Shown in pieces: positions 1-64,000 of a stretch of DNA of 64,000 nucleotides. Origin of the DNA: Parapedobacter pyrenivorans (GTDB taxonomy: Bacteria; Bacteroidota; Bacteroidia; Sphingobacteriales; Sphingobacteriaceae); contig NZ_BMER01000005.1 of NCBI RefSeq assembly GCF_014636865.1, positions 1-64,000 on the forward strand, written 5' to 3'. The position numbers were made by a program, and so were the translations under genes. How positions within the stretch are numbered: the first letter of the stretch is position 1; every line of letters begins with the position of its first letter. The notes below the pieces were generated by a model, which made no database searches, was not told the DNA's origin, and saw nothing but the letters and a program-made list of their open reading frames with translations.

Positions 1-19
1 CAATAACGAAAAAGGTTTC

Positions 20-27
20 TACCTTTG
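20..27 (+). promoter_or_regulatory. -7 promoter box of the rRNA operon
   Basis: TACCTTTG matches the Bacteroidota -7 consensus TAnnTTTG. It lies about 310 nt before the 16S 5' end, so it implies a long rrn leader. The matching -33 element would fall before the start of the window and cannot be seen. Confidence 0.6.
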
Positions 28-339
28 CAGACCCAAACGGAACGGGGTTCAGCGATGAAGAGGTTCCGGCCCACCGGCGCGATGCGGGTGGGGATTGAAA
101 GCAGAGAGTTTGGCCGGTATAATCTGCCGGTTGGATATAAGAGCCGAAGCGCGAGCGGATGGCGGGAGAGTTCTTGAAAGTTATTGATATTCATGTAGCG
201 TAGCGAGTAGTCTGATTTGATCGGGCGAAAGCTTGAGAAGAGAAGACCTAAGCCGGTCGGGGTCGATAGACATAATTAATTTAAGATCGGTTCTAAGGAT
301 TGAGTTTTTTAGGGTCGGCGATCTTAACGATTCATTTTT
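28..339 (+). other. rRNA operon leader region
   Basis: This 312-nt stretch lies between the presumed rrn promoter and the 16S gene. I see no convincing protein gene. It holds a boxA-like segment at 170-186 (GTTCTTGAAAGTTATTG) that resembles GTTCTTTGACATATTG in the spacer before 23S (2179-2194). Such leader segments are expected to recruit antitermination and processing factors. That role is inferred from position and similarity only. Confidence 0.5.
170..186 (+). promoter_or_regulatory. boxA-like antitermination element in rrn leader
   Basis: GTTCTTGAAAGTTATTG resembles the copy in the 16S-23S spacer. Repetition before both large rRNAs fits a Nus-factor binding boxA. The exact boundaries are uncertain. 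Confidence 0.4.
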
Positions 340-1861
<1,522 letters not shown>

Positions 1862-1978
1862 CTAGGGTACCCCATCGGTACTCGCCACGCACATGGATCA
1901 TCAATTGACTTCAAAAAGGAAAAAAGAAGAATAGGACACCGTTCCCTTACACGGTATCCGACAGGCAAGAGATAAGCT

Positions 1979-2052
1979 AGTCCCGTAGCTCAGTTGGTTA
2001 GAGCACTACACTGATAATGTAGGGGTCAGCAGTTCAAGTCTGCTCGGGACTA
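1979..2052 (+). tRNA. tRNA-Ile (GAT)
   Basis: The cloverleaf is complete. The acceptor AGTCCCG pairs with CGGGACT, the anticodon loop CTGATAA gives anticodon GAT, and the T-arm is AGCAG-TTCAAGT-CTGCT. The discriminator base is A and a full CCA is not encoded. It sits in the 16S-23S spacer, the usual place for an Ile/Ala pair. Confidence 0.96.
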
Positions 2053-2060
2053 CCGATTTC

Positions 2061-2134
2061 GGGGAATTAGCTCAGCTGGCTAGAGCACCTGCCTTGCACG
2101 CAGGGGGTCAACGGTTCGAATCCGTTATTCTCCA
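2061..2134 (+). tRNA. tRNA-Ala (TGC)
   Basis: The cloverleaf is complete. The acceptor GGGGAAT pairs with ATTCTCC (one G-U), the anticodon loop CTTGCAC gives TGC, and the T-arm is AACGG-TTCGAAT-CCGTT. It starts 8 nt after tRNA-Ile in the rRNA spacer. The CCA end is not encoded. Confidence 0.96.
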
Positions 2135-2178
2135 CGGTTTTCGTTGGATGTGCGGATGCACAGGTAAACGGAAAAAAA

Positions 2179-2194
2179 GTTCTTTGACATATTG
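2179..2194 (+). promoter_or_regulatory. boxA-like element before 23S
   Basis: GTTCTTTGACATATTG lies in the 16S-23S spacer, about 90 nt before 23S. It is the second copy of the leader motif at 170-186. Antitermination or processing is the likely role. Confidence 0.4.
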
Positions 2195-2286
2195 GAAGAA
2201 AACAAGAAGAGAGAAGAGAGGGCAACAGAAGCCGTCCGCGCGAGCGGCGGCAAGAGCAGCCGCATGGTAGCAAAAGGCTATGCGGT

Positions 2287-5165
<2,879 letters not shown>

Positions 5166-5233
5166 AGCAGCAGAATCTGGCGCCCTCTCCGATCACTCCC
5201 TGTTTTCTTCCAGTAATATGTCATAATGATCTT

Positions 5234-5342
5234 CAGGTGCCTATATCGGCGGTGACCACCTCTTCCCATACCGAACAGAGAAGTTAAGCCCGCCAGAGCC
5301 GATGGTATTGCCGTAACAGGCGTGAGAGTAGGTCGGCGCCGG
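5234..5342 (+). rRNA. rrf: 5S ribosomal RNA
   Basis: The terminal helix GGTGCC (5236-5241) pairs with GGCGCC (5335-5340). Canonical internal segments ACCTCTTCCCATACCGAACA and GAGAGTAGGTCGGCGCC are present. It follows 23S by about 70 nt and is the last gene of the rRNA operon. Confidence 0.93.
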
Positions 5343-5352
5343 ATTTTATCCA

Positions 5353-5388
5353 AAAGCCCCGTTGCAGCAGCAAACGGGGCTTTTTTTG
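5353..5388 (+). terminator. Terminator of the rRNA operon
   Basis: The 11-bp stem AAAGCCCCGTT/AACGGGGCTTT is followed directly by a run of seven T. It lies just after 5S and is a textbook intrinsic terminator. Confidence 0.9.
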
Positions 5389-5503
5389 TGCGCATCAATA
5401 AGAACCTTACCAGACAAATTCCGTAACTTGCAACCTTTATTAATCAAGTTATATTTTAACACTTTATCGGATTCTTAAAAGTCCGCTAGATAAAGAGAAA
5501 ATC

Positions 5504-6619
5504 ATGGCATTGGGTATGAATCGACAAAAGAACTGGTTTTCTGCTGGTATCACACTACTGCTGATAGCTGCCTGCTCATATCAAAACGAAAAAGGCCAAT
5601 CAAATAACGCTTTTGACGTGGACAGCGCGGCTACCTGTGTAGCACATGGAATTCCCTCCCGTGCAGCCGCCATCGCAGAATCCAAAAATACTCATACCTT
5701 CCTTGGCGCTGATGACGCACCAATGGTCTATATTAAGGGTGGGACTTTTCGAATGGGTGCTGAGGGCCTTCCTGACGCAAGCCCAATACACGACGTGACT
5801 ATAGACGGCTTCTGGATGGACGAACATGAGGTGACCAACACTCAATTCTCCCGTTTTGTGGCGGCTACCGGCTATCAAACTGTAGCCGAGCGTCCATTGG
5901 ATCCCAAAGACTTTCCTGACGTACCTCTCGACGCTCTACAGCCCGGTTCAGCGGTATTTACACCTCCTAATCAAGCGGTAGGATTAAGTAACCACCTCCA
6001 ATGGTGGCGCTATGTGGTTGGGGCAAGCTGGAGGTCTCCTGAAGGGGCCGGAAGCAGCATCGTAGGCAGAGAAAATGAGCCCGTTGTACACATCGCCTAC
6101 GAAGATGCCCTGGCTTTTGCTAAATGGGCCGGCAAGCGGCTCCCAACAGAAGCCGAATGGGAATATGCCGCTCGCAGCGGCCAATCAGATACTAAATATT
6201 ACTGGGGTAATGAATTGAAGCCTAGTGGGAGATGGGCGGCCAATGTGTATCAAGGCAATTTTCCTGTAAAAGATGCCGGGGAAGATGGATACAAAGGAGC
6301 AGCACCCGTCAAATCTTTTGCTCCAAACGCCTTTGGATTGTATGATATGGACGGTAATGTGTGGGAATGGTGTTCAGACTATTACCGCCCTGATTATTAC
6401 AAAGACAGCGCGACCAAAAATCCCACCGGACCGTCGGACAGCTATGACCCTATGGAACCGAATGTGGTAAAACGTGTACAGCGTGGGGGGTCTTTCCTTT
6501 GTAACGAGCAGTATTGTGAACGATACATCGCCGGAAGCCGCGGTAAGGGAGAAGTGAGCAGCGGAAGTAACAATCTTGGTTTTCGATGTGTGAGTGACGA
6601 GCCGCCACCCAAAAAGTAG
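5504..6619 (+). CDS. Formylglycine-generating enzyme (SUMF1 family) lipoprotein
   Basis: This is a 371-aa exported protein of the SUMF1/FGE-sulfatase family. The N-terminus has a hydrophobic signal and lipobox LIAAC, so it is probably membrane-anchored outside the cytoplasm. FGE oxidises a Cys in type I sulfatases to the catalytic formylglycine. The active-site motif GGSFLCNEQYCERY is intact, with Cys333 and Cys338 spaced as in known copper-dependent FGEs. Many bacterial SUMF1-fold proteins (for example GldK types) lack them. Other family signatures are GGTFRMG, LPTEAEWEYAAR and GNVWEWCSDYY. An alternative ATG four codons in (5516) is possible. No sulfatase gene lies in the window, so its substrate is unknown. 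It stands alone between the rRNA operon and the convergent cobA. Confidence 0.85.
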   Translation: MALGMNRQKNWFSAGITLLLIAACSYQNEKGQSNNAFDVDSAATCVAHGIPSRAAAIAESKNTHTFLGADDAPMVYIKGGTFRMGAEGLPDASPIHDVTIDGFWMDEHEVTNTQFSRFVAATGYQTVAERPLDPKDFPDVPLDALQPGSAVFTPPNQAVGLSNHLQWWRYVVGASWRSPEGAGSSIVGRENEPVVHIAYEDALAFAKWAGKRLPTEAEWEYAARSGQSDTKYYWGNELKPSGRWAANVYQGNFPVKDAGEDGYKGAAPVKSFAPNAFGLYDMDGNVWEWCSDYYRPDYYKDSATKNPTGPSDSYDPMEPNVVKRVQRGGSFLCNEQYCERYIAGSRGKGEVSSGSNNLGFRCVSDEPPPKK

Positions 6620-6630
6620 CCCTAGCCATT

Positions 6631-6660
6631 CAAAAAAGCAAGAACGCCCGTGGGGCGGGC
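6631..6660 (-). terminator. Probable terminator of cobA
   Basis: On the minus strand a GCCCG/CGGGC hairpin (6646-6660) is followed by a T-rich but interrupted tract (GTTCTTGCTTTTTTG). It lies about 60 nt after the cobA stop, between convergent genes. The weak U-tract lowers confidence. Confidence 0.45.
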
Positions 6661-6723
6661 ACTCCTACTCACTAACCCAATTTGTAAACATTAATATGAA
6701 GGGAAAATCGTTATTCACTAAAA

Positions 6724-7527
6724 CTAATCTTCATACTCGCGTAGCTCAAAAAATTGCCGTATAGGCTGAAACCTGCGATGTAATTCTACCGCAAAGCCGA
6801 ATACAAGCAGTACAGGACCGGTGTTATCGATTTGTTGTTCTTCCGCAACCTCAACAATGGTATTTACCAAGCCGATTGCGACTTTCTCATTGACCATGGA
6901 ACCATTTTGGATTATAGCGGCCGGCAACCTCCCCCTACCCGCTTCCTGATAAATTGCTACAATCTCCTGAAGCCTATCGAAACCAAGCAAAACTACTACT
7001 GTAGCCCTGCTCCGCGCGGCATCCTTTAGCTCACCGGATAATTTACCGCTCTCGTCAGTGCCCGAGAGTATCCACAAACTATCGCTCAGCCCACCATGGG
7101 TAACAGGAATCCCCTGCAAACCTGGAACGGAGATAGCGCTCGATATACCTGGCACAATATCCGTCTCGATACTGTAGGACTCCGCGAAGCTTAACTCCTC
7201 ATATCCCCGACCGAAAACAAACAGATCTCCTCCTTTCAGCCTAACAACATGTCCAAAATTCAACGCGTAATCGACCATTAATTGATTAACTACATCTTGG
7301 GAAAAGTTTTCATCCCCTGATGGGTTCCCAACATACACCTTAATTGATTCCCGAGGAGCATAGTCCAATAACCTTTCATCCACTAGTGCGTCGTATAGGA
7401 CAACATTTGCCGCCTTCAATGCGTTCACGCCTTTAATGCTAATTAAATCGGGATCTCCCGGTCCAGCGCCGACAATCGTGATCTTGGGATCAACATATTG
7501 CTTTTTAGAAGCGATTTCTACTGCCAT
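6724..7527 (-). CDS. cobA: Uroporphyrinogen-III C-methyltransferase (SUMT)
   Basis: This 267-aa cytoplasmic enzyme uses two S-adenosylmethionine to methylate uroporphyrinogen III to precorrin-2. That is the first committed step to siroheme, the cofactor of sulfite (and nitrite) reductase. The TP-methylase signatures are clear: IVGAGPGDPDLISIKG near the N-terminus, VRLKGGDLFVFGRG near residue 100, and VPGISSAISVPGLQGIPVTH. The length is normal for a single-domain SUMT with no fused synthase or CysG part. The gene is monocistronic here, downstream of a leader peptide plus terminator/antiterminator pair (7555-7720). This suggests its expression follows cysteine or sulfur supply. Confidence 0.95.
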   Translation of the reverse strand: MAVEIASKKQYVDPKITIVGAGPGDPDLISIKGVNALKAANVVLYDALVDERLLDYAPRESIKVYVGNPSGDENFSQDVVNQLMVDYALNFGHVVRLKGGDLFVFGRGYEELSFAESYSIETDIVPGISSAISVPGLQGIPVTHGGLSDSLWILSGTDESGKLSGELKDAARSRATVVVLLGFDRLQEIVAIYQEAGRGRLPAAIIQNGSMVNEKVAIGLVNTIVEVAEEQQIDNTGPVLLVFGFAVELHRRFQPIRQFFELREYED

Positions 7528-7554
7528 GTCTATGTTCTATTATGTGTTGTCTTT

Positions 7555-7594
7555 AAAAAAAGCCTCTTCGATGTTTGATGTGTCGAAGAGGCTT
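7555..7594 (-). terminator. Attenuator terminator in the cobA leader
   Basis: On the minus strand AAGCCTCTTCGA (7594-7583) pairs perfectly with TCGAAGAGGCTT (7571-7560) around an 11-nt loop, followed by TTTTT. It lies upstream of cobA (ATG at 7527), so a polymerase stopping here would not transcribe cobA. The 5' arm can alternatively pair with 7630-7617. Confidence 0.88.
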
Positions 7595-7630
7595 CCTATC
7601 ACTGATAATCCGTACAAAGCACCTTCGACA
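7581..7630 (-). promoter_or_regulatory. Antiterminator helix of the cobA attenuator
   Basis: TGTCGAAGGTGCTT (7630-7617) can pair with AAGCCTCTTCGACA (7594-7581): 13 of 14 positions pair (one G-U, one T/C mismatch). It uses the same bases as the 5' arm of the terminator, so the two structures exclude each other. The upstream arm begins 6 nt after the leader-peptide stop codon, where a ribosome at the stop would cover it. Confidence 0.75.
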
Positions 7631-7636
7631 ATATAG

Positions 7637-7708
7637 CTAACACATTGTGTTTTTGCGCATACACGCCGTGCTGCTGAACAATAGTCTATATGGATTTTTT
7701 GTTTGCAT
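7637..7708 (-). CDS. Leader peptide of the cobA attenuator (23 aa, Cys/Met-rich end)
   Basis: This short ORF (ATG at 7708, stop TAG at 7639-7637) encodes 23 residues. The last eight are CMRKNTMC, so Cys16, Met17, Met22 and Cys23 cluster before the stop. The ATG lies 4 nt after a TATATTTG -7 box, so the mRNA would be leaderless or nearly so. Six nt after the stop begins one arm of an antiterminator. I infer that ribosome stalling at the Cys (or Met) codons permits antitermination, and that completion of the peptide allows termination. I do not recognise a named leader-peptide family. Confidence 0.7.
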   Translation of the reverse strand: MQTKNPYRLLFSSTACMRKNTMC

Positions 7709-7712
7709 GATG

Positions 7713-7720
7713 CAAATATA
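7713..7720 (-). promoter_or_regulatory. -7 box of cobA leader transcript
   Basis: TATATTTG on the minus strand matches TAnnTTTG. The leader-peptide ATG begins 4 nt downstream. No clear -33 TTTG is seen at the usual distance. Confidence 0.6.
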
Positions 7721-7860
7721 CACAAAGTCTACTTGCTAAGTAGATATTTTTTCCGGAACAACCTCAAATTCATCGTAAGTTTTTGTATATGAGGCGTATA
7801 AATTCGTATTGCCTCGAATTAAAGAAACAGCGTAGCTGTATGTAGTTCTTTTATTACCAG

Positions 7861-8577
7861 CTATAGTCGTGTGTATAGCGCGATTTGTGCAATATGCGTA
7901 AATGCATTAGGCATAGCGTTCCGTAGTAAAAATTGATTCATGTAGCCCGCCTCGATATCATACCGGCTCGAAATCCGAAAGCCAACGGATGCATATGCAC
8001 GATTCTGGTCTAATAAACGTCCATTCAGGGCAGCTTTATTATGAATATTAAAGAAAAGTTCATTCTGCAAGGATATAAATGCTCCTCGTTCAAAGCGCTC
8101 GCCCAATGGCCGACTAAGTGGAATCATACCCCTGATAAAATACCGGGCACGTTGAGCAAACACGGTTTCATCCGGCCGTCTAAGGAAGCGCTGCTCCAAC
8201 CGGAAGCGATGCTGTGTTGGCATACGGAGCAAATCGCCATTAATGATGTATTGTTGCCAAATGCGGTGCTCAGTCAGACGATTCCCGGCGACGGGCAGTT
8301 GGGAAGTCACTAGTGTCGCCGCGTATCCAACTGACGCAGTTTGTCGGGTGTTGACATAATAATTTACCCCAGGCCGTATAAGAAGGAGCGAGTTGGTATT
8401 CCAATCCTTGCCGGTCCTGAATTGGATATCATTATTCATCCCCCAGTTTTCGGAAAAACGCACATTGTTGAACCAGCCGGCCCAGCCGCCGAATACGTGA
8501 TCTTGTGCATGACCAAATTCCGGTGTTAGCGATAGTGTGGTTAACACTAATAGATAGTTTAAGCGCAGATGTTTCAT
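7861..8577 (-). CDS. DUF2490 family outer-membrane protein
   Basis: This 238-aa protein has a Sec signal peptide (cleavage after GHAQ) and alternating, aromatic-rich beta-strand segments. The pattern fits a small outer-membrane beta-barrel of the DUF2490 family: a GGWAGWFNNVRFSENWGMNND-type start, LIRPGVNYY, EHRIWQQY, RFRLEQRFL, and a final aromatic strand ending YTRL. The function is not known; the family is common in Bacteroidota. It lies downstream of katG on the same strand, with a likely katG terminator between, so it is probably expressed separately. Confidence 0.75.
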   Translation of the reverse strand: MKHLRLNYLLVLTTLSLTPEFGHAQDHVFGGWAGWFNNVRFSENWGMNNDIQFRTGKDWNTNSLLLIRPGVNYYVNTRQTASVGYAATLVTSQLPVAGNRLTEHRIWQQYIINGDLLRMPTQHRFRLEQRFLRRPDETVFAQRARYFIRGMIPLSRPLGERFERGAFISLQNELFFNIHNKAALNGRLLDQNRAYASVGFRISSRYDIEAGYMNQFLLRNAMPNAFTHIAQIALYTRL

Positions 8578-8616
8578 TTTATTTTCTTTAGTTTCGGAAA
8601 TTTGCGGGCATAAGAT

Positions 8617-8643
8617 AACAAAAAAGGAGGACTGAGGCCCTCC
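8617..8643 (-). terminator. Terminator downstream of katG
   Basis: On the minus strand GGAGG (8643-8639) pairs with CCTCC (8630-8626) around GCCTCAGT and is followed by TTTTTTGTTA. It lies 35 nt after the katG stop. Confidence 0.75.
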
Positions 8644-8678
8644 ATGTTGGTTGATTCAATATTATTCGAACAAAAAAA

Positions 8679-10976
<2,298 letters not shown>

Positions 10977-11012
10977 TTAGTTTATTAAGTCTGTTAGCGC
11001 TTCTCGGTTATT

Positions 11013-11020
11013 CAAATATA
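11013..11020 (-). promoter_or_regulatory. -7 box of katG
   Basis: TATATTTG on the minus strand lies 48 nt before the katG ATG. It matches TAnnTTTG exactly. Confidence 0.55.
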
Positions 11021-11096
11021 AGCTTAATCAGTGGACAAAGTAAAATCACAAAAACCGATATCATATAGTTAAAACCTATAATGTACGATAACAGGA

Positions 11097-11104
11097 TAAC
11101 TTTG
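11097..11104 (+). promoter_or_regulatory. Candidate -7 box upstream of fucosidase operon
   Basis: TAACTTTG matches the Bacteroidota -7 consensus. It lies 136 nt before the GH29 ATG, in the katG/fucosidase divergent region. A second box is at 11170-11177, so which is used is unclear. Confidence 0.4.
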
Positions 11105-11169
11105 CCGTATAAACTGCACCTGTCGCTAGGTTAGTCTTTGTATTCACACCATTTACCAATATACTAAGC

Positions 11170-11177
11170 TATTTTTG
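11170..11177 (+). promoter_or_regulatory. Candidate -7 box of fucosidase operon
   Basis: TATTTTTG matches TAnnTTTG, 63 nt before the GH29 start. Confidence 0.45.
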
Positions 11178-11240
11178 CACGCGTTATTTAATATTGCGGA
11201 AACCGGTATCTTTACCGATAGTAAACCAACAGTTAGCACC

Positions 11241-13190
11241 ATGTTCCATTACATCGTACAGTTTTCCATGTTTGCCGCCACTGCTGTGGCAATTGGCTGC
11301 AATCCCTCCGAAAAAGGACTGAAAAATGAGCCTGCCGCCTACGGCCCCACTCCTTCTGCAGCGCAGTTGAATTGGCATGAGATGGAAATGTATTGCCTTA
11401 TCCATTTTACTCCAACCACCTTTCAAAACAAGGAGTGGGGGTTTGGCGACGCCCCTGCCGATTTGTTTAACCCGCAACACTTTGATGCCAACCAAATTGC
11501 CGAAGCAGCCAAGTCTGCGGGTTTCAACGGATTAATATCCGTTGCAAAACATCACGATGGTTACTGCCTTTGGCCTACAAAAACTACCGACTATAACATA
11601 TCGAATAGTCCTTGGAAAGATGGAAAGGGCGATATGGTGAAGGAATTCATGGAAGCCGCCCATAAACAGGGGATGCAATTTGGCGTTTATGTATCGGCTT
11701 GGGACCGCAACCATCCGGAATACGGAAACGCGGAGTATGCTGAAAGTTATCGGGAGCAATTGCGGGAGCTGTACGGTGGTTATGGTGAATTATTTACCAG
11801 TTGGCACGATGGCGCCAACGGTGGCGATGGCTACTACGGCGGCGCCAATGAAGTGAGGCGTATCGACAGGTCTACTTATTATGAGTGGGAAGAAAAGACC
11901 TGGCCGATTACGCGAGAGATGCAACCCACGGCCGTAATTTTCAGTGACGTTGGTCCGGACATCAGGTGGGTGGGTAATGAGAAGGGAATTGCCGATGAAA
12001 CTTCATGGGCCACATTCACACCAATAGGCCCAGATGGAGACAAAGCCGCTCCGGGCCATATTGACGACCAGTTCTTGGGCGGCGGACAGCGCGATGGCAA
12101 GTTTTGGATTCCCGCGGAGTGCGATGTGCCGCACCGACCAGGCTGGTTTTATCATCCCGAACAGGATCAACAAGTTAAAACGCCCGATCAACTTTTTGAT
12201 TTATACCTCAAAAGTGTAGGCAGGGGCGCCGCGCTAAACTTAGGGTTGGCACCCAATACCGACGGCCTTTTGCATCCTAACGATGTAGCCTCACTGAAGG
12301 GGTTTGGCGAGAAGCTGGCAAAAACATTCGCTGAGAACTTGGCTGCGGGCGCTAAGTTTGAAGCATCGGACATCCGGGATGGCAATGAGCGGTATTTCGG
12401 ACCAGCCAATCTGTTGGATGGCGACCGCTATAGTTATTGGGCTACAGCTGACGGCGTAACCTCTCCGGAATTGATCATCACGCTGGAAAACGAAGCCACG
12501 TTTGATCTTATCCGGCTCCGTGAGAATATCAAATTGGGTCAACGGCTGGACAGTGTATGGGTAGACCGCTGGGCCGATGAGTCTTGGGAACCTCTGGCCA
12601 AGGCTACAAGCGTCGGCTCGAGCAGAATTATCGCCCTGAACGAACCCATAACTGCCCAGCGTTTGCGCATACGGTTATTTTCTCCCGTAGCTGTGGCGTT
12701 GAGTGACTTCGGCCTGTTCAAGGAAGCCCAAGTAGAATATACAATGGCTGAAATCGAACGTCCGGGAATTGACCCCGCTATCTGGCGTGTTGTTGACAAT
12801 GGTTTTGATGGTGGCGAACCCGCGCTGACAATAGATAAACGTAAAGAAACATTTTGGCTCACTGCAGAAACGGATCTACCAAAACATATCACTATAGATA
12901 TGGGCAAATCACAAACCATTACCGGCTTCAGCTACCTACCCCGGCAGGATGGAAACACGGCAGGGCTTATAAGCCGTTATATGTTTGAAACCAGTGTAGA
13001 CGGAGCGGTATGGAAGAAGGTGTCCACGGGCGAATTTGCCAACATCGTTGCCAATCCCATTGAACAAGTTGTGGATTTCGATAAGTCAATTCAGGCACGC
13101 TATTTCCGATTTACCGTAACGGCAGTGGCCAACACATCCGGCAACCATACCGTAGTATCCATAGGTGAGTTTAATGTTTATAGAGATTAA
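11241..13190 (+). CDS. Alpha-L-fucosidase, GH29, with C-terminal carbohydrate-binding-like domains
   Basis: This 649-aa exported enzyme is predicted to release terminal alpha-L-fucose from glycans. I chose ATG 11241 because it gives a signal sequence with lipobox AIGC (Cys20), making it a lipoprotein; the longer in-frame ORF from 11175 has no plausible signal. The GH29 TIM barrel spans about residues 35-370 (YCLIHFTPTTF, LISVAKHHDGYCLWPTKTTDY, FGVYVSAWDRN). Asp190 in FTSWHDGANG is the likely nucleophile. Two F5/8-type-C-like beta-sandwiches appear to follow, one around the GDRYSYWATADG segment and one around KRKETFWLTAETDLPKHI. GH95 fucosidase follows 34 nt downstream, so they form an operon. 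Confidence 0.9.
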   Translation: MFHYIVQFSMFAATAVAIGCNPSEKGLKNEPAAYGPTPSAAQLNWHEMEMYCLIHFTPTTFQNKEWGFGDAPADLFNPQHFDANQIAEAAKSAGFNGLISVAKHHDGYCLWPTKTTDYNISNSPWKDGKGDMVKEFMEAAHKQGMQFGVYVSAWDRNHPEYGNAEYAESYREQLRELYGGYGELFTSWHDGANGGDGYYGGANEVRRIDRSTYYEWEEKTWPITREMQPTAVIFSDVGPDIRWVGNEKGIADETSWATFTPIGPDGDKAAPGHIDDQFLGGGQRDGKFWIPAECDVPHRPGWFYHPEQDQQVKTPDQLFDLYLKSVGRGAALNLGLAPNTDGLLHPNDVASLKGFGEKLAKTFAENLAAGAKFEASDIRDGNERYFGPANLLDGDRYSYWATADGVTSPELIITLENEATFDLIRLRENIKLGQRLDSVWVDRWADESWEPLAKATSVGSSRIIALNEPITAQRLRIRLFSPVAVALSDFGLFKEAQVEYTMAEIERPGIDPAIWRVVDNGFDGGEPALTIDKRKETFWLTAETDLPKHITIDMGKSQTITGFSYLPRQDGNTAGLISRYMFETSVDGAVWKKVSTGEFANIVANPIEQVVDFDKSIQARYFRFTVTAVANTSGNHTVVSIGEFNVYRD

Positions 13191-13224
13191 GTTGGCTGAG
13201 AAAGCCGCGAAAATTAAAGTTAAT

Positions 13225-15540
13225 ATGATGCGATATGGCGTAGTCGGGCTTTATTTAAGTATGGCCTCAAGTCTTTCTGCCCAAGAACCCCTACAGCTTT
13301 GGTACGACAAACCGGCAAAGATATGGGAAGAGACCGTGCCCTTGGGAAATGGCCGATTGGGGATGATGCCTGATGGCGGATTAACTGCGGAGAAGATTGT
13401 ACTGAATGAAATTACCCTATGGTCCGGCAGCCCGCAGGATCCCAACAACTACGACGCTTACCAAAGTGTCGGGGATATCCAACGGTTGTTGCTTCAAGGC
13501 CGAAACGACGAAGCTGAAAAATTGGTGAATGCCAACTTTGTATGTGCCGGGGCAGGTAGCGGCCACGGTACCGGTGCCAATGTACCGTTCGGCTGTTTTC
13601 AAACGCTCGGAGAACTACACATCCAATTCCATCACAAACAGGCACAGGCGAACAATTACCGTAGGCAACTCGACCTGCCCACCGCCATCGCCTCCACATC
13701 GTACGAAATCGATGACGTCGCCTATCATCGGGAATATTTTACGTCGTTCGGCGGGGATGTGGGGATAATCCGGTTGACCGCTGACGAAAAAGAGGCCTTG
13801 AGCTTCTCAGTGATGTTGAGCCGAGAAGAAAATGCACAGGTGATCGTGGTAGATGATGAATTGCAGCTTTTCGGGGCGCTCAACGATGGCCGTGGCGGAA
13901 CGGGAATGCAATACATGGCCCGTGTGCGTATTCAACATCATGGCGGCAAGCTGGCCGTGGAGGGAAACGCTCTCCGTTTGGTGGGCGCTAACGAAGCCAT
14001 ACTCTATTTTTCGGCCGCCACAGATTACAGAGGCAATGCCTTTGAAAAACAATCTGCCGAATTGTTGGAACAAGCCATCCAAACACCTTATGAAGGTCAG
14101 AAAGAAGCACATATATCGTCCTTCCAGCAATTGTTCAATCGGGTTTCGTTGGATATAGCAAGCCCGCAAACCGCGAATATCCCTACAGACGAAAGACTAA
14201 AGCAGTTCTTCAGATATCCGCCCGGCGATAATGGGATGGCGGCACTGTACTTTCAATATGGGCGCTACCTAAGCATTTGCAGTACGCGCCCCGGGTTGTT
14301 GCCCCCAAATTTACAAGGGCTTTGGGCACATCAGATACAGACCCCTTGGAATGGTGATTATCACCTCAACATCAATGCGCAGATGAACCACTGGCCGATT
14401 GAGGTTGGCAATTTGCCGGAATTGCACGAACCATTCATCGAGATGATCAAAACCATCGCCGAGGCCGGTAGAAGTACAGCCAAGGCCTACTACAATTCAC
14501 CGGGCTGGGTGTGCTACATGATGACTAATGTATGGGGCTATTCGGCACCGGGTGAACAGGCTTCATGGGGAGCCAGTACCGCTTCGGGGTGGTTATGCAA
14601 CCATCTTTGGGAGCACTACTTGTTCACACAGGATAAAAACTATTTGGCTAAAGTCTTTCCTGTACTACGAGACGCCGCTATCTTCTACCAACATACGTCG
14701 ATCGAAGAGCCATCAAATGGCTGGCTGGTCACAGCTCCATCGGTTTCACCCGAGAACACTTTCCTTATGCCTGATGGCGCGCGGGCCAGTGTGGTGATGG
14801 GTCCGACAATTGACAACCAGATCGTCAGGGAATTGTATAGCAATGTCATCGCTGCTGCGGACGCGTTGGGCATTCGTGATACGTTTGTTGATAGCCTGGA
14901 GCAGAATTTGGTACGGCTACCCCCTCCCGTTCAAATAGGGCGTGATGGGCGTATCATGGAATGGCTGGAGGAATATAAAGAAGCAGAGCCTCAACACCGC
15001 CACGTATCCCACCTTTACGGATTATATCCAGCAGCATTCATCTCCCCGCAGACGACACCGGAATGGGCTGAAGCTGCTAAAAAGACACTGGAGTTGAGGG
15101 GTGACGCAGGCACTGGATGGAGCCGGGCGTGGAAAATCTTGTTTTGGGCAAGATTGCAGGATGGCAACCGTGCGCTGGAAATCCTTCGGCAATTATTACA
15201 GCCGGCATTCGGCAATGACACAGATTATAGCGGTGGCAAGGCGGGAACTTACCCCAACCTCTTCTGTGCTCATCCTCCGTTCCAAATTGACGGTAACTTC
15301 GGCGGAACCGCCGGAATCGCTGAAATGTTGTTACAAAGCCATGCCGGGTTCATCCACCTACTACCTGCACTACCAGATGCATGGAAGGATGGGGAAGTAA
15401 AAGGATTGAAGGCACGGGGTAACTATACCGTGGATATAAAATGGCAGGATGGAAAAGTGACCAATTACCACATCCATTCAACTACCGGTAAACCGGTTGA
15501 TGTGCTGGTAAACGGAAATGTAGTGTCTGTTGGCGGATAG
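13225..15540 (+). CDS. Alpha-L-fucosidase, GH95
   Basis: This 771-aa exported enzyme is a GH95 inverting fucosidase (typical activity on alpha-1,2-fucosyl linkages). The ATG at 13225 gives a clean signal peptide ending SSLSAQ; an earlier in-frame ATG (13165) overlaps GH29. Family signatures are WYDKPAKIWEETVPLGNGRLG at the N-terminus, the catalytic-pocket Asn pair in YHLNINAQMNHWP, the acid Glu in APSVSPENTF, and the general-base Asp in QIDGNFGGTAGIAEMLLQS. The length is normal. It is co-transcribed with GH29; the two linkages they favour would complement each other. Its stop codon is only 5 nt from the convergent glyS stop. Confidence 0.93.
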   Translation: MMRYGVVGLYLSMASSLSAQEPLQLWYDKPAKIWEETVPLGNGRLGMMPDGGLTAEKIVLNEITLWSGSPQDPNNYDAYQSVGDIQRLLLQGRNDEAEKLVNANFVCAGAGSGHGTGANVPFGCFQTLGELHIQFHHKQAQANNYRRQLDLPTAIASTSYEIDDVAYHREYFTSFGGDVGIIRLTADEKEALSFSVMLSREENAQVIVVDDELQLFGALNDGRGGTGMQYMARVRIQHHGGKLAVEGNALRLVGANEAILYFSAATDYRGNAFEKQSAELLEQAIQTPYEGQKEAHISSFQQLFNRVSLDIASPQTANIPTDERLKQFFRYPPGDNGMAALYFQYGRYLSICSTRPGLLPPNLQGLWAHQIQTPWNGDYHLNINAQMNHWPIEVGNLPELHEPFIEMIKTIAEAGRSTAKAYYNSPGWVCYMMTNVWGYSAPGEQASWGASTASGWLCNHLWEHYLFTQDKNYLAKVFPVLRDAAIFYQHTSIEEPSNGWLVTAPSVSPENTFLMPDGARASVVMGPTIDNQIVRELYSNVIAAADALGIRDTFVDSLEQNLVRLPPPVQIGRDGRIMEWLEEYKEAEPQHRHVSHLYGLYPAAFISPQTTPEWAEAAKKTLELRGDAGTGWSRAWKILFWARLQDGNRALEILRQLLQPAFGNDTDYSGGKAGTYPNLFCAHPPFQIDGNFGGTAGIAEMLLQSHAGFIHLLPALPDAWKDGEVKGLKARGNYTVDIKWQDGKVTNYHIHSTTGKPVDVLVNGNVVSVGG

Positions 15541-15562
15541 AAGACCTACAATACCGCCAACA
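15528..15562. other. Inverted repeat spanning the stops of GH95 and glyS
   Basis: TGTTGGCGG (15528-15536) and CCGCCAACA (15554-15562) form a perfect 9-bp stem with a 17-nt loop that contains both convergent stop codons. Neither strand has a following U-tract, so it is not a classical intrinsic terminator. It may mark 3' ends for both messages. Confidence 0.4.
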
Positions 15563-17012
15563 AATTCTTCCATCCCACCAAATCACTGATGATTTTCTCC
15601 AGGTCGACCGCAGCAACCCGTTCTTGCTCCATGCTGTCGCGATGACGTAACGTGACCGTATCGTCTTCCAGCGACTGGTAATCAACCGTGATGCAAAACG
15701 GTGTACCGATAGCATCCTGCCTACGGTAGCGCTTGCCAATGGAGTCCTTTTCGTCGTATTGTACGTTATAGTCGATTTTGAGTCGGTTGAGGATTTCCCG
15801 TGCTTTGTCGGGCAAGCCATCTTTTTTGGTCAACGGTAGTATAGCTGCCTTCACAGGTGCTAATGCCGGATGAAAGTGCAAAACCGAGCGTGAATCCTTT
15901 TTATCTTCAGTGCTCAAATCCTGTTCCTCAAAGGAGTTACATAGCACGGTAAGGAAAAGGCGATCGAGTCCGATAGATGTTTCAATCACATACGGCACAT
16001 AATTCTGGTTGATTTCGGGGTCAAAGTACTGCAGTTTCTTACCCGAAAATTTCTGATGCTGGATGAGGTCAAAGTCGGTACGTGAGTGAATGCCTTCCAC
16101 CTCTTTGAAACCAAATGGAAACTCATATTCGATATCTACCGCGGCGTTGGCGTAATGCGCAAGCTTTACGTGGTCGTGATAACGGTATTTAGCGGTGTCT
16201 CCGCCCAAAGCAAGGTGCCATTTCAAGCGCGTTTCCTTCCATTTGCTATACCATTCGAGTTCAGTCCCTGGGCGCACGAAAAACTGCAGCTCCATCTGTT
16301 CGAACTCACGCATACGCATGATGAACTGACGGGCAATCACCTCGTTGCGGAAGGCCTTGCCAATCTGAGCAATACCAAACGGCACCTTCATACGACCACT
16401 TTTCTGTACATTGAGGAAATTGACGAAAATTCCCTGAGCCGTTTCAGGCCTAAGGTATACCGTATCGGCTCCTTCGGCTGATGCACCCATCTGTGTAGAA
16501 AACATCAGGTTGAACTGTCGCACCTCGGTCCAGTTTTTGGTGCCGGATACGGGGCACACGATGTTGTGTTCTTCAATAATCGTCTTCAGTCTCGGCAAGT
16601 CATCATCATTCAACGCAGCGTTGAGATCAGCTTGCAATTGCTGGGCCTTTTCGGTCTTTCCATCGGTCTCGTAACGAGCAATCTTGTCTTCGATAAGTTG
16701 GTCCGCACGATACCGCTTCTTCGAATCCTTATTGTCTATCATTGGGTCGTTAAAGCCATCGACGTGGCCCGAGGCCTTCCAAGTGGTAGGATGCATAAAA
16801 ATGGCGGCATCGATACCCACGATGTTCTCGTGGAGCTGCACCATCGCTTTCCACCAATACTGCTTCAGGTTGTTCTTGAGTTCGGAACCCAGTTGTCCAT
16901 AATCATAAACCGCACTGAGGCCGTCATATATTTCGCTCGAAGGGAATACAAAACCATATTCCTTGGCATGCGAAACTACATTTTTAAAGAAGTCGTCCGT
17001 CTGTTTGCTCAT
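15546..17012 (-). CDS. glyS: Glycyl-tRNA synthetase (class II, alpha2 type)
   Basis: This 488-aa cytosolic enzyme charges tRNA-Gly. It is of the single-chain archaeal/eukaryotic-like type found in Bacteroidota, not the alpha2beta2 enzyme. Signatures are FVFPSSEIYDGLSAVYDYG, LRPETAQGIFVNFLN, GIAQIGKAFRNEV, MREFEQMELQFFV and a C-terminal anticodon-binding domain starting about FHPALAPVKAAILPL. The ATG at 17012 was chosen because the family begins MSKQTDDFF-like and the ORF extension is non-homologous. A TATGTTTG -7 box ends 7 nt before this ATG, so the mRNA may be leaderless. Confidence 0.97.
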   Translation of the reverse strand: MSKQTDDFFKNVVSHAKEYGFVFPSSEIYDGLSAVYDYGQLGSELKNNLKQYWWKAMVQLHENIVGIDAAIFMHPTTWKASGHVDGFNDPMIDNKDSKKRYRADQLIEDKIARYETDGKTEKAQQLQADLNAALNDDDLPRLKTIIEEHNIVCPVSGTKNWTEVRQFNLMFSTQMGASAEGADTVYLRPETAQGIFVNFLNVQKSGRMKVPFGIAQIGKAFRNEVIARQFIMRMREFEQMELQFFVRPGTELEWYSKWKETRLKWHLALGGDTAKYRYHDHVKLAHYANAAVDIEYEFPFGFKEVEGIHSRTDFDLIQHQKFSGKKLQYFDPEINQNYVPYVIETSIGLDRLFLTVLCNSFEEQDLSTEDKKDSRSVLHFHPALAPVKAAILPLTKKDGLPDKAREILNRLKIDYNVQYDEKDSIGKRYRRQDAIGTPFCITVDYQSLEDDTVTLRHRDSMEQERVAAVDLEKIISDLVGWKNLLAVL

Positions 17013-17019
17013 AAGACGG

Positions 17020-17027
17020 CAAACATA
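17020..17027 (-). promoter_or_regulatory. -7 box of glyS
   Basis: TATGTTTG on the minus strand is followed after 7 nt by the glyS ATG. This leaves almost no 5' UTR. Confidence 0.6.
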
Positions 17028-17046
17028 GATAAAAAGCCGTTGATAT

Positions 17047-17086
17047 GCAAAAGCAAAACCCCTCAAATGAGGGGTTTTGCTTTTGC
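17047..17086 (-). terminator. Terminator after the DUF4836-like gene
   Basis: Perfect 18-bp stem (17047-17064 with 17069-17086) around an AAAT/ATTT loop; both arms end in A/T-rich sequence. It follows the DUF4836-like gene by 14 nt and precedes glyS. Confidence 0.8.
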
Positions 17087-17100
17087 CGAATTTTAGCCTC

Positions 17101-19062
17101 CTACCGCTGTTCAGTGGCGTAGTCAACCAATGCAAACAAATACTGGATGGCGTTGTCAAAGCCTTCGGGCGTTTGCGCTACAAACTCGCCCGAAATGGTA
17201 TTCCTTTTTATTCCGTTGGATTTGAAATAAAAATCACCCATGGAACCAAACATTTTATGGAATGCGATATAACGATCCAATGATGCCAGTTGCGCTGTCG
17301 GGATTTCTGCCGACAACTTCTTGGCACTCAGTAAACCTACAAACTTATTCTTGGTAAGCAGTTTGCGGGAATAGCGGTCAACCTTGCCTCGGTATTGATT
17401 GGAAGCGATGGCGGATAACTGATCTACAGACGTGCCGATAAAGATAATTCCGTCTTTCCGGGCAAACAGTAAATCGAATGGCAACTCCGTGTTAACCAAC
17501 TGATAAACACCATTTTCCTCCAACAAATATCCCTTATTGCTCACGTATGACATTACCCGGTTGTAAAGAGCAGCATCATCAGATGAAAACATAAATAGGA
17601 AATCCGGGATGGTTTCCATTTTGGTTTTTTCCACCTCCTGATAGTTGTAGTCATCGTCATATTCATAGCTGATGTAAGGAACCTCCTTTTCAGACACGCC
17701 ATTCAATACAAACAATGCATCGCCTTTGGCCACTTTTGCCAAAGCCTCTTCATCCAGCATAAGCGACAGCAGCTCGGCTCCCAAATCAATATCATCGGCA
17801 TACTGTGAAAACATCCCCCCGTAGGTGTCTTTCATTAATGCCGGCAACTCTTCCAGGTAGGCTTTTGTATCCATGACGAGGGAAAAGTAGCCAATGGCAT
17901 CGTCAGTATTCAGATATCTGAGAAACTTTTTGTTCAGTTTGCCCCCATACATCCGTTGGAAACTTTTGGCCATATTACCATCTACTTCCATGGATGATTT
18001 CAGCTTAAACCCTTCGTCGTCAGCAAACAATCCAACTTGTAGGCTGCCATAATAACTGAATAACTTCCCGGCAGAGCGGAATTCCCCAAGTTCTGGCAGC
18101 AGTGCCGTGTAGATGGATTCAAAACTTGGTATCCAGACGGATACCAGCGCATCCTTGTTTAGGCTAGCCACATATGAGCTATTATTCAACACACTCTCTG
18201 CTAATGGGCTGTCAAACAAAGCCGAGGAATAAGCTCCTGCCCATTCCGATACGAGTTGCTGTTTGACAGCCTGATCTGCCGCATAGTATGAATCATAAGG
18301 GTTACCGTCATCTTCAACAGAGTCTACTGCATAATCTTCATAGCTGTACGCGTCATAGGCCGAGTCGAGTGCTGCCGTATCTGCCGCCCCCCAATCCAAT
18401 TCCCATTCACTGGTATCGGCAGGGAGCACCGGTGGGGGAATATCAAAATCCACTACACTTGCTGTATCTTCTTCTGCGTACCAATCATCCATGTATACGC
18501 TATCAGCGGCTTCCGTAGCAGCTTCCTCATAATAATCGTAGTAATTGTAGTTCATGAGGCCATACCGTTGGGCCACATCCGGTTGTTCAAAATAGTTGCT
18601 TACGAGCGTGGCACTGGTGATGGTAAGCGTACTATTATCCCAGGCAAAGACCGCACTGTCGCCAGAGACCTCCTTAACGAAGCTTTTGTAGCTTCCGTGG
18701 TCCTGTACGTTTTCGTCTTTGGCGAAATGCTTTTCAAAGTTGTTTACGTTGGCAATGGGCAACAGGAAATTAAAGTAGGTAACGCTATCCGTAAGTTTCG
18801 CATAAAAATAGGTCGTGCGATCCAATGCAATTCCAAAGTCGGCGATTCCTTGAACACCATCGAAGCCTGCTTCATTGGCTTTTTCACGGACGGCCTTCCC
18901 GACGGTTGTGGTATTGAATTCATCTACGCTCATCAACTCAAAAAAATGAGCGGTCTGGATGTTCACGACAGCGAAAGCGTCATGCGGTATTTTACGGGCA
19001 AGGTCCTGTGCATTTGCCGTCGAAGCGATCAGTATGCCTATGGTAATAAATAGTTTATTCAT
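17101..19062 (-). CDS. DUF4836-like exported protein with acidic, Tyr-rich insertion
   Basis: This 653-aa protein has a signal peptide (ends TANA). The start LARKIPHDAFAVVNIQTAHFFELM and later GYFSLVMDTKAYLEELP and GIIFIGTSVDQLSAIASNQY resemble the DUF4836 family of Bacteroidota surface or periplasmic proteins, whose function is unknown. Between about residues 175 and 270 lies a low-complexity stretch very rich in Asp, Glu, Tyr and Ala (for example NYNYYDYYEEAATEAADSVY), unlike the flanking folded sequence. It is preceded by a lipoprotein gene only 3 nt away, so the pair is almost certainly co-expressed. The family call is from memory of the motif pattern and is moderately sure. Confidence 0.6.
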   Translation of the reverse strand: MNKLFITIGILIASTANAQDLARKIPHDAFAVVNIQTAHFFELMSVDEFNTTTVGKAVREKANEAGFDGVQGIADFGIALDRTTYFYAKLTDSVTYFNFLLPIANVNNFEKHFAKDENVQDHGSYKSFVKEVSGDSAVFAWDNSTLTITSATLVSNYFEQPDVAQRYGLMNYNYYDYYEEAATEAADSVYMDDWYAEEDTASVVDFDIPPPVLPADTSEWELDWGAADTAALDSAYDAYSYEDYAVDSVEDDGNPYDSYYAADQAVKQQLVSEWAGAYSSALFDSPLAESVLNNSSYVASLNKDALVSVWIPSFESIYTALLPELGEFRSAGKLFSYYGSLQVGLFADDEGFKLKSSMEVDGNMAKSFQRMYGGKLNKKFLRYLNTDDAIGYFSLVMDTKAYLEELPALMKDTYGGMFSQYADDIDLGAELLSLMLDEEALAKVAKGDALFVLNGVSEKEVPYISYEYDDDYNYQEVEKTKMETIPDFLFMFSSDDAALYNRVMSYVSNKGYLLEENGVYQLVNTELPFDLLFARKDGIIFIGTSVDQLSAIASNQYRGKVDRYSRKLLTKNKFVGLLSAKKLSAEIPTAQLASLDRYIAFHKMFGSMGDFYFKSNGIKRNTISGEFVAQTPEGFDNAIQYLFALVDYATEQR

Positions 19063-19065
19063 GTG

Positions 19066-19755
19066 TCAATTTGCTAATTTAATATGATTGGTGATATTGT
19101 TTTTCCCATTGATCAAGTCGAGCACGGAACCTTGGAGCATTACCGCCTTTTTGGAAGATGCTAATTTGGCGGAAGTATTGCTTTGCGAAATCACTTGTCG
19201 ATCGAACCGGTAAATACTCGTATAAGTGGCCGATTTGAAAATCTCCTTGTCGGCCTCCTTCATTTTATCAAACTCCAGCTTAGCCTTCGGTTCATGCATA
19301 TATATTCTACTGAATGTCCGTGTGTCATTACGGTATGCATAGGAAGATTTGTTGGCGGGAGAAATCTTCATTTCTTCAAAAATGTTGTTGGAAATACGGT
19401 TCAGTTTGTCAACGTCCGTAAAGGAAAACCGTATGGTGGCAATAAATTTATCGAAGTCTACCGAGTGTGTGACATTGGATATCCCTTCTATTTCCCTCAG
19501 TTCTCCTTCCAGCTTGATCAACTGGTTGCGAATGTCTGCTCTGGAGGGTACTTTGTAGCCATTAACACTATCCAACAGCATGATGGAGGCCAACTTGGTT
19601 TTACTCTGACTGAGGTTAGCCGTAAAAACAGCATCCCCCGAACCATCCTTTCTCACCGTCACGTCTTCAACGATTTGGAAACAAGAGGCGAAGACCAAGA
19701 GGCAAGGCAAGAAAACAATCAATAGCGCCCTCCCCTTCTTTATTTGTTTTAACAT
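19066..19755 (-). CDS. Lipoprotein of unknown function, partner of DUF4836-like protein
   Basis: This 229-aa protein has a signal peptide with lipobox VFASC. The mature part starts with FQIVEDVTVRKDGSGDAVFT and looks like an alpha/beta domain. Nothing in it points to an enzyme. I took ATG 19755 because it places the hydrophobic signal at the N-terminus; a TATCTTTG promoter box ends 18 nt upstream. The first gene of a two-gene operon, it ends 3 nt before the DUF4836-like gene. I do not recognise the family. Confidence 0.6.
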   Translation of the reverse strand: MLKQIKKGRALLIVFLPCLLVFASCFQIVEDVTVRKDGSGDAVFTANLSQSKTKLASIMLLDSVNGYKVPSRADIRNQLIKLEGELREIEGISNVTHSVDFDKFIATIRFSFTDVDKLNRISNNIFEEMKISPANKSSYAYRNDTRTFSRIYMHEPKAKLEFDKMKEADKEIFKSATYTSIYRFDRQVISQSNTSAKLASSKKAVMLQGSVLDLINGKNNITNHIKLAN

Positions 19756-19773
19756 TCCACATGAATCAGGGAG

Positions 19774-19781
19774 CAAAGATA
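19774..19781 (-). promoter_or_regulatory. -7 box of lipoprotein/DUF4836-like operon
   Basis: TATCTTTG on the minus strand lies 18 nt upstream of the lipoprotein ATG. Confidence 0.5.
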
Positions 19782-19793
19782 TGGCTATATCAT

Positions 19794-19814
19794 CAAAAAC
19801 AGCACCCCTGTTTT
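19794..19814 (-). terminator. Weak terminator after AI-2E transporter
   Basis: AAAACAG pairs with CTGTTTT around a 5-nt loop. On the minus strand it is followed by T-rich sequence. It is short, GC-poor and 45 nt after the AI-2E gene. Confidence 0.35.
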
Positions 19815-19858
19815 CAGGTATTTCGACATCCGCTATTCAAGCTGGCGCGTCAGGCGCG

Positions 19859-20905
19859 TCAATGACCTGCTTCTCCCTTGCCAGAGGAAACTTTTCGCTT
19901 ACTTGCCTCGTAGATGCGTATCGTAATAAGGAAGTAGGAAAGCAGAAGCGGTCCATACACCAGCCCCATCATACCAAATAAAGGGATACCGATAATAACG
20001 CCAACTACGGTAATGATCGGGTGGATATCGCCCACTTTCTTGGCAATAATCAATCGCAGCACATTGTCGATATTGATAACCACCACAAAACCATATACCA
20101 AAAGACCGATGCCGGCCAAGTTATCACCCTGTGTAAATGCATATACCGCAGCGGGTACAAAAATGAGTGGTGGGCCCAGCAGCGGAACAAAGGAGAGAAT
20201 AGCACATATCACGCCCCAGAACAACGCGTCATTGAAGCCGAATATCCAAAAGCCCAACGCCAATGCTCCCCCTTGTACCAACGCAATAAACGTTTGGCCG
20301 ATAACATTGGAGTATGTGATGTTACGGAGCTCGTGCCCAAAACGCACAGCGTTTTCCACTTCGAACGGCGAGTAACGGAGCAATCCCCGCTCGAAGGTCC
20401 TGAAGTTGACCAACAGGAAATATAATAGGAAATACATGACGGTAATGTCCAGAAACAAGCCAGCGGCACCGCTGAGCAGCGAAGTGAACATGCCGCCAAA
20501 GTAGGTCGCACTTTTCTCTAACTGCTCCTGGAGTAAATCCGGTTTACCAATTTTGTCTCCTGCGTATTCATTGATCGTATCGACAGCATTTTTTATCCAT
20601 TCTGGGTTTTTTACCAATGCCACGATCTTGTTCGTCAACAGGGTACCGATTCCCAAAAACGGCAAGACGATGATCACAAAGGAGATGGCAATAATGACCA
20701 CTGCTACGATGGGTCTCCGCCATTTCAGTCGCTCCACCAGCCAGATATTCATGGGCCGGAATATGGTGTACATGACCATCGTGCCCAGGAGCGCACCAAT
20801 AATGCCCCTCACAGCGTAGGCTACAACGGCACCCAGCAAAATCAAGAGCACAAGCGTAATGATATTGCGCTCTTTTTGAGTGAATACGGAATAGGACATA
20901 GACAA
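19859..20905 (-). CDS. AI-2E family transporter
   Basis: This 348-aa inner-membrane protein of the AI-2E (PF01594, formerly UPF0118) family has the usual two N-terminal hairpin segments, a central amphipathic domain and four or more C-terminal membrane helices. Family-like stretches are GALLGTMVMYTIFRPMNIWL and LLGPPLIFVPAAVYAF. Family members export small molecules or act as Na+(Li+)/H+ antiporters; the substrate cannot be read from sequence. It is the last gene of the DUF5686-enoyl-CoA hydratase-AI-2E operon (32-nt gap). A paralogue is at 60696-61799. Confidence 0.88.
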   Translation of the reverse strand: MSMSYSVFTQKERNIITLVLLILLGAVVAYAVRGIIGALLGTMVMYTIFRPMNIWLVERLKWRRPIVAVVIIAISFVIIVLPFLGIGTLLTNKIVALVKNPEWIKNAVDTINEYAGDKIGKPDLLQEQLEKSATYFGGMFTSLLSGAAGLFLDITVMYFLLYFLLVNFRTFERGLLRYSPFEVENAVRFGHELRNITYSNVIGQTFIALVQGGALALGFWIFGFNDALFWGVICAILSFVPLLGPPLIFVPAAVYAFTQGDNLAGIGLLVYGFVVVINIDNVLRLIIAKKVGDIHPIITVVGVIIGIPLFGMMGLVYGPLLLSYFLITIRIYEASKRKVSSGKGEAGH

Positions 20906-20937
20906 TACAGATTAGCAATTAACCTTTAAACAGCAAA

Positions 20938-21714
20938 TCAGAAATTTGGTTTTCGCTTCTCCAAGAAAGCCGCTACGCCCTCGCTGAAGTCTGACGTGCC
21001 GAAACATCGGCCAAATTCATTGATTTCCGTTTCGAATCCCTGGTCGTTAGATCCCAGGCTGGCATTGACTGCCCTAATCGCACCCGCTACCGCAGTCTGC
21101 GAGCGCGCCGTCATGCGGTGGAGGATTCCTTCCGCTTTGGCAAGTAACTCTGTGGATTCCACTACATGGTTTAAGATACCATATTCCAGTGCTTGCTCCG
21201 CGGTGACCATATCGCCCGTGAGTATCATTTCCAGCGCGCGCCCCCGTCCCACTAGCTGCGTAAGGCGCTGCGTACCACCATATCCCGGTATCAGACCGAG
21301 CGATACTTCGGGTAAACCTAGTTTCGCGTGGGTGACCGCTACGCGGATATGACAAGCCAATGCCAATTCAAGACCGCCCCCCAGTGCATAGCCATTGATG
21401 GCCGCAACGATGGGTTTATTCGCATGATGTATCAAATTAAACACCCGAGTCTGGCCGTCTTGAGCAAGCGCCCGTCCTTCTTCCGAATTGAGGCCGGCAA
21501 ATTCGGCAATATCCGCACCGGCCACGAAGGCCTTGTCGCCCGCGCCGGTAAGTACAATGCCCCTGATTGCTGCGGTGGCTAGTGCATCCCCGATAGCGTT
21601 ATTCAACTCCGTCAAGGTCGCCTTACTTAATGCATTTAACTTGGCCTCACGGGCAACGGTAATCCGGCGAATATATCCGTTATCATGGATTAGTAAATGC
21701 TGGTATGTCATCAT
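20938..21714 (-). CDS. Enoyl-CoA hydratase/isomerase (crotonase family)
   Basis: This 258-aa crotonase likely hydrates trans-2-enoyl-CoA in fatty-acid or amino-acid degradation. The oxyanion-hole segment FVAGADIAEF and the second GYALGGGLELALACH are present. Both catalytic glutamates are visible: Glu in GGGLELAL and Glu in LGLPEVSLGLIPGYGGTQRL. So hydratase rather than only isomerase activity is expected. The start overlaps the DUF5686 stop by one base (TAATG), suggesting translational coupling. The exact acyl-CoA substrate is unknown. Confidence 0.9.
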   Translation of the reverse strand: MMTYQHLLIHDNGYIRRITVAREAKLNALSKATLTELNNAIGDALATAAIRGIVLTGAGDKAFVAGADIAEFAGLNSEEGRALAQDGQTRVFNLIHHANKPIVAAINGYALGGGLELALACHIRVAVTHAKLGLPEVSLGLIPGYGGTQRLTQLVGRGRALEMILTGDMVTAEQALEYGILNHVVESTELLAKAEGILHRMTARSQTAVAGAIRAVNASLGSNDQGFETEINEFGRCFGTSDFSEGVAAFLEKRKPNF

Positions 21715-24254
21715 TAAAAGTCTACTTTCACGCTAAAACGTATTCCGCCCCGATCGACATCGGGATGGTTAAGATACGACAATCGCCGTACATATTCAAC
21801 ACGCAGCACATTCAAAATATTTTCCACCCCCGCACTCACCTCCATATAGGGTCTGCGAGCCAACATAAAGGTTGTCGGGTTGCCCAATGCATCCGTCGGA
21901 AGGAGATACGTCATAGGGTTGTGTGTTGGTCGATTCTCTGGTCGCACATCGCCATAGAGCAATTTGAACCCCGCCAGTTCGCGAATCTTCAGCTTTTTCA
22001 ACAGGGGTATTTTGTTTAGGATAAAGCCGTGGAGTCGATATTCGATGTTTAACTTGATGTAGCGATCGCTCACAAACTCAAGATCATTCATCAATGCATA
22101 GGAGCCTTGCGCCAGTGCATAGGTTCTGCTTGCATAAGGAATATCGAGTAAAGGAAAGGGTACCGCCCCGAATATATAACCTGTTCCCAAATTAATATCA
22201 GCCAACCCCAACTGCGAAAGAAATACGCGTTTCGACACATCAAGCCTCAACGTATGATAATTGTATTCCCCGCCCAAGAAGCCTTTTAATCCCATGTTGT
22301 AGCGCAGGTTGAATACCGGATATTCATTGATGATCGGCGAACGTTCCAGGTTCCGCTGAAAAAACTCCTCATTAGGTGCCCAGCGGAGGTCAATGCCCAG
22401 CTCTGCTGTTCGCAGCGATCGAATGGTGTCGCGATCGGCTGCCGTAATAAAATAAAGCTGGGCCGCCGGATCCTGTCGTTGGGAGGCAAATGAGGTTTGG
22501 AGCATCACATGATTCGCAAACTCAATCACGTGATTAAGCTTGAAAGCTTCGTAATAGGACCATTTATCCTGCTTTCCACTGCGAAAAGACCCGATAAAAC
22601 TATCGCCGTTGCGATAGGCCATTTGTTGGCCCGGCTCCCGCGCGTCTTGCTGGTACATGACATGTACATAATGCGATGGGTATTCGCCCACCCGCCGTCC
22701 ATTGAGCGAATATGCTGCGCCGCCAAAGAATTTCAGTCGATCATCCCGGACACCATAAGCCGCATAGGCTTCTGCATAAAGCTTTTCAGAAAATTGGCGG
22801 GTCGTGCGCCCACTAAGCCGTATGCGACTCCCTTCCAGATCGTTGAAGCTATAGGTGTACTCAAATGGGCCGAACTCCACGGGGCCGGCATTCACGTAGC
22901 CCTGTGCCAACAAATACCCCAGTTTTAAAGATCGCTTGAACGAGCGGTTGTGCCGCAGGCTATCCAGGTTGACATAGGTTTTTTCTTCCGCTTCGGTCAG
23001 CTGTACTGGTCGTTCCCTTTCCCAGTAGGTGTCTGTCTGTTGGTCTGCATCTTCCAACTTTACCCATTGTTGTCCGTTAAATGCACTCCCCGGGATGGGG
23101 GTCTTTATATCATAATCCGAAAAAACCAGTGTCCTTTGTCCGAATGCCCCGCGCTCACTTTCGAATAGTCCGAAGTTAATTTTTACATCGGAATAGGCCG
23201 GAAAGTAGATTCCATTACCATGCCGGCTAAAGCGCAGAGCTATATTTACATCATTTACCCAGTTAAGATTGGCACGGTGGTCTATCCAAATATCAGCCCG
23301 GCGTATCCCATAGTTGCCATCTAAGGTGACCTGCAATTTCCCGGAGAACAAACGATCTGTTTCATTTCTCGGCACGAATGTCAACTCTACGAATTGACCT
23401 TCGGCGTTTGAGATTGTGTCCGTGATAAAAAACTTATAAAATAGCGGAGCCGCATCAGCCGTTGGGCTAAGAAACGGCTTGTTTAAGATTAAAATATTGT
23501 TCTCATAGATATCTACATCGGTATGGATAAACCTGAAATAGCTTTCTATGTTTTCGTTATTTACATACCGTTGGTCGAGCTGCGTTTTTTTGTTGGCGGT
23601 AATGATGGTTTTAGCAGCCTTCGGTTGCAATCGCAGGTACCTTTTTGACAGGTTTTCTTCCAAATAGATGGGCAGTAGGGGCCTGCCGGGCACCAAGATT
23701 GTATCCACATTTTCAAATACATATCGGTATCCCTTAGCCAGTGCACTATTGGTCACAAACTTGGGCACATCACTCACCGCCATCATGATCTTTTCATAGG
23801 CACCGAATGATACATAATCGAAGCGCGTCAAACGGTTCACGTGCTTATGCTCGATGACCTTGCCAATAAGTGCCACCGCCGGGTTATTTCGATTGCGGTA
23901 CCGCCCCTTTCCTTGGATAACCACCTCATCAAGCGTCTGTAAACCCTCCTCCAGTTCCACGTCAATGATCTGCGATCGGCTTGTATCAATCGGCTTCGTA
24001 ACCGTTTCATAGCCCAGCGCACTAAATCGGATATGTGTAGCCGCCCTCTCGGAGGTCAGCGTATAGTTGCCAAGGCTATCGGTAGAGGTACCATGTGTTG
24101 TATGTAGCAATAATACCGTGGCACTGGCGATGCCTTCACCTGAAACGGCGTCAACCACCCTTCCCTTGATAATCGATTGCGCAAAAAGCGATGAAAAGGC
24201 GATCGTCCCTACCAATGTTAGCATTTCTTTCAAAGCAGCGAATCGTATTCTCAT
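21714..24254 (-). CDS. DUF5686/CarboxypepD_reg-like outer-membrane protein
   Basis: This 846-aa protein has a signal peptide (ends SSLFAQ) and an N-terminal carboxypeptidase-regulatory-like domain (KGRVVDAVSGEGIASATVLL to residues about 110). The long C-terminal region has beta-barrel-like strands, ending with an aromatic residue (SVKVDF). It matches the DUF5686 family of Bacteroidota outer-membrane proteins, whose role is unknown. It is the first gene of a three-gene operon and overlaps the crotonase start by one base. An alternative start a few codons in (MLTLVG) is possible. Confidence 0.82.
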   Translation of the reverse strand: MRIRFAALKEMLTLVGTIAFSSLFAQSIIKGRVVDAVSGEGIASATVLLLHTTHGTSTDSLGNYTLTSERAATHIRFSALGYETVTKPIDTSRSQIIDVELEEGLQTLDEVVIQGKGRYRNRNNPAVALIGKVIEHKHVNRLTRFDYVSFGAYEKIMMAVSDVPKFVTNSALAKGYRYVFENVDTILVPGRPLLPIYLEENLSKRYLRLQPKAAKTIITANKKTQLDQRYVNNENIESYFRFIHTDVDIYENNILILNKPFLSPTADAAPLFYKFFITDTISNAEGQFVELTFVPRNETDRLFSGKLQVTLDGNYGIRRADIWIDHRANLNWVNDVNIALRFSRHGNGIYFPAYSDVKINFGLFESERGAFGQRTLVFSDYDIKTPIPGSAFNGQQWVKLEDADQQTDTYWERERPVQLTEAEEKTYVNLDSLRHNRSFKRSLKLGYLLAQGYVNAGPVEFGPFEYTYSFNDLEGSRIRLSGRTTRQFSEKLYAEAYAAYGVRDDRLKFFGGAAYSLNGRRVGEYPSHYVHVMYQQDAREPGQQMAYRNGDSFIGSFRSGKQDKWSYYEAFKLNHVIEFANHVMLQTSFASQRQDPAAQLYFITAADRDTIRSLRTAELGIDLRWAPNEEFFQRNLERSPIINEYPVFNLRYNMGLKGFLGGEYNYHTLRLDVSKRVFLSQLGLADINLGTGYIFGAVPFPLLDIPYASRTYALAQGSYALMNDLEFVSDRYIKLNIEYRLHGFILNKIPLLKKLKIRELAGFKLLYGDVRPENRPTHNPMTYLLPTDALGNPTTFMLARRPYMEVSAGVENILNVLRVEYVRRLSYLNHPDVDRGGIRFSVKVDF

Positions 24255-24422
24255 AGCGGCCCGTTCCGTTTCATACCTAACGTGTATAAACGTTCACAAG
24301 ATACAATTTGTTGAGAAGTTTAAAAAGATTGTCATACCGGCAGGCCAATTGTCTTATTTTTAATTAGCTCCAAAAAGAAAGCCCCAAAACGGGAGAATCG
24401 AGGCTGTTTACAGTTACATTCC

Positions 24423-24456
24423 AAAAATAAAAAACCCCGCGGTACCATACGCGGGG
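24423..24456 (-). terminator. Terminator of tRNA-Arg
   Basis: On the minus strand CCCCGCG (24456-24450) pairs with CGCGGGG (24441-24435) and is followed by TTTTTTATTTTT. It begins 3 nt after the tRNA 3' end. Confidence 0.9.
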
Positions 24457-24459
24457 TCG

Positions 24460-24531
24460 TAGCCTCGACGGGAATCGAACCCATATCTAAAGTTTAGGAA
24501 ACTTCTATTCTATCCGTTGAACTACGAGGCC
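24460..24531 (-). tRNA. tRNA-Arg (CCT)
   Basis: Cloverleaf on the minus strand: acceptor GGCCTCG pairs with CGAGGCT (terminal G-U), anticodon stem GAAGT/ACTTT with loop TTCCTAA giving anticodon CCT, T-arm ATGGG-TTCGATT-CCCGT. It reads AGG. CCA is not encoded. It stands alone with its own terminator. Confidence 0.94.
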
Positions 24532-24705
24532 AGAAATTCCGCATGCAAACATACGATTTTACGCAAATAAATTGAAAATGAATGACGAAAATCATAATCA
24601 TCACCCAAAGGCCGGTGAAATAGAACGCCATTTTCGAAAGGGCAATCGATAGCTATTCTATATAGCGCATCGATAAAAACGATAATTCTTCCACGCAATA
24701 AACCG

Positions 24706-24713
24706 TACCTTTG
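24706..24713 (+). promoter_or_regulatory. -7 box of peroxiredoxin operon
   Basis: TACCTTTG matches TAnnTTTG, 29 nt before the ATG. A purine-rich AAAGGA ribosome-binding sequence lies between them. Confidence 0.65.
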
Positions 24714-24742
24714 CAGCAACAAATTTTAAAGGATACAACACT

Positions 24743-25387
24743 ATGAGTTTTACAGGAAAAAAATTCCCTAACGTTACGGTTGATGCAATTGACTACCTCG
24801 GTGACAATTTGTCCATCAACATTTTTGAAGAAGCTACAAAGAACGGAAAAAAAGTATTATTGTTTTGGTACCCCAAGGACTTCACGTTTGTATGTCCTAC
24901 AGAATTACATGCTTTTCAAGACGCGCTACCCGAGTTCGAAAAACGCAATACCATTGTCGTCGGCGCGTCATGCGATACGAATGAGGTACACTTTGCCTGG
25001 TTGAATACAACCAAAGATAATGGTGGTATCGAAGGGGTAACCTATCCCATCCTTGCCGACACCAACCGCAATCTTTCCCGCATATTGGGTATCTTAGAAG
25101 GCGAAGAAAAGGAAAGCGAAGAATTTGGCTATATTTTCGAAGGTTCTAACGTAACCTTCCGCGCCACATACCTCATCGATGAGGATGGCAAAGTATTCCA
25201 CGAAAGCGTAAACGATATGCCCGTAGGCCGGAACGTGAAGGAATACATCCGGCTAATCGATGCATATGCGCACGTGCAGAAATTTGGTGAAGTCTGCCCA
25301 GCGAACTGGGAAGAGGGCAAAGATGCTATGCACGCCAACCGCGAAGGAGTAGCGGCATACCTTTCCAGCCAACCGGCAATGAACTGA
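24743..25387 (+). CDS. Peroxiredoxin (AhpC/2-Cys Prx type)
   Basis: This 214-aa thiol peroxidase reduces hydrogen peroxide and organic peroxides. The peroxidatic Cys51 sits in FTFVCPTE; the resolving Cys185 in FGEVCPANW; the supporting Arg140 in TFRATYLID. Length and C-terminal EVCPANW fit typical 2-Cys Prx1/AhpC. No AhpF is nearby. Its electron donor is plausibly the thioredoxin encoded 109 nt downstream in the same direction. Promoter TACCTTTG and a good ribosome-binding site precede the gene. Confidence 0.94.
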   Translation: MSFTGKKFPNVTVDAIDYLGDNLSINIFEEATKNGKKVLLFWYPKDFTFVCPTELHAFQDALPEFEKRNTIVVGASCDTNEVHFAWLNTTKDNGGIEGVTYPILADTNRNLSRILGILEGEEKESEEFGYIFEGSNVTFRATYLIDEDGKVFHESVNDMPVGRNVKEYIRLIDAYAHVQKFGEVCPANWEEGKDAMHANREGVAAYLSSQPAMN

Positions 25388-25404
25388 AGTTCGTTATAGA
25401 TTTT

Positions 25405-25448
25405 CAAAGGCCCGTGGATGACCGCAATGGATTGCTCACAGGCCTTTG
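25405..25448 (+). other. Structured RNA hairpin between Prx and Trx genes
   Basis: CAAAGGCC (25405-25412) pairs with GGCCTTTG (25441-25448), with GTG/CAC and a small inner GCAA/TTGC helix between. There is no U-tract, so it is probably not a terminator. It could be an mRNA processing or stability element that sets different levels of Prx and Trx. Confidence 0.5.
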
Positions 25449-25496
25449 TAATGAATCGACCTAAGTCAATCTGTTGGTTTTAAAACGAAAAGAAAA

Positions 25497-25811
25497 ATGT
25501 TACAGGAATTAGAAAACGACAACCTAGCCGATATCGTAAAAAGCAACGACGTCGTATTGGTTCAATATTCTGCCACGTGGTGTGGCAATTGTAAAATCAT
25601 GAAACCGAAGTTCAAGAAATTGGCATCGGAAAATGACCAAATCTCATTTGTCATCGCGGATGCCGAGCGCTTCCCGCAGTCGAGGCAACTGGCAAATGTT
25701 AGCAACTTACCCACCTTCGCCGCGTTCAAAAACGGTCAGCTGGTAAATCAGGTGCAGACCAATAAGTTTGATCCATTAATCGATTTACTCAATGAAGTTG
25801 CCCATAATTAA
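25497..25811 (+). CDS. Thioredoxin family protein
   Basis: This 104-aa thioredoxin-fold protein carries the redox motif WCGNC (Cys29, Cys32) and the cis-proline (Pro72) in SNLPTFAAF. No signal peptide is present, so it acts in the cytoplasm. The CGNC active site differs from the CGPC of housekeeping thioredoxin, suggesting a dedicated partner. It follows peroxiredoxin and overlaps the next small gene by 20 nt. The natural inference is that it reduces the adjacent peroxiredoxin. Confidence 0.9.
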   Translation: MLQELENDNLADIVKSNDVVLVQYSATWCGNCKIMKPKFKKLASENDQISFVIADAERFPQSRQLANVSNLPTFAAFKNGQLVNQVQTNKFDPLIDLLNEVAHN

Positions 25812-26052
25812 ACACCTAGCCGAATTTATTGAACAGAACGACCAGGATTATATCCTCGAAACCATTGAAACCCTCGAATCGCTCACCGAAGTTCCTTCTC
25901 TGAAGGATGAGGAGCTGGATGTCATTGGCGAACTCATTTCAAACCTATATGGTGCTATTGAAGTAGATAAGCTGGTGAAAACCGGAATGGAGCGGAAGGA
26001 AGCGCTCAATGTGTTTATGAAGCGTGTGCTGGGGTCGATCGACAAGGTTTGA
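25792..26052 (+). CDS. Small acidic protein, DUF6952-like
   Basis: This 86-aa, mostly alpha-helical and acidic protein contains ETIETLESLTEVPSLKDEEL and FMKRVLGSIDK. I recall it as a Bacteroidota family named DUF6952 that follows peroxiredoxin and thioredoxin genes; its function is unknown. It overlaps the thioredoxin gene by 20 nt, so translational coupling is likely. There is no cysteine, so it is not itself a redox carrier. A role as partner or adaptor of the Prx/Trx pair is inference from the operon only. Confidence 0.75.
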   Translation: MKLPIIKHLAEFIEQNDQDYILETIETLESLTEVPSLKDEELDVIGELISNLYGAIEVDKLVKTGMERKEALNVFMKRVLGSIDKV

Positions 26053-26145
26053 TCCGGCACGATGTTTTCTGCCTGCATTGTTTAAAACACGCCTTTTGTG
26101 GAAAACTTGCCAAAGCCCCCCGGTCGGGTATTCTTTGCTTTGTCG

Positions 26146-26153
26146 TATCTTTA
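26146..26153 (+). promoter_or_regulatory. Orphan -7-like box upstream of a possible small RNA
   Basis: TATCTTTA differs from TAnnTTTG at the last base only. It is followed by about 130 nt without a protein gene and then a strong terminator. Confidence 0.3.
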
Positions 26154-26156
26154 CCG

Positions 26157-26320
26157 TTGTTAAAGGTTAATTTCTTAAAGCCGAGCTTTTGAATTTCTTT
26201 GATAAAGGCAGTCGCCCCTTCCTGATAGCGCTTGTCAAAGCGAGGGTTTTAAGATTTAAATGATTTTTTAATTGTTAATTTGCAAAAGCCGTCCCGGTGC
26301 TCTTCGGGACGGCTTTTGTT
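26157..26320 (+). ncRNA. Candidate small RNA between DUF6952-like and PIG-L genes
   Basis: The 327-nt gap 26053-26379 has no convincing ORF. A -7-like box (26146-26153) is followed by sequence with a short hairpin (CGCTT-GTCA-AAGCG) and then the terminator at 26284-26320. Promoter, structure and terminator without an ORF fit a small RNA of about 160 nt. The alternative is that this is only the 3' UTR and terminator of the Prx operon. I do not recognise an RNA family. Confidence 0.3.
26284..26320 (+). terminator. Terminator before the PIG-L gene
   Basis: Perfect 13-bp stem AAAAGCCGTCCCG/CGGGACGGCTTTT (26284-26296 with 26305-26317), loop of 8 nt, T-rich tail. It ends the Prx-Trx-DUF6952 operon and/or a small RNA. 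Confidence 0.88.
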
Positions 26321-26367
26321 TTGTAAAATTTATGTGAGCGGTGCAGATTCGTAAACATTTTAAGCGT

Positions 26368-26375
26368 TATCTTTA
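26368..26375 (+). promoter_or_regulatory. -7 box of PIG-L gene
   Basis: TATCTTTA (one mismatch to TAnnTTTG) ends 4 nt before the ATG at 26380. This implies a leaderless message. Confidence 0.45.
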
Positions 26376-26379
26376 GGCC

Positions 26380-28818
26380 ATGGACATAAAACGACTCGTA
26401 TTACCCCCGTTTATACTATTAATAACCACGCTATCCCTTGCCCAGGCATCGCATCCGCAGCACGCCGGCGAAATCAAACAGGCCATCAAGAAGCTGAATA
26501 CGTTGGGTTCGGTGTTATATTTTGCAGCGCATCCCGACGATGAAAACACCCGGCTGATTGCCTGGCTCGCCAAAGAAAAGCTTTACCGCACAGGCTATCT
26601 TTCACTGACACGGGGAGACGGTGGACAAAATCTCATCGGCACGGAGCAAGCCGAAGAACTTGGGCTTATCCGCACCAATGAATTGCTCGCTGCAAGGCAG
26701 GTGGATGGGGGAGAGCAGTTTTTCTCAAAAGCCCTCGACTTCGGCTTCTCGAAAACGTGGGACGAGACCTTTCATATCTGGGGACGAGACGAAATCCTCG
26801 CCGACGCCGTGTGGGTAATCCGAAAATTCAGGCCGGACGTGATCATCACTCGCTTCCCGCCCGATGAGCGGGCAGGCCACGGACACCACCAAGCTTCTGC
26901 AATACTAGCTATTGACGCCTTTAAAGCAGCGGCCGACCCCAACCGGTTCCCCGAGCAGTTAGATGAGGTGGAAACATGGCAAGCCAAGCGTCTCCTATGG
27001 AATACGTCGAGCTTTTTTCAGGGATCTCCGCCTTCCGCAGATCATTTCCTCATGAATATCGGCGATTATAACCCTTTCATCGGCCAATCTTACGGTGAGC
27101 TCGCCGCCGAGAGCCGATCGAACCATAAAAGTCAAGGGTTCGGAGCTGCACGCCAACGCGGAAACAGTGTCGAACGGTTTGAAGTACTGCTGGGTGATGC
27201 TCCGGAAAAAACATTGTTTGACGGCGTTGAAACCTCTTGGAAACGGGTCAACGGCGGTGCCCATATTACACAACGGATTGCCTCAATCGATAGCGCGTTC
27301 GATATGGAGCATCCCGAAAAATCCATCGGCGGTTTGATGGATTTGTTAGATGCCGTCGCGAGCACGGAAGACAGCTACTGGAAGGAGCAGAAGACTGCCG
27401 AAATCAAGGATCTCATTTTAGCTTGCGGCGGAATATGGTTTGAAAGCTACGCGCCCACAGCTAAATTTGCCGTAGGCGAACAGATACCCATCAATACGGC
27501 GTTCATCGTGCGACGGCCCGGTATAGCGGTCGCGGTCGGGGATGATTTATTAACGTTTAATGAACTGCACGAGCAGTCTTCTCACTTCACTGCTACCACC
27601 ATTACACAGCCGTATTGGCTACGTCAGCCTCACGGACTGGGCCGTTTCGTAGTGGACAACCAAGCAGATGTCGGTCGTCCGGTAAACAATGACGCTCCAA
27701 AAACCTCCATTACCTTGCAAATCAATGGAAAGGCGCTCCTATTCGAACGCCCTATCGTATACAAATACACCCACCCCGTTAGGGGCGAAGTATATGAGCC
27801 GCTAACTATTGTCCCACGGATTACGGCCAATCTGGGTCAAAAGGCCCTTGTATTCAATGGCAATGGGCCCAAAACGCTGGAGGTGCTCTTCACCGCGCAC
27901 ACGCAAGAAGAAATTTCGGCGACGGCCTCCTTACAATTACCGCAGGGATGGCGGGCCGAACCCAAACAGGTCATGTTAAACTTTTCAGCCAAGGCGGAAG
28001 AATCCGTTTCCCGGTTTACCCTCTATCCGGCAGAAGACCCATCGCTTTCGGATTCGCTGAGCATCGTATTGCAGTATGCGGATTCGGCGGAAGCGGCCCG
28101 CGCTATTCAGTCCATCACGTACGAGCACATCCCAAAAATTACCTGGTTTCCACCGGCGATGGCCCGTCTAACCAAGGTGGAAACAGGCGTATCGGCCACC
28201 CGCATCGGTTATTTGCCCGGTGCCGGAGACTTGATTCCCGAGGCCTTACGAGAAATCGGTCTGCATGTGACTGTGCTAAACGAGCAAGACCTATTGTCGG
28301 GCAATTTGTCCCAATACGATGCGATTATTACGGGCATACGGTTATACAACACCAATCAACGGATGTCACATATCCAGCCCCGCCTGCTGCAGTATGTCAA
28401 TGATGGTGGGACATTGCTGATACAATACAATGTAAGTGGCGGGATGCGCACGCCCGAACTCGGACCCTATCCCTTAACGCTTAGCCGGAGCAGGGTAACC
28501 GATGAGGCGGCCCCCGTTACCATCCTCAATCCCGACAGCCCGGTGTTGAATTACCCCAACAACATCACAGATGCCGACTTTGAAGGATGGATACAGGAGC
28601 GCGGGCTGTATTTCGTGGGGGAGGCTGCCCGGCAATACGACAGACCCCTCAGCATGGCCGATCCCGGTGAGTCGCCCAATGACGGCTCACTATTGGTAGC
28701 ACGTTACGGCAAAGGTAACTTTGTTTATACATCGCTTGCTTTTTTCAGGCAATTGCCCGCGGGCGTGCCGGGCGCATACAGATTATTCGTAAATTTGCTA
28801 GCAAAACCCAAAGATTAA
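26380..28818 (+). CDS. PIG-L family deacetylase with C-terminal GATase1-like domain
   Basis: This 812-aa exported protein (signal ends SLAQA) starts with a PIG-L/LmbE zinc-dependent deacetylase domain. The metal motif AAHPDDE is at residues 49-55 and the second histidine cluster AGHGHHQAS at 165-173. The family removes N-acetyl groups from sugars or glycoconjugates. A middle beta-sandwich region follows. The C-terminal part (from about residue 605, RIGYLPGAGDLIPEALREIG) looks like a class-I glutamine-amidotransferase-like fold without a visible catalytic Cys. The substrate is unknown. Two small membrane-protein genes and a sodium:solute symporter follow in tight spacing, suggesting joint release and uptake of a small molecule. 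Confidence 0.87.
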   Translation: MDIKRLVLPPFILLITTLSLAQASHPQHAGEIKQAIKKLNTLGSVLYFAAHPDDENTRLIAWLAKEKLYRTGYLSLTRGDGGQNLIGTEQAEELGLIRTNELLAARQVDGGEQFFSKALDFGFSKTWDETFHIWGRDEILADAVWVIRKFRPDVIITRFPPDERAGHGHHQASAILAIDAFKAAADPNRFPEQLDEVETWQAKRLLWNTSSFFQGSPPSADHFLMNIGDYNPFIGQSYGELAAESRSNHKSQGFGAARQRGNSVERFEVLLGDAPEKTLFDGVETSWKRVNGGAHITQRIASIDSAFDMEHPEKSIGGLMDLLDAVASTEDSYWKEQKTAEIKDLILACGGIWFESYAPTAKFAVGEQIPINTAFIVRRPGIAVAVGDDLLTFNELHEQSSHFTATTITQPYWLRQPHGLGRFVVDNQADVGRPVNNDAPKTSITLQINGKALLFERPIVYKYTHPVRGEVYEPLTIVPRITANLGQKALVFNGNGPKTLEVLFTAHTQEEISATASLQLPQGWRAEPKQVMLNFSAKAEESVSRFTLYPAEDPSLSDSLSIVLQYADSAEAARAIQSITYEHIPKITWFPPAMARLTKVETGVSATRIGYLPGAGDLIPEALREIGLHVTVLNEQDLLSGNLSQYDAIITGIRLYNTNQRMSHIQPRLLQYVNDGGTLLIQYNVSGGMRTPELGPYPLTLSRSRVTDEAAPVTILNPDSPVLNYPNNITDADFEGWIQERGLYFVGEAARQYDRPLSMADPGESPNDGSLLVARYGKGNFVYTSLAFFRQLPAGVPGAYRLFVNLLAKPKD

Positions 28819-28830
28819 ACGGACATTCAT

Positions 28831-29031
28831 ATGGAAAAACACATCGAAGAGCATTCCAACGGACAGCGTATCAGCAATTACTTCTATTTACTTGGTGCCG
28901 TATTTGGCGGGTTGACGGGCGTGCTCGTGCAAGAAGGCTTCATCGGTGCCGTCATTGGAGCAATAGTCGGATTGCTGTTTGCCGGCTTTTTTGTTGGCAC
29001 CTTGCTCAAAGGCCGCGAGCATGACCGATAA
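28831..29031 (+). CDS. Small glycine-rich membrane protein
   Basis: This 66-aa protein has two predicted membrane helices with glycine-zipper spacing (LLGAVFGGLTGVL, GAVIGAIVGLLFAGFFVGTLL). The family is not recognised. It lies 12 nt after the PIG-L gene and overlaps the next short gene by 11 nt, so it belongs to the PIG-L/symporter operon. It may aid assembly or stability of the symporter, but that is inference. Confidence 0.7.
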   Translation: MEKHIEEHSNGQRISNYFYLLGAVFGGLTGVLVQEGFIGAVIGAIVGLLFAGFFVGTLLKGREHDR

Positions 29032-29140
29032 AGGGCTGCCTCCCTTTGTCCGCAACTGGAAACGGTTCTATTGGATCGTGGTACTCTGGTTGCTGGTATT
29101 AATCCTGCTGTTTTACTTATTTACCAAATATTTCGGATGA
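29021..29140 (+). CDS. 39-aa single-pass membrane protein upstream of the symporter
   Basis: The ORF MTDKGLPPFVRNWKR... encodes 39 residues with one strongly hydrophobic helix (WIVVLWLLVLILLFYLF). It overlaps the preceding 66-aa gene by 11 nt, and its TGA overlaps the symporter ATG as ATGA (29137-29140). Such double overlap is hard to explain unless it is translated. A tiny membrane subunit or chaperone of the symporter is a reasonable guess. I do not recognise a named family. Confidence 0.65.
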   Translation: MTDKGLPPFVRNWKRFYWIVVLWLLVLILLFYLFTKYFG

Positions 29141-30843
29141 GTAATACGGATTGGATTGTCCTTTTCTGCACCCTGCTTTTGATTGTTGCCTACGGTGTAT
29201 ACAAAAGCAGGGGTATTCGAAATATCGACGGATACCTGCTGGGCAATAAATCCCTACCCTGGTACCACGTCGCCTTGTCCGTGATGGCCACGCAAGCCAG
29301 CGCCATCACCTTTCTGTCGGCACCGGGGCTCGCGTATTCCTCGGGCATGAGTTTCGTCCAGTTTTACTTCGGCTTGCCGTTGGCCATGATTGTACTGAGT
29401 ATTTCTTTTGTACCCATGTTCCATCGGTTACGGGTATTTACCGCCTACGAATTCCTGGAAAAACGCTTCGATGTGCGCACCCGGGCATTCACCGCTTTGT
29501 TATTTCTCATCCAACGGGGCTTGTCTACCGGCATCACCATTTATGCGCCGGCAATCATCCTGTCCAGCATTTTGCAGATCAATGTGGTGTACACCACACT
29601 ATTCATCGGTACACTCGTCGTGTTGTACACCGTATATGGCGGCACAAAAGCGGTATCCTACACACAGCTACTGCAAATGACCATTATTTTTGGCGGGTTG
29701 CTGGTGGCGGGGGTGTTGGTTGTCTACATGTTGCCCAAAGACATCGGCCTGATGAAGGCGCTGCACATTGCAGGCAAGTCCGGCAAGGCCAATGCCATCG
29801 ACCTTTCTTTTGATTGGAACAATCAATATACGCTATGGAGCGGCCTCATCGGCGGCTTTTTTTTACAGCTTTCCTACTTCGGTACCGACCAAAGCCAGGT
29901 AGGGCGCTACCTCACAGGTTCATCCATCCGCGATAGCCGGATTGGCCTGCTTATGAATGGCTTGCTGAAAGTTCCTATGCAATTTTCCATATTGCTCATT
30001 GGCATATTGGTATTTGCCTTCTATCAATATAACAGCCCTCCCATATTCTTCAATAAATACGAACTCCATAAAATCGAACAAAGCAGCTATGCTGCGCAGG
30101 TAAACGAGTTAAAAGCTGAACACAACCTGATCTTTGAGGGCAAAAGAGAACAGATACACCGCCTTACGGAAGCACTTGACCGCGGGGATGATGCGATGAT
30201 TGCCGATGTACGCGAAGAGCTGCAAAGCGCCGATGTTCGAGCCAAAGAAGTGCGAGCGGACTTAGTCACGTTGATGCAGGAAAACGATCGCCTCGCAGAC
30301 ACCAACGACAACAACTACATCTTTTTGACTTTCGTAACGGAAAATTTTCCCCGGGGGCTCATCGGACTCTTGGTGGCTATCGTCTTTATGGCCTCCATGG
30401 GGGCCACGGCCAGCGCAATCAACTCACTGGCATCCACGACGGTGATCGACATCTACAAACGCTTTGTAAGCAAGGCGGGCAGTGAGCGCGGCTACCTCTC
30501 CGCATCCCGGCTATTTACGTTCGTATGGGGGATATTCTGTGTAATCATTGCCCTTTATGCAAGTAAACTGGGCAATTTACTGGAAGCGGTCAACATTTTG
30601 GGTTCACTATTCTACGGCACCATTCTCGGCATTTTCGTGGTAGCATTTTACGTCAAGCGGGCAGGCGGTCGTGCTGTGTTCCAAGCGGCGGTGCTCACGG
30701 AGGTCTTGGTAATCGCATTGTGGTGGTTTGATGCGATGGCTTTCCTTTGGCTAAACCTGGTAGGATGTACGGGCGTTGTGTTGTTTGCCCTTTTGTTTCA
30801 AGGCATCCCACATAATCGTACCACTCAGACCCCAACAGCCTAG
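29137..30843 (+). CDS. Sodium:solute symporter with a coiled-coil insertion
   Basis: This 568-aa inner-membrane protein of the SSS family uses the sodium gradient to import a solute. Typical segments are YLLGNKSLPWYHVALSVMATQ, SAITFLSAPGLAY, YTVYGGTKAVSYTQLLQM and SYFGTDQSQVGRYLTG. Start ATG 29137 was chosen because it overlaps the 39-aa gene stop (ATGA) and matches the family N-terminus. A charged, helical stretch at about residues 308-398 (HKIEQSSYAAQVNELKAEHN and on) interrupts the membrane helices and looks coiled-coil; most SSS transporters have a short loop here. The substrate is unknown; proximity to a PIG-L deacetylase suggests a sugar- or amino-sugar-type solute. Confidence 0.88.
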   Translation: MSNTDWIVLFCTLLLIVAYGVYKSRGIRNIDGYLLGNKSLPWYHVALSVMATQASAITFLSAPGLAYSSGMSFVQFYFGLPLAMIVLSISFVPMFHRLRVFTAYEFLEKRFDVRTRAFTALLFLIQRGLSTGITIYAPAIILSSILQINVVYTTLFIGTLVVLYTVYGGTKAVSYTQLLQMTIIFGGLLVAGVLVVYMLPKDIGLMKALHIAGKSGKANAIDLSFDWNNQYTLWSGLIGGFFLQLSYFGTDQSQVGRYLTGSSIRDSRIGLLMNGLLKVPMQFSILLIGILVFAFYQYNSPPIFFNKYELHKIEQSSYAAQVNELKAEHNLIFEGKREQIHRLTEALDRGDDAMIADVREELQSADVRAKEVRADLVTLMQENDRLADTNDNNYIFLTFVTENFPRGLIGLLVAIVFMASMGATASAINSLASTTVIDIYKRFVSKAGSERGYLSASRLFTFVWGIFCVIIALYASKLGNLLEAVNILGSLFYGTILGIFVVAFYVKRAGGRAVFQAAVLTEVLVIALWWFDAMAFLWLNLVGCTGVVLFALLFQGIPHNRTTQTPTA

Positions 30844-30862
30844 TGGGAATCAATCATTCCCA
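30844..30862. other. Hairpin between convergent symporter and EEP genes
   Basis: TGGGAAT-CAATC-ATTCCCA forms a 7-bp stem in the 36-nt gap between two convergent genes. No U-tract follows, so it is a weak candidate for a shared 3' end. Confidence 0.35.
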
Positions 30863-30879
30863 GCGTAGACAAATCCAAG

Positions 30880-32007
30880 CTAATCGAGCCGAAAATCCGC
30901 CCATACCGGATAGTGATCGGATAACTTTGCTTTGATGATCTGATAATGGGATACGTCAAAATCCCCGGTCGAAAGGATATAGTCGATTTGAAAATTGGGG
31001 AAGTCCCCATTGTAAGTGACCCCCCAACCATGTCCCTTTTCACGAAAAGCGTTTCGCAATCCAGACGAAACCTTATTTACCGCATATGACAAAGGCGTGT
31101 CATTGAAGTCGCCCGCGATAAGGTATGGGGTTTTGCATGTGCGACTATGTTCACGAAGCGCTTCGGCTTGGGCACTTCTGGCGGTGAAAGCACGTTTCAG
31201 GCGCGCACCAATACGCTTAGTAGAAGCGGCGTCTTTCTCGATGGTCTTCGACGGGCTGTTGATAAAGTCGTAGTCTTCCTTTTGAAATCCGAACGAACGC
31301 AAGTGAACATTGTAAACTCTGAAAATCGAACCGTTCTTTTCGATATCCGCATAGATAATCCGGTTTACACCATACTCATGGTCTGGCACGTAACCCGAGG
31401 CCACAATAGGGTATCGAGAGAAAATCGCCATGCCATAGGCTTCGTAGTCGTTCGCTGCGGTCGGAGAAATATAATGGTAGGCCATCCCGATTTTCTTTTC
31501 AAACTCCTTGGCCATATTATATTTGCCTTTTTGCCGTGTATAATACTCCTGGATACAGATCACGTCCGGAGATACACTGTCCATCAACCGCATGGCCTCC
31601 GTCCTGATCGTTAGTTCGGTATCCTTTTGCTCAAAAGCTCTGAAAAAATGTACATTGTAAGTAAGCAGGCGAATGTGCGCTGTATCCGGCGAAGCAACCA
31701 CGCTTTCGGGCACCTTCCCGCTAAACCCAAAGTGGTTGTTCAGCGTGCTCCATCCCAACAAGATAGCCAGGAACGAAACCACGGCGTAGCGCGGGTTCTT
31801 CATCAACCAGTAGACAACAAATAAACTATTGATAACCAGTAGGGGTAGATAGGCAATGCCAAAAAAAGCGATGGGCCAAAACACCTGCGGGTTAATCACC
31901 GGAGCCAGGTAGCTCAATAACAATCCCACAACAGCAGAAATGTTCGCCAATAATACCGCTTTACTGAAAAAACCCAGTCGCTCTTTACGCCCCGATTTCC
32001 TTGCCAT
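30880..32007 (-). CDS. Endonuclease/exonuclease/phosphatase family protein, membrane-anchored
   Basis: This 375-aa protein has about three N-terminal membrane helices (to residue about 95) and an EEP catalytic domain. Motifs are LLTYNVHFF, VICIQEYY (metal-binding Glu), AGDFNDTPLSY and SDHYPVWADF. EEP-fold proteins hydrolyse phosphodiesters of nucleic acids, phospholipids or sugars; the membrane anchor points to a lipid or envelope substrate, but this is inference. It starts 3 nt after the second rhomboid gene and ends the uvrA-mutL-rhomboid operon. Confidence 0.85.
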   Translation of the reverse strand: MARKSGRKERLGFFSKAVLLANISAVVGLLLSYLAPVINPQVFWPIAFFGIAYLPLLVINSLFVVYWLMKNPRYAVVSFLAILLGWSTLNNHFGFSGKVPESVVASPDTAHIRLLTYNVHFFRAFEQKDTELTIRTEAMRLMDSVSPDVICIQEYYTRQKGKYNMAKEFEKKIGMAYHYISPTAANDYEAYGMAIFSRYPIVASGYVPDHEYGVNRIIYADIEKNGSIFRVYNVHLRSFGFQKEDYDFINSPSKTIEKDAASTKRIGARLKRAFTARSAQAEALREHSRTCKTPYLIAGDFNDTPLSYAVNKVSSGLRNAFREKGHGWGVTYNGDFPNFQIDYILSTGDFDVSHYQIIKAKLSDHYPVWADFRLD

Positions 32008-32010
32008 CAG

Positions 32011-32886
32011 TCAATATTCATTTTGACCTTGCTTGCTGGCTTTAAAGAGGGCCTCTTTTTCCGCTTTCGTAAGGCTATCATATCCCGATTGCGAAATCTT
32101 GTCCAAAATACGATCAATCACCTCTTGGTTAGGCACCAATGGCTCTTCGTATGAGGGGGTTTCATTGCGCACCACCCGGAGTTTCCGTCTTCTTCGCTCA
32201 CGGCCCAAAATACGGCTCCAATCCTGGCCACTTTGCAACCGCTTGATGTAAATAAAGCCAAACAGCGCGCCACCGATATGTGCAATGCTTCCCCCTGCGT
32301 TCAGTCCCGCAATGGCCAGAACATCAATCACAATAAATGCCAGCGCCAGGTATTTCAACCTAACGTTACCGAAAAAGAGCAGCCGGATGGTATAATCCGG
32401 CAGCAATGCTGCTGTAGCAAACACGATGGCACTCACACAGGCAGACGAACCAATCATCACCGTACCGAAAGCCGTCGCTTTAAACACAGGAATCAGGTTG
32501 TATGCCAATAGGTAGAGTACACCCCCGACAATCCCCCCTGCAAGGTAAACAAATGTAAATTGTCTTTTTTTGAGGAAATCAAGGAAAATGATACCTATCC
32601 AAAACAGCCAAAGCATATTGAATAGGAGGTGAAACAACCCCTGCTGGGTAAACATATAGGTGGCCAGCGTCCAAGGTTTGTAAAGCCAGCCGGATACCGA
32701 TGCTGGCAACTGTAGCCAAGACAGCAGATAACCCGCCAAGTGAATGTCGGTAAATCCAAGAGCAGTAATCAACGAAAGCAGGCTCAACCCCACGAACACG
32801 AGGATGTTGATGGCAATAAACAGGTATAGCGGACTTCCCGAACGGAAAGCCTTATGCCATAAATCGCCAACCCATGACTTTTTCAT
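32011..32886 (-). CDS. Rhomboid family intramembrane protease (divergent)
   Basis: This 291-aa membrane protein has six or so helices. The catalytic segment reads GTVMIGSSACVSAIV, where the nucleophile would be Ser148 in GSSA rather than the usual GASG; the His partner is His203 in SIAHIGGALFGF. HLLFNMLWLFWIG carries the conserved HxxxN-like region. A basic and polar cytosolic tail of about 70 residues follows the last helix. It is 78 nt downstream of a canonical rhomboid gene, probably in the same operon. The changed nucleophile motif may alter specificity. It still has both catalytic residues, so I would not call it inactive. Confidence 0.88.
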   Translation of the reverse strand: MKKSWVGDLWHKAFRSGSPLYLFIAINILVFVGLSLLSLITALGFTDIHLAGYLLSWLQLPASVSGWLYKPWTLATYMFTQQGLFHLLFNMLWLFWIGIIFLDFLKKRQFTFVYLAGGIVGGVLYLLAYNLIPVFKATAFGTVMIGSSACVSAIVFATAALLPDYTIRLLFFGNVRLKYLALAFIVIDVLAIAGLNAGGSIAHIGGALFGFIYIKRLQSGQDWSRILGRERRRRKLRVVRNETPSYEEPLVPNQEVIDRILDKISQSGYDSLTKAEKEALFKASKQGQNEY

Positions 32887-32964
32887 CGCTACGCTTCCTG
32901 TATAACTACCTGATAACAGTTGCTAATATATGAATTTTTTTTAAACCTGCGCTCACCGTTATCG

Positions 32965-33699
32965 CTACCAATAATTAGGACGCTTCACGCCCCAAAGCTT
33001 AATCAACAAAAACCCAAACAACGCGCCGCCAATGTGTGCAAAATGCGCGACGGAAGACCCGGTACGCGACACGCCCAGAAACAGTTCGATAAGTATCATT
33101 ACCGGGATAAAATATTTGGCCTTGATGGGTACCGGTAAAAAAATAAGCATCAATGGCGTATTGGGAAACAGGTATCCGAATGCAATTAACAGACCGTATA
33201 TTGCGCCCGAAGCACCTACCATGGGCGTGGTATACACCGATAGGAGTGTTTGCCGGCTTTCCAGCGGGAGGCTACTTGCAATCCTTGCGCTCCGGTTGGC
33301 GACGTCGACCTCCGAGAGGAACGCTCTTGCCGAAAAAGAATCCACAATCATATATACCTCCAGTGCCTGGACTGCAAATTGCAAAACCAATGCCCCGAGG
33401 CCTGTAATCAAATAAAAATTCAGGAAACGCTTTGATCCGAATACCTGCTCCAATACGGGCCCAAACATGAACAGGGCAAACATGTTGAAAAAGATATGGG
33501 TAAACCCGCCATGCATAAACATGTATGTAATGACCTGCCAAATGTGAAAGCCAGGCGAGTCGGGGTAATACACGCCGAACAGGTCATTCGCGCGAGAGAA
33601 GATAAGCGACCCCCCAACAAAGCAAATGATGTTAATGATGAGGAGGTTTTTTACTACCGGAGGTATTCCAGAAAACGGGGATGCGGTATTGTTAAACAT
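32965..33699 (-). CDS. Rhomboid family intramembrane serine protease (canonical)
   Basis: This 244-aa protein cleaves membrane-spanning substrates inside the lipid bilayer. The nucleophile motif is VGASGAIYGL with Ser164, the catalytic His222 lies in FAHIGGALFGF, and HIFFNMFALFMFG carries the conserved His/Asn of helix 2. It starts 15 nt after mutL and is co-transcribed with it. The paralogue downstream has a GSSA motif instead of GASG. Confidence 0.93.
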   Translation of the reverse strand: MFNNTASPFSGIPPVVKNLLIINIICFVGGSLIFSRANDLFGVYYPDSPGFHIWQVITYMFMHGGFTHIFFNMFALFMFGPVLEQVFGSKRFLNFYLITGLGALVLQFAVQALEVYMIVDSFSARAFLSEVDVANRSARIASSLPLESRQTLLSVYTTPMVGASGAIYGLLIAFGYLFPNTPLMLIFLPVPIKAKYFIPVMILIELFLGVSRTGSSVAHFAHIGGALFGFLLIKLWGVKRPNYW

Positions 33700-33714
33700 A
33701 TTTCATTCGATAAT

Positions 33715-35538
33715 TTAGCGCTCAAAGCGTTCTGTCAGTTCGCGCAATGTAAATGTAAGGATTATGGGTTTGCCATTCAAGGACACATTTGGCATTTCAC
33801 ATGCAAACAGGCGATCGATCAGTTCGGCCATATCACCTGCCTCTAATACCATGCCGGGCTTGATGGCCGCATGCCGAGCGAGGCTTCTGGCCAACTGCTC
33901 ATGTCTAGGCAGCTTCAGCTGTGCCTGATTGTTTTTATAATCTTCGAGCAACCGCTCCAACACTTCCCGTTCGTTTACCCCCGCCGTCAGGTCCGCAGGA
34001 ATACCCTCCACCACAAAGGTATGTTTTCCGAACTCGCGGATCTGGAAGCCCAGCGCCCGTATGTCCGGGAGCAAATCGGTTATCAACTGAAAGTCCGAAC
34101 CGTTGAGTGTCACGGTCTGTGGAAACAGGCTTTGCTGGCTGGCACCTTGCCGACTCTCCTGTTGTTGACGGAATTGTTCAAACAGAATGCGTTCATGTGC
34201 GGCGTGCTGGTCTATCAGGATAAAACCCGAATGGATTTGCGACACAATGTATCGATTATGCAGCTGAAAAGGCCTTTTTCCTCCAGACGTCATATGCTCA
34301 CCGGAATGGGCGGCATCCGATCCATGGAGGTCCAATTGCTCGCTTTGCGACTTTTGCGTAATTTGGTAAAGGGTATCCCATTGCTGGGGGATAGCCGCAG
34401 ATTGCCTTCCGCCACCGGATCTGCCGCCTTCAAAAGGATTGTAGTCGGGGTTAAACGTGATAGACGGCGGAGTGATTTCCTCCAATGGCTTCGGGCTTAT
34501 CATTTGGCTAAACCCCGTTTCCTGGTTGAAATCAAGAGTAGGGGTAATATTATACCGTCCTAATGAGCGCTTTACAGCCGACTGCAGGATGGCATAGATC
34601 GCACGCTCATCCTCATACTTGATCTCTGTTTTCGTAGGGTGCACATTGATGTCGATCTTTGCCGGATCAATCTCAATAAACAGCACATACAAGGGGAAGC
34701 TGTCGGCAGGCAGGATGCCTTCATAGGCTTTTACGACCGCATGGTTAAGATACGGGTCTTTCACGAAGCGGTTGTTTACAAAAAAATACTGTTCGCCTCT
34801 GGTCTTCTTTGCATATTCGGGTTTACCGATAAACCCGTTGAGGTTGATGATTGTTGTCTCCTCTTGCACGGGTACCAGGCGTTGGTTATAACTGTTGCCA
34901 AATACGTGAACGATACGCTGCTTAAGCGTTTCCCCTGGCAGGTGAAATAGCTCCTGATCTTCACTATGCAACGTAAAAAACACATCGGGATAGGCCAGCG
35001 CCATCCGCTGAAATTCATCCACAATGTGGCGCATTTCCACCGGATTACTTTTAAGGAAATTACGCCGGGCTGGAATATTATAAAATAAATTTTTGATGCT
35101 GATACTGGTTCCCGCAGGCAAAGCTTCCGGCTCCTGGCGCACGACATCCGACCCTTCGATCACGATACGGGTGCCCAGTTCATCTTCTACACGCCGCGTC
35201 TTCAGTTCAACGTGAGCAATTGCGGCAACGGAGGCCAGTGCCTCACCACGGAAACCCATTGTACGGATGGCAAATAAGTCTTCCGCTTTCCGAATCTTGG
35301 ACGTCGCATGGCGCTCGAAACAAAGCCTTGCATCGGTCACGCTCATCCCGCATCCATTGTCGATTACTTGAATAAGCGACTTTCCTCCATCCTTCACAAT
35401 CAGCCTTATCTTGTCGGCTCCAGCATCAATGGCATTCTCTATCAGTTCCTTTACTGCCGAAGCCGGCCGTTGTACCACTTCCCCCGCAGCAATCTGGTTG
35501 GCCACGGCATCGGGCAACAATTGGATAATATCTGACAT
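33715..35538 (-). CDS. mutL: DNA mismatch repair protein MutL
   Basis: This 607-aa protein couples mismatch recognition by MutS to strand incision. The GHKL ATPase motifs are ELIENAIDAGAD, DNGCGM and GFRGEALASVAA at the N-terminus; the C-terminal dimerisation domain carries DQHAAHERILFE, the metal-binding motif of endonuclease-competent MutL. So this MutL likely nicks DNA itself, as expected where MutH is absent. ATG 35538 fits the family start (MSDIIQLLP); longer ORF sequence is not homologous. A TAACTTTG box ends 6 nt before this ATG, inside the uvrA/mutL junction, so mutL may have its own leaderless transcript besides read-through from uvrA. Confidence 0.96.
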   Translation of the reverse strand: MSDIIQLLPDAVANQIAAGEVVQRPASAVKELIENAIDAGADKIRLIVKDGGKSLIQVIDNGCGMSVTDARLCFERHATSKIRKAEDLFAIRTMGFRGEALASVAAIAHVELKTRRVEDELGTRIVIEGSDVVRQEPEALPAGTSISIKNLFYNIPARRNFLKSNPVEMRHIVDEFQRMALAYPDVFFTLHSEDQELFHLPGETLKQRIVHVFGNSYNQRLVPVQEETTIINLNGFIGKPEYAKKTRGEQYFFVNNRFVKDPYLNHAVVKAYEGILPADSFPLYVLFIEIDPAKIDINVHPTKTEIKYEDERAIYAILQSAVKRSLGRYNITPTLDFNQETGFSQMISPKPLEEITPPSITFNPDYNPFEGGRSGGGRQSAAIPQQWDTLYQITQKSQSEQLDLHGSDAAHSGEHMTSGGKRPFQLHNRYIVSQIHSGFILIDQHAAHERILFEQFRQQQESRQGASQQSLFPQTVTLNGSDFQLITDLLPDIRALGFQIREFGKHTFVVEGIPADLTAGVNEREVLERLLEDYKNNQAQLKLPRHEQLARSLARHAAIKPGMVLEAGDMAELIDRLFACEMPNVSLNGKPIILTFTLRELTERFER

Positions 35539-35544
35539 ATGCCG

Positions 35545-35552
35545 CAAAGTTA
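35545..35552 (-). promoter_or_regulatory. -7 box of mutL
   Basis: TAACTTTG on the minus strand ends 6 nt before the mutL ATG and abuts the uvrA stop codon. Confidence 0.5.
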
Positions 35553-38408
35553 CTAAAACGTCCCTACACCACGCATTTCCGTGGCGAGAAAACGCGCCGT
35601 GTGGCTTTGCTCGCATTTGATAAGGTCTTCCGGGGTGCCGCTGAAAAGAATATATCCGCCCCCGGCACCACCTTCGGGCCCAAGGTCAATCACCCAGTCC
35701 GCCACTTTGATTACATCGAGGTTATGCTCGATTACCAGTACCGTATTTCCGCGATCCACCAACCGATCGAGCACATCGAGCAATACCCTCACATCCTCGA
35801 AATGCAGCCCCGTGGTGGGTTCATCCAGGATATAGAACGTCTTGCCCGTGTCTTTTTTGGAAAGCTCCGTAGCCAGCTTCACGCGCTGCGCCTCACCGCC
35901 CGACAGCGTCACCGAAGATTGCCCCAACGTGAGATAGCCCAGCCCCACGTCCTGCAGGGTCTTGATTTTGCGGTAGATAGCGGGGATGTTTTCAAAAAAC
36001 GCAACAGCTTCATCGATACGCATGTCGAGGACATCACTGATGGACTTGCCCCGGTAGCGCACTTCCAATGTCTCCCGATTATAGCGTTTGCCATTGCAGG
36101 TTTCGCAGGGCACCTGCACATCCGGCAGGAAGTTCATCTCGATAACTTTCATCCCCGCACCTTGGCAGGTTTCGCATCGGCCGCCCTTCACATTAAACGA
36201 GAATCGTCCGGGCTTGTAACCCCTTATTTTGGACTCAGGCAGCTGCACGAACAAGGCTCTGATGTCCGAAAACACACCAGTATAAGTAGATGGGTTAGAT
36301 CTTGGCGTACGGCCAATGGGACTTTGGTCGATCTCGATAACCTTGTCGATATGCTCAAGCCCGGTTACCTTTTTATAGGTCAACGGTGTTTTTTTAGCCC
36401 GGAAAAAATGATGGTTCAGGATCGGGTAGAGCGTTTCCGTTATGAGGCTAGACTTTCCGCTGCCCGATACACCGGTAACAAGGATCAACTTCCCCAAGGG
36501 AAATTCGGCCGTAACATCCCGTAGGTTGTTGCCCGAAGCGCCTAAAAGATGCAGGCTGTGGCCAGTACCTGGCCGGCGCCTGTCGGGCACGTGGATTTCC
36601 TTTGTCCCGTTAAGATAAGCAGCCGTAATTGTATCGGCAGCTTTGATAGCCTGGGGTTTACCCTGTGCCACCACCAGCCCACCATGCGCCCCGGCTGCCG
36701 GCCCCATGTCGATTACATAGTCGGCGTGCAGGATCATGTCCTTATCATGCTCTACAACCAGTACCGAATTACCAATGTCACGAAGGTTCTTAAGGGCTTT
36801 GATAAGTCGCTCGTTGTCACGTTGATGCAGCCCAATGCTGGGCTCGTCGAGGATATACAGCACATTGACAAGCTGCGAACCGATCTGCGTGGCTAAGCGG
36901 ATGCGCTGCGCCTCGCCGCCGGAAAGCGTTTTGGCGGTGCGATCAAGTGTCAAATAATTGAGCCCCACGTCCAAGAGGAAGCCAAGCCTTGATCGGATTT
37001 CCTTAAGGATCTCCCTTGCAATAACCTGTTGGCGTTCGTCCAATCGCTGTTCGACGTTTTCAAACCAAGTCGCCAGCGTACTAATGTCCATTGTAGCCAG
37101 CTCATGAATGTTCTTTCCCGCTATTTTGAAATGGAGCGACTCCTTTTTCAGACGCGCACCCTGGCAAACCGGGCATACCCGTTGTGCACGATAATCGTCC
37201 AACTGCTGCCCGTTGAGGCCGAGTCGTTCATTTTGGTCTTCAAGCATTTTGAAAAGACCTTCGAACGTGATCTTGTAATCCTTCGTGTTCCAGCTGCTGT
37301 AAGAGACGGGCACGGTCACTTCTTCTTCCGAACCATTCATCAGTACCTCGAGCTGTTCACCCGTCAGCTTCCCTATGGGTGTTGTCAGTGAAAAGTCGTA
37401 TTTCTTTGCGACGGCTTTCAGCACTTGGAAATTCCAGGTATCCCGATATTCACCAAGGGGTGCCAGTCCGCCTTTCATGATACTGAGTTTCGGGTCGGGC
37501 ATAACGGCCTCACGGTCTATTTCATAAACATAGCCCAATCCACCGCACCGATCACAAGCACCATATGGTGAATTGAAGGAGAACGTATTGGGTTGCGGCT
37601 CGTCGTAGGAAATGCCCGATTCGGCATCCATCAGATAGCGGCTGTAGAAATGTTCATTATTGGCCTTATCGCTGATTTTGATAATGCCTTTGGCGGCTTT
37701 CATTGCCTGCATCACCGACGTATAAAGCCGCTTTCGGTCCTTCTCAGATACCATCAGCCGATCAACGACCATTTCGATGTCGTGGATCTTGTAGCGGTCT
37801 GCTTGCATCTTGGGCACAATATCCAATAGCTCGCCGTCCACCCGTACCTTTACATAACCCTGTTTACGAATCTGCTCAAACAATTCACGGTAATGTCCCT
37901 TGCGGCCCTTTACCACAGGCGCCAACACATTGACGGCCTGTCCTTCAAATTGCGCGATGATACGGTCGACCACCTGATCTTCTGACATCCGCTCCATCCG
38001 CTTCCCGGTAACATAGGAGAATGCGGCCCCGGCTCGGGCAAAAAGCAAACGCATGAAATCATACACCTCGGTAATTGTCCCCACCGTAGACCGCGGGTTT
38101 TTGCTCGTTGTTTTCTGTTCAATGGAGATTACCGGACTTAGGCCCGAAATCTTATCAACATCCGGCCGTTCCATTCCGCCCAGAAACTGGCGACTGTACG
38201 CGCTGAACGTTTCCATATACCGCCGTTGGCCTTCGGCATAGATCGTATCAAAAGCAAGCGAAGACTTTCCACTGCCACTCAGCCCCGTTACGACCACCAG
38301 CTCATTACGGGGAAAGCTTACATCGATGTCTCGGAGGTTATGTACACGCGCACCAAATACTTGTATCTCATTTTGCTCGCCCAGGTCAGGCGTCATTTGT
38401 TCAGTCAT
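35553..38408 (-). CDS. uvrA: Excinuclease ABC subunit A
   Basis: This 951-aa ATPase recognises damaged DNA in nucleotide excision repair with UvrB and UvrC. It has two ABC modules (Walker [10 protein letters not shown] and GVSGSGKSS; signatures [14 protein letters not shown] and [22 protein letters not shown] and DEPTTGLH). The C-terminal zinc finger is complete (CETCQGAG and [10 protein letters not shown]), and CPVCQGARL is present. The N-terminal zinc site has only CDRCGGLG: the upstream Cys pair (CPxCG in E. coli) is replaced by a stretch without Cys. Length is normal. It is the first gene of the uvrA-mutL-rhomboid-rhomboid-EEP operon; TAAGTTTG lies 32 nt upstream of the start. Confidence 0.97.
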
Positions 38409-38440
38409 TTACAAGTTATCAAAAATAATCATGTGTTAAG

Positions 38441-38448
38441 CAAACTTA
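38441..38448 (-). promoter_or_regulatory. -7 box of uvrA
   Basis: TAAGTTTG on the minus strand lies 32 nt before the uvrA ATG. Confidence 0.5.
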
Positions 38449-38537
38449 GCTAAACTTGCGCTGATATGCAAGTTCGCGGGCCGCTCATTTGCCGCTAAAG
38501 ATAATGGTTTTTTGTCGAAAATTGCTAAAAATATTCG

Positions 38538-38571
38538 ACAAAAAACGCCCGGTATAGATTTTACCGGGCGT
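38538..38571 (-). terminator. Terminator after zinc-ribbon gene
   Basis: On the minus strand the 10-bp stem ACGCCCGGTA/TACCGGGCGT (loop 7 nt) is followed by TTTTTTGTC. It lies 25 nt after the zinc-ribbon stop codon. Confidence 0.9.
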
Positions 38572-38595
38572 CCCTGTTTTGAATGTTTTTGCTTA

Positions 38596-39348
38596 CTACG
38601 CGAGTGTAGAAGACTCTTCTTCCTGTGCCAGCGCCTCGTCAACGAGTATACGGCCACAGTGCTCGCATACAATGATTTTCTTGCGTTGCCGGATTTCCAG
38701 TTGCATTTGAGGCGGTATTTTGTTGTGGCAACCCGAGCAGCTGTCGCGATCGATGGAAACCACCGCTAAGCCGTTTTTATAGGACGTCCGCAACCTGCGA
38801 TAAACCCGAAGCAACCGCTCCTCGATATCCGTTTCTGCGCCGTCTGCCTGTTTTGATAAATCGTCTTCTTCTTTCTTGGTTTCCGCGGTGATTGTATCCA
38901 GCTCACCTTTTTTTATCTCCAAGTCATTCTTGGCATTTTCAAGCGTTACAAGGGTACCATCGTAAGCCTCGGTCTTGTTCTTGATTTCAAACTCAAACTC
39001 GCGGATCTTTTTCTCGCTCACCTGAATATCCAGCCCCTGGATTTCAATTTCCTTGGTGATCGCATCGTATTCCCGGTTGTTCTTTACTTCGTTGAGTTGT
39101 CCTTCATACTTCTTGATTGCCGCCTGTGCATCCCTGATCATATTGCGGCGATTGACGATAGAATCCTCCAATTCGTCCAGCTCGCTTCTAATTTTCTCGA
39201 TACGGGTTTCCAAACCTGCAATCTCGTCTTCCAAATCACCCACTTCCATCGGCAACTCACCCCTTACCTGACGAATCTTATCTACCTTGGTGTGTATGGT
39301 TTGCAGCAGCCAAAGGGCCTTTAGCTTTTGTTCTATGCTCTGTTCCAT
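38596..39348 (-). CDS. C4-type zinc-ribbon coiled-coil protein
   Basis: This 250-aa protein has a long N-terminal coiled coil (about residues 5-185, rich in Glu/Lys/Ile heptads) and a C-terminal zinc ribbon with CSGC and CEHCGR pairs. The fold and size match the C4-type zinc ribbon family (PF02591; related to CdsZ), which binds nucleic acids or acts with ribosome-associated factors; its role here is not proven. Its ATG abuts the Nif3-like stop (TAAATG). The terminator at 38538-38571 ends the unit of membrane protein-nif3-zinc ribbon. Confidence 0.88.
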   Translation of the reverse strand: MEQSIEQKLKALWLLQTIHTKVDKIRQVRGELPMEVGDLEDEIAGLETRIEKIRSELDELEDSIVNRRNMIRDAQAAIKKYEGQLNEVKNNREYDAITKEIEIQGLDIQVSEKKIREFEFEIKNKTEAYDGTLVTLENAKNDLEIKKGELDTITAETKKEEDDLSKQADGAETDIEERLLRVYRRLRTSYKNGLAVVSIDRDSCSGCHNKIPPQMQLEIRQRKKIIVCEHCGRILVDEALAQEEESSTLA

Positions 39349-40446
39349 TTAACTATAGTATTTTATCGGGTTTGTGTCTATTCCCGTCAAACGGACTGCA
39401 AAGGTAGGAAATTTTTTCTGAATAATTTCCAACAATAATTGTGGTGTAAATTGTTCGCTTTCAAAATGTCCGACATCCGTTATCATGATTTTCCCTTCCG
39501 CATCGAAAAACTCGTGGTACTTGTAATCCGCCGTCACGAACACGTCTGCACCGGCCCGGATGGCCTGGCTGAGCAAGAAGCCCCCAGCCCCTCCGCAAAC
39601 GGCAACATGGGCGACCGGTTTGCCGAGCTGGTCGGTATGACGGATCACTTTTGCTTTGAGCCGCTCTTTCAATAATCCCAGAAACTCAGCTTCCTCCAGG
39701 GACTGCCCCAATTGGCCGATTACTCCGCTTCCTACCCCTTGGTGGCTATTTTGCAGCGGGTAGACATCATATGCCACCTCCTCATAAGGGTGCGCTTCAA
39801 AAAGCCCACGCAGTATATCGCGTTCCATAGGAGCTGGAAAAACGACTTCCACGCGCACTTCTTTCTCCCGGTGGAGTTCTCCTGGGGCGCCTACAAACGG
39901 ATTAGCGCCTTCGCCTGCTCGGAACGTGCCGTACCCGACCGTATTAAAACTGCACTCGTCATAATTTCCAATTGCTCCTGCACCGGCTTTAAACAAAGCC
40001 GCCCGCACTTGCTCTGCATCGTCCTGCGGCACGAATACCACAAGCTTGCGGAGCACCTCGGATTTCGGGCTTAATATCCGAGTGTTCTGCAGTCCCAGTC
40101 GTTCTGCGATTTTGCCGTTTACCCCGCCCGTTACGTTATCGAGGTTAGTATGGATGGCATAGAGGGCGATGTCGTGCTTGATAGCCTTCATCACCACGCG
40201 CTCTACGTAGTTGCTGCCGGTGAAGCGCTTAAGCCCCTTAAAGACGATGGGATGATGGGAGATAATCACATCGCACCCCAGCCCGATGGCTTCTTCAACC
40301 ACCGCCTCCGTGCAATCCAGCGACAGGAGTGCTTGGCGCACCTCCTTGTCGGGATTACCCACCAACAGTCCGGAATTGTCATACGGCTCCTGATAATCCA
40401 GTGGGGCGAAAGATTCCAAATGGCTGGTCAATTCATTGAGTCGCAT
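39349..40446 (-). CDS. Nif3-like dinuclear metal centre protein (YqfO type)
   Basis: This 365-aa protein of the NIF3/DUF34 family contains two halves of the dinuclear metal site (ISHHPIVFKG, YAIHTNLDNV and the C-terminal DVGHFESEQF). A PII/CutA-like insert lies in the middle, as in B. subtilis YqfO. The family has been linked to GTP cyclohydrolase I type 2 but its true function is uncertain. ATG 40446 is 2 nt past the stop of the upstream membrane-protein gene; the apparent earlier start is a TTG. It is next to the zinc-ribbon gene, a pairing I recall as common in Bacteroidota. Confidence 0.9.
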   Translation of the reverse strand: MRLNELTSHLESFAPLDYQEPYDNSGLLVGNPDKEVRQALLSLDCTEAVVEEAIGLGCDVIISHHPIVFKGLKRFTGSNYVERVVMKAIKHDIALYAIHTNLDNVTGGVNGKIAERLGLQNTRILSPKSEVLRKLVVFVPQDDAEQVRAALFKAGAGAIGNYDECSFNTVGYGTFRAGEGANPFVGAPGELHREKEVRVEVVFPAPMERDILRGLFEAHPYEEVAYDVYPLQNSHQGVGSGVIGQLGQSLEEAEFLGLLKERLKAKVIRHTDQLGKPVAHVAVCGGAGGFLLSQAIRAGADVFVTADYKYHEFFDAEGKIMITDVGHFESEQFTPQLLLEIIQKKFPTFAVRLTGIDTNPIKYYS

Positions 40447-40448
40447 AG

Positions 40449-40910
40449 TCAATCGCGTTGGTTCTTTTTGAATTTTTCATGTTCCGCCAGCAGGTTTCTG
40501 AAGTTATTTACCTTTACCCAATAGCCTATAAAGTAGACAAAGCTCAGCAAACCGATGGTGATTAGGATAAACGCAGGCAGCGGAATGTTGGACAACAGAA
40601 AAAGCCAGGCATACCACATGCCCGCCATCCGGCCGGGGTCCTCTTCTTCAGCGATCTTACGATCATAAAATTCATTGGTCAGTGAGTCGGCAACCCGGGC
40701 CGCAACCACAAAATTCCAATAGATATTAAAAAGGGGAATCGCCAGCAACCAAGCTTGATTGGGAGTTATCAACCGGTTTTCGGGTGATATGAGCATCAAT
40801 GTCTTTCGGACCGTATTGGCATAAAACAACCAAATGATTAGCCTAATCAGGAATACAGCAGCTACCAGCTGTATCATTTCGGGCGAGAGGTTTTCGTAAT
40901 CAATGTTCAT
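40449..40910 (-). CDS. Multi-pass membrane protein of unknown function
   Basis: This 153-aa protein has about four hydrophobic segments (LVAAVFLIRLIIWLFYA, AWLLAIPLFNIYWNFVVAA, MWYAWLFLLSNIPLPAFILI and the last helix). The sequence NRLITPNQAWLLAIPLFN recalls the DUF4328 group, but I am not sure. No enzymatic motif is seen. It is the first gene of a tight three-gene operon with nif3-like and zinc-ribbon genes. Confidence 0.6.
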   Translation of the reverse strand: MNIDYENLSPEMIQLVAAVFLIRLIIWLFYANTVRKTLMLISPENRLITPNQAWLLAIPLFNIYWNFVVAARVADSLTNEFYDRKIAEEEDPGRMAGMWYAWLFLLSNIPLPAFILITIGLLSFVYFIGYWVKVNNFRNLLAEHEKFKKNQRD

Positions 40911-40980
40911 CGGTGCTAAAATACGGCGAATTGACCATAAAATCGAGTGTTTTGGTAAATGATTGACTGCGGATTTTATA

Positions 40981-41454
40981 TCATCCGCGTTCCGCCAGGG
41001 GCCTTGTCATCTCGATATGCAAAATACCAGCATCCATATACGGATCGCTGCTCTGTTCAAAACCCAGCCGATTGTAAAAGCCCCTGAGGTGTTGTTGTGC
41101 TCCTATTTTTATCGTGCCGCGACCAAACAAGGCTTCTGTTTCATCGATACTACGGAGCATCAGCTCTTCGCCGATACCGCTGCCCCGGAAGTTGCCTGCT
41201 ACAATCACCCGCCCAATGCTTGCCGCATCCGCATAGGATATCCCCGGTGGGATGAGTCGCGTATAGGCTGCTAGTGTGTTTCCTTGCCACCCCATCAGGT
41301 GGAAAGACTTTTGATCTTTATTGTCCAGATCGCTGTACACACACGCTTGCTCCAAAATAAAAACCGCCTGCCGTAGTTGCAGGATTTTATAAAGTTCGTC
41401 GAGCGAAAGCGTATCGAAAGATTTTGTTTTCCACGTCAAGGTTGCTTCCTCCAT
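40981..41454 (-). CDS. GNAT family N-acetyltransferase, ElaA type
   Basis: This 157-aa protein matches the ElaA group: WKTKSFDTLSLDELYKILQL, RQAVFILEQACVYSDLDNKD, IGRVIVAGNFRGSGIGEELM (acetyl-CoA loop) and GFYNRLGFEQ. ElaA-type proteins transfer acetyl groups to unknown amines. It starts 8 nt after the alpha/beta hydrolase stop, so they are probably one unit. Confidence 0.88.
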   Translation of the reverse strand: MEEATLTWKTKSFDTLSLDELYKILQLRQAVFILEQACVYSDLDNKDQKSFHLMGWQGNTLAAYTRLIPPGISYADAASIGRVIVAGNFRGSGIGEELMLRSIDETEALFGRGTIKIGAQQHLRGFYNRLGFEQSSDPYMDAGILHIEMTRPLAERG

Positions 41455-41462
41455 GGTTCTGT

Positions 41463-42209
41463 TTATTGGGCTCCGCTAACCTGCTCTAGTAATTCCGCCA
41501 GTTTATCAGGGATATCCATCTGCGGGTTATGACCTGCTTGCATGTTGACGGTTTTCCACCCATGTCCCTGTGCCCGCCTGGCGAAAAAGGCAAATGCGTC
41601 TTTTTCGGGATCATCGCCCTCATAGGTCAGGATATATGTGGTTGGTATCTTCAATCGGTCCTTATTTTTTAGTACAAGTGGCTGGGAAAATGTCTTTGCT
41701 GGTTGCGGCACGTCCCGTGGTAAACCCTCGCCATCCGTATTCCAAAACGGATAAATCAAGCCATCTTTTGATGGCATCTCCCTGCCTGCATTTTGCTGTC
41801 CGTGTGCCGTGGCCACGCTTTGTCCATCTTCCGGCACAAAGGCATCCAAATAAATCAGCTGCCCGATCCGTTCCGGAATGCTGTCAGCCACACCGGTTAC
41901 CACCATTCCGCCGTAACTGTGCCCCAGTAAAACGACATCGTGCAGATTCTCAAACAAGATGGAGTTAACCACATCGGCGATATGTGTGCTTAAATCTATT
42001 TCCTGCGATGCCAAATGCACCCGTTCGCCTAAACCCGATAGGGTAGGACGGTATACCGTATTTCCCTGCGAACGGAGCAATGAATCCGTTTGTTTGAATG
42101 ACCATCCGCCCCCCCAAGCACCGTGGACCAACACGTAGGTCTTTTGTTGAGCCATAGCCGCAGCTGATAAAAACATACCGGCCAACAACATATAAATCAA
42201 TATTCTCAT
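41463..42209 (-). CDS. Exported alpha/beta hydrolase
   Basis: This 248-aa protein has a signal peptide (ends AAAMAQ) and an alpha/beta hydrolase fold. VLVHGAWGGGWSF forms the oxyanion region, LGHSYGGMV carries the nucleophilic Ser, YLDAFVPEDG the acid, and MQAGHNPQMD the His. The sequence type resembles esterases of the salicylate-esterase/hydroxynitrile-lyase group. The substrate is unknown. It lies between a flavin monooxygenase (54 nt upstream) and an acetyltransferase, all on the same strand. Confidence 0.87.
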   Translation of the reverse strand: MRILIYMLLAGMFLSAAAMAQQKTYVLVHGAWGGGWSFKQTDSLLRSQGNTVYRPTLSGLGERVHLASQEIDLSTHIADVVNSILFENLHDVVLLGHSYGGMVVTGVADSIPERIGQLIYLDAFVPEDGQSVATAHGQQNAGREMPSKDGLIYPFWNTDGEGLPRDVPQPAKTFSQPLVLKNKDRLKIPTTYILTYEGDDPEKDAFAFFARRAQGHGWKTVNMQAGHNPQMDIPDKLAELLEQVSGAQ

Positions 42210-42263
42210 ATATCTTTTGCTTTTCTTGCACGTTTATTTTGCTACCTGTATTTTATTACATAG

Positions 42264-43880
42264 TTAGGTGTTTTCCGGTAAATAACCAAAAAACTCCCAT
42301 CCAATGACTTCTTCCATATAGGTGTCGATAAGGCTTACATTCAGCATGTCATTGATATACCCGATATGCATATCGGGGCGCACAAGTACACTTTTCGTGC
42401 CCTCGGGCTTTACTTCAAATAGGTCGAACACCGCCTGGTTTCGGGGCGAATAGGGTAGGTAGTAGAGGTGCATTTGCCGTGGGTATTTCTGCCGCATCCA
42501 TTGCCCGATGATATGGAGGTGGTGATGACTGATCGTTCCCAGCACCAACAGCACAAATCCCGACTTCTCGCACCAACGGTGCAAATCCGTCTGGGTTTTC
42601 GTTTTTTCATCGAATACCGGAAGAAAAGGTAGCCGATCACCCGCCTGAATACGCACGCCCGTAGCATGGTGTACCGCAAGCCCGCCCTTTCGATAGTGGG
42701 TGCTGAGCTGACCCTGCCGGGCAAATAATGCGTAAAGCCTCGCTGGTTCGTTACCGACGTGGCGCAAGAGTTTAGTCAACAGCACATCCCGCAGCGGCTT
42801 TAACCATCGGGGCAGGCCCGTCGCCAATTCGAAACCCTTGTCAACCATCCGGGATATGTTTTTTGCAACAGGCATCCGCTCCTGCTGATAAGTGTGCAGT
42901 AAGTGCGGTTGTGTCCGGCCGTCGATCACGCCAGCCAATTTCCACGCTAAGTTTATCGCATCCTGTATACCCGCATTCATCCCCTGTCCCGTTATGGGGG
43001 AATAGACGTGTGCTGCATCCCCAATCAAAAAGCAGCGTTGACGTGCAAATTGCTCGGCAATTCCTTGGTGTATTATAACCTCGCTGGCCCACGTACACCG
43101 GTCTACCCGAAGCTCAATACCTAATGCACCGTCTACCACTGGTTTGATGTGCGTATACTGCAGTTCCTCTTTTTTTTCCCACCCTTCGGGAAGTTTCCCC
43201 GCCAATCGATAATGCCCGCTTGTGCCGAAGGGAAAAATCCCCAAAGTTCCTTGCCTGGACAGAAAAAAATGAATATTCCGTTGGTGTGCATCCTGGACGT
43301 GCACATCCGCCACAAAAAATCGCCCGGCATACGGCTTGCCATCGAATCGTATTCCCAAACTTTTCCGCACCCTACTGTTAGCGCCATCTGCACCGACAAC
43401 CCACTTGCACCTCCAATGCTGAATCACCCCGTTATGCTCCAACGCCGCCGTGGCACCCTGATCGTCCTGCTGGAGTTCCACGAGTTGCGTTTCCCAAGCA
43501 ACGGGGCACGCATTTTCCGCAAGCCGTCTGATGAGCAGTCGTTCCGTCTGATCCTGACCGATGATATGGATGAAGGGGAAGGCTGATCCGGGGTCATCCA
43601 GTGATGTCAAATCGATGTTGCCCAACGGTCTATTTATTCCCTGTACCTGCACGCCATAACAGGGAAGGCCTTGGGCCGATATTTGGTCGGCCAGACCCAT
43701 TTGCCGGAAAAACTCTAACGACCGGGCCTGGACAACGATCGCTTTGGATGTCCGGTCGGGCCCCGGTTTCGCGTCGATAATCGTTGGTGTAATACCATAC
43801 CGAAGCATTTGTGCTGCCATCATCAACCCTGAAGGGCCGGCTCCGACGATAAGGACATCTGTATATTTGGCAGGCTCCAA
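42264..43880 (-). CDS. FAD-dependent monooxygenase (aromatic hydroxylase type)
   Basis: This 538-aa group A flavin monooxygenase has the dinucleotide fold GAGPSGLMMA at the N-terminus, the DG motif GADGANSRVRKSLG, and the GD motif CFLIGDAAHVYSPITGQGMN. The C-terminal thioredoxin-like domain matches the PheA/TfdB-MhpA class, which hydroxylates phenols and related compounds using NAD(P)H. The substrate cannot be inferred. It starts 3 nt after the RsmI-like gene stop, so it is in that operon. Confidence 0.9.
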   Translation of the reverse strand: MEPAKYTDVLIVGAGPSGLMMAAQMLRYGITPTIIDAKPGPDRTSKAIVVQARSLEFFRQMGLADQISAQGLPCYGVQVQGINRPLGNIDLTSLDDPGSAFPFIHIIGQDQTERLLIRRLAENACPVAWETQLVELQQDDQGATAALEHNGVIQHWRCKWVVGADGANSRVRKSLGIRFDGKPYAGRFFVADVHVQDAHQRNIHFFLSRQGTLGIFPFGTSGHYRLAGKLPEGWEKKEELQYTHIKPVVDGALGIELRVDRCTWASEVIIHQGIAEQFARQRCFLIGDAAHVYSPITGQGMNAGIQDAINLAWKLAGVIDGRTQPHLLHTYQQERMPVAKNISRMVDKGFELATGLPRWLKPLRDVLLTKLLRHVGNEPARLYALFARQGQLSTHYRKGGLAVHHATGVRIQAGDRLPFLPVFDEKTKTQTDLHRWCEKSGFVLLVLGTISHHHLHIIGQWMRQKYPRQMHLYYLPYSPRNQAVFDLFEVKPEGTKSVLVRPDMHIGYINDMLNVSLIDTYMEEVIGWEFFGYLPENT

Positions 43881-43883
43881 CGT

Positions 43884-44591
43884 TTAGAATATCAGGAAAA
43901 TTGCCGGCTTTTTATGAAAATCGAACTTCCCTTTCATCCAAAGATGAAGCGGTTGACTGATCACCTGTTCATCCGGTGCGGTGAGGTTGCATGCCACGCA
44001 GAGGCGTGTCTGTGGCTTACCCGTGCGGAGGATCTCCGCCAGCAATTGGTTATTTCGGAAGGGCGTTTCGATGAATATCTGCGTCTGCTTTTCCCGTTGC
44101 GCAACCTGCTCCAGTGCTTTAATCCTTTTCGTCCGCTCGTCCTTGTCGATGGGGAGATACCCATGGAAAACAAAGCTTTGCCCATTGAACCCCGAAGCCA
44201 TCAGTGCCAGCAGGATAGAACTCGGCCCTACGAGTGGGGAAACCTGGATCCCCCTGCGGTGCGCCTCGGCGACAATCTCCGCGCCGGGGTCTGCCACCCC
44301 GGGGCATCCTGCTTCGCTCATGAGACCGACATCTTTACCGGCAAGCAACCCGCGGAAAAATACCGAAGGATCGACAGCGTTCCGGGCATGTTTCCCATAA
44401 TCATGCAAAATCAACTCCTGTTGCGGTTTCCGGAGACCTGCTTGCCGGAGGAATCTGCGAGCAGTCTTTTCGTTCTCAACAATATATTCATCTATGGCGT
44501 TGATTACCTCGCCCAAATAAGGTGTAAATGAAGCCGCTGCGGCCTCATCCGTCAGGGGCACGGGAATCAGGTAAAGCTTTCCGTAAGGCAT
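43884..44591 (-). CDS. RsmI-like SAM-dependent methyltransferase
   Basis: This 235-aa TP-methylase-fold protein is related to RsmI (16S rRNA C1402 2'-O-methylase) but is shorter. It has SEAGCPGVADPG in place of RsmI's typical GTPGISDPG and keeps VGPSSILLALMASGFNGQSF. So it may be a Bacteroidota paralogue with a related, unproved rRNA target. ATG 44591 was chosen; the upstream in-frame codon is TTG. TACGTTTG ends only 3 nt before the ATG, so a leaderless transcript is predicted. It heads an operon with the flavin monooxygenase. Confidence 0.85.
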   Translation of the reverse strand: MPYGKLYLIPVPLTDEAAAASFTPYLGEVINAIDEYIVENEKTARRFLRQAGLRKPQQELILHDYGKHARNAVDPSVFFRGLLAGKDVGLMSEAGCPGVADPGAEIVAEAHRRGIQVSPLVGPSSILLALMASGFNGQSFVFHGYLPIDKDERTKRIKALEQVAQREKQTQIFIETPFRNNQLLAEILRTGKPQTRLCVACNLTAPDEQVISQPLHLWMKGKFDFHKKPAIFLIF

Positions 44592-44594
44592 GCA

Positions 44595-44602
44595 CAAACG
44601 TA
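44595..44602 (-). promoter_or_regulatory. -7 box of RsmI-like operon
   Basis: TACGTTTG on the minus strand ends 3 nt before the start codon of the RsmI-like gene. Confidence 0.6.
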
Positions 44603-44707
44603 ATAAAAAGGTGTCGATAATTATTTAGTACATAAGCGAATAATATAACTTCCGGTTTTATTTATTCAAACACATTTGTTAAATTGGCCCCAAAATCTGC
44701 TAAGCGC

Positions 44708-45094
44708 ATGGCCACACAAATCACTGACGGCGTAAAAGTTTCGGTTGAAACGGTGTACCAGCCAGAGTACTCCAATCCCGAAAACGAGCACTTCATGTTT
44801 GCGTATCGAATCACCATTGAGAATCTGGGCGATTACAGTGTACAGCTGCTGCGCCGCCATTGGCATATCTTTGATTCAAACGGAACACACCGGGAAGTCG
44901 AAGGGGAGGGCGTCGTTGGCCAGCAACCCATTATCGAGCCCGGCGAACAGCACGAATATGTATCGGGTTGCAACCTCAAAAGTGATATGGGCACCATGGG
45001 CGGCACTTACCAGATGCTCCGGGAATTTGATGGATCTCTTTTCGAGGTCAATATTCCAAAATTCGATTTAATCGCGCCGCACCGGCTGAACTAA
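44708..45094 (+). CDS. apaG: ApaG family protein
   Basis: This 128-aa protein matches ApaG: VSVETVYQPEYSNPENEHFMFAYRI, LLRRHWHIFDSNG and GCNLKSDMGTMGGTYQM. The fold is an immunoglobulin-like sandwich; a role linked to Co2+/Mg2+ resistance is reported for enteric homologues. ATG 44708 gives the family start. It is divergent from the RsmI-like gene, and no ksgA is adjacent. Confidence 0.93.
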   Translation: MATQITDGVKVSVETVYQPEYSNPENEHFMFAYRITIENLGDYSVQLLRRHWHIFDSNGTHREVEGEGVVGQQPIIEPGEQHEYVSGCNLKSDMGTMGGTYQMLREFDGSLFEVNIPKFDLIAPHRLN

Positions 45095-45257
45095 CTCCAC
45101 GCTCGGCTTTACGCTTTTTTGATCTTATTCACCGCGCTTTGCCTGCGCTCCCCTGTGCATTAGGGTTCGCTGTCCGATCTTACGTGTTAATCATCTGGTA
45201 AATCCGGTAGACTGCCAGTAACTACCCAATGAAAAGCTAGTATTAACGAAGTGTTAT

Positions 45258-45323
45258 GTACTGGATACTAACTGGGCTACTACTGGGTATCTACTGGAGT
45301 ACTACTGGATATTTATCGGGTAA
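45258..45323 (+). repeat. Tandem 11-bp repeat array (six units)
   Basis: CTGG-type cores start at 45261, 45272, 45283, 45294, 45305 and 45316: a strict 11-bp period. Units are CTGGATACTAA, CTGGGCTACTA, CTGGGTATCTA, CTGGAGTACTA, CTGGATATTTA, TCGGGTAAATG; the consensus is about CTGGRTAYCTA. The period equals about one helical turn, so a protein could bind on one face. There are no spacers, so it is not CRISPR. Confidence 0.75.
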
Positions 45324-45366
45324 ATGGTAGCTAACGCTTGTTTAAAAGTCCTGTGTTCCGTAACTT

Positions 45367-45374
45367 TACCTTTG
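45367..45374 (+). promoter_or_regulatory. -7 box of the unknown-family gene
   Basis: TACCTTTG matches TAnnTTTG, 18 nt before ATG 45393 and about 43 nt after the repeat array. Confidence 0.6.
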
Positions 45375-45392
45375 CATTTACCTAATATCATC

Positions 45393-46145
45393 ATGGCTTA
45401 CCAGAAAAGTGAAATCAAGCTTGAAGGACAAATCGGGGACCTCGTCTTTTACAAGCAAAGCAACACCTACCGCGCACGGACAAAGGGTGGGGTAGACGCA
45501 AAGCGTTTCGCCACCGACCCAAAATTCGAGCGGTCCCGTGAAAATAGCCGGGAGTTTGGCCGAGCATCAGCGATGAGTAAACAGATACGGCTGGCGCTGC
45601 ACGAAGTACTTCCGCTTTTTCATGAAGGAACTATGCAAACACGGCTGAACAGCCGACTACGCCAAATTATCCTGGGCGATGCTATAAATGGCAGGGGAGA
45701 CCGCGGTGTACAGCCCGAAAGCCTGCCCTTGTTTATTGGCTTCAGCTTCAATGGCGGTGCTGCTTGGAAAGACGTTTATTATGCACCTTTTGAGCGCGAG
45801 TTCAATGCAGTCACAGGAAAACTAACCGCCTCTTTTGCAGAACACTGGGCCCCAGCTGTACTGTCCCCACCCAAGAAAGCGTCGGGAGTCCGGTTCACCG
45901 TGGCCGCAATTGCTGTCGATACCGAAGCTGGTATGTGCTACGGCGTACACGAACATTCCCCCGTATTGCACACCGCTGGGCATTTGCCGCAACAGTTTTT
46001 TGAACTCGATATCGAATATCCCCAACTTCCCGTTATCCTATTGGCAGGGTTGGCCTTCTTCACAGAGAAGGGGGGCTACCAAATCCCCATCGAGCAGCCG
46101 CTGGGCAATGCGCTTGACGTGGTCGATGTTTTCGTAGGCACGTAA
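45393..46145 (+). CDS. Uncharacterised Bacteroidota protein behind repeat array
   Basis: This 250-aa protein starts MAYQKSEIKLEGQIGDLVFY and contains KGGVDAKRFATDPKFERSREN and REFGRASAMSKQIRLAL. I recall many Bacteroidota proteins with the same opening pattern (short basic start, G-x-IG-x-x-x-FYK, KGGV, DPxFxRTRENxxEF), often in several copies per genome, but know of no assigned function. The rest appears beta-rich with no signal peptide and no catalytic motif I recognise. ATG 45393 was preferred over 45324 because it matches this family start and lies after the promoter box. The neighbouring genes give no clue. Confidence 0.7.
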   Translation: MAYQKSEIKLEGQIGDLVFYKQSNTYRARTKGGVDAKRFATDPKFERSRENSREFGRASAMSKQIRLALHEVLPLFHEGTMQTRLNSRLRQIILGDAINGRGDRGVQPESLPLFIGFSFNGGAAWKDVYYAPFEREFNAVTGKLTASFAEHWAPAVLSPPKKASGVRFTVAAIAVDTEAGMCYGVHEHSPVLHTAGHLPQQFFELDIEYPQLPVILLAGLAFFTEKGGYQIPIEQPLGNALDVVDVFVGT

Positions 46146-46173
46146 GCTACTGACAGTATACCAATATTTTCCG

Positions 46174-46181
46174 TATTTTTG
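46174..46181 (+). promoter_or_regulatory. -7 box of NAD(P)-binding protein gene
   Basis: TATTTTTG, 15 nt before the GTG start at 46197. Confidence 0.45.
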
Positions 46182-46196
46182 CACAAAAATATAACG

Positions 46197-46853
46197 GTGC
46201 AAAAATCAGCGATTATTTTTGGGGCGACCGGACTTATCGGCGGTCACCTGCTAAGGCAGTTATTGGACAATCCTGTTTACGGGAAGGTCATTGCTGTCGT
46301 ACGTCGCGATATCGACTTCAAGCATCCAAAATTTCACCAGCATATCGCTGATTTACAGTCACTTCACACGATAAGGCCGGAATTGATTGGCGACGATGTA
46401 TTTTGCTGTTTGGGTACCACGCGGAAGAAAACGCCGGATCTAACGGACTATTATCAGGTAGACCACGATTACCCGGTTGCCGCCGCGGCGACCACCAAGG
46501 AAATGGGGGCCACTACGTTCTGTTTGGTTTCCGCCGTCGGTGCTGATCCGGACTCGTCGAACTTCTACCTCCGGATGAAGGGTGAGGCTGAGCGGGATAT
46601 CCGTGCTGTCGGATTCGAATCCCTTCACCTATTTCGGCCTTCTTTGCTTACCGGCAAACGCCATGAGCGCCGTCTAGTGGAAGCCTTGTCCGAAAAGGTT
46701 CTTTGGGCGATTAACCCCCTATTAATGGGTTCTTTAAAACGATACCGGAGTATCCCGGCAGCTTCCGTAGCCACGGCAATGAACAGCATAGCCCAACGAG
46801 GGTCTAAAGGAGCGCATATCTATTATTGGAATCATATCAACATGCTGGCGTGA
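46197..46853 (+). CDS. NAD(P)-binding Rossmann-fold protein, TIP30-like
   Basis: This 218-aa atypical short-chain dehydrogenase has the nucleotide-binding motif IFGATGLIGGHLLRQL at the N-terminus and CLGTTRKKTPD, FCLVSAVGADPDSSNFYLRM and LHLFRPSLLTG further on. That matches the TIP30/HTATIP2-like group; the substrate is unknown. I chose GTG 46197 because it precedes the Rossmann motif by a few residues; the only longer start is a TTG inside the promoter box. Its stop overlaps the GTG of the next gene (GTGA). Confidence 0.85.
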   Translation: MQKSAIIFGATGLIGGHLLRQLLDNPVYGKVIAVVRRDIDFKHPKFHQHIADLQSLHTIRPELIGDDVFCCLGTTRKKTPDLTDYYQVDHDYPVAAAATTKEMGATTFCLVSAVGADPDSSNFYLRMKGEAERDIRAVGFESLHLFRPSLLTGKRHERRLVEALSEKVLWAINPLLMGSLKRYRSIPAASVATAMNSIAQRGSKGAHIYYWNHINMLA

Positions 46854-48706
46854 GTATACTATCAACAGAGCGACTGGGTCACAATTACCACGATAAGTGG
46901 CTATTCAAGAATCTGCATATCGGATTGCATCGGGGGGACCGGATTGCATTGGTGGGTGCCAATGGTGCAGGCAAGTCGTCTTTACTCCGTATCCTTGCCG
47001 GGGAGCTCAATCCCACCGAAGGATCTGTCGTAAGAGAAAGGGGTGTACGTATTGGATATTTATCACAAAACCCTGGTTTTGAGTCGCTTAATTCAATAAA
47101 TGACTTCATTTACAGCGCTGATAATCAACAGCAAAGCCTCATCCGGAAGTATGAGGAATTGGTTTCCTTGCCAGATGCCGAGCCGCGGAAACTAGCCGAA
47201 TTAAGCGATCAAATCAGCGCATTGGATGCGTGGGAATACGAGCATAACATCAAGGGTATTCTATCGCGTTTACAGATTACCGACTTCGCTCAGGAAATAA
47301 GCAAACTCTCAGGCGGGCAACGCAAACGCCTGGCTTTGGCCAAGCTGCTCATCGACGAGCCAGACGTTTACATCCTCGACGAGCCGACCAACCACCTGGA
47401 TATAGAAACCATCGAGTGGCTGGAAAAGCTGCTCACCACAGGTCGCAAAACGGTACTGTTGGTCACTCACGACCGGTATTTCCTAGACACCGTATGTACC
47501 GAGATACGGGAACTGAATCTGGGTAAAATGACAACCTACGCAGGCCGCTACAGCTACTACCTGGAGAAGCGGGCCGAGCAGGAGGAAGAAGCTGCCGCTA
47601 CACTGAAACGCGACCGCAATTTACTGCGCAAGGAATTGGAATGGATGCGAAGGCAGCCGCAGGCTAGAGGCACCAAGTCAAAGGCCCGTATCGACGCTTA
47701 CCATGCTTTGGAAGAAAAAACCAAAGGGTTGGCGACAGACGGCGACCTGCAACTAGCCATAAAAATGAGTAGGCAGGGCAGTAAGATTCTGGAACTCGAG
47801 AATATATCGAAGCAGTTCGGCGCCCATCGCCCTATTCACGACTTTTCCTACGTATTTAAGAAAGGGGATCGTATCGGGTTGGCGGGCCGTAACGGTACCG
47901 GTAAATCGACGTTTTTAAATTTGGTTACCGGCTCAATAACTCCGGATCAGGGAAAAATAACATTGGGCGAGACGACGGTCCTCGGCTACTACCAACAGGG
48001 AGGGCTTGATATCCAGGACAACGAACGGGTTATCGATATTGTCAAAAATGTGGCCGAGCACATCAATATGGCCAATGGAGAAATGCTTACCGCATCCCAA
48101 TTGCTCACGCAATTTCTTTTCCCGCCGGAAAAGCAGTTCGGATTTGCTAGCAAGCTGAGTGGTGGCGAGCGGAAGCGGCTCCAGTTGATGCGCATATTGA
48201 TGCAAAATCCTAATTTCTTGATTTTAGACGAGCCTGCAAATGACCTGGATATTGATACGCTCAATATCCTTGAAGACTTTCTGGTGAATTTTCCAGGCAT
48301 CCTGCTCCTCGTTTCACATGATCGTTACCTGCTGGACCGGCTCACCGATCAGTTGTTTGTGTTTGATGGCCATGGTAAGATTACCTTATACAACGGAAAC
48401 TATGCAGACTACAAACTGGAACACGAAGAAGAGCAGAAGGCCATCACCAGTAATTCTCAAAAAGTCACACCGGCTCTGCTGGAAACAGACGCCCGCAGAA
48501 AGCTAAGTTACAAAGAGCGCAGGGAACACGATCTCCTGGGCGAAGAAATACCAGTTTTGGAACAACGCGTCTCCGAAAAAACTAACGCGCTCAACAACAC
48601 CAATGATCACCTCGCGCTGGCGGACATTGCGGCCGAAATTGAGCAATTGAATCAACAACTGGACACGAAGATGGAGCGTTGGATGGAACTCGGCGAATAT
48701 ATATAA
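46850..48706 (+). CDS. ABC-F family ATPase (Uup-like)
   Basis: This 618-aa cytosolic protein has two ABC modules and no membrane domain. Walker A motifs are GANGAGKSS and GRNGTGKST, signatures LSGGQRKRLALAK and LSGGERKRLQLMR, Walker B DEPTNHLD and DEPANDLD. The linker and the C-terminal coiled coil (after about residue 540) fit Uup-like ABC-F proteins, which act on the ribosome or on DNA-repair intermediates. GTG 46850 overlaps the preceding stop (GTGA) and yields the family N-terminus MSILSTERLGHNY. Two parS-like palindromes follow its stop. Confidence 0.92.
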   Translation: MSILSTERLGHNYHDKWLFKNLHIGLHRGDRIALVGANGAGKSSLLRILAGELNPTEGSVVRERGVRIGYLSQNPGFESLNSINDFIYSADNQQQSLIRKYEELVSLPDAEPRKLAELSDQISALDAWEYEHNIKGILSRLQITDFAQEISKLSGGQRKRLALAKLLIDEPDVYILDEPTNHLDIETIEWLEKLLTTGRKTVLLVTHDRYFLDTVCTEIRELNLGKMTTYAGRYSYYLEKRAEQEEEAAATLKRDRNLLRKELEWMRRQPQARGTKSKARIDAYHALEEKTKGLATDGDLQLAIKMSRQGSKILELENISKQFGAHRPIHDFSYVFKKGDRIGLAGRNGTGKSTFLNLVTGSITPDQGKITLGETTVLGYYQQGGLDIQDNERVIDIVKNVAEHINMANGEMLTASQLLTQFLFPPEKQFGFASKLSGGERKRLQLMRILMQNPNFLILDEPANDLDIDTLNILEDFLVNFPGILLLVSHDRYLLDRLTDQLFVFDGHGKITLYNGNYADYKLEHEEEQKAITSNSQKVTPALLETDARRKLSYKERREHDLLGEEIPVLEQRVSEKTNALNNTNDHLALADIAAEIEQLNQQLDTKMERWMELGEYI

Positions 48707-48711
48707 TGAAC

Positions 48712-48725
48712 GTTCCACGTGGAAC
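48712..48725. promoter_or_regulatory. parS-like site 1
   Basis: Perfect 14-bp palindrome GTTCCACGTGGAAC, matching the core of the bacterial ParB site TGTTNCACGTGNAACA. It lies between the ABC-F stop and mnmG. Confidence 0.8.
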
Positions 48726-48736
48726 ATGATAATCGA

Positions 48737-48752
48737 TGTTCCACGTGGAACA
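48737..48752. promoter_or_regulatory. parS-like site 2
   Basis: Perfect 16-bp palindrome TGTTCCACGTGGAACA, an exact match to the parS consensus. Centres of the two sites are 26 bp apart. It ends 14 nt before the mnmG ATG. Confidence 0.85.
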
Positions 48753-48766
48753 GAAAAACAAAACAG

Positions 48767-50626
48767 ATGTTTAATAAATATAACATTATCGTAGTGGGAG
48801 GGGGGCACGCAGGGTGCGAGGCAGCCGCGGCAGCGGCTAACATGGGCTCATCCGTTCTCCTAATTACCATGAATATGGCCACCATTGCACAAATGAGCTG
48901 CAATCCGGCCATGGGCGGGGTTGCCAAAGGCCAGATTGTGCGCGAAATCGATGCAATGGGCGGCTACTCAGGCATTATTGCTGACAAAACAACGATCCAG
49001 TTCCGCATGCTTAATCGATCAAAAGGTCCGGCCATGTGGAGTCCTAGAACGCAAAACGATCGGATGCGCTTTGCGGAGGAATGGCGCTTGCAGCTCGAAT
49101 CCATGCCAAATGTCGATATCTGGCAAGACACGGTGAAAGAAATCCGTGTATATAATGGTAAAGCTTGTGGCGTAGTGACCTCCCTCGGCTTAACCATTGA
49201 CAGCGACGCCGTAATTCTCACAAACGGAACCTTCCTCAATGGCACCATCCATATCGGTGAAAAGCGGCTTGGGGGAGGAAGAACCGCAGAAAAAGCTGCG
49301 ACTGGACTTACCGAACAATTAGTTAGCCTTGGATTCGAGTCCGGTCGAATGAAAACAGGTACACCGCCAAGGGTAGACGGCCGGAGCTTGGACTACACCC
49401 GAATGGAAGAGCAATGGGGAGATGAAGATCGGGGACGGTTTTCATTTACCGATGTCGAGCTACCCACCGAACAGCGGTGTTGCTGGATCACCTATACCAA
49501 TGAAGCGGTGCACGAGACCCTCAAAGAGGGTTTTGAGAAGTCTCCCATGTTTACGGGGCGAATAAAGGGTTTGGGACCCCGCTACTGCCCATCCATTGAA
49601 GATAAGATCAATCGATTTGCCGAGCGGGACCGCCATCAAATCTTTGTAGAACCGGAAGGATGGAAGACCGTCGAAATCTACGTAAATGGCTTTTCTACTT
49701 CCCTGCCGGAGGATGTCCAGCATAAAGCGCTCCGCTTAATACCCGGCTTCGAAAAAGCCAAGATGTTTCGTCCGGGCTACGCCATAGAATACGACTATTT
49801 CCCGCCCATGCAGTTGGACCTCACGCTGGAAACACACCGTGTAAAACACCTGTTTTTTGCCGGTCAGATCAATGGCACCACCGGGTACGAAGAGGCCGCA
49901 AGCCAAGGCTTTATTGCAGGAGTCAATGCCCATCAGCGCATAAATGACCTCCATGAACTCATCCTTAAACGATCTGAATCATACATCGGTGTGCTTATCG
50001 ATGACCTGGTAACCAAAGGTACGGAAGAGCCCTATCGCATGTTTACCTCCCGCGCAGAGCACCGCTTGCTCCTTCGCCAGGACAATGCTGATGTACGACT
50101 CACACCCATTGCGCATCAACTCGGACTGGTATCGGACGAACGTTTAGACCTTGTAAAACAAAAGGCTGCTGCTGCTGATCATATCGTGGAATACCTCAGG
50201 AAACAATCGGTTGGATTGGACGAAATGAATCCCATACTCGCCGAGCTCCAGTCAAGTCCGATTACGCAGAAGAATAAACTCTTTACCATACTTACCCGGC
50301 CACAAGTGAATATCTATGATCTCGCCAAGGCCGATACGACATTGGCTCAGCTGATAGCGCGGTCCGATAAAGATATTGTGGAACAAGCAGAAATAAAGGT
50401 GAAGTATGAAAGCTATTTTGAGAAAGAAATCGAAATCGTCAACAAGATGAAACGCATGGAAGATCATGAGATCAATCCGTATTTTGACTATTCGACCTTG
50501 GTATCATTGTCCAAAGAAGCACGGGAAAAACTCATTAAAGTAAAGCCACGCACAATCGGCCAAGCCTCACGTATTTCAGGCGTTTCGCCTTCGGATATTT
50601 CGGTTTTGATGGTTCATTTAAGTTAA
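48767..50626 (+). CDS. mnmG: tRNA uridine-5-carboxymethylaminomethyl modification enzyme MnmG (GidA)
   Basis: This 619-aa FAD protein works with MnmE to install the 5-carboxymethylaminomethyl group on wobble uridine of tRNA. The FAD motif [16 protein letters not shown] opens the protein; [33 protein letters not shown]-type (here [14 protein letters not shown]), [16 protein letters not shown] and [16 protein letters not shown] follow. ATG 48767 is right for the family; an upstream in-frame ATG would read through the parS sites. mnmG (gidA) often lies near the origin of replication. Confidence 0.97.
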
Positions 50627-50706
50627 ATATCTGATTTTCAAACAATTATTATAAAAATAATTCGGCGCTCATAAATCAAGTTTAAGACACTTTCTCAATT
50701 TTTCCG

Positions 50707-52371
50707 ATGCAAGACTTATCAAAAACAAAAAAGCGCCCAAATCGCCTAAAAAATACCCCAAATCCGAAATGGCTGGTTTTGCTGTCTTTCATCGGACTTA
50801 TTTTACTCACTTGGCAATGTGCTAGTATCCAGCAACCCCAAGGCGGGCCGAAGGATTCCATTCCGCCAAAAATCTTGAAGGAATCGCCACCTAATCTTAC
50901 CCGGAACTTTGATGCCGAAAAAATAGTTATCGAGTTCGATGAATATATCAAGTTGTCCAATCCCTTCAAAGAAGTCAGTATATCACCCGATGTCCAGCAG
51001 CCAATCAATCCACGGGTACGCCGAAAAACCATCGAAGTGGCATTACCCGATTCGCTGGAGGAAAATACAACATACACCATTAACTTTGGAAAAGCCATCG
51101 GGGATTTCAACGAAGGGAATCCAATATTGAATTACAGCTACGTATTCTCCACCGGCGATATCATCGATTCTTTGGTCATATCCGGAAACGTAATCAATGC
51201 ACTTACCAAGCAGCCGGAAAAGGAAATAACCGTGATGCTGATCCCAACCCGCCAGGATTCGATTTTCGGCAAACGAAAAGCTAGCATCTTCACACTCACC
51301 GACACAGCGGGGAACTTCCGGTTACAGAATCTTCGCGAGGACGCCTATCGGATATATGCATTAAAAGAAGAAAATAACGATCGCGTATATAATGCCCCAG
51401 ATGAACTTATTGGTTTTCTAAACGATTCAATTGTGGTGAATAAAGATACCACAGGCCTCCGCCTGGAAGTGTCGAAAGGCATCCCTAGGGATTTTCGTTT
51501 GCTCGATCGCAAGATAGAACCCAATGGAAAGGTGCTATTCGCGTTCAATAAACCACTTCAAGAGCCGACCATCACCATTCTCCATCCGCCCCAGCTGGAT
51601 GAGAACAAGGTCATCGAATATACACCAAACCAAGATTCTGCGTCGGTGTGGCTCTCCAATCTGGATTTCGATTCCCTGAAGGTGCAGCTTGCAGACGGCG
51701 GCACCGTACTCGATTCGATTACCATGCGACGGGGCCGAAATGATAAATATGACCGCGATTTTATCATCACAGACAATCTTACCGGAAACAAGGTAACCCG
51801 AATACGCCACATCCAATTTACCGCCGGGTCACCGGTCCAATCCATCGACAGGAGTAAAATCGTCCTCACTGAAGATTCAATACCAAAAACCAATTTCCAG
51901 TTGGCTAAAGATACCTTAGTACCTAGACGCTATATCCTCCGATACAATTGGCGACCGAAGCGAAACTACCAACTAACCCTGGAAGAGGGCGCGTTCCAAG
52001 GCTTTTTCTCGGATAAAAATAAGAGCGTAAGCAAATCCTTTACCATGGACGAGGCCGAAAACTTCGGCGATATCGTGCTGAAGGTGACCGTTCCTGACAC
52101 GATTCACCAATACTTAGTCCAACTGATCAACGAGAAAATGGATTTTGTTCACCATAGCGTTCCCATACAGAAATCCGCAAGTATTCCTTTCAGGCAATAC
52201 CCCGGCGGCAAGTATACCCTCCGGATCGTATATGATGAAAATAACAATGAAAAATGGGACCCCGGCGATGTTTATAACCGAAAACAACCCGAGCGGGTAT
52301 GGTATCTCGGAAAAACGTTTATCATCCGTGCCAATTGGGAACAGGAGGAAAACATCACTATACCGGAATAA
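50707..52371 (+). CDS. Ig-like (Big_5) domain lipoprotein
   Basis: This 554-aa protein has a long basic N-terminus, a hydrophobic signal and lipobox LTWQC (about residue 38). The mature part begins SIQQPQGGPKDSIPPKIL, typical of Bacteroidota surface lipoproteins with an Ig-like domain (about residues 60-150: FDAEKIVIEFDEYIKLSNPF). A carboxypeptidase-regulatory-like repeat (LVISGNVINALTKQPEKEITVML) and further beta-rich segments follow. It stands alone after mnmG and is convergent with the gamma-carbonic anhydrase (3-nt gap). The function is unknown. Confidence 0.75.
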   Translation: MQDLSKTKKRPNRLKNTPNPKWLVLLSFIGLILLTWQCASIQQPQGGPKDSIPPKILKESPPNLTRNFDAEKIVIEFDEYIKLSNPFKEVSISPDVQQPINPRVRRKTIEVALPDSLEENTTYTINFGKAIGDFNEGNPILNYSYVFSTGDIIDSLVISGNVINALTKQPEKEITVMLIPTRQDSIFGKRKASIFTLTDTAGNFRLQNLREDAYRIYALKEENNDRVYNAPDELIGFLNDSIVVNKDTTGLRLEVSKGIPRDFRLLDRKIEPNGKVLFAFNKPLQEPTITILHPPQLDENKVIEYTPNQDSASVWLSNLDFDSLKVQLADGGTVLDSITMRRGRNDKYDRDFIITDNLTGNKVTRIRHIQFTAGSPVQSIDRSKIVLTEDSIPKTNFQLAKDTLVPRRYILRYNWRPKRNYQLTLEEGAFQGFFSDKNKSVSKSFTMDEAENFGDIVLKVTVPDTIHQYLVQLINEKMDFVHHSVPIQKSASIPFRQYPGGKYTLRIVYDENNNEKWDPGDVYNRKQPERVWYLGKTFIIRANWEQEENITIPE

Positions 52372-52374
52372 CGT

Positions 52375-52884
52375 TCACGAAAACCAACCGGAATACATAA
52401 CATAGCGATCCGGCAATTCGTCGAGCATCCTGCGTTGCTCTCCGGTGATCGGTTTTATCTTCCGCGCAGGGACTCCCGCGTATAGATACCCACTTTCGCA
52501 TACCATATGCTCCAATACTACGGCACCTGCAGCGATGATTACATAATCCTCCACCACTGCATGATCCATCACAATAGCGCCCATGCCGATAAGTATCCTA
52601 TCCATCAACATACAGCCATGTACCAATGCGCGGTGACCGATATTCACATAGTCACCTATTGTCGTCGGCGCGGTTCCGTAAGTGCAATGTATGACTACGC
52701 CATCCTGAACATTGGTATATTTACCAATCCGAATATGGTTGACATCGCCCCTTACCACCGCATTGAACCATATCGAGCAATTTTCGCCCATCACTACATC
52801 ACCCACAATCGTGGCATTATCTGCAATAAAGCAGTCGGACGGGATATCCGGATAAATCCCCTTCACCGGCAAAATCAATGACAT
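52375..52884 (-). CDS. Gamma-carbonic anhydrase family protein
   Basis: This 169-aa left-handed beta-helix protein has hexapeptide repeats throughout. The histidines of the metal site appear in VIHCTYG and in VNIGHRALVHGC. Family members are zinc enzymes of the gamma-carbonic anhydrase/YrdA group, but many have unproved activity. It lies 41 nt after nadB on the same strand and may be co-transcribed. Confidence 0.9.
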   Translation of the reverse strand: MSLILPVKGIYPDIPSDCFIADNATIVGDVVMGENCSIWFNAVVRGDVNHIRIGKYTNVQDGVVIHCTYGTAPTTIGDYVNIGHRALVHGCMLMDRILIGMGAIVMDHAVVEDYVIIAAGAVVLEHMVCESGYLYAGVPARKIKPITGEQRRMLDELPDRYVMYSGWFS

Positions 52885-52925
52885 ATTTCTCTACTAAAAT
52901 AAAAACTAGCTACCCAAAAGAAAAA

Positions 52926-54512
52926 TCAGAAGACCGTATCTATTCGTCTTTCCGATTGCTTAGGATAATCCGTGGTATAATGCAAACCTCGACTCTCTTT
53001 ACGAGCCATTGCCGATTTAATAACCAAATATGCAACCTGAATAACGTTTCTGAGCTCACATAATTTTACAGACAATCGCGTATTCTTATAGAAACTCTCT
53101 GTCTCGTCATAAAGCAACCCAAGGCGCCTCATGGCGCGCTCCAATCTAAAATCCGAACGCACAATACCTACATAGTCACTCATCACCTTTTGGGTTTCAC
53201 GAAGGTTGTGCGTTACCAAAATATCCTCATTCGATAGCGCTGTATCCGAGTCGTCCCAATCCGGTATCCCTGTCGGAATCTTTATTCCGCTAAACAATCT
53301 AATCGCATCTTCATAAATCCGATGTGCAAAAACAGTAGCCTCCAATAATGAGTTGGAAGCCAATCGATTAGCACCATGAAGTCCTGTAGAGGCACATTCT
53401 CCGCATGCATAAAGATTACGGATGGAAGACCTTCCGTATTCATCCACCAATATTCCGCCACAAAGGTAATGAGCGGCCGGTGTTACCGGTATATAATCCC
53501 GCGACATATCGATACCTATTGATAAACACTTCGCATAAATATTCGGAAAATGAGTTAAAATATCTTCTTTCTTTCGATGTGTAATATCCAGAAATACGAA
53601 ATCATCACCCGATTTCTTCATTTCGGAATCGATAGCACGCGCCACAATATCCCGCGATGCTAGCGCACCCCGTTCGTCATACTCCTCCATGAACGACTCG
53701 CCGGTCTTCCGCAGCAGCAACCCACCAAACCCCCTTACCGCTTCCGAAATAAGAAATGCCGGATATTCGCCAGGATTATAAAGCGCTGTTGGGTGAAACT
53801 GTATAAATTCCATATTCCTCACTTTTCCCTTCGCCCGGTAAACCATTGCAATCCCGTCGCCCGTCGCGATCACTGGATTTGTTGTGCTCGAATAGATATG
53901 ACCCGCTCCACCAGATGCTAATACGGTAACTTTACTTAATATCCGTTCTACCTTATTATCCACTGTATTCAATACATAAACACCGTAGCATGTAATATCA
54001 GTCGTACTTTTATCCACAAATACCCCTAAATGGTGCTGCGTAATCAAATCCACTGCAAAATAATGGGTCAATAGCTCGATATTCGGATTCTCGTGAACCT
54101 TCTGGAGCAATGCACGCTCGATCTCAAATCCCGTTATGTCCTTATAATGTAATACGCGATGCTCCGAGTGCCCTCCCTCTCTAGCCAGATCATACACACC
54201 GTCGGTCTTCTTATCGAAGTGCGTACCATAATCAATAATCTCCTGGATGCGCTTTGGACCCTCCCTAACAACGTTTTCCACAACGTTTACATCACACAAT
54301 CCATCCCCAGCAACCAGTGTATCAGCAATATGCTTCTCAAATGAATCAGACTTATCCACAACAACGGCGACGCCGCCCTGCGCATATTTCGTATTCGACT
54401 CGTCTTCGTTCGCCTTCGTGATAATCATCACCCTACCCTTTGCGGCAGCCTTCAACGCAAAGCTCAATCCAGCTATCCCCGACCCGATAACTAAAAAATC
54501 AACATGATGCAT
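52926..54512 (-). CDS. nadB: L-aspartate oxidase NadB
   Basis: This 528-aa FAD enzyme oxidises L-aspartate to iminoaspartate, the first step of de novo NAD synthesis. The FAD motif is VIGSGIAGLSFAL; also seen are EGGHSEHRVLHYKD, the substrate-site region IQFHPTALY, and HGANRLASNSLLEATVF. ATG 54512 was chosen because the upstream candidate is a TTG. It is divergent from nadA, which uses its product; the two share the 448-nt AT-rich region between them. Confidence 0.96.
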   Translation of the reverse strand: MHHVDFLVIGSGIAGLSFALKAAAKGRVMIITKANEDESNTKYAQGGVAVVVDKSDSFEKHIADTLVAGDGLCDVNVVENVVREGPKRIQEIIDYGTHFDKKTDGVYDLAREGGHSEHRVLHYKDITGFEIERALLQKVHENPNIELLTHYFAVDLITQHHLGVFVDKSTTDITCYGVYVLNTVDNKVERILSKVTVLASGGAGHIYSSTTNPVIATGDGIAMVYRAKGKVRNMEFIQFHPTALYNPGEYPAFLISEAVRGFGGLLLRKTGESFMEEYDERGALASRDIVARAIDSEMKKSGDDFVFLDITHRKKEDILTHFPNIYAKCLSIGIDMSRDYIPVTPAAHYLCGGILVDEYGRSSIRNLYACGECASTGLHGANRLASNSLLEATVFAHRIYEDAIRLFSGIKIPTGIPDWDDSDTALSNEDILVTHNLRETQKVMSDYVGIVRSDFRLERAMRRLGLLYDETESFYKNTRLSVKLCELRNVIQVAYLVIKSAMARKESRGLHYTTDYPKQSERRIDTVF

Positions 54513-54960
54513 AACCAAAAAACAAAGGGTAAAAATTGAATAAGTAGTAATACGTATATAACCTGTGAATAACTTGTCTACTAACCGTTGAATAAAAATG
54601 AAAAGTTGTCAATCCAGCATACGCTAGCTGTTTCTAAACAAACTCCGATTAAATATCCCCAGAAATAGACTACAATATTAACAAATACAAAGCAATAAAT
54701 ACTATACAAATAATTGTGGTCAACAATTCCTTCAAATCTAAAACTCTTTGTAAATCAATCCTAAAACATTAAATTAATGTTAATAATTTGTTAGAAAATA
54801 ACATGTACTCAAAAATCAAAATAAAAGACCACGATATTTTTCACAACACCAACACCTTAACAAACAATAAGAATATGTTATATAAATAATTATTATTCCT
54901 TATTGAGGCTGTGGGAATCTTGAAAACCAAATCAATTTGTTTAATTACCTTTGTGTTGTC
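54513..54960 (+). other. AT-rich nadB/nadA intergenic region
   Basis: This 448-nt divergent gap has no ORF of note. By counting 54541-54900, G+C is about 26%, against roughly half in the neighbouring genes. It holds a TTATTCACA-type site on the minus strand (54564-54572) and TTTTTCACA (54837-54845), both fitting TTWTNCACA DnaA-box consensus. It also holds the nadA promoter. It may simply be a promoter region; an oriC role is only a possibility. Confidence 0.55.
54946..54953 (+). promoter_or_regulatory. -7 box of nadA
   Basis: TACCTTTG ends 7 nt before the nadA ATG at 54961, so the mRNA would have almost no 5' UTR. Confidence 0.65.
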
Positions 54961-55956
54961 ATGAACGCATATCTAACAGAACTGGACACAAAAGGGTATA
55001 TCGATGAACCGATCGATCCAACATTGGATTTGGTCGAAGAGATAAACAGACTCAAAAGAGAAAAGAATGCTGTGCTACTGGCACACTATTATCAGGAGCC
55101 AGAGATACAGGATATCGCTGACTATATCGGTGACAGCCTGGGTTTATCTCAGCAGGCTGCCAAAACAGAGGCAGACGTTATCGTATTTGCCGGTGTGCAT
55201 TTTATGGCCGAAACAGCAAAGATCCTTTCGCCCCAAAAGAAAGTGCTGCTCCCAGATTTGAAGGCCGGTTGTTCACTATCCGACAGTTGCCCACCGCATC
55301 TTTTCGCCAAATTCAAAGAACAGTATCCCGATCACATAGCGATTACCTATGTGAATTGTACTGCCGAACTTAAGGCGCTCAGTGATATCGTCTGCACGTC
55401 AAGTAATGCGGTACAACTTGTAGAAAGCCTGCCCCGCGACCAGAAAATCATTTTTGGTCCGGATAAAAATCTAGGTGATTATGTGCAGCGGAAAACAGGA
55501 CGCGACCTTGTCCTCTGGAACGGTGCCTGTATGGTACATGAGATTTTCTCCCAGGAGCGTATAACGCAATTGAGAAGGGACCATCCCCAAGCCAAATTTA
55601 TTGCGCATCCAGAGTGTGAAAAGGAAATTCTGGATGCGGCCGATTATATCGGCTCGACATCCGGCCTGTTGAAATATACCAAGGAGAACCCTGCGGATAC
55701 GTTTATTGTAGCTACAGAAAGCGGCATTATACATCAGATGCAAAAAGCGAATCCGCATAAAACGTTCATTCCGGCGCCGCCAAATAATTCCTGTGCCTGC
55801 AACGACTGTCCATATATGAAGCTTAATACGTTAGAAAAGCTATACAACTGCATGAGATTTGAGCTTCCAGAAGTGGTGTTACCAGCTGACGTAATAGACC
55901 GGGCGAGACGACCAATCGAAAGGATGCTGGAAATTTCGGCACGACTTGGGCTATAA
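54961..55956 (+). CDS. nadA: Quinolinate synthase NadA
   Basis: This 331-aa iron-sulfur enzyme condenses iminoaspartate with dihydroxyacetone phosphate to quinolinate. Typical segments are [58 protein letters not shown], and the C-terminal [19 protein letters not shown]; cysteines in these supply the [4Fe-4S] ligands. ATG 54961 fits the family; the ORF extension to 54937 would begin before the promoter box. It is divergent from nadB and followed 35 nt later by thiL. Confidence 0.97.
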
Positions 55957-55991
55957 GACCGAACTAGGAATGGGAAGATTAATAGAAAGCG

Positions 55992-57032
55992 ATGTTTGAC
56001 AATAAAGAACGGACAGATTTGGACCATCTAGGTGAATTTGGTCTGATAGAACACCTTACCAAGGCCGTTGAACTCACGGAGAAGTCAACAGTAAAAGGTA
56101 TCGGCGACGATGCCGCAGTTCTGGATTTTTCGGGAAATAAGGCACTTGTTTCTACCGATTTGCTTTTGGAAGGCATCCATTTCGATTTGCGGTATGTACC
56201 GCTAAAACACTTGGGATATAAGGCTGTACAGGTAAATCTAAGTGACATCTATGCCATGAATGGCATGGCAACGCAGATTACTTTTTCCATAGGCTTATCG
56301 AGCAAATTTCCGCTTGAAGCCGTGGAAGAATTGTATGCCGGTGCGCTACTGGCATGTACGAAGTATCAGGTGGATTTGGTGGGTGGCGACACCTCTGCAT
56401 CGAAACAGGGGCTGGTAATCAGTGTTACTAGCATTGGATATGCCAAGGCAGAAGATATTGTATACCGGAATGGCGCACAAGAGGGCGATTTGGTTTGCGT
56501 ATCCGGCGATTTGGGTGCGGCTTACGTCGGTCTGCAGCTCTTAGAACGCGAAAAGCGTATATTTTTGGAGAATCCCGATATTCAGCCCGATCTGGAAGGA
56601 AAGGATTACATCGTGGAACGCCAACTTAAGCCGGAAGCGCGGCGCGATATTGTGCAATTACTGGCAACGCTGGGCGTAAAGCCCACGGCAATGATAGACG
56701 TATCAGACGGTTTGGCTTCCGAAATTCTACACATTTGCAATGCTTCGGGGAGAGGGTGCAAGTTATATGAAGAAAAAATTCCTATCGATCCAATGGCGTA
56801 TGATACGGCACGCGAATTTGCATTGGACCCAACGGTCTGTGCGTTGAACGGTGGGGAAGACTACGAATTACTCTTTACCATTAACCAGGCGGATTACGGG
56901 AAGCTGGTAGGCCAGGCCGACATCAGTGTCATTGGTCATATCACCGAAAAAGAAGCCGGATGCGAGTTGATTTCAAAGTCCGGGAATGTACATCCCATCA
57001 AAGCACAGGGATGGAACGCGTTTTCAAGTTAG
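55992..57032 (+). CDS. thiL: Thiamine-monophosphate kinase
   Basis: This 346-aa enzyme phosphorylates thiamine phosphate to the active cofactor thiamine diphosphate. It has the PurM-like fold with GIGDDAAVLD, STDLLLEGIHFDLRYV, LSDIYAMNG, VGGDTSASKQG, MIDVSDGLASEILHIC and NGGEDYELLFT. Length is normal. It lies 35 nt after nadA on the same strand, so the two may be co-transcribed. No TPP riboswitch is visible in the short gap. Confidence 0.96.
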   Translation: MFDNKERTDLDHLGEFGLIEHLTKAVELTEKSTVKGIGDDAAVLDFSGNKALVSTDLLLEGIHFDLRYVPLKHLGYKAVQVNLSDIYAMNGMATQITFSIGLSSKFPLEAVEELYAGALLACTKYQVDLVGGDTSASKQGLVISVTSIGYAKAEDIVYRNGAQEGDLVCVSGDLGAAYVGLQLLEREKRIFLENPDIQPDLEGKDYIVERQLKPEARRDIVQLLATLGVKPTAMIDVSDGLASEILHICNASGRGCKLYEEKIPIDPMAYDTAREFALDPTVCALNGGEDYELLFTINQADYGKLVGQADISVIGHITEKEAGCELISKSGNVHPIKAQGWNAFSS

Positions 57033-57073
57033 GTATACATTGGCGTCAAGTCTTTTTAACCAATAGCTATGTC

Positions 57074-57886
57074 ATGGATAAAAAATTAGGGCTAGTCGGG
57101 TTGCTTTTCTTACTGCCTGCTCTTACCATTGCCCAAACATATAGTAAGCGTTTTGAGGAAGTTTTCAATCGGCAAGACAGCGCTGGCCAGCGACAGCTAT
57201 TAGCAGAGTGGCAAGCAAATAAACCGCTAGATGCAGATTTGCAGGTTGCTTATTTCAATTTTTATAAGCAACGTTACGAACAGGAAGCTGATTCGCTGAT
57301 TCAAGAGGGATTGGTTTCAGAGGCATTTTCCCATATCGATAGCGGTATAAAGGCTTTTCCAAATCGCCTCGATATGCGTTTTGATAGGATTTCGTTGCTT
57401 TGGAATCTTGGCAACTATTCGGATTACAAGGAAACAATATTGGCATTACTGGAACAGCATGATGTCATTAAGGACGGCTGGTTATGGAAAAATAATTCGT
57501 CGTTGATCAACGCGACGGATTTCCTGCTAAAATATGTGGATAATTATGTCGTTCAGCTGTATAATCTCGACGATGAATCACTTCACCCATACATGGATGA
57601 AATTGCCAACCGTGTATTGATATCCCATCCACGGCATGTACCGAGTCTTTCCAATTTGGCAATTACGGCATTGTATCACGAAGACTATCCGACGGCCATC
57701 GAACATTTAACTAAGGCCTTATCTATTGAAGCAGAAAATACCAGTGTGCTCAGTAACCTGGCTTTTGCGTATGTACAGGTCGGCAACACGGAAAAAGCAA
57801 TAGCTTATTACGAACAAATGGCGAAATACGGCGATAGCCAAACGAAGGCTTACGCAGCGGAGCAGTTGGAGAAGCTAGTTCGTTAA
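57074..57886 (+). CDS. Exported TPR-repeat protein
   Basis: This 270-aa protein has a signal peptide (MDKKLGLVGLLFLLPALTIAQ) and tetratricopeptide-like helices in the C-terminal half (LSNLAITALYHEDYPTAIEH, TSVLSNLAFAYVQVGNTEKA). It probably mediates protein contacts in the periplasm. ATG 57074 was picked for its signal sequence; the longer ORF begins inside thiL. Its end overlaps the convergent acnA end by 12 nt. Confidence 0.8.
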   Translation: MDKKLGLVGLLFLLPALTIAQTYSKRFEEVFNRQDSAGQRQLLAEWQANKPLDADLQVAYFNFYKQRYEQEADSLIQEGLVSEAFSHIDSGIKAFPNRLDMRFDRISLLWNLGNYSDYKETILALLEQHDVIKDGWLWKNNSSLINATDFLLKYVDNYVVQLYNLDDESLHPYMDEIANRVLISHPRHVPSLSNLAITALYHEDYPTAIEHLTKALSIEAENTSVLSNLAFAYVQVGNTEKAIAYYEQMAKYGDSQTKAYAAEQLEKLVR

Positions 57887-60595
57887 AAAGCCACGAAGCA
57901 CATAATGCAGTATCCCGCCATGGCGGTAATATTCGATTTCGATGGCTGAATCAAACCGAGCCTTCGATTGGAACCTTACCGCTTGTCCATCGGCTTTGGT
58001 CGCTGTGACGTCTAGCAGCTTATGAGGCTTTAAATCAGTTGAGATACCCGTTATAGTAAATGTTTCGGTGCCGTCCAGACCTAATGATTCCGCATTTTCG
58101 CCTACCGGAAATTCCAATGGTACGATGCCCATACCCACCAAATTACTACGGTGTATACGTTCAAAACTTTCAGCAATGACCGCTTTTACACCAAGGAGGT
58201 TGGCTCCTTTCGCAGCCCAATCGCGTGAAGACCCGCTACCGTACTCCTTTCCCGCAAGAATGACCAAGGGGGTCTCGGTCTTGATGTATTCCATGGCTGC
58301 ATCGTATACCGATAGCGTTTCGCCCGTTGGAAAATACGTGGTATAGCCACCCTCTTTTTCGGTTATTTTATTACGGATACGTACATTAGCGAAGGTGCCC
58401 CGCATCATCACTTCATGATTGCCCCGACGCGAACCGTAAGAATTGAAATCCTTCAGTGCTACTCCCATTGAAACCAAGTATTGACCCGCCGCGGAATCCG
58501 CTCTGAATGAACCAGCCGGTGAGATGTGATCCGTAGTGACGGAATCACCTAAATAGAGTAGAACCCGTGCATTGTTAATGTCTGTGGTGGGCAAAGGCTC
58601 GTTGCTGATGTTTTTAAAGAAGGGTGCTTCCTGGACATAAGTGGATTGTTCTTTCCATTTGAAATTTTTACCCTGTGGGGCCACTAGCTGTTTCCAGTCG
58701 TCACCACCATCGAATATAACGTCATACACGTTTTTGAAATCCGATACACGCATGCATTGGTTGATGGTATCGACGATTTCCTGTTGCGTAGGCCAGATGT
58801 CACGCAGGTATACTGGATTCCCGTTGGGATCGAAATCCAGCGGATCATTAAGTAAGTCTACATCAACGCGGCCCACTAAGGCGTAAGCAACGACCAACAT
58901 CGGCGACATCAGGAAATTCATTTTAACCTGCGGATGAACGCGAGCTTCAAAATTTCGGTTTCCAGAAAGGACAGAAGCCACTACCAGGTCACCCTTGTCC
59001 ACCGCTTCCGCAATATGAGGGGGCAGTGGTCCACTATTTCCAATACAAGAGGTACATCCGTAGCCGACAGTATGGAAACGCAAAGCTTCCAAATCTTCCA
59101 ATAGGTTTGCGCGCTGCAGGTATTCGGTTACGACTTTCGATCCAGGGGCTAGACTGGTCTTCACCCAGGATTTCGTTCGTAGGCCCCGTTCCAGGGCCTT
59201 CCGAGCAACCAAACCGGCGCCTACCATTACCGCAGGGTTTGAAGTATTCGTGCAGCTGGTGATTGCGGCAATTACAATACTGCCATCACTAAGTACATAT
59301 TCCTTGTTCTTTATCTTTATCCGTACCGATCGGATATCATCCGTTGCCACTTCTATTTCGTTGGGTTTACTTAGCCGGTTTTCATACGTAAATGCGCTGC
59401 CCGATCCGCCTTCGGAAAGCCAAGCTTGTTCCTGCCGATTCTTGATAGGCAAGTAGTTACGTTGGTATTCTTTTTCTAAGAGCAGTGAGAATTGGGAGGA
59501 TAAGTCCTTTACCAAAATCTTATCTTGGGGACGTTTTGGACCCGATACGGTCGGTTGTAGGGTATCCAAATCGAGTGCTAATACGTGGGAATATTGAATT
59601 TCCTCCTTACCGGTACGCCACAGTAAATTCTCCTTGCAGTAGTCTTCTACCAAATTGATATGCGCTTCCGGTCGGTTGGTTCGCCGCATGTATTCCAATG
59701 TTTGGTTATCTATCGGGAAATAAGTTACCGTACAGCCAAATTCTGGTGACATATTGGAGATGGTGGCACGGTCTGTCACACTTAGGTGGTCCAATGCGTC
59801 GCCGAAGACCTCGACAAATTTGCCGACAACACCGTAATCGCGCAAGAGCTCGGTAATCGTCAGTACCATATCAGTAGCTGTACAGCCCGCTGGGATTTTA
59901 CCAGTCAGCTTCAATCCGATCACTTGCGGACATGTAAAATAGATGGGCTGGCCGAGCATAGCGGCTTCGGCTTCTATTCCACCGACACCCCAAGCGATTA
60001 CGCCGATGCCATTGACCATCGGTGTGTGCGAATCCGTTCCAACCAACGTATCAGGAAAGGCCCAGCCATCGCGGGTAATGATGCCCTTCGCTAGGTATTC
60101 GAGGTTTACCTGATGGCATATACCCATACCGGGGGGCACCACGGTGAAATTATTCAGGGCCTGTTGACCCCATTTGAGTAACTCGTACCGCTCGGCATTG
60201 CGTTCATATTCCAACTCCACATTGCTTTGGTAAGCGTAGTTCGTACCAAAATAGTCTACTTGCACAGAATGGTCGATGACCAAGTCGACGGGGATAGCCG
60301 GATTGATCTTACTTCCATCTCCCCCCTTGCGGATGATTTCTGCACGTATAGAAGCCATATCTACGACTGCGGGTACGCCCGTAAAATCTTGCATGAGCAC
60401 GCGGGCAGGTTTAAACGGAACCTCTTTGTCCGTCCCCGAAGGGTCCCAATTGATTAGCGTATCGAGATGCTCATCTGTAACCGAAAAGTTGTCATGGTTT
60501 CGCAAAACATTTTCGAGTAATATGCGAATGGAAAAAGGAAGCTTTTCAACCTTACTATTTTCCAATTTCCTCAAGGAGGCTATTTGATGATCCAT
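57875..60595 (-). CDS. acnA: Aconitate hydratase (AcnA type)
   Basis: This 906-aa [4Fe-4S] enzyme converts citrate to isocitrate in the TCA cycle. Cysteine ligands are in ITSCTNTSNPAVMVGAGL and VGYGCTSCIGNSGPL; LVGTDSHTPMVNGIGVIAWGVGG and GKEYGSGSSRDWAAKGANLLG are also diagnostic of the AcnA/IRP1 class. The start lacks roughly 15 residues present in E. coli AcnA; an in-frame stop upstream shows that it is not longer. It is convergent with the TPR gene, overlapping by 12 nt. Confidence 0.97.
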   Translation of the reverse strand: MDHQIASLRKLENSKVEKLPFSIRILLENVLRNHDNFSVTDEHLDTLINWDPSGTDKEVPFKPARVLMQDFTGVPAVVDMASIRAEIIRKGGDGSKINPAIPVDLVIDHSVQVDYFGTNYAYQSNVELEYERNAERYELLKWGQQALNNFTVVPPGMGICHQVNLEYLAKGIITRDGWAFPDTLVGTDSHTPMVNGIGVIAWGVGGIEAEAAMLGQPIYFTCPQVIGLKLTGKIPAGCTATDMVLTITELLRDYGVVGKFVEVFGDALDHLSVTDRATISNMSPEFGCTVTYFPIDNQTLEYMRRTNRPEAHINLVEDYCKENLLWRTGKEEIQYSHVLALDLDTLQPTVSGPKRPQDKILVKDLSSQFSLLLEKEYQRNYLPIKNRQEQAWLSEGGSGSAFTYENRLSKPNEIEVATDDIRSVRIKIKNKEYVLSDGSIVIAAITSCTNTSNPAVMVGAGLVARKALERGLRTKSWVKTSLAPGSKVVTEYLQRANLLEDLEALRFHTVGYGCTSCIGNSGPLPPHIAEAVDKGDLVVASVLSGNRNFEARVHPQVKMNFLMSPMLVVAYALVGRVDVDLLNDPLDFDPNGNPVYLRDIWPTQQEIVDTINQCMRVSDFKNVYDVIFDGGDDWKQLVAPQGKNFKWKEQSTYVQEAPFFKNISNEPLPTTDINNARVLLYLGDSVTTDHISPAGSFRADSAAGQYLVSMGVALKDFNSYGSRRGNHEVMMRGTFANVRIRNKITEKEGGYTTYFPTGETLSVYDAAMEYIKTETPLVILAGKEYGSGSSRDWAAKGANLLGVKAVIAESFERIHRSNLVGMGIVPLEFPVGENAESLGLDGTETFTITGISTDLKPHKLLDVTATKADGQAVRFQSKARFDSAIEIEYYRHGGILHYVLRGFLTN

Positions 60596-60695
60596 GATGT
60601 TTAGTTAACATTAGTTTGTGATAATATACGGAATCTTTTTGAATTGTAAACAATGCGCCAGACAAGTACATCAAGTGCTAAAATAACAAAAATAA

Positions 60696-61799
60696 TCATA
60701 CCCCGCCGTCTCGATGTTTTCGAGGCGGTTTTTTTGGCACGTCTCGATCTCCGATGAGGTTTCCATAAGGTTTAAGGGAGTCAACATGGTCAAAAATGAC
60801 TTTTGCCGCGCCTAAAAATGGTATAAAGAGAATCATGCCTGCGACACCCCAAACTAAACTACCCAAGAGCAGGGTCATAATTGTAAACAGCGCATTCAAT
60901 TGAACCTTGCTGCCCGTGATTTTTGGCGTAAGGATATAACTGTCTATTTGCTGCATAACAATAAAGAATACGGCAACAATGATGGGGGTCACTAACGTAT
61001 CACGTGTGATGAGCGTATATAGGACTACAATGGAACTTCCCGCTACCGATCCGATATAGGGAATGATGTTAATAAAGGCAACCATTACCCCGAAAAACAA
61101 CGCGTTTTCGATACCGATAATCGTAAGACCAATGGTATTGACGACCGAAAAAATCAGGGCCACGATGCATACACCCGCAAGGTATGCGCTGGCTACATCC
61201 GTGGTTTTATCGACAACCCCTCGCGCTTCTTCCAGGTTGGCCTTACCGGCATAGTAAACAACAAGGGCGAGCACAAAACCTTTTATCCGTCCGCGATAGA
61301 TAAGCAAGAGGACGGTATAGGCCGTAATGATCAATAGATGGACTAAGAATGAAAGTACCGATCGGAAAATATCGCCTACGAATTTTCCGGTGAGGTTAGA
61401 AAAGGCGTCTATTTGCCGCTGCAGATATTCCTTCTGCTTGTCAACCGGTAACTGAAAATGCTCGGAAATGAAGGCGTGACCCGAGTTGAGCAAATCATTT
61501 AGTTTCTCATCAATTACCGGCATATCCTTTGCCAAGGCAATTACTTGGTTGATCAGCAGGTAAAAGACCCCCAACAGCAGGACCAAGGTGAAAAATGCAC
61601 AGAGTGTCGATGCCAACCCCCGAGGTATTTTCTTGCGTTCTAATCGACGGCAGACAGGCACCAAAAGCATAGCGATCAGCCCACTGATGGCCAATGGAAT
61701 TAGGAAAGGTTTTGCGAAGTAAAGGATACTGAAAGCCAACACGATGAATAGCAAAACTTGGTTGAACCGAGCGATCGGGTTGCTTCCTGTTTGCATCAT
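60696..61799 (-). CDS. AI-2E family transporter (second copy)
   Basis: This 367-aa membrane protein is a paralogue of 19859-20905. It has the typical N-terminal helix pair (VLLFIVLAFSILYFAKPFLIPLAIS), the long amphipathic middle, and the C-terminal cluster (INIIPYIGSVAGSSIVVLYTL, QIDSYILTPKITGSKVQLN). The substrate is unknown. It overlaps the upstream pterin-dehydratase gene by ATGA, so they are co-translated. Confidence 0.9.
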   Translation of the reverse strand: MMQTGSNPIARFNQVLLFIVLAFSILYFAKPFLIPLAISGLIAMLLVPVCRRLERKKIPRGLASTLCAFFTLVLLLGVFYLLINQVIALAKDMPVIDEKLNDLLNSGHAFISEHFQLPVDKQKEYLQRQIDAFSNLTGKFVGDIFRSVLSFLVHLLIITAYTVLLLIYRGRIKGFVLALVVYYAGKANLEEARGVVDKTTDVASAYLAGVCIVALIFSVVNTIGLTIIGIENALFFGVMVAFINIIPYIGSVAGSSIVVLYTLITRDTLVTPIIVAVFFIVMQQIDSYILTPKITGSKVQLNALFTIMTLLLGSLVWGVAGMILFIPFLGAAKVIFDHVDSLKPYGNLIGDRDVPKKPPRKHRDGGV

Positions 61800-62026
61800 A
61801 GTAGACGGTCTATCTCGCGGGCAAGCTTTCGGTCTTTTTCAGTCACGATATTGCCTGCATCGTGTGTGGATAACCAGATTTCCACTTTGTTCCATGTGTT
61901 GGTCCAGGTGGGGTGGTGGTTCTGCTGTTCAGCCAATAAAGCGACCCGAAGCATGAAGGCGAAAGCCTCGGAAAAATCATTAAAGTTAAATGATCTGTAG
62001 AGCGTATTATTCTCTTCTTGCCACAT
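61796..62026 (-). CDS. 4a-hydroxytetrahydrobiopterin dehydratase (PCD/DCoH)
   Basis: This 76-aa protein fits the pterin-4a-carbinolamine dehydratase family: FAFMLRVALLAEQQNHHPTW (substrate-site histidines), NKVEIWLSTHDAG and a C-terminal LTxxD-type helix (VTEKDRKLAREID). The family recycles oxidised pterin cofactor of aromatic amino-acid hydroxylases. No such hydroxylase lies in the window. It overlaps the AI-2E gene by 4 nt. Confidence 0.9.
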   Translation of the reverse strand: MWQEENNTLYRSFNFNDFSEAFAFMLRVALLAEQQNHHPTWTNTWNKVEIWLSTHDAGNIVTEKDRKLAREIDRLL

Positions 62027-62116
62027 CAGTATAGGAAATTTTGGTTGTCACGAAATTTATGAAACATATGTCTAATAAAACAAAGAATCGTTGTTTTTGT
62101 TTGCTCGGAATACAGC

Positions 62117-62839
62117 TCAGCCGAGCACCTCTTCCAGCACCCCATGTGATTTTATTTCGCCCATGTTTTCTACGTGAAATCGATAGAAATCAATGAGTTT
62201 TTCGAGGAGGAAACGTCGATCTGCCAGCGAGATTTGCAGCGACCCCAAACGATCGAAAGAACAAGCCAGCAAAGCGGCCAGCTGCGAGGTGTGTGGCTCT
62301 TGCAAAACCAGGGCGTGTGCTGGCAGGCTGCTACAGAAAACACCGTCTTTCAAATCAAAGAACGTTTGGCTGCTTTTGGGCAAAGCGGGGTGAAACCCCA
62401 AGTAGCGGGATAGCTTGAGCAGGAAGAGGAGGTGAAAATTGGGCGGCATTTTTTCCAAGGAATCTAACCACGATACGGCATTGAATACGTAATCGAATAA
62501 GGGTTCGTCGGTCGATTGCTGACGGAGGCATTTGTAAAGTATTTCGTTTAGAAATAGCAGAACAGCGCTTTTAGCGATGTCATAGGGTATGGTTTGGAAG
62601 GGAGGCTGCTGCCGCGCCTCGGAAATCCGCTGTAAAGAAGTGTTTTCACGGTGATATACCACCATATCGAGCAAATGCAGCGGCTGTAAGATCGTTACGC
62701 CGATTTTTGCTTTCGGTCTACGGGCGCCATTGATAATATAGGACTGCAAGCCGAACTTTTCGGTGAAAATCTGGGCTACTACACTGCTTTCCGAGTAGTT
62801 GGTAGATTTCAACACAATACCGCGGGTTTTATGCAACAT
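62117..62839 (-). CDS. recO: DNA repair protein RecO
   Basis: This 240-aa protein loads RecA onto SSB-coated DNA in the RecFOR pathway. It has the N-terminal OB-fold opening MLHKTRGIVLKSTNYSESSV and IFTEKFGLQSYIINGARRPK, then a helical domain (LLFLLKLSRYLGFHP). The typical C-terminal zinc-finger cysteines are absent, as in many Bacteroidota RecO. It begins 1 nt after the diacylglycerol-kinase-like gene stop. Confidence 0.9.
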   Translation of the reverse strand: MLHKTRGIVLKSTNYSESSVVAQIFTEKFGLQSYIINGARRPKAKIGVTILQPLHLLDMVVYHRENTSLQRISEARQQPPFQTIPYDIAKSAVLLFLNEILYKCLRQQSTDEPLFDYVFNAVSWLDSLEKMPPNFHLLFLLKLSRYLGFHPALPKSSQTFFDLKDGVFCSSLPAHALVLQEPHTSQLAALLACSFDRLGSLQISLADRRFLLEKLIDFYRFHVENMGEIKSHGVLEEVLG

Positions 62840-62840
62840 G

Positions 62841-63206
62841 TTATCCGAAAAACAACGACCATAATTTTGGACAAAAAATCACGCAGCCAATAATAGCAGA
62901 AAAAACCGCGGCAATCAAAACCGCTCCTGCGGCGGCATCTTTGGCCTTTTTGGCTAGTGGATGGTAATCGGGCGACACGAGATCCACCAGGGCTTCAACA
63001 GCCGTGTTCAATAACTCAGTAATCAATACAATAGCGATACATCCGATTATCCAGCGCCACTCTGTGTAGGTCACGTTTAGCCAAGTTGCCAAACCAACAA
63101 CCGCTAGGGCCGCGACAACATGTATCCTGAAATTCCGTTCACCGCGGAAAGTGGTGAAAATCCCGTTAAGTGCAGGGAGGAATGGATTTTGGCGTGAATT
63201 ACTCAT
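62841..63206 (-). CDS. Diacylglycerol kinase family protein (DgkA/undecaprenol kinase type)
   Basis: This 121-aa inner-membrane kinase has three helices and the catalytic segments ITELLNTAVEALVDL and KKAKDAAAGAVLIAAV. Gram-positive and Bacteroidota members mostly phosphorylate undecaprenol. The start is uncertain: ATG 63206 gives a family-like N-terminus, while ATG 63230 adds 8 residues. It overlaps the upstream gene by 8 nt and is followed by recO with a 1-nt gap. Confidence 0.88.
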   Translation of the reverse strand: MSNSRQNPFLPALNGIFTTFRGERNFRIHVVAALAVVGLATWLNVTYTEWRWIIGCIAIVLITELLNTAVEALVDLVSPDYHPLAKKAKDAAAGAVLIAAVFSAIIGCVIFCPKLWSLFFG

Positions 63207-63426
63207 TTTTTTGTTGCTCTTTTCGTTCATCCAAGAGGCTACGACGCTCGATTTTCCGGATAAGGCTATATAGGGTTGTCAAAAAACCCATGCCGAATAC
63301 GATGACTCCAACCACCATTGCCCATTTATAGAGGGGGCGATCCTGACCCATGAGGAAAAGGCCAATTATGCAACAGGCTAACCCCACTATAATGCCAATG
63401 AGCCCTCGGAGTAGATATTTATTCAT
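63199..63426 (-). CDS. Small two-helix membrane protein
   Basis: This 75-aa protein has two hydrophobic segments (LLRGLIGIIVGLACCIIGLF and WAMVVGVIVFGMGFLTTLYS) and a charged C-terminus (ERRSLLDERKEQQ). The family is unrecognised. ATG 63426 follows a TATCTTTG box by 24 nt. It heads an operon with the DgkA-like gene and recO. Confidence 0.65.
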   Translation of the reverse strand: MNKYLLRGLIGIIVGLACCIIGLFLMGQDRPLYKWAMVVGVIVFGMGFLTTLYSLIRKIERRSLLDERKEQQKNE

Positions 63427-63450
63427 AATCCATGTTGGTGATGTACACAA

Positions 63451-63458
63451 CAAAGATA
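63451..63458 (-). promoter_or_regulatory. -7 box of the small membrane protein/dgk/recO operon
   Basis: TATCTTTG on the minus strand, 24 nt upstream of ATG 63426. Confidence 0.5.
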
Positions 63459-63496
63459 ACGTTTTTGCCCATGATGCTATTTACATCAGGAATACT

Positions 63497-63504
63497 TATC
63501 TTTA
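63497..63504 (+). promoter_or_regulatory. -7-like box of the LacI-family gene
   Basis: TATCTTTA, one mismatch to TAnnTTTG, 22 nt before ATG 63527. Confidence 0.35.
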
Positions 63505-63526
63505 TGCATTTATTTTATCCCGCAAC

Positions 63527-64000
63527 ATGCCTAATATGACACTACGTGATATTGCCAATGCGTTGGATTTGTCTGTTTCGACGGTATCCAAGGCGTTGCG
63601 TGATAGTTATGAAATTGGCTACGAAACCAAGAAGCGGGTAATGAACTACGCGCGGGCAAACCATTACCTACCCAATCGTATGGCTAAAAGCTTGAAAGAG
63701 GGCAAAAGTGGTTCCATAGGCGTAGTGGTCTGTTCCATCGACAATAGTTTTGTTTCCCGTATGCTCGATGGAATCGACGGTGCCTGTACAGCGGCAGGAT
63801 ACGATATCATTATCATGCAGAGCAAAGAATCGTTGGCTCAGGAAAAATCGTGCCTTAAGCAGTTGGAAGCACGTGGTGTGGAAGGGATCTTGATATCGCC
63901 CGCTGCTGAGACCATCAATCTGGATCATATTGTTGGCCTGCGGGCCATAGGGATGCCAACCGTGCTATTTGACAGGATCAGTGAACGCTTTGACTCCTAT
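63527..64000 (+). CDS. LacI-family transcriptional regulator (partial, 3' cut by window)
   Basis: The first 158 codons read an N-terminal LacI helix-turn-helix (MTLRDIANALDLSVSTVSKA, then a hinge near NRMAKSLKEGKSGSIGVVVC) and the start of a periplasmic-binding-like sensor (NSFVSRMLDGIDGACTAAGY, VEGILISPAAE). It is intact as far as visible and continues beyond the window. Such regulators in Bacteroidota usually control sugar-use operons; the target is probably outside. An internal ATG at 63536 is an alternative start. Confidence 0.92.
   Translation, partial: MPNMTLRDIANALDLSVSTVSKALRDSYEIGYETKKRVMNYARANHYLPNRMAKSLKEGKSGSIGVVVCSIDNSFVSRMLDGIDGACTAAGYDIIIMQSKESLAQEKSCLKQLEARGVEGILISPAAETINLDHIVGLRAIGMPTVLFDRISERFDSY

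Follow-up and report, generated by a model that had tools for sequence, protein, structure and literature searches.

The leader that precedes cobA in Parapedobacter pyrenivorans is read here as a ribosome-mediated transcription attenuator of the trp/his type that would sense the charging of tRNA-Cys, an interpretation drawn from the sequence to which we assign a probability of about 0.85. The gene codes for uroporphyrinogen-III C-methyltransferase (SUMT), the enzyme that supplies siroheme to sulfite reductase, on the route to cysteine. The leader is located on the minus strand of the window, i.e. the whole stretch of 64,000 nucleotides that was analysed, and all the features described below for this locus are on that strand. 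The predicted regulated gene, cobA, occupies positions 6724..7527, with its ATG at 7527; it matches PF00590 and scores 219 bits against TIGR01469, above the curated cut-off of 185, which agrees with its earlier identification as SUMT.

The promoter box, the 23-codon ORF, the pairing arms and the terminator were all found where the preliminary description had placed them. The sequence TATATTTG at 7720-7713 conforms to TAnnTTTG, the -7 box recognised by the primary sigma factor of Bacteroidota. It is followed by the leader ORF (uORF) MQTKNPYRLLFSSTACMRKNTMC, which runs from an ATG at 7708 to a TAG stop codon at 7639-7637 and contains two putative control codons, Cys16 (TGT, 7661..7663) and Cys23 (TGT, 7640..7642), the latter being the last codon before the stop and starting 12 nt 5' of arm 2. 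The other sulfur-containing residues of the peptide are Met17 and Met22. The 5' arm of the antiterminator (arm 2, TGTCGAAGGTGCTTT, 7630-7616) starts 6 nt past the stop codon. The shared arm (arm 3, GAAGCCTCTTCGACA, 7595-7581) can pair either with arm 2 or with the 3' arm of the terminator (arm 4, TCGAAGAGGCTT, 7571-7560), which forms a perfect 12-bp stem with positions 7594-7583 and is followed by the U-tract of the intrinsic terminator at 7561-7555. In Flavobacterium psychrophilum the -7 box occupies positions -12 to -5 relative to the transcript start (PMC9723704). Transposed to the window, this spacing places +1 at 7708, the A of the uORF AUG, and the uORF is therefore probably leaderless at this predicted start site. 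Box and AUG are likewise 4 nt apart in the majority of the leaders of this family. Leaderless mRNAs make up just 5.5% in F. psychrophilum (PMC9723704).

A further conserved element was observed 5' of the -7 element, where a CTAC-N7-RTAG-ACTTT box extends over 7743-7713. It begins with a CTAC-N7-GTAG palindrome (7729..7743) immediately 5' of the promoter, and a similar box is present at the sulfite reductase (sir) operon of the same genome (L019:10975-11005, minus strand). When the genome was searched for CTACN7RTAGACTTTNNGTATNTTTG with at most 3 mismatches, three sites were obtained: cobA (0 mismatches), the region before the sir operon (1 mismatch) and one site with 3 mismatches. The CTAC-N7-RTAG box is kept in the cobA upstream regions of Parapedobacter and is a candidate operator, by its appearance one for a regulator of sulfur genes. 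Searches of the same genome for leaders of the form TATATTTG-N4-ATG with Cys codons retrieved the cobA and sir leaders only, the other matches being ordinary gene starts; beyond the window, a search for the STAC-M peptide motif returned only chance matches in coding regions.

The alternative hairpins of the window leader have predicted energies of -17.9 kcal/mol for arms 2:3 and -21.3 kcal/mol for arms 3:4. Since arm 3 is common to both, the antiterminator and the terminator exclude each other, as had been proposed. The fold of the leader is more stable than that of all 200 shuffled versions (z -3.2), the pairing of arm 2 with arm 3 also exceeds that of shuffled sequences (z -3.8), and a terminator of equal length arose in none of 2000 shuffles. 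Two in-frame Cys codons were obtained in 114 of 2000 shuffles; they are thus not rare by chance, and the case rests on conservation.

The preliminary description would have been refuted by a lack of conservation of the ORF and of the pairings in relatives. Both turned out to be conserved, with covarying helices, in Parapedobacter and in other genera. The closest relatives of the window cobA all belong to Parapedobacter (78-83% identity), and the promoter, uORF, Cys codons, antiterminator and terminator are kept in 7 of 8 further genomes of this genus. The uORF of these seven is 26-27 codons long and begins 4 nt past the -7 box. Their peptides are only 9-36% identical to that of the window and retain Cys and Met near the end; in the alignment column of Cys23, Met-Cys or Val-Cys is found in four relatives. 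Outside Parapedobacter, a cobA leader of equal layout occurs in four genomes, three from one genus (L032, L033 and L034) and one from another (L048), with peptides that include MVSNKTHGKFNYMIMCNTCCSRYRL and MRPTNLYMNCMCNLSTS; the weaker terminator of L032 was recognised by eye, having been passed over by the automatic search. The alignment used for covariation comprised 12 cobA leaders from three genera, in which leaders of one genus are non-independent samples. In the antiterminator, two-sided changes were found at 5 of 15 pairs (shuffle mean 2.0, equalled in 5 of 500 shuffles) and 81% of the cells are paired, vs 45-51% in slid versions. In the terminator, 95% of the cells are paired and two-sided changes affect 5 of 12 pairs (1 of 500 shuffles). 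The three arms can be altered in step, as in L033, where arm 3 has CC instead of UU, and arms 2 and 4 each have GG instead of AA. The leader is absent before cobA in the P. soli genome (L018/L031), and L035 is also devoid of it. More generally, the promoter box is kept and the leader ORF or the terminator lost before cobA or sir at L018, L031, L035, L055 and L060; as read from these upstream regions, the attenuator has been lost repeatedly among relatives.

The same leader design is found family-wide upstream of the operon of the HEPN-domain sulfite reductase (gene order sir-cobA-met8-cysH-cysD-cysN). The leader had initially been regarded as a feature of cobA: it is indeed conserved before this gene, but it is not peculiar to it, as it also precedes sir operons. 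In order to evaluate its codon content, 70 sir and 16 cobA upstream regions were submitted to a mechanical rule (uORF starting 1-12 nt past TAnnTTTG, terminator less than 75 nt ahead of the gene), which 59 leaders passed. Cys codons are present in 56 of these 59 leaders, 48 of which carry at least two. Cys accounts for 128 of 1202 codons (10.6%), with 8.7 expected from the background of 0.72% in the long ORFs of the window, an enrichment of about 15-fold. Cys codons are also numerous in frame +1 (8.4%), an excess that is probably the shadow of AUG followed by U; since AUG-U yields such a shadow Cys codon, the frame control for Cys is imperfect. Beyond the start codon, the enrichment of Met comes close to that of Cys (9.6% vs a background of 1.9%; 10.3% when one leader per lineage is retained). 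This enrichment is confined to the uORF frame, the other frames containing 1.3% and 0.5%, and 55 CM or MC dipeptides occur in the 59 leaders. Both sulfur amino acids might consequently be read, a stall at adjoining Cys or Met codons lifting termination. We consider this possible, though clearly less likely than a Cys signal: distant leaders lengthen their Cys runs (CCCC, CCCMCCCC) and not their Met runs, and the internal AUGs may be kept otherwise, for instance as reserve starts. We infer that Cys rather than Cys together with Met is the signal.

The proposed attenuation by tRNA-Cys charging would operate as follows. We infer that the first nucleotide of the transcript is that of the uORF AUG or lies very close to it, and that the leaderless 5' end is where a ribosome binds to translate the uORF. 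When Cys-tRNA is ample, the ribosome would reach the stop codon and mask the first bases of arm 2; arm 3 would then pair with arm 4 and RNA polymerase would halt before cobA. When Cys-tRNA is scarce, the ribosome would stall at Cys16 or Cys23 and leave arm 2 free to pair with arm 3 before the synthesis of arm 4 is complete, and cobA would be transcribed. The geometry of the leader set is consistent with this scheme: arm 2 mostly starts 9-25 nt past the last Cys codon, close to the stop, so that it would remain accessible during a wait at Cys and be covered by a ribosome at the stop. Taken singly, the antiterminator reaches p<0.05 in just 20 of 56 leaders, and in several genera it is weak. In the window, the antiterminator stays at -19 to -20 kcal/mol with a modelled ribosome stalled at Cys16 and would be completely formed ahead of the synthesis of arm 4; with the ribosome at the stop it drops to between -10.5 and -11.6, the terminator (-21.3) being untouched. 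The footprint of a ribosome usually reaches some 15 nt beyond the P site, by which only 3-4 nt of the window arm 2 would be masked from the stop codon. The earlier statement that such a ribosome covers the antiterminator arm is to be qualified accordingly: pairing 2:3 is weakened in the model from -17.9 to -10.5 kcal/mol, but the whole arm is not masked. The remaining Parapedobacter leaders have their stop codon within arm 2, a position that fits the masking geometry.

The stop codon of the window uORF is placed four codons upstream of its position in most relatives; this displacement results in partial masking of arm 2 and the regulation may be shallower. Three cobA paralogues are present in this genome: the window copy (C5:6727-7527), which stands alone, a copy in the sulfate operon (C4:323929-324660) and a third one (C1:424266-424976, L020) that adjoins genes judged by eye to resemble those of nitrate/nitrite assimilation. 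The window copy is flanked by a DUF2490 gene and a convergent gene with an FGE-sulfatase domain; elsewhere in the window, at about 900-4800, many overlapping spurious ORFs were noted, of a kind that rRNA operons usually give. The leader of the genome's own sir operon (L019:10840-10970, minus strand, C4) contains an in-frame peptide, MKKVTQLSIFVAG, without Cys, and two adjacent Cys codons where they would be expected but out of frame, which represents either lost function or a sequence error. Divergent from this operon are the genes of an ABC transporter (L019:11185-14699) whose binding protein is of the PBP_like_2 type; it is possibly an importer of sulfate or another oxyanion and is preceded by a CTAC...TATATTTG promoter. 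Taken together, the moved stop and the out-of-frame sir Cys codons imply that the regulation may be weakened in P. pyrenivorans. The window attenuator could even be a partly decayed relic, with constitutive termination or a weak response to Cys, as the losses at L018/L031, L035, L055 and L060 would also suggest. This is nevertheless unlikely, given that the arms of the window leader are all intact, that its antiterminator (-20.8 kcal/mol) is the strongest of the leader set and that both of its Cys codons are in frame, at least 12 nt before arm 2.

The comparison was extended to leaders of other sulfur-assimilation genes, as the preliminary description had suggested, and the design was found at sir operons both in the family and in other families. 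In a class-level survey, a sir match was obtained in 52 of 197 genomes. Among 22 loci from other families read by eye and by script, 13 display a Cys-rich uORF and a terminator; these span nine family labels (f2, f9, f12, f15, f28, f36, f39, f40 and f41), and their leader peptides carry 2-7 Cys codons each, as in MKTNWTFNGIKATCCTMCCTCCAL or in another peptide with the run CCCMCCCC. Two complete leader/terminator units in series are located 0.4 kb upstream of sir at L137/L140 (f9), L138 (f39) and L147/L148 (f15). The pattern MCCC gave 97 matches in 11 genomes, 30 of which were read; three of these 30 have a short ORF with a terminator behind it, all before sir, which suggests, for the matches read, that the design is restricted to sulfur genes. 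It is more likely than not, though less so than the reading of the cobA leader, that leaderless uORFs with Cys (and Met) codons gate terminators before cobA and sir throughout the class Bacteroidia, in some families in series. If so, two attenuators in series would give a multiplicative two-step response.

The diversity of these peptides bears on the nature of the signal, which might lie in a nascent Cys/Met-rich peptide, as in a metal- or thiol-sensing arrest peptide, instead of in the codons. Its Cys and Met residues could serve as Cu(I) ligands or be modified by thiols or oxidants, and Cys-containing uORFs responsive to copper exist elsewhere. Such a peptide is nonetheless very improbable here, as little is common to the peptides beyond Cys near the end, as the identities to the window peptide given above indicate; the number, spacing and context of the Cys codons vary freely, and the targets are sulfur-assimilation genes. 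Also very improbable is a translation-independent terminator governed by a riboswitch or an RNA-binding protein, the ORF being incidental: the leader is long and structured and the conserved candidate operator suggests other sulfur control, but the Cys codons recur in frame, no conserved aptamer-like core was found outside the arms in the leaders, and Rfam returned nothing relevant in the window at E<=5 and, for 13 related loci, nothing relevant that reached the gathering score. The leader peptides likewise match no NCBIfam model. With neither an NCBIfam model nor an Rfam family, such leaders are overlooked by current annotation.

Attenuation by tRNA-Cys charging would imply that many Bacteroidia probably tune sulfur assimilation by how fast their ribosomes find cysteine. 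Members of this class are abundant in soil, water and gut, and the control of their sulfate assimilation is little described. The leaders offer a concrete mechanism, in what is probably a leaderless form of a textbook circuit, in a phylum with start signals unlike Shine-Dalgarno, and the natural tandem attenuators would form a family.

Like the trp, his and ilv attenuators, the cobA leader combines a short ORF in which the pathway product is encoded, two alternative pairings (2:3 and 3:4) and an intrinsic terminator before the first gene. It differs from them by the amino acid (Cys, perhaps with Met), the phylum (Bacteroidota), the probably leaderless uORF and the genes concerned, those of siroheme synthesis and sulfate reduction. 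Within the open-access literature searched, no report of a Cys attenuator in Bacteroidota was found. Leader-peptide attenuation before amino-acid biosynthesis operons is noted in F. psychrophilum, of the same phylum; the main text names no cysteine leader and mentions neither sulfite nor sulfate (PMC9723704). A response to cysteine was shown for the leaderless polycysteine sORFs of mycobacteria (Canestrari et al. 2020, cited in PMC9031893). They resemble the cobA leader in being short ORFs with Cys codons, leaderless there and predicted to be so here; they are described as acting on translation of the downstream genes, unlike the transcription attenuation proposed for cobA (PMC9031893). The cys leader peptides predicted in silico in Actinobacteria contain Cys runs without conserved terminators (PMC1262725), whereas the cobA leader has both a terminator and an antiterminator. 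In Rhodobacterales, the uORFC-8-2 motif precedes cysS; its uORF contains Cys codons in tandem, an intrinsic terminator is present, and ribosome-mediated attenuation was predicted (PMC8632094). The combination of a uORF with Cys codons and an intrinsic terminator is common to both systems, but uORFC-8-2 belongs to alphaproteobacteria and to a cysteinyl-tRNA synthetase gene, whereas cobA or sir is downstream here and no Rfam model was matched. With Cys attenuators known in mycobacteria and before cysS in Rhodobacterales, the principle is not new; apparently without earlier description are the bacterial group, the target genes, the pairing of an intrinsic terminator with a probable leaderless start, and the tandem arrangement.
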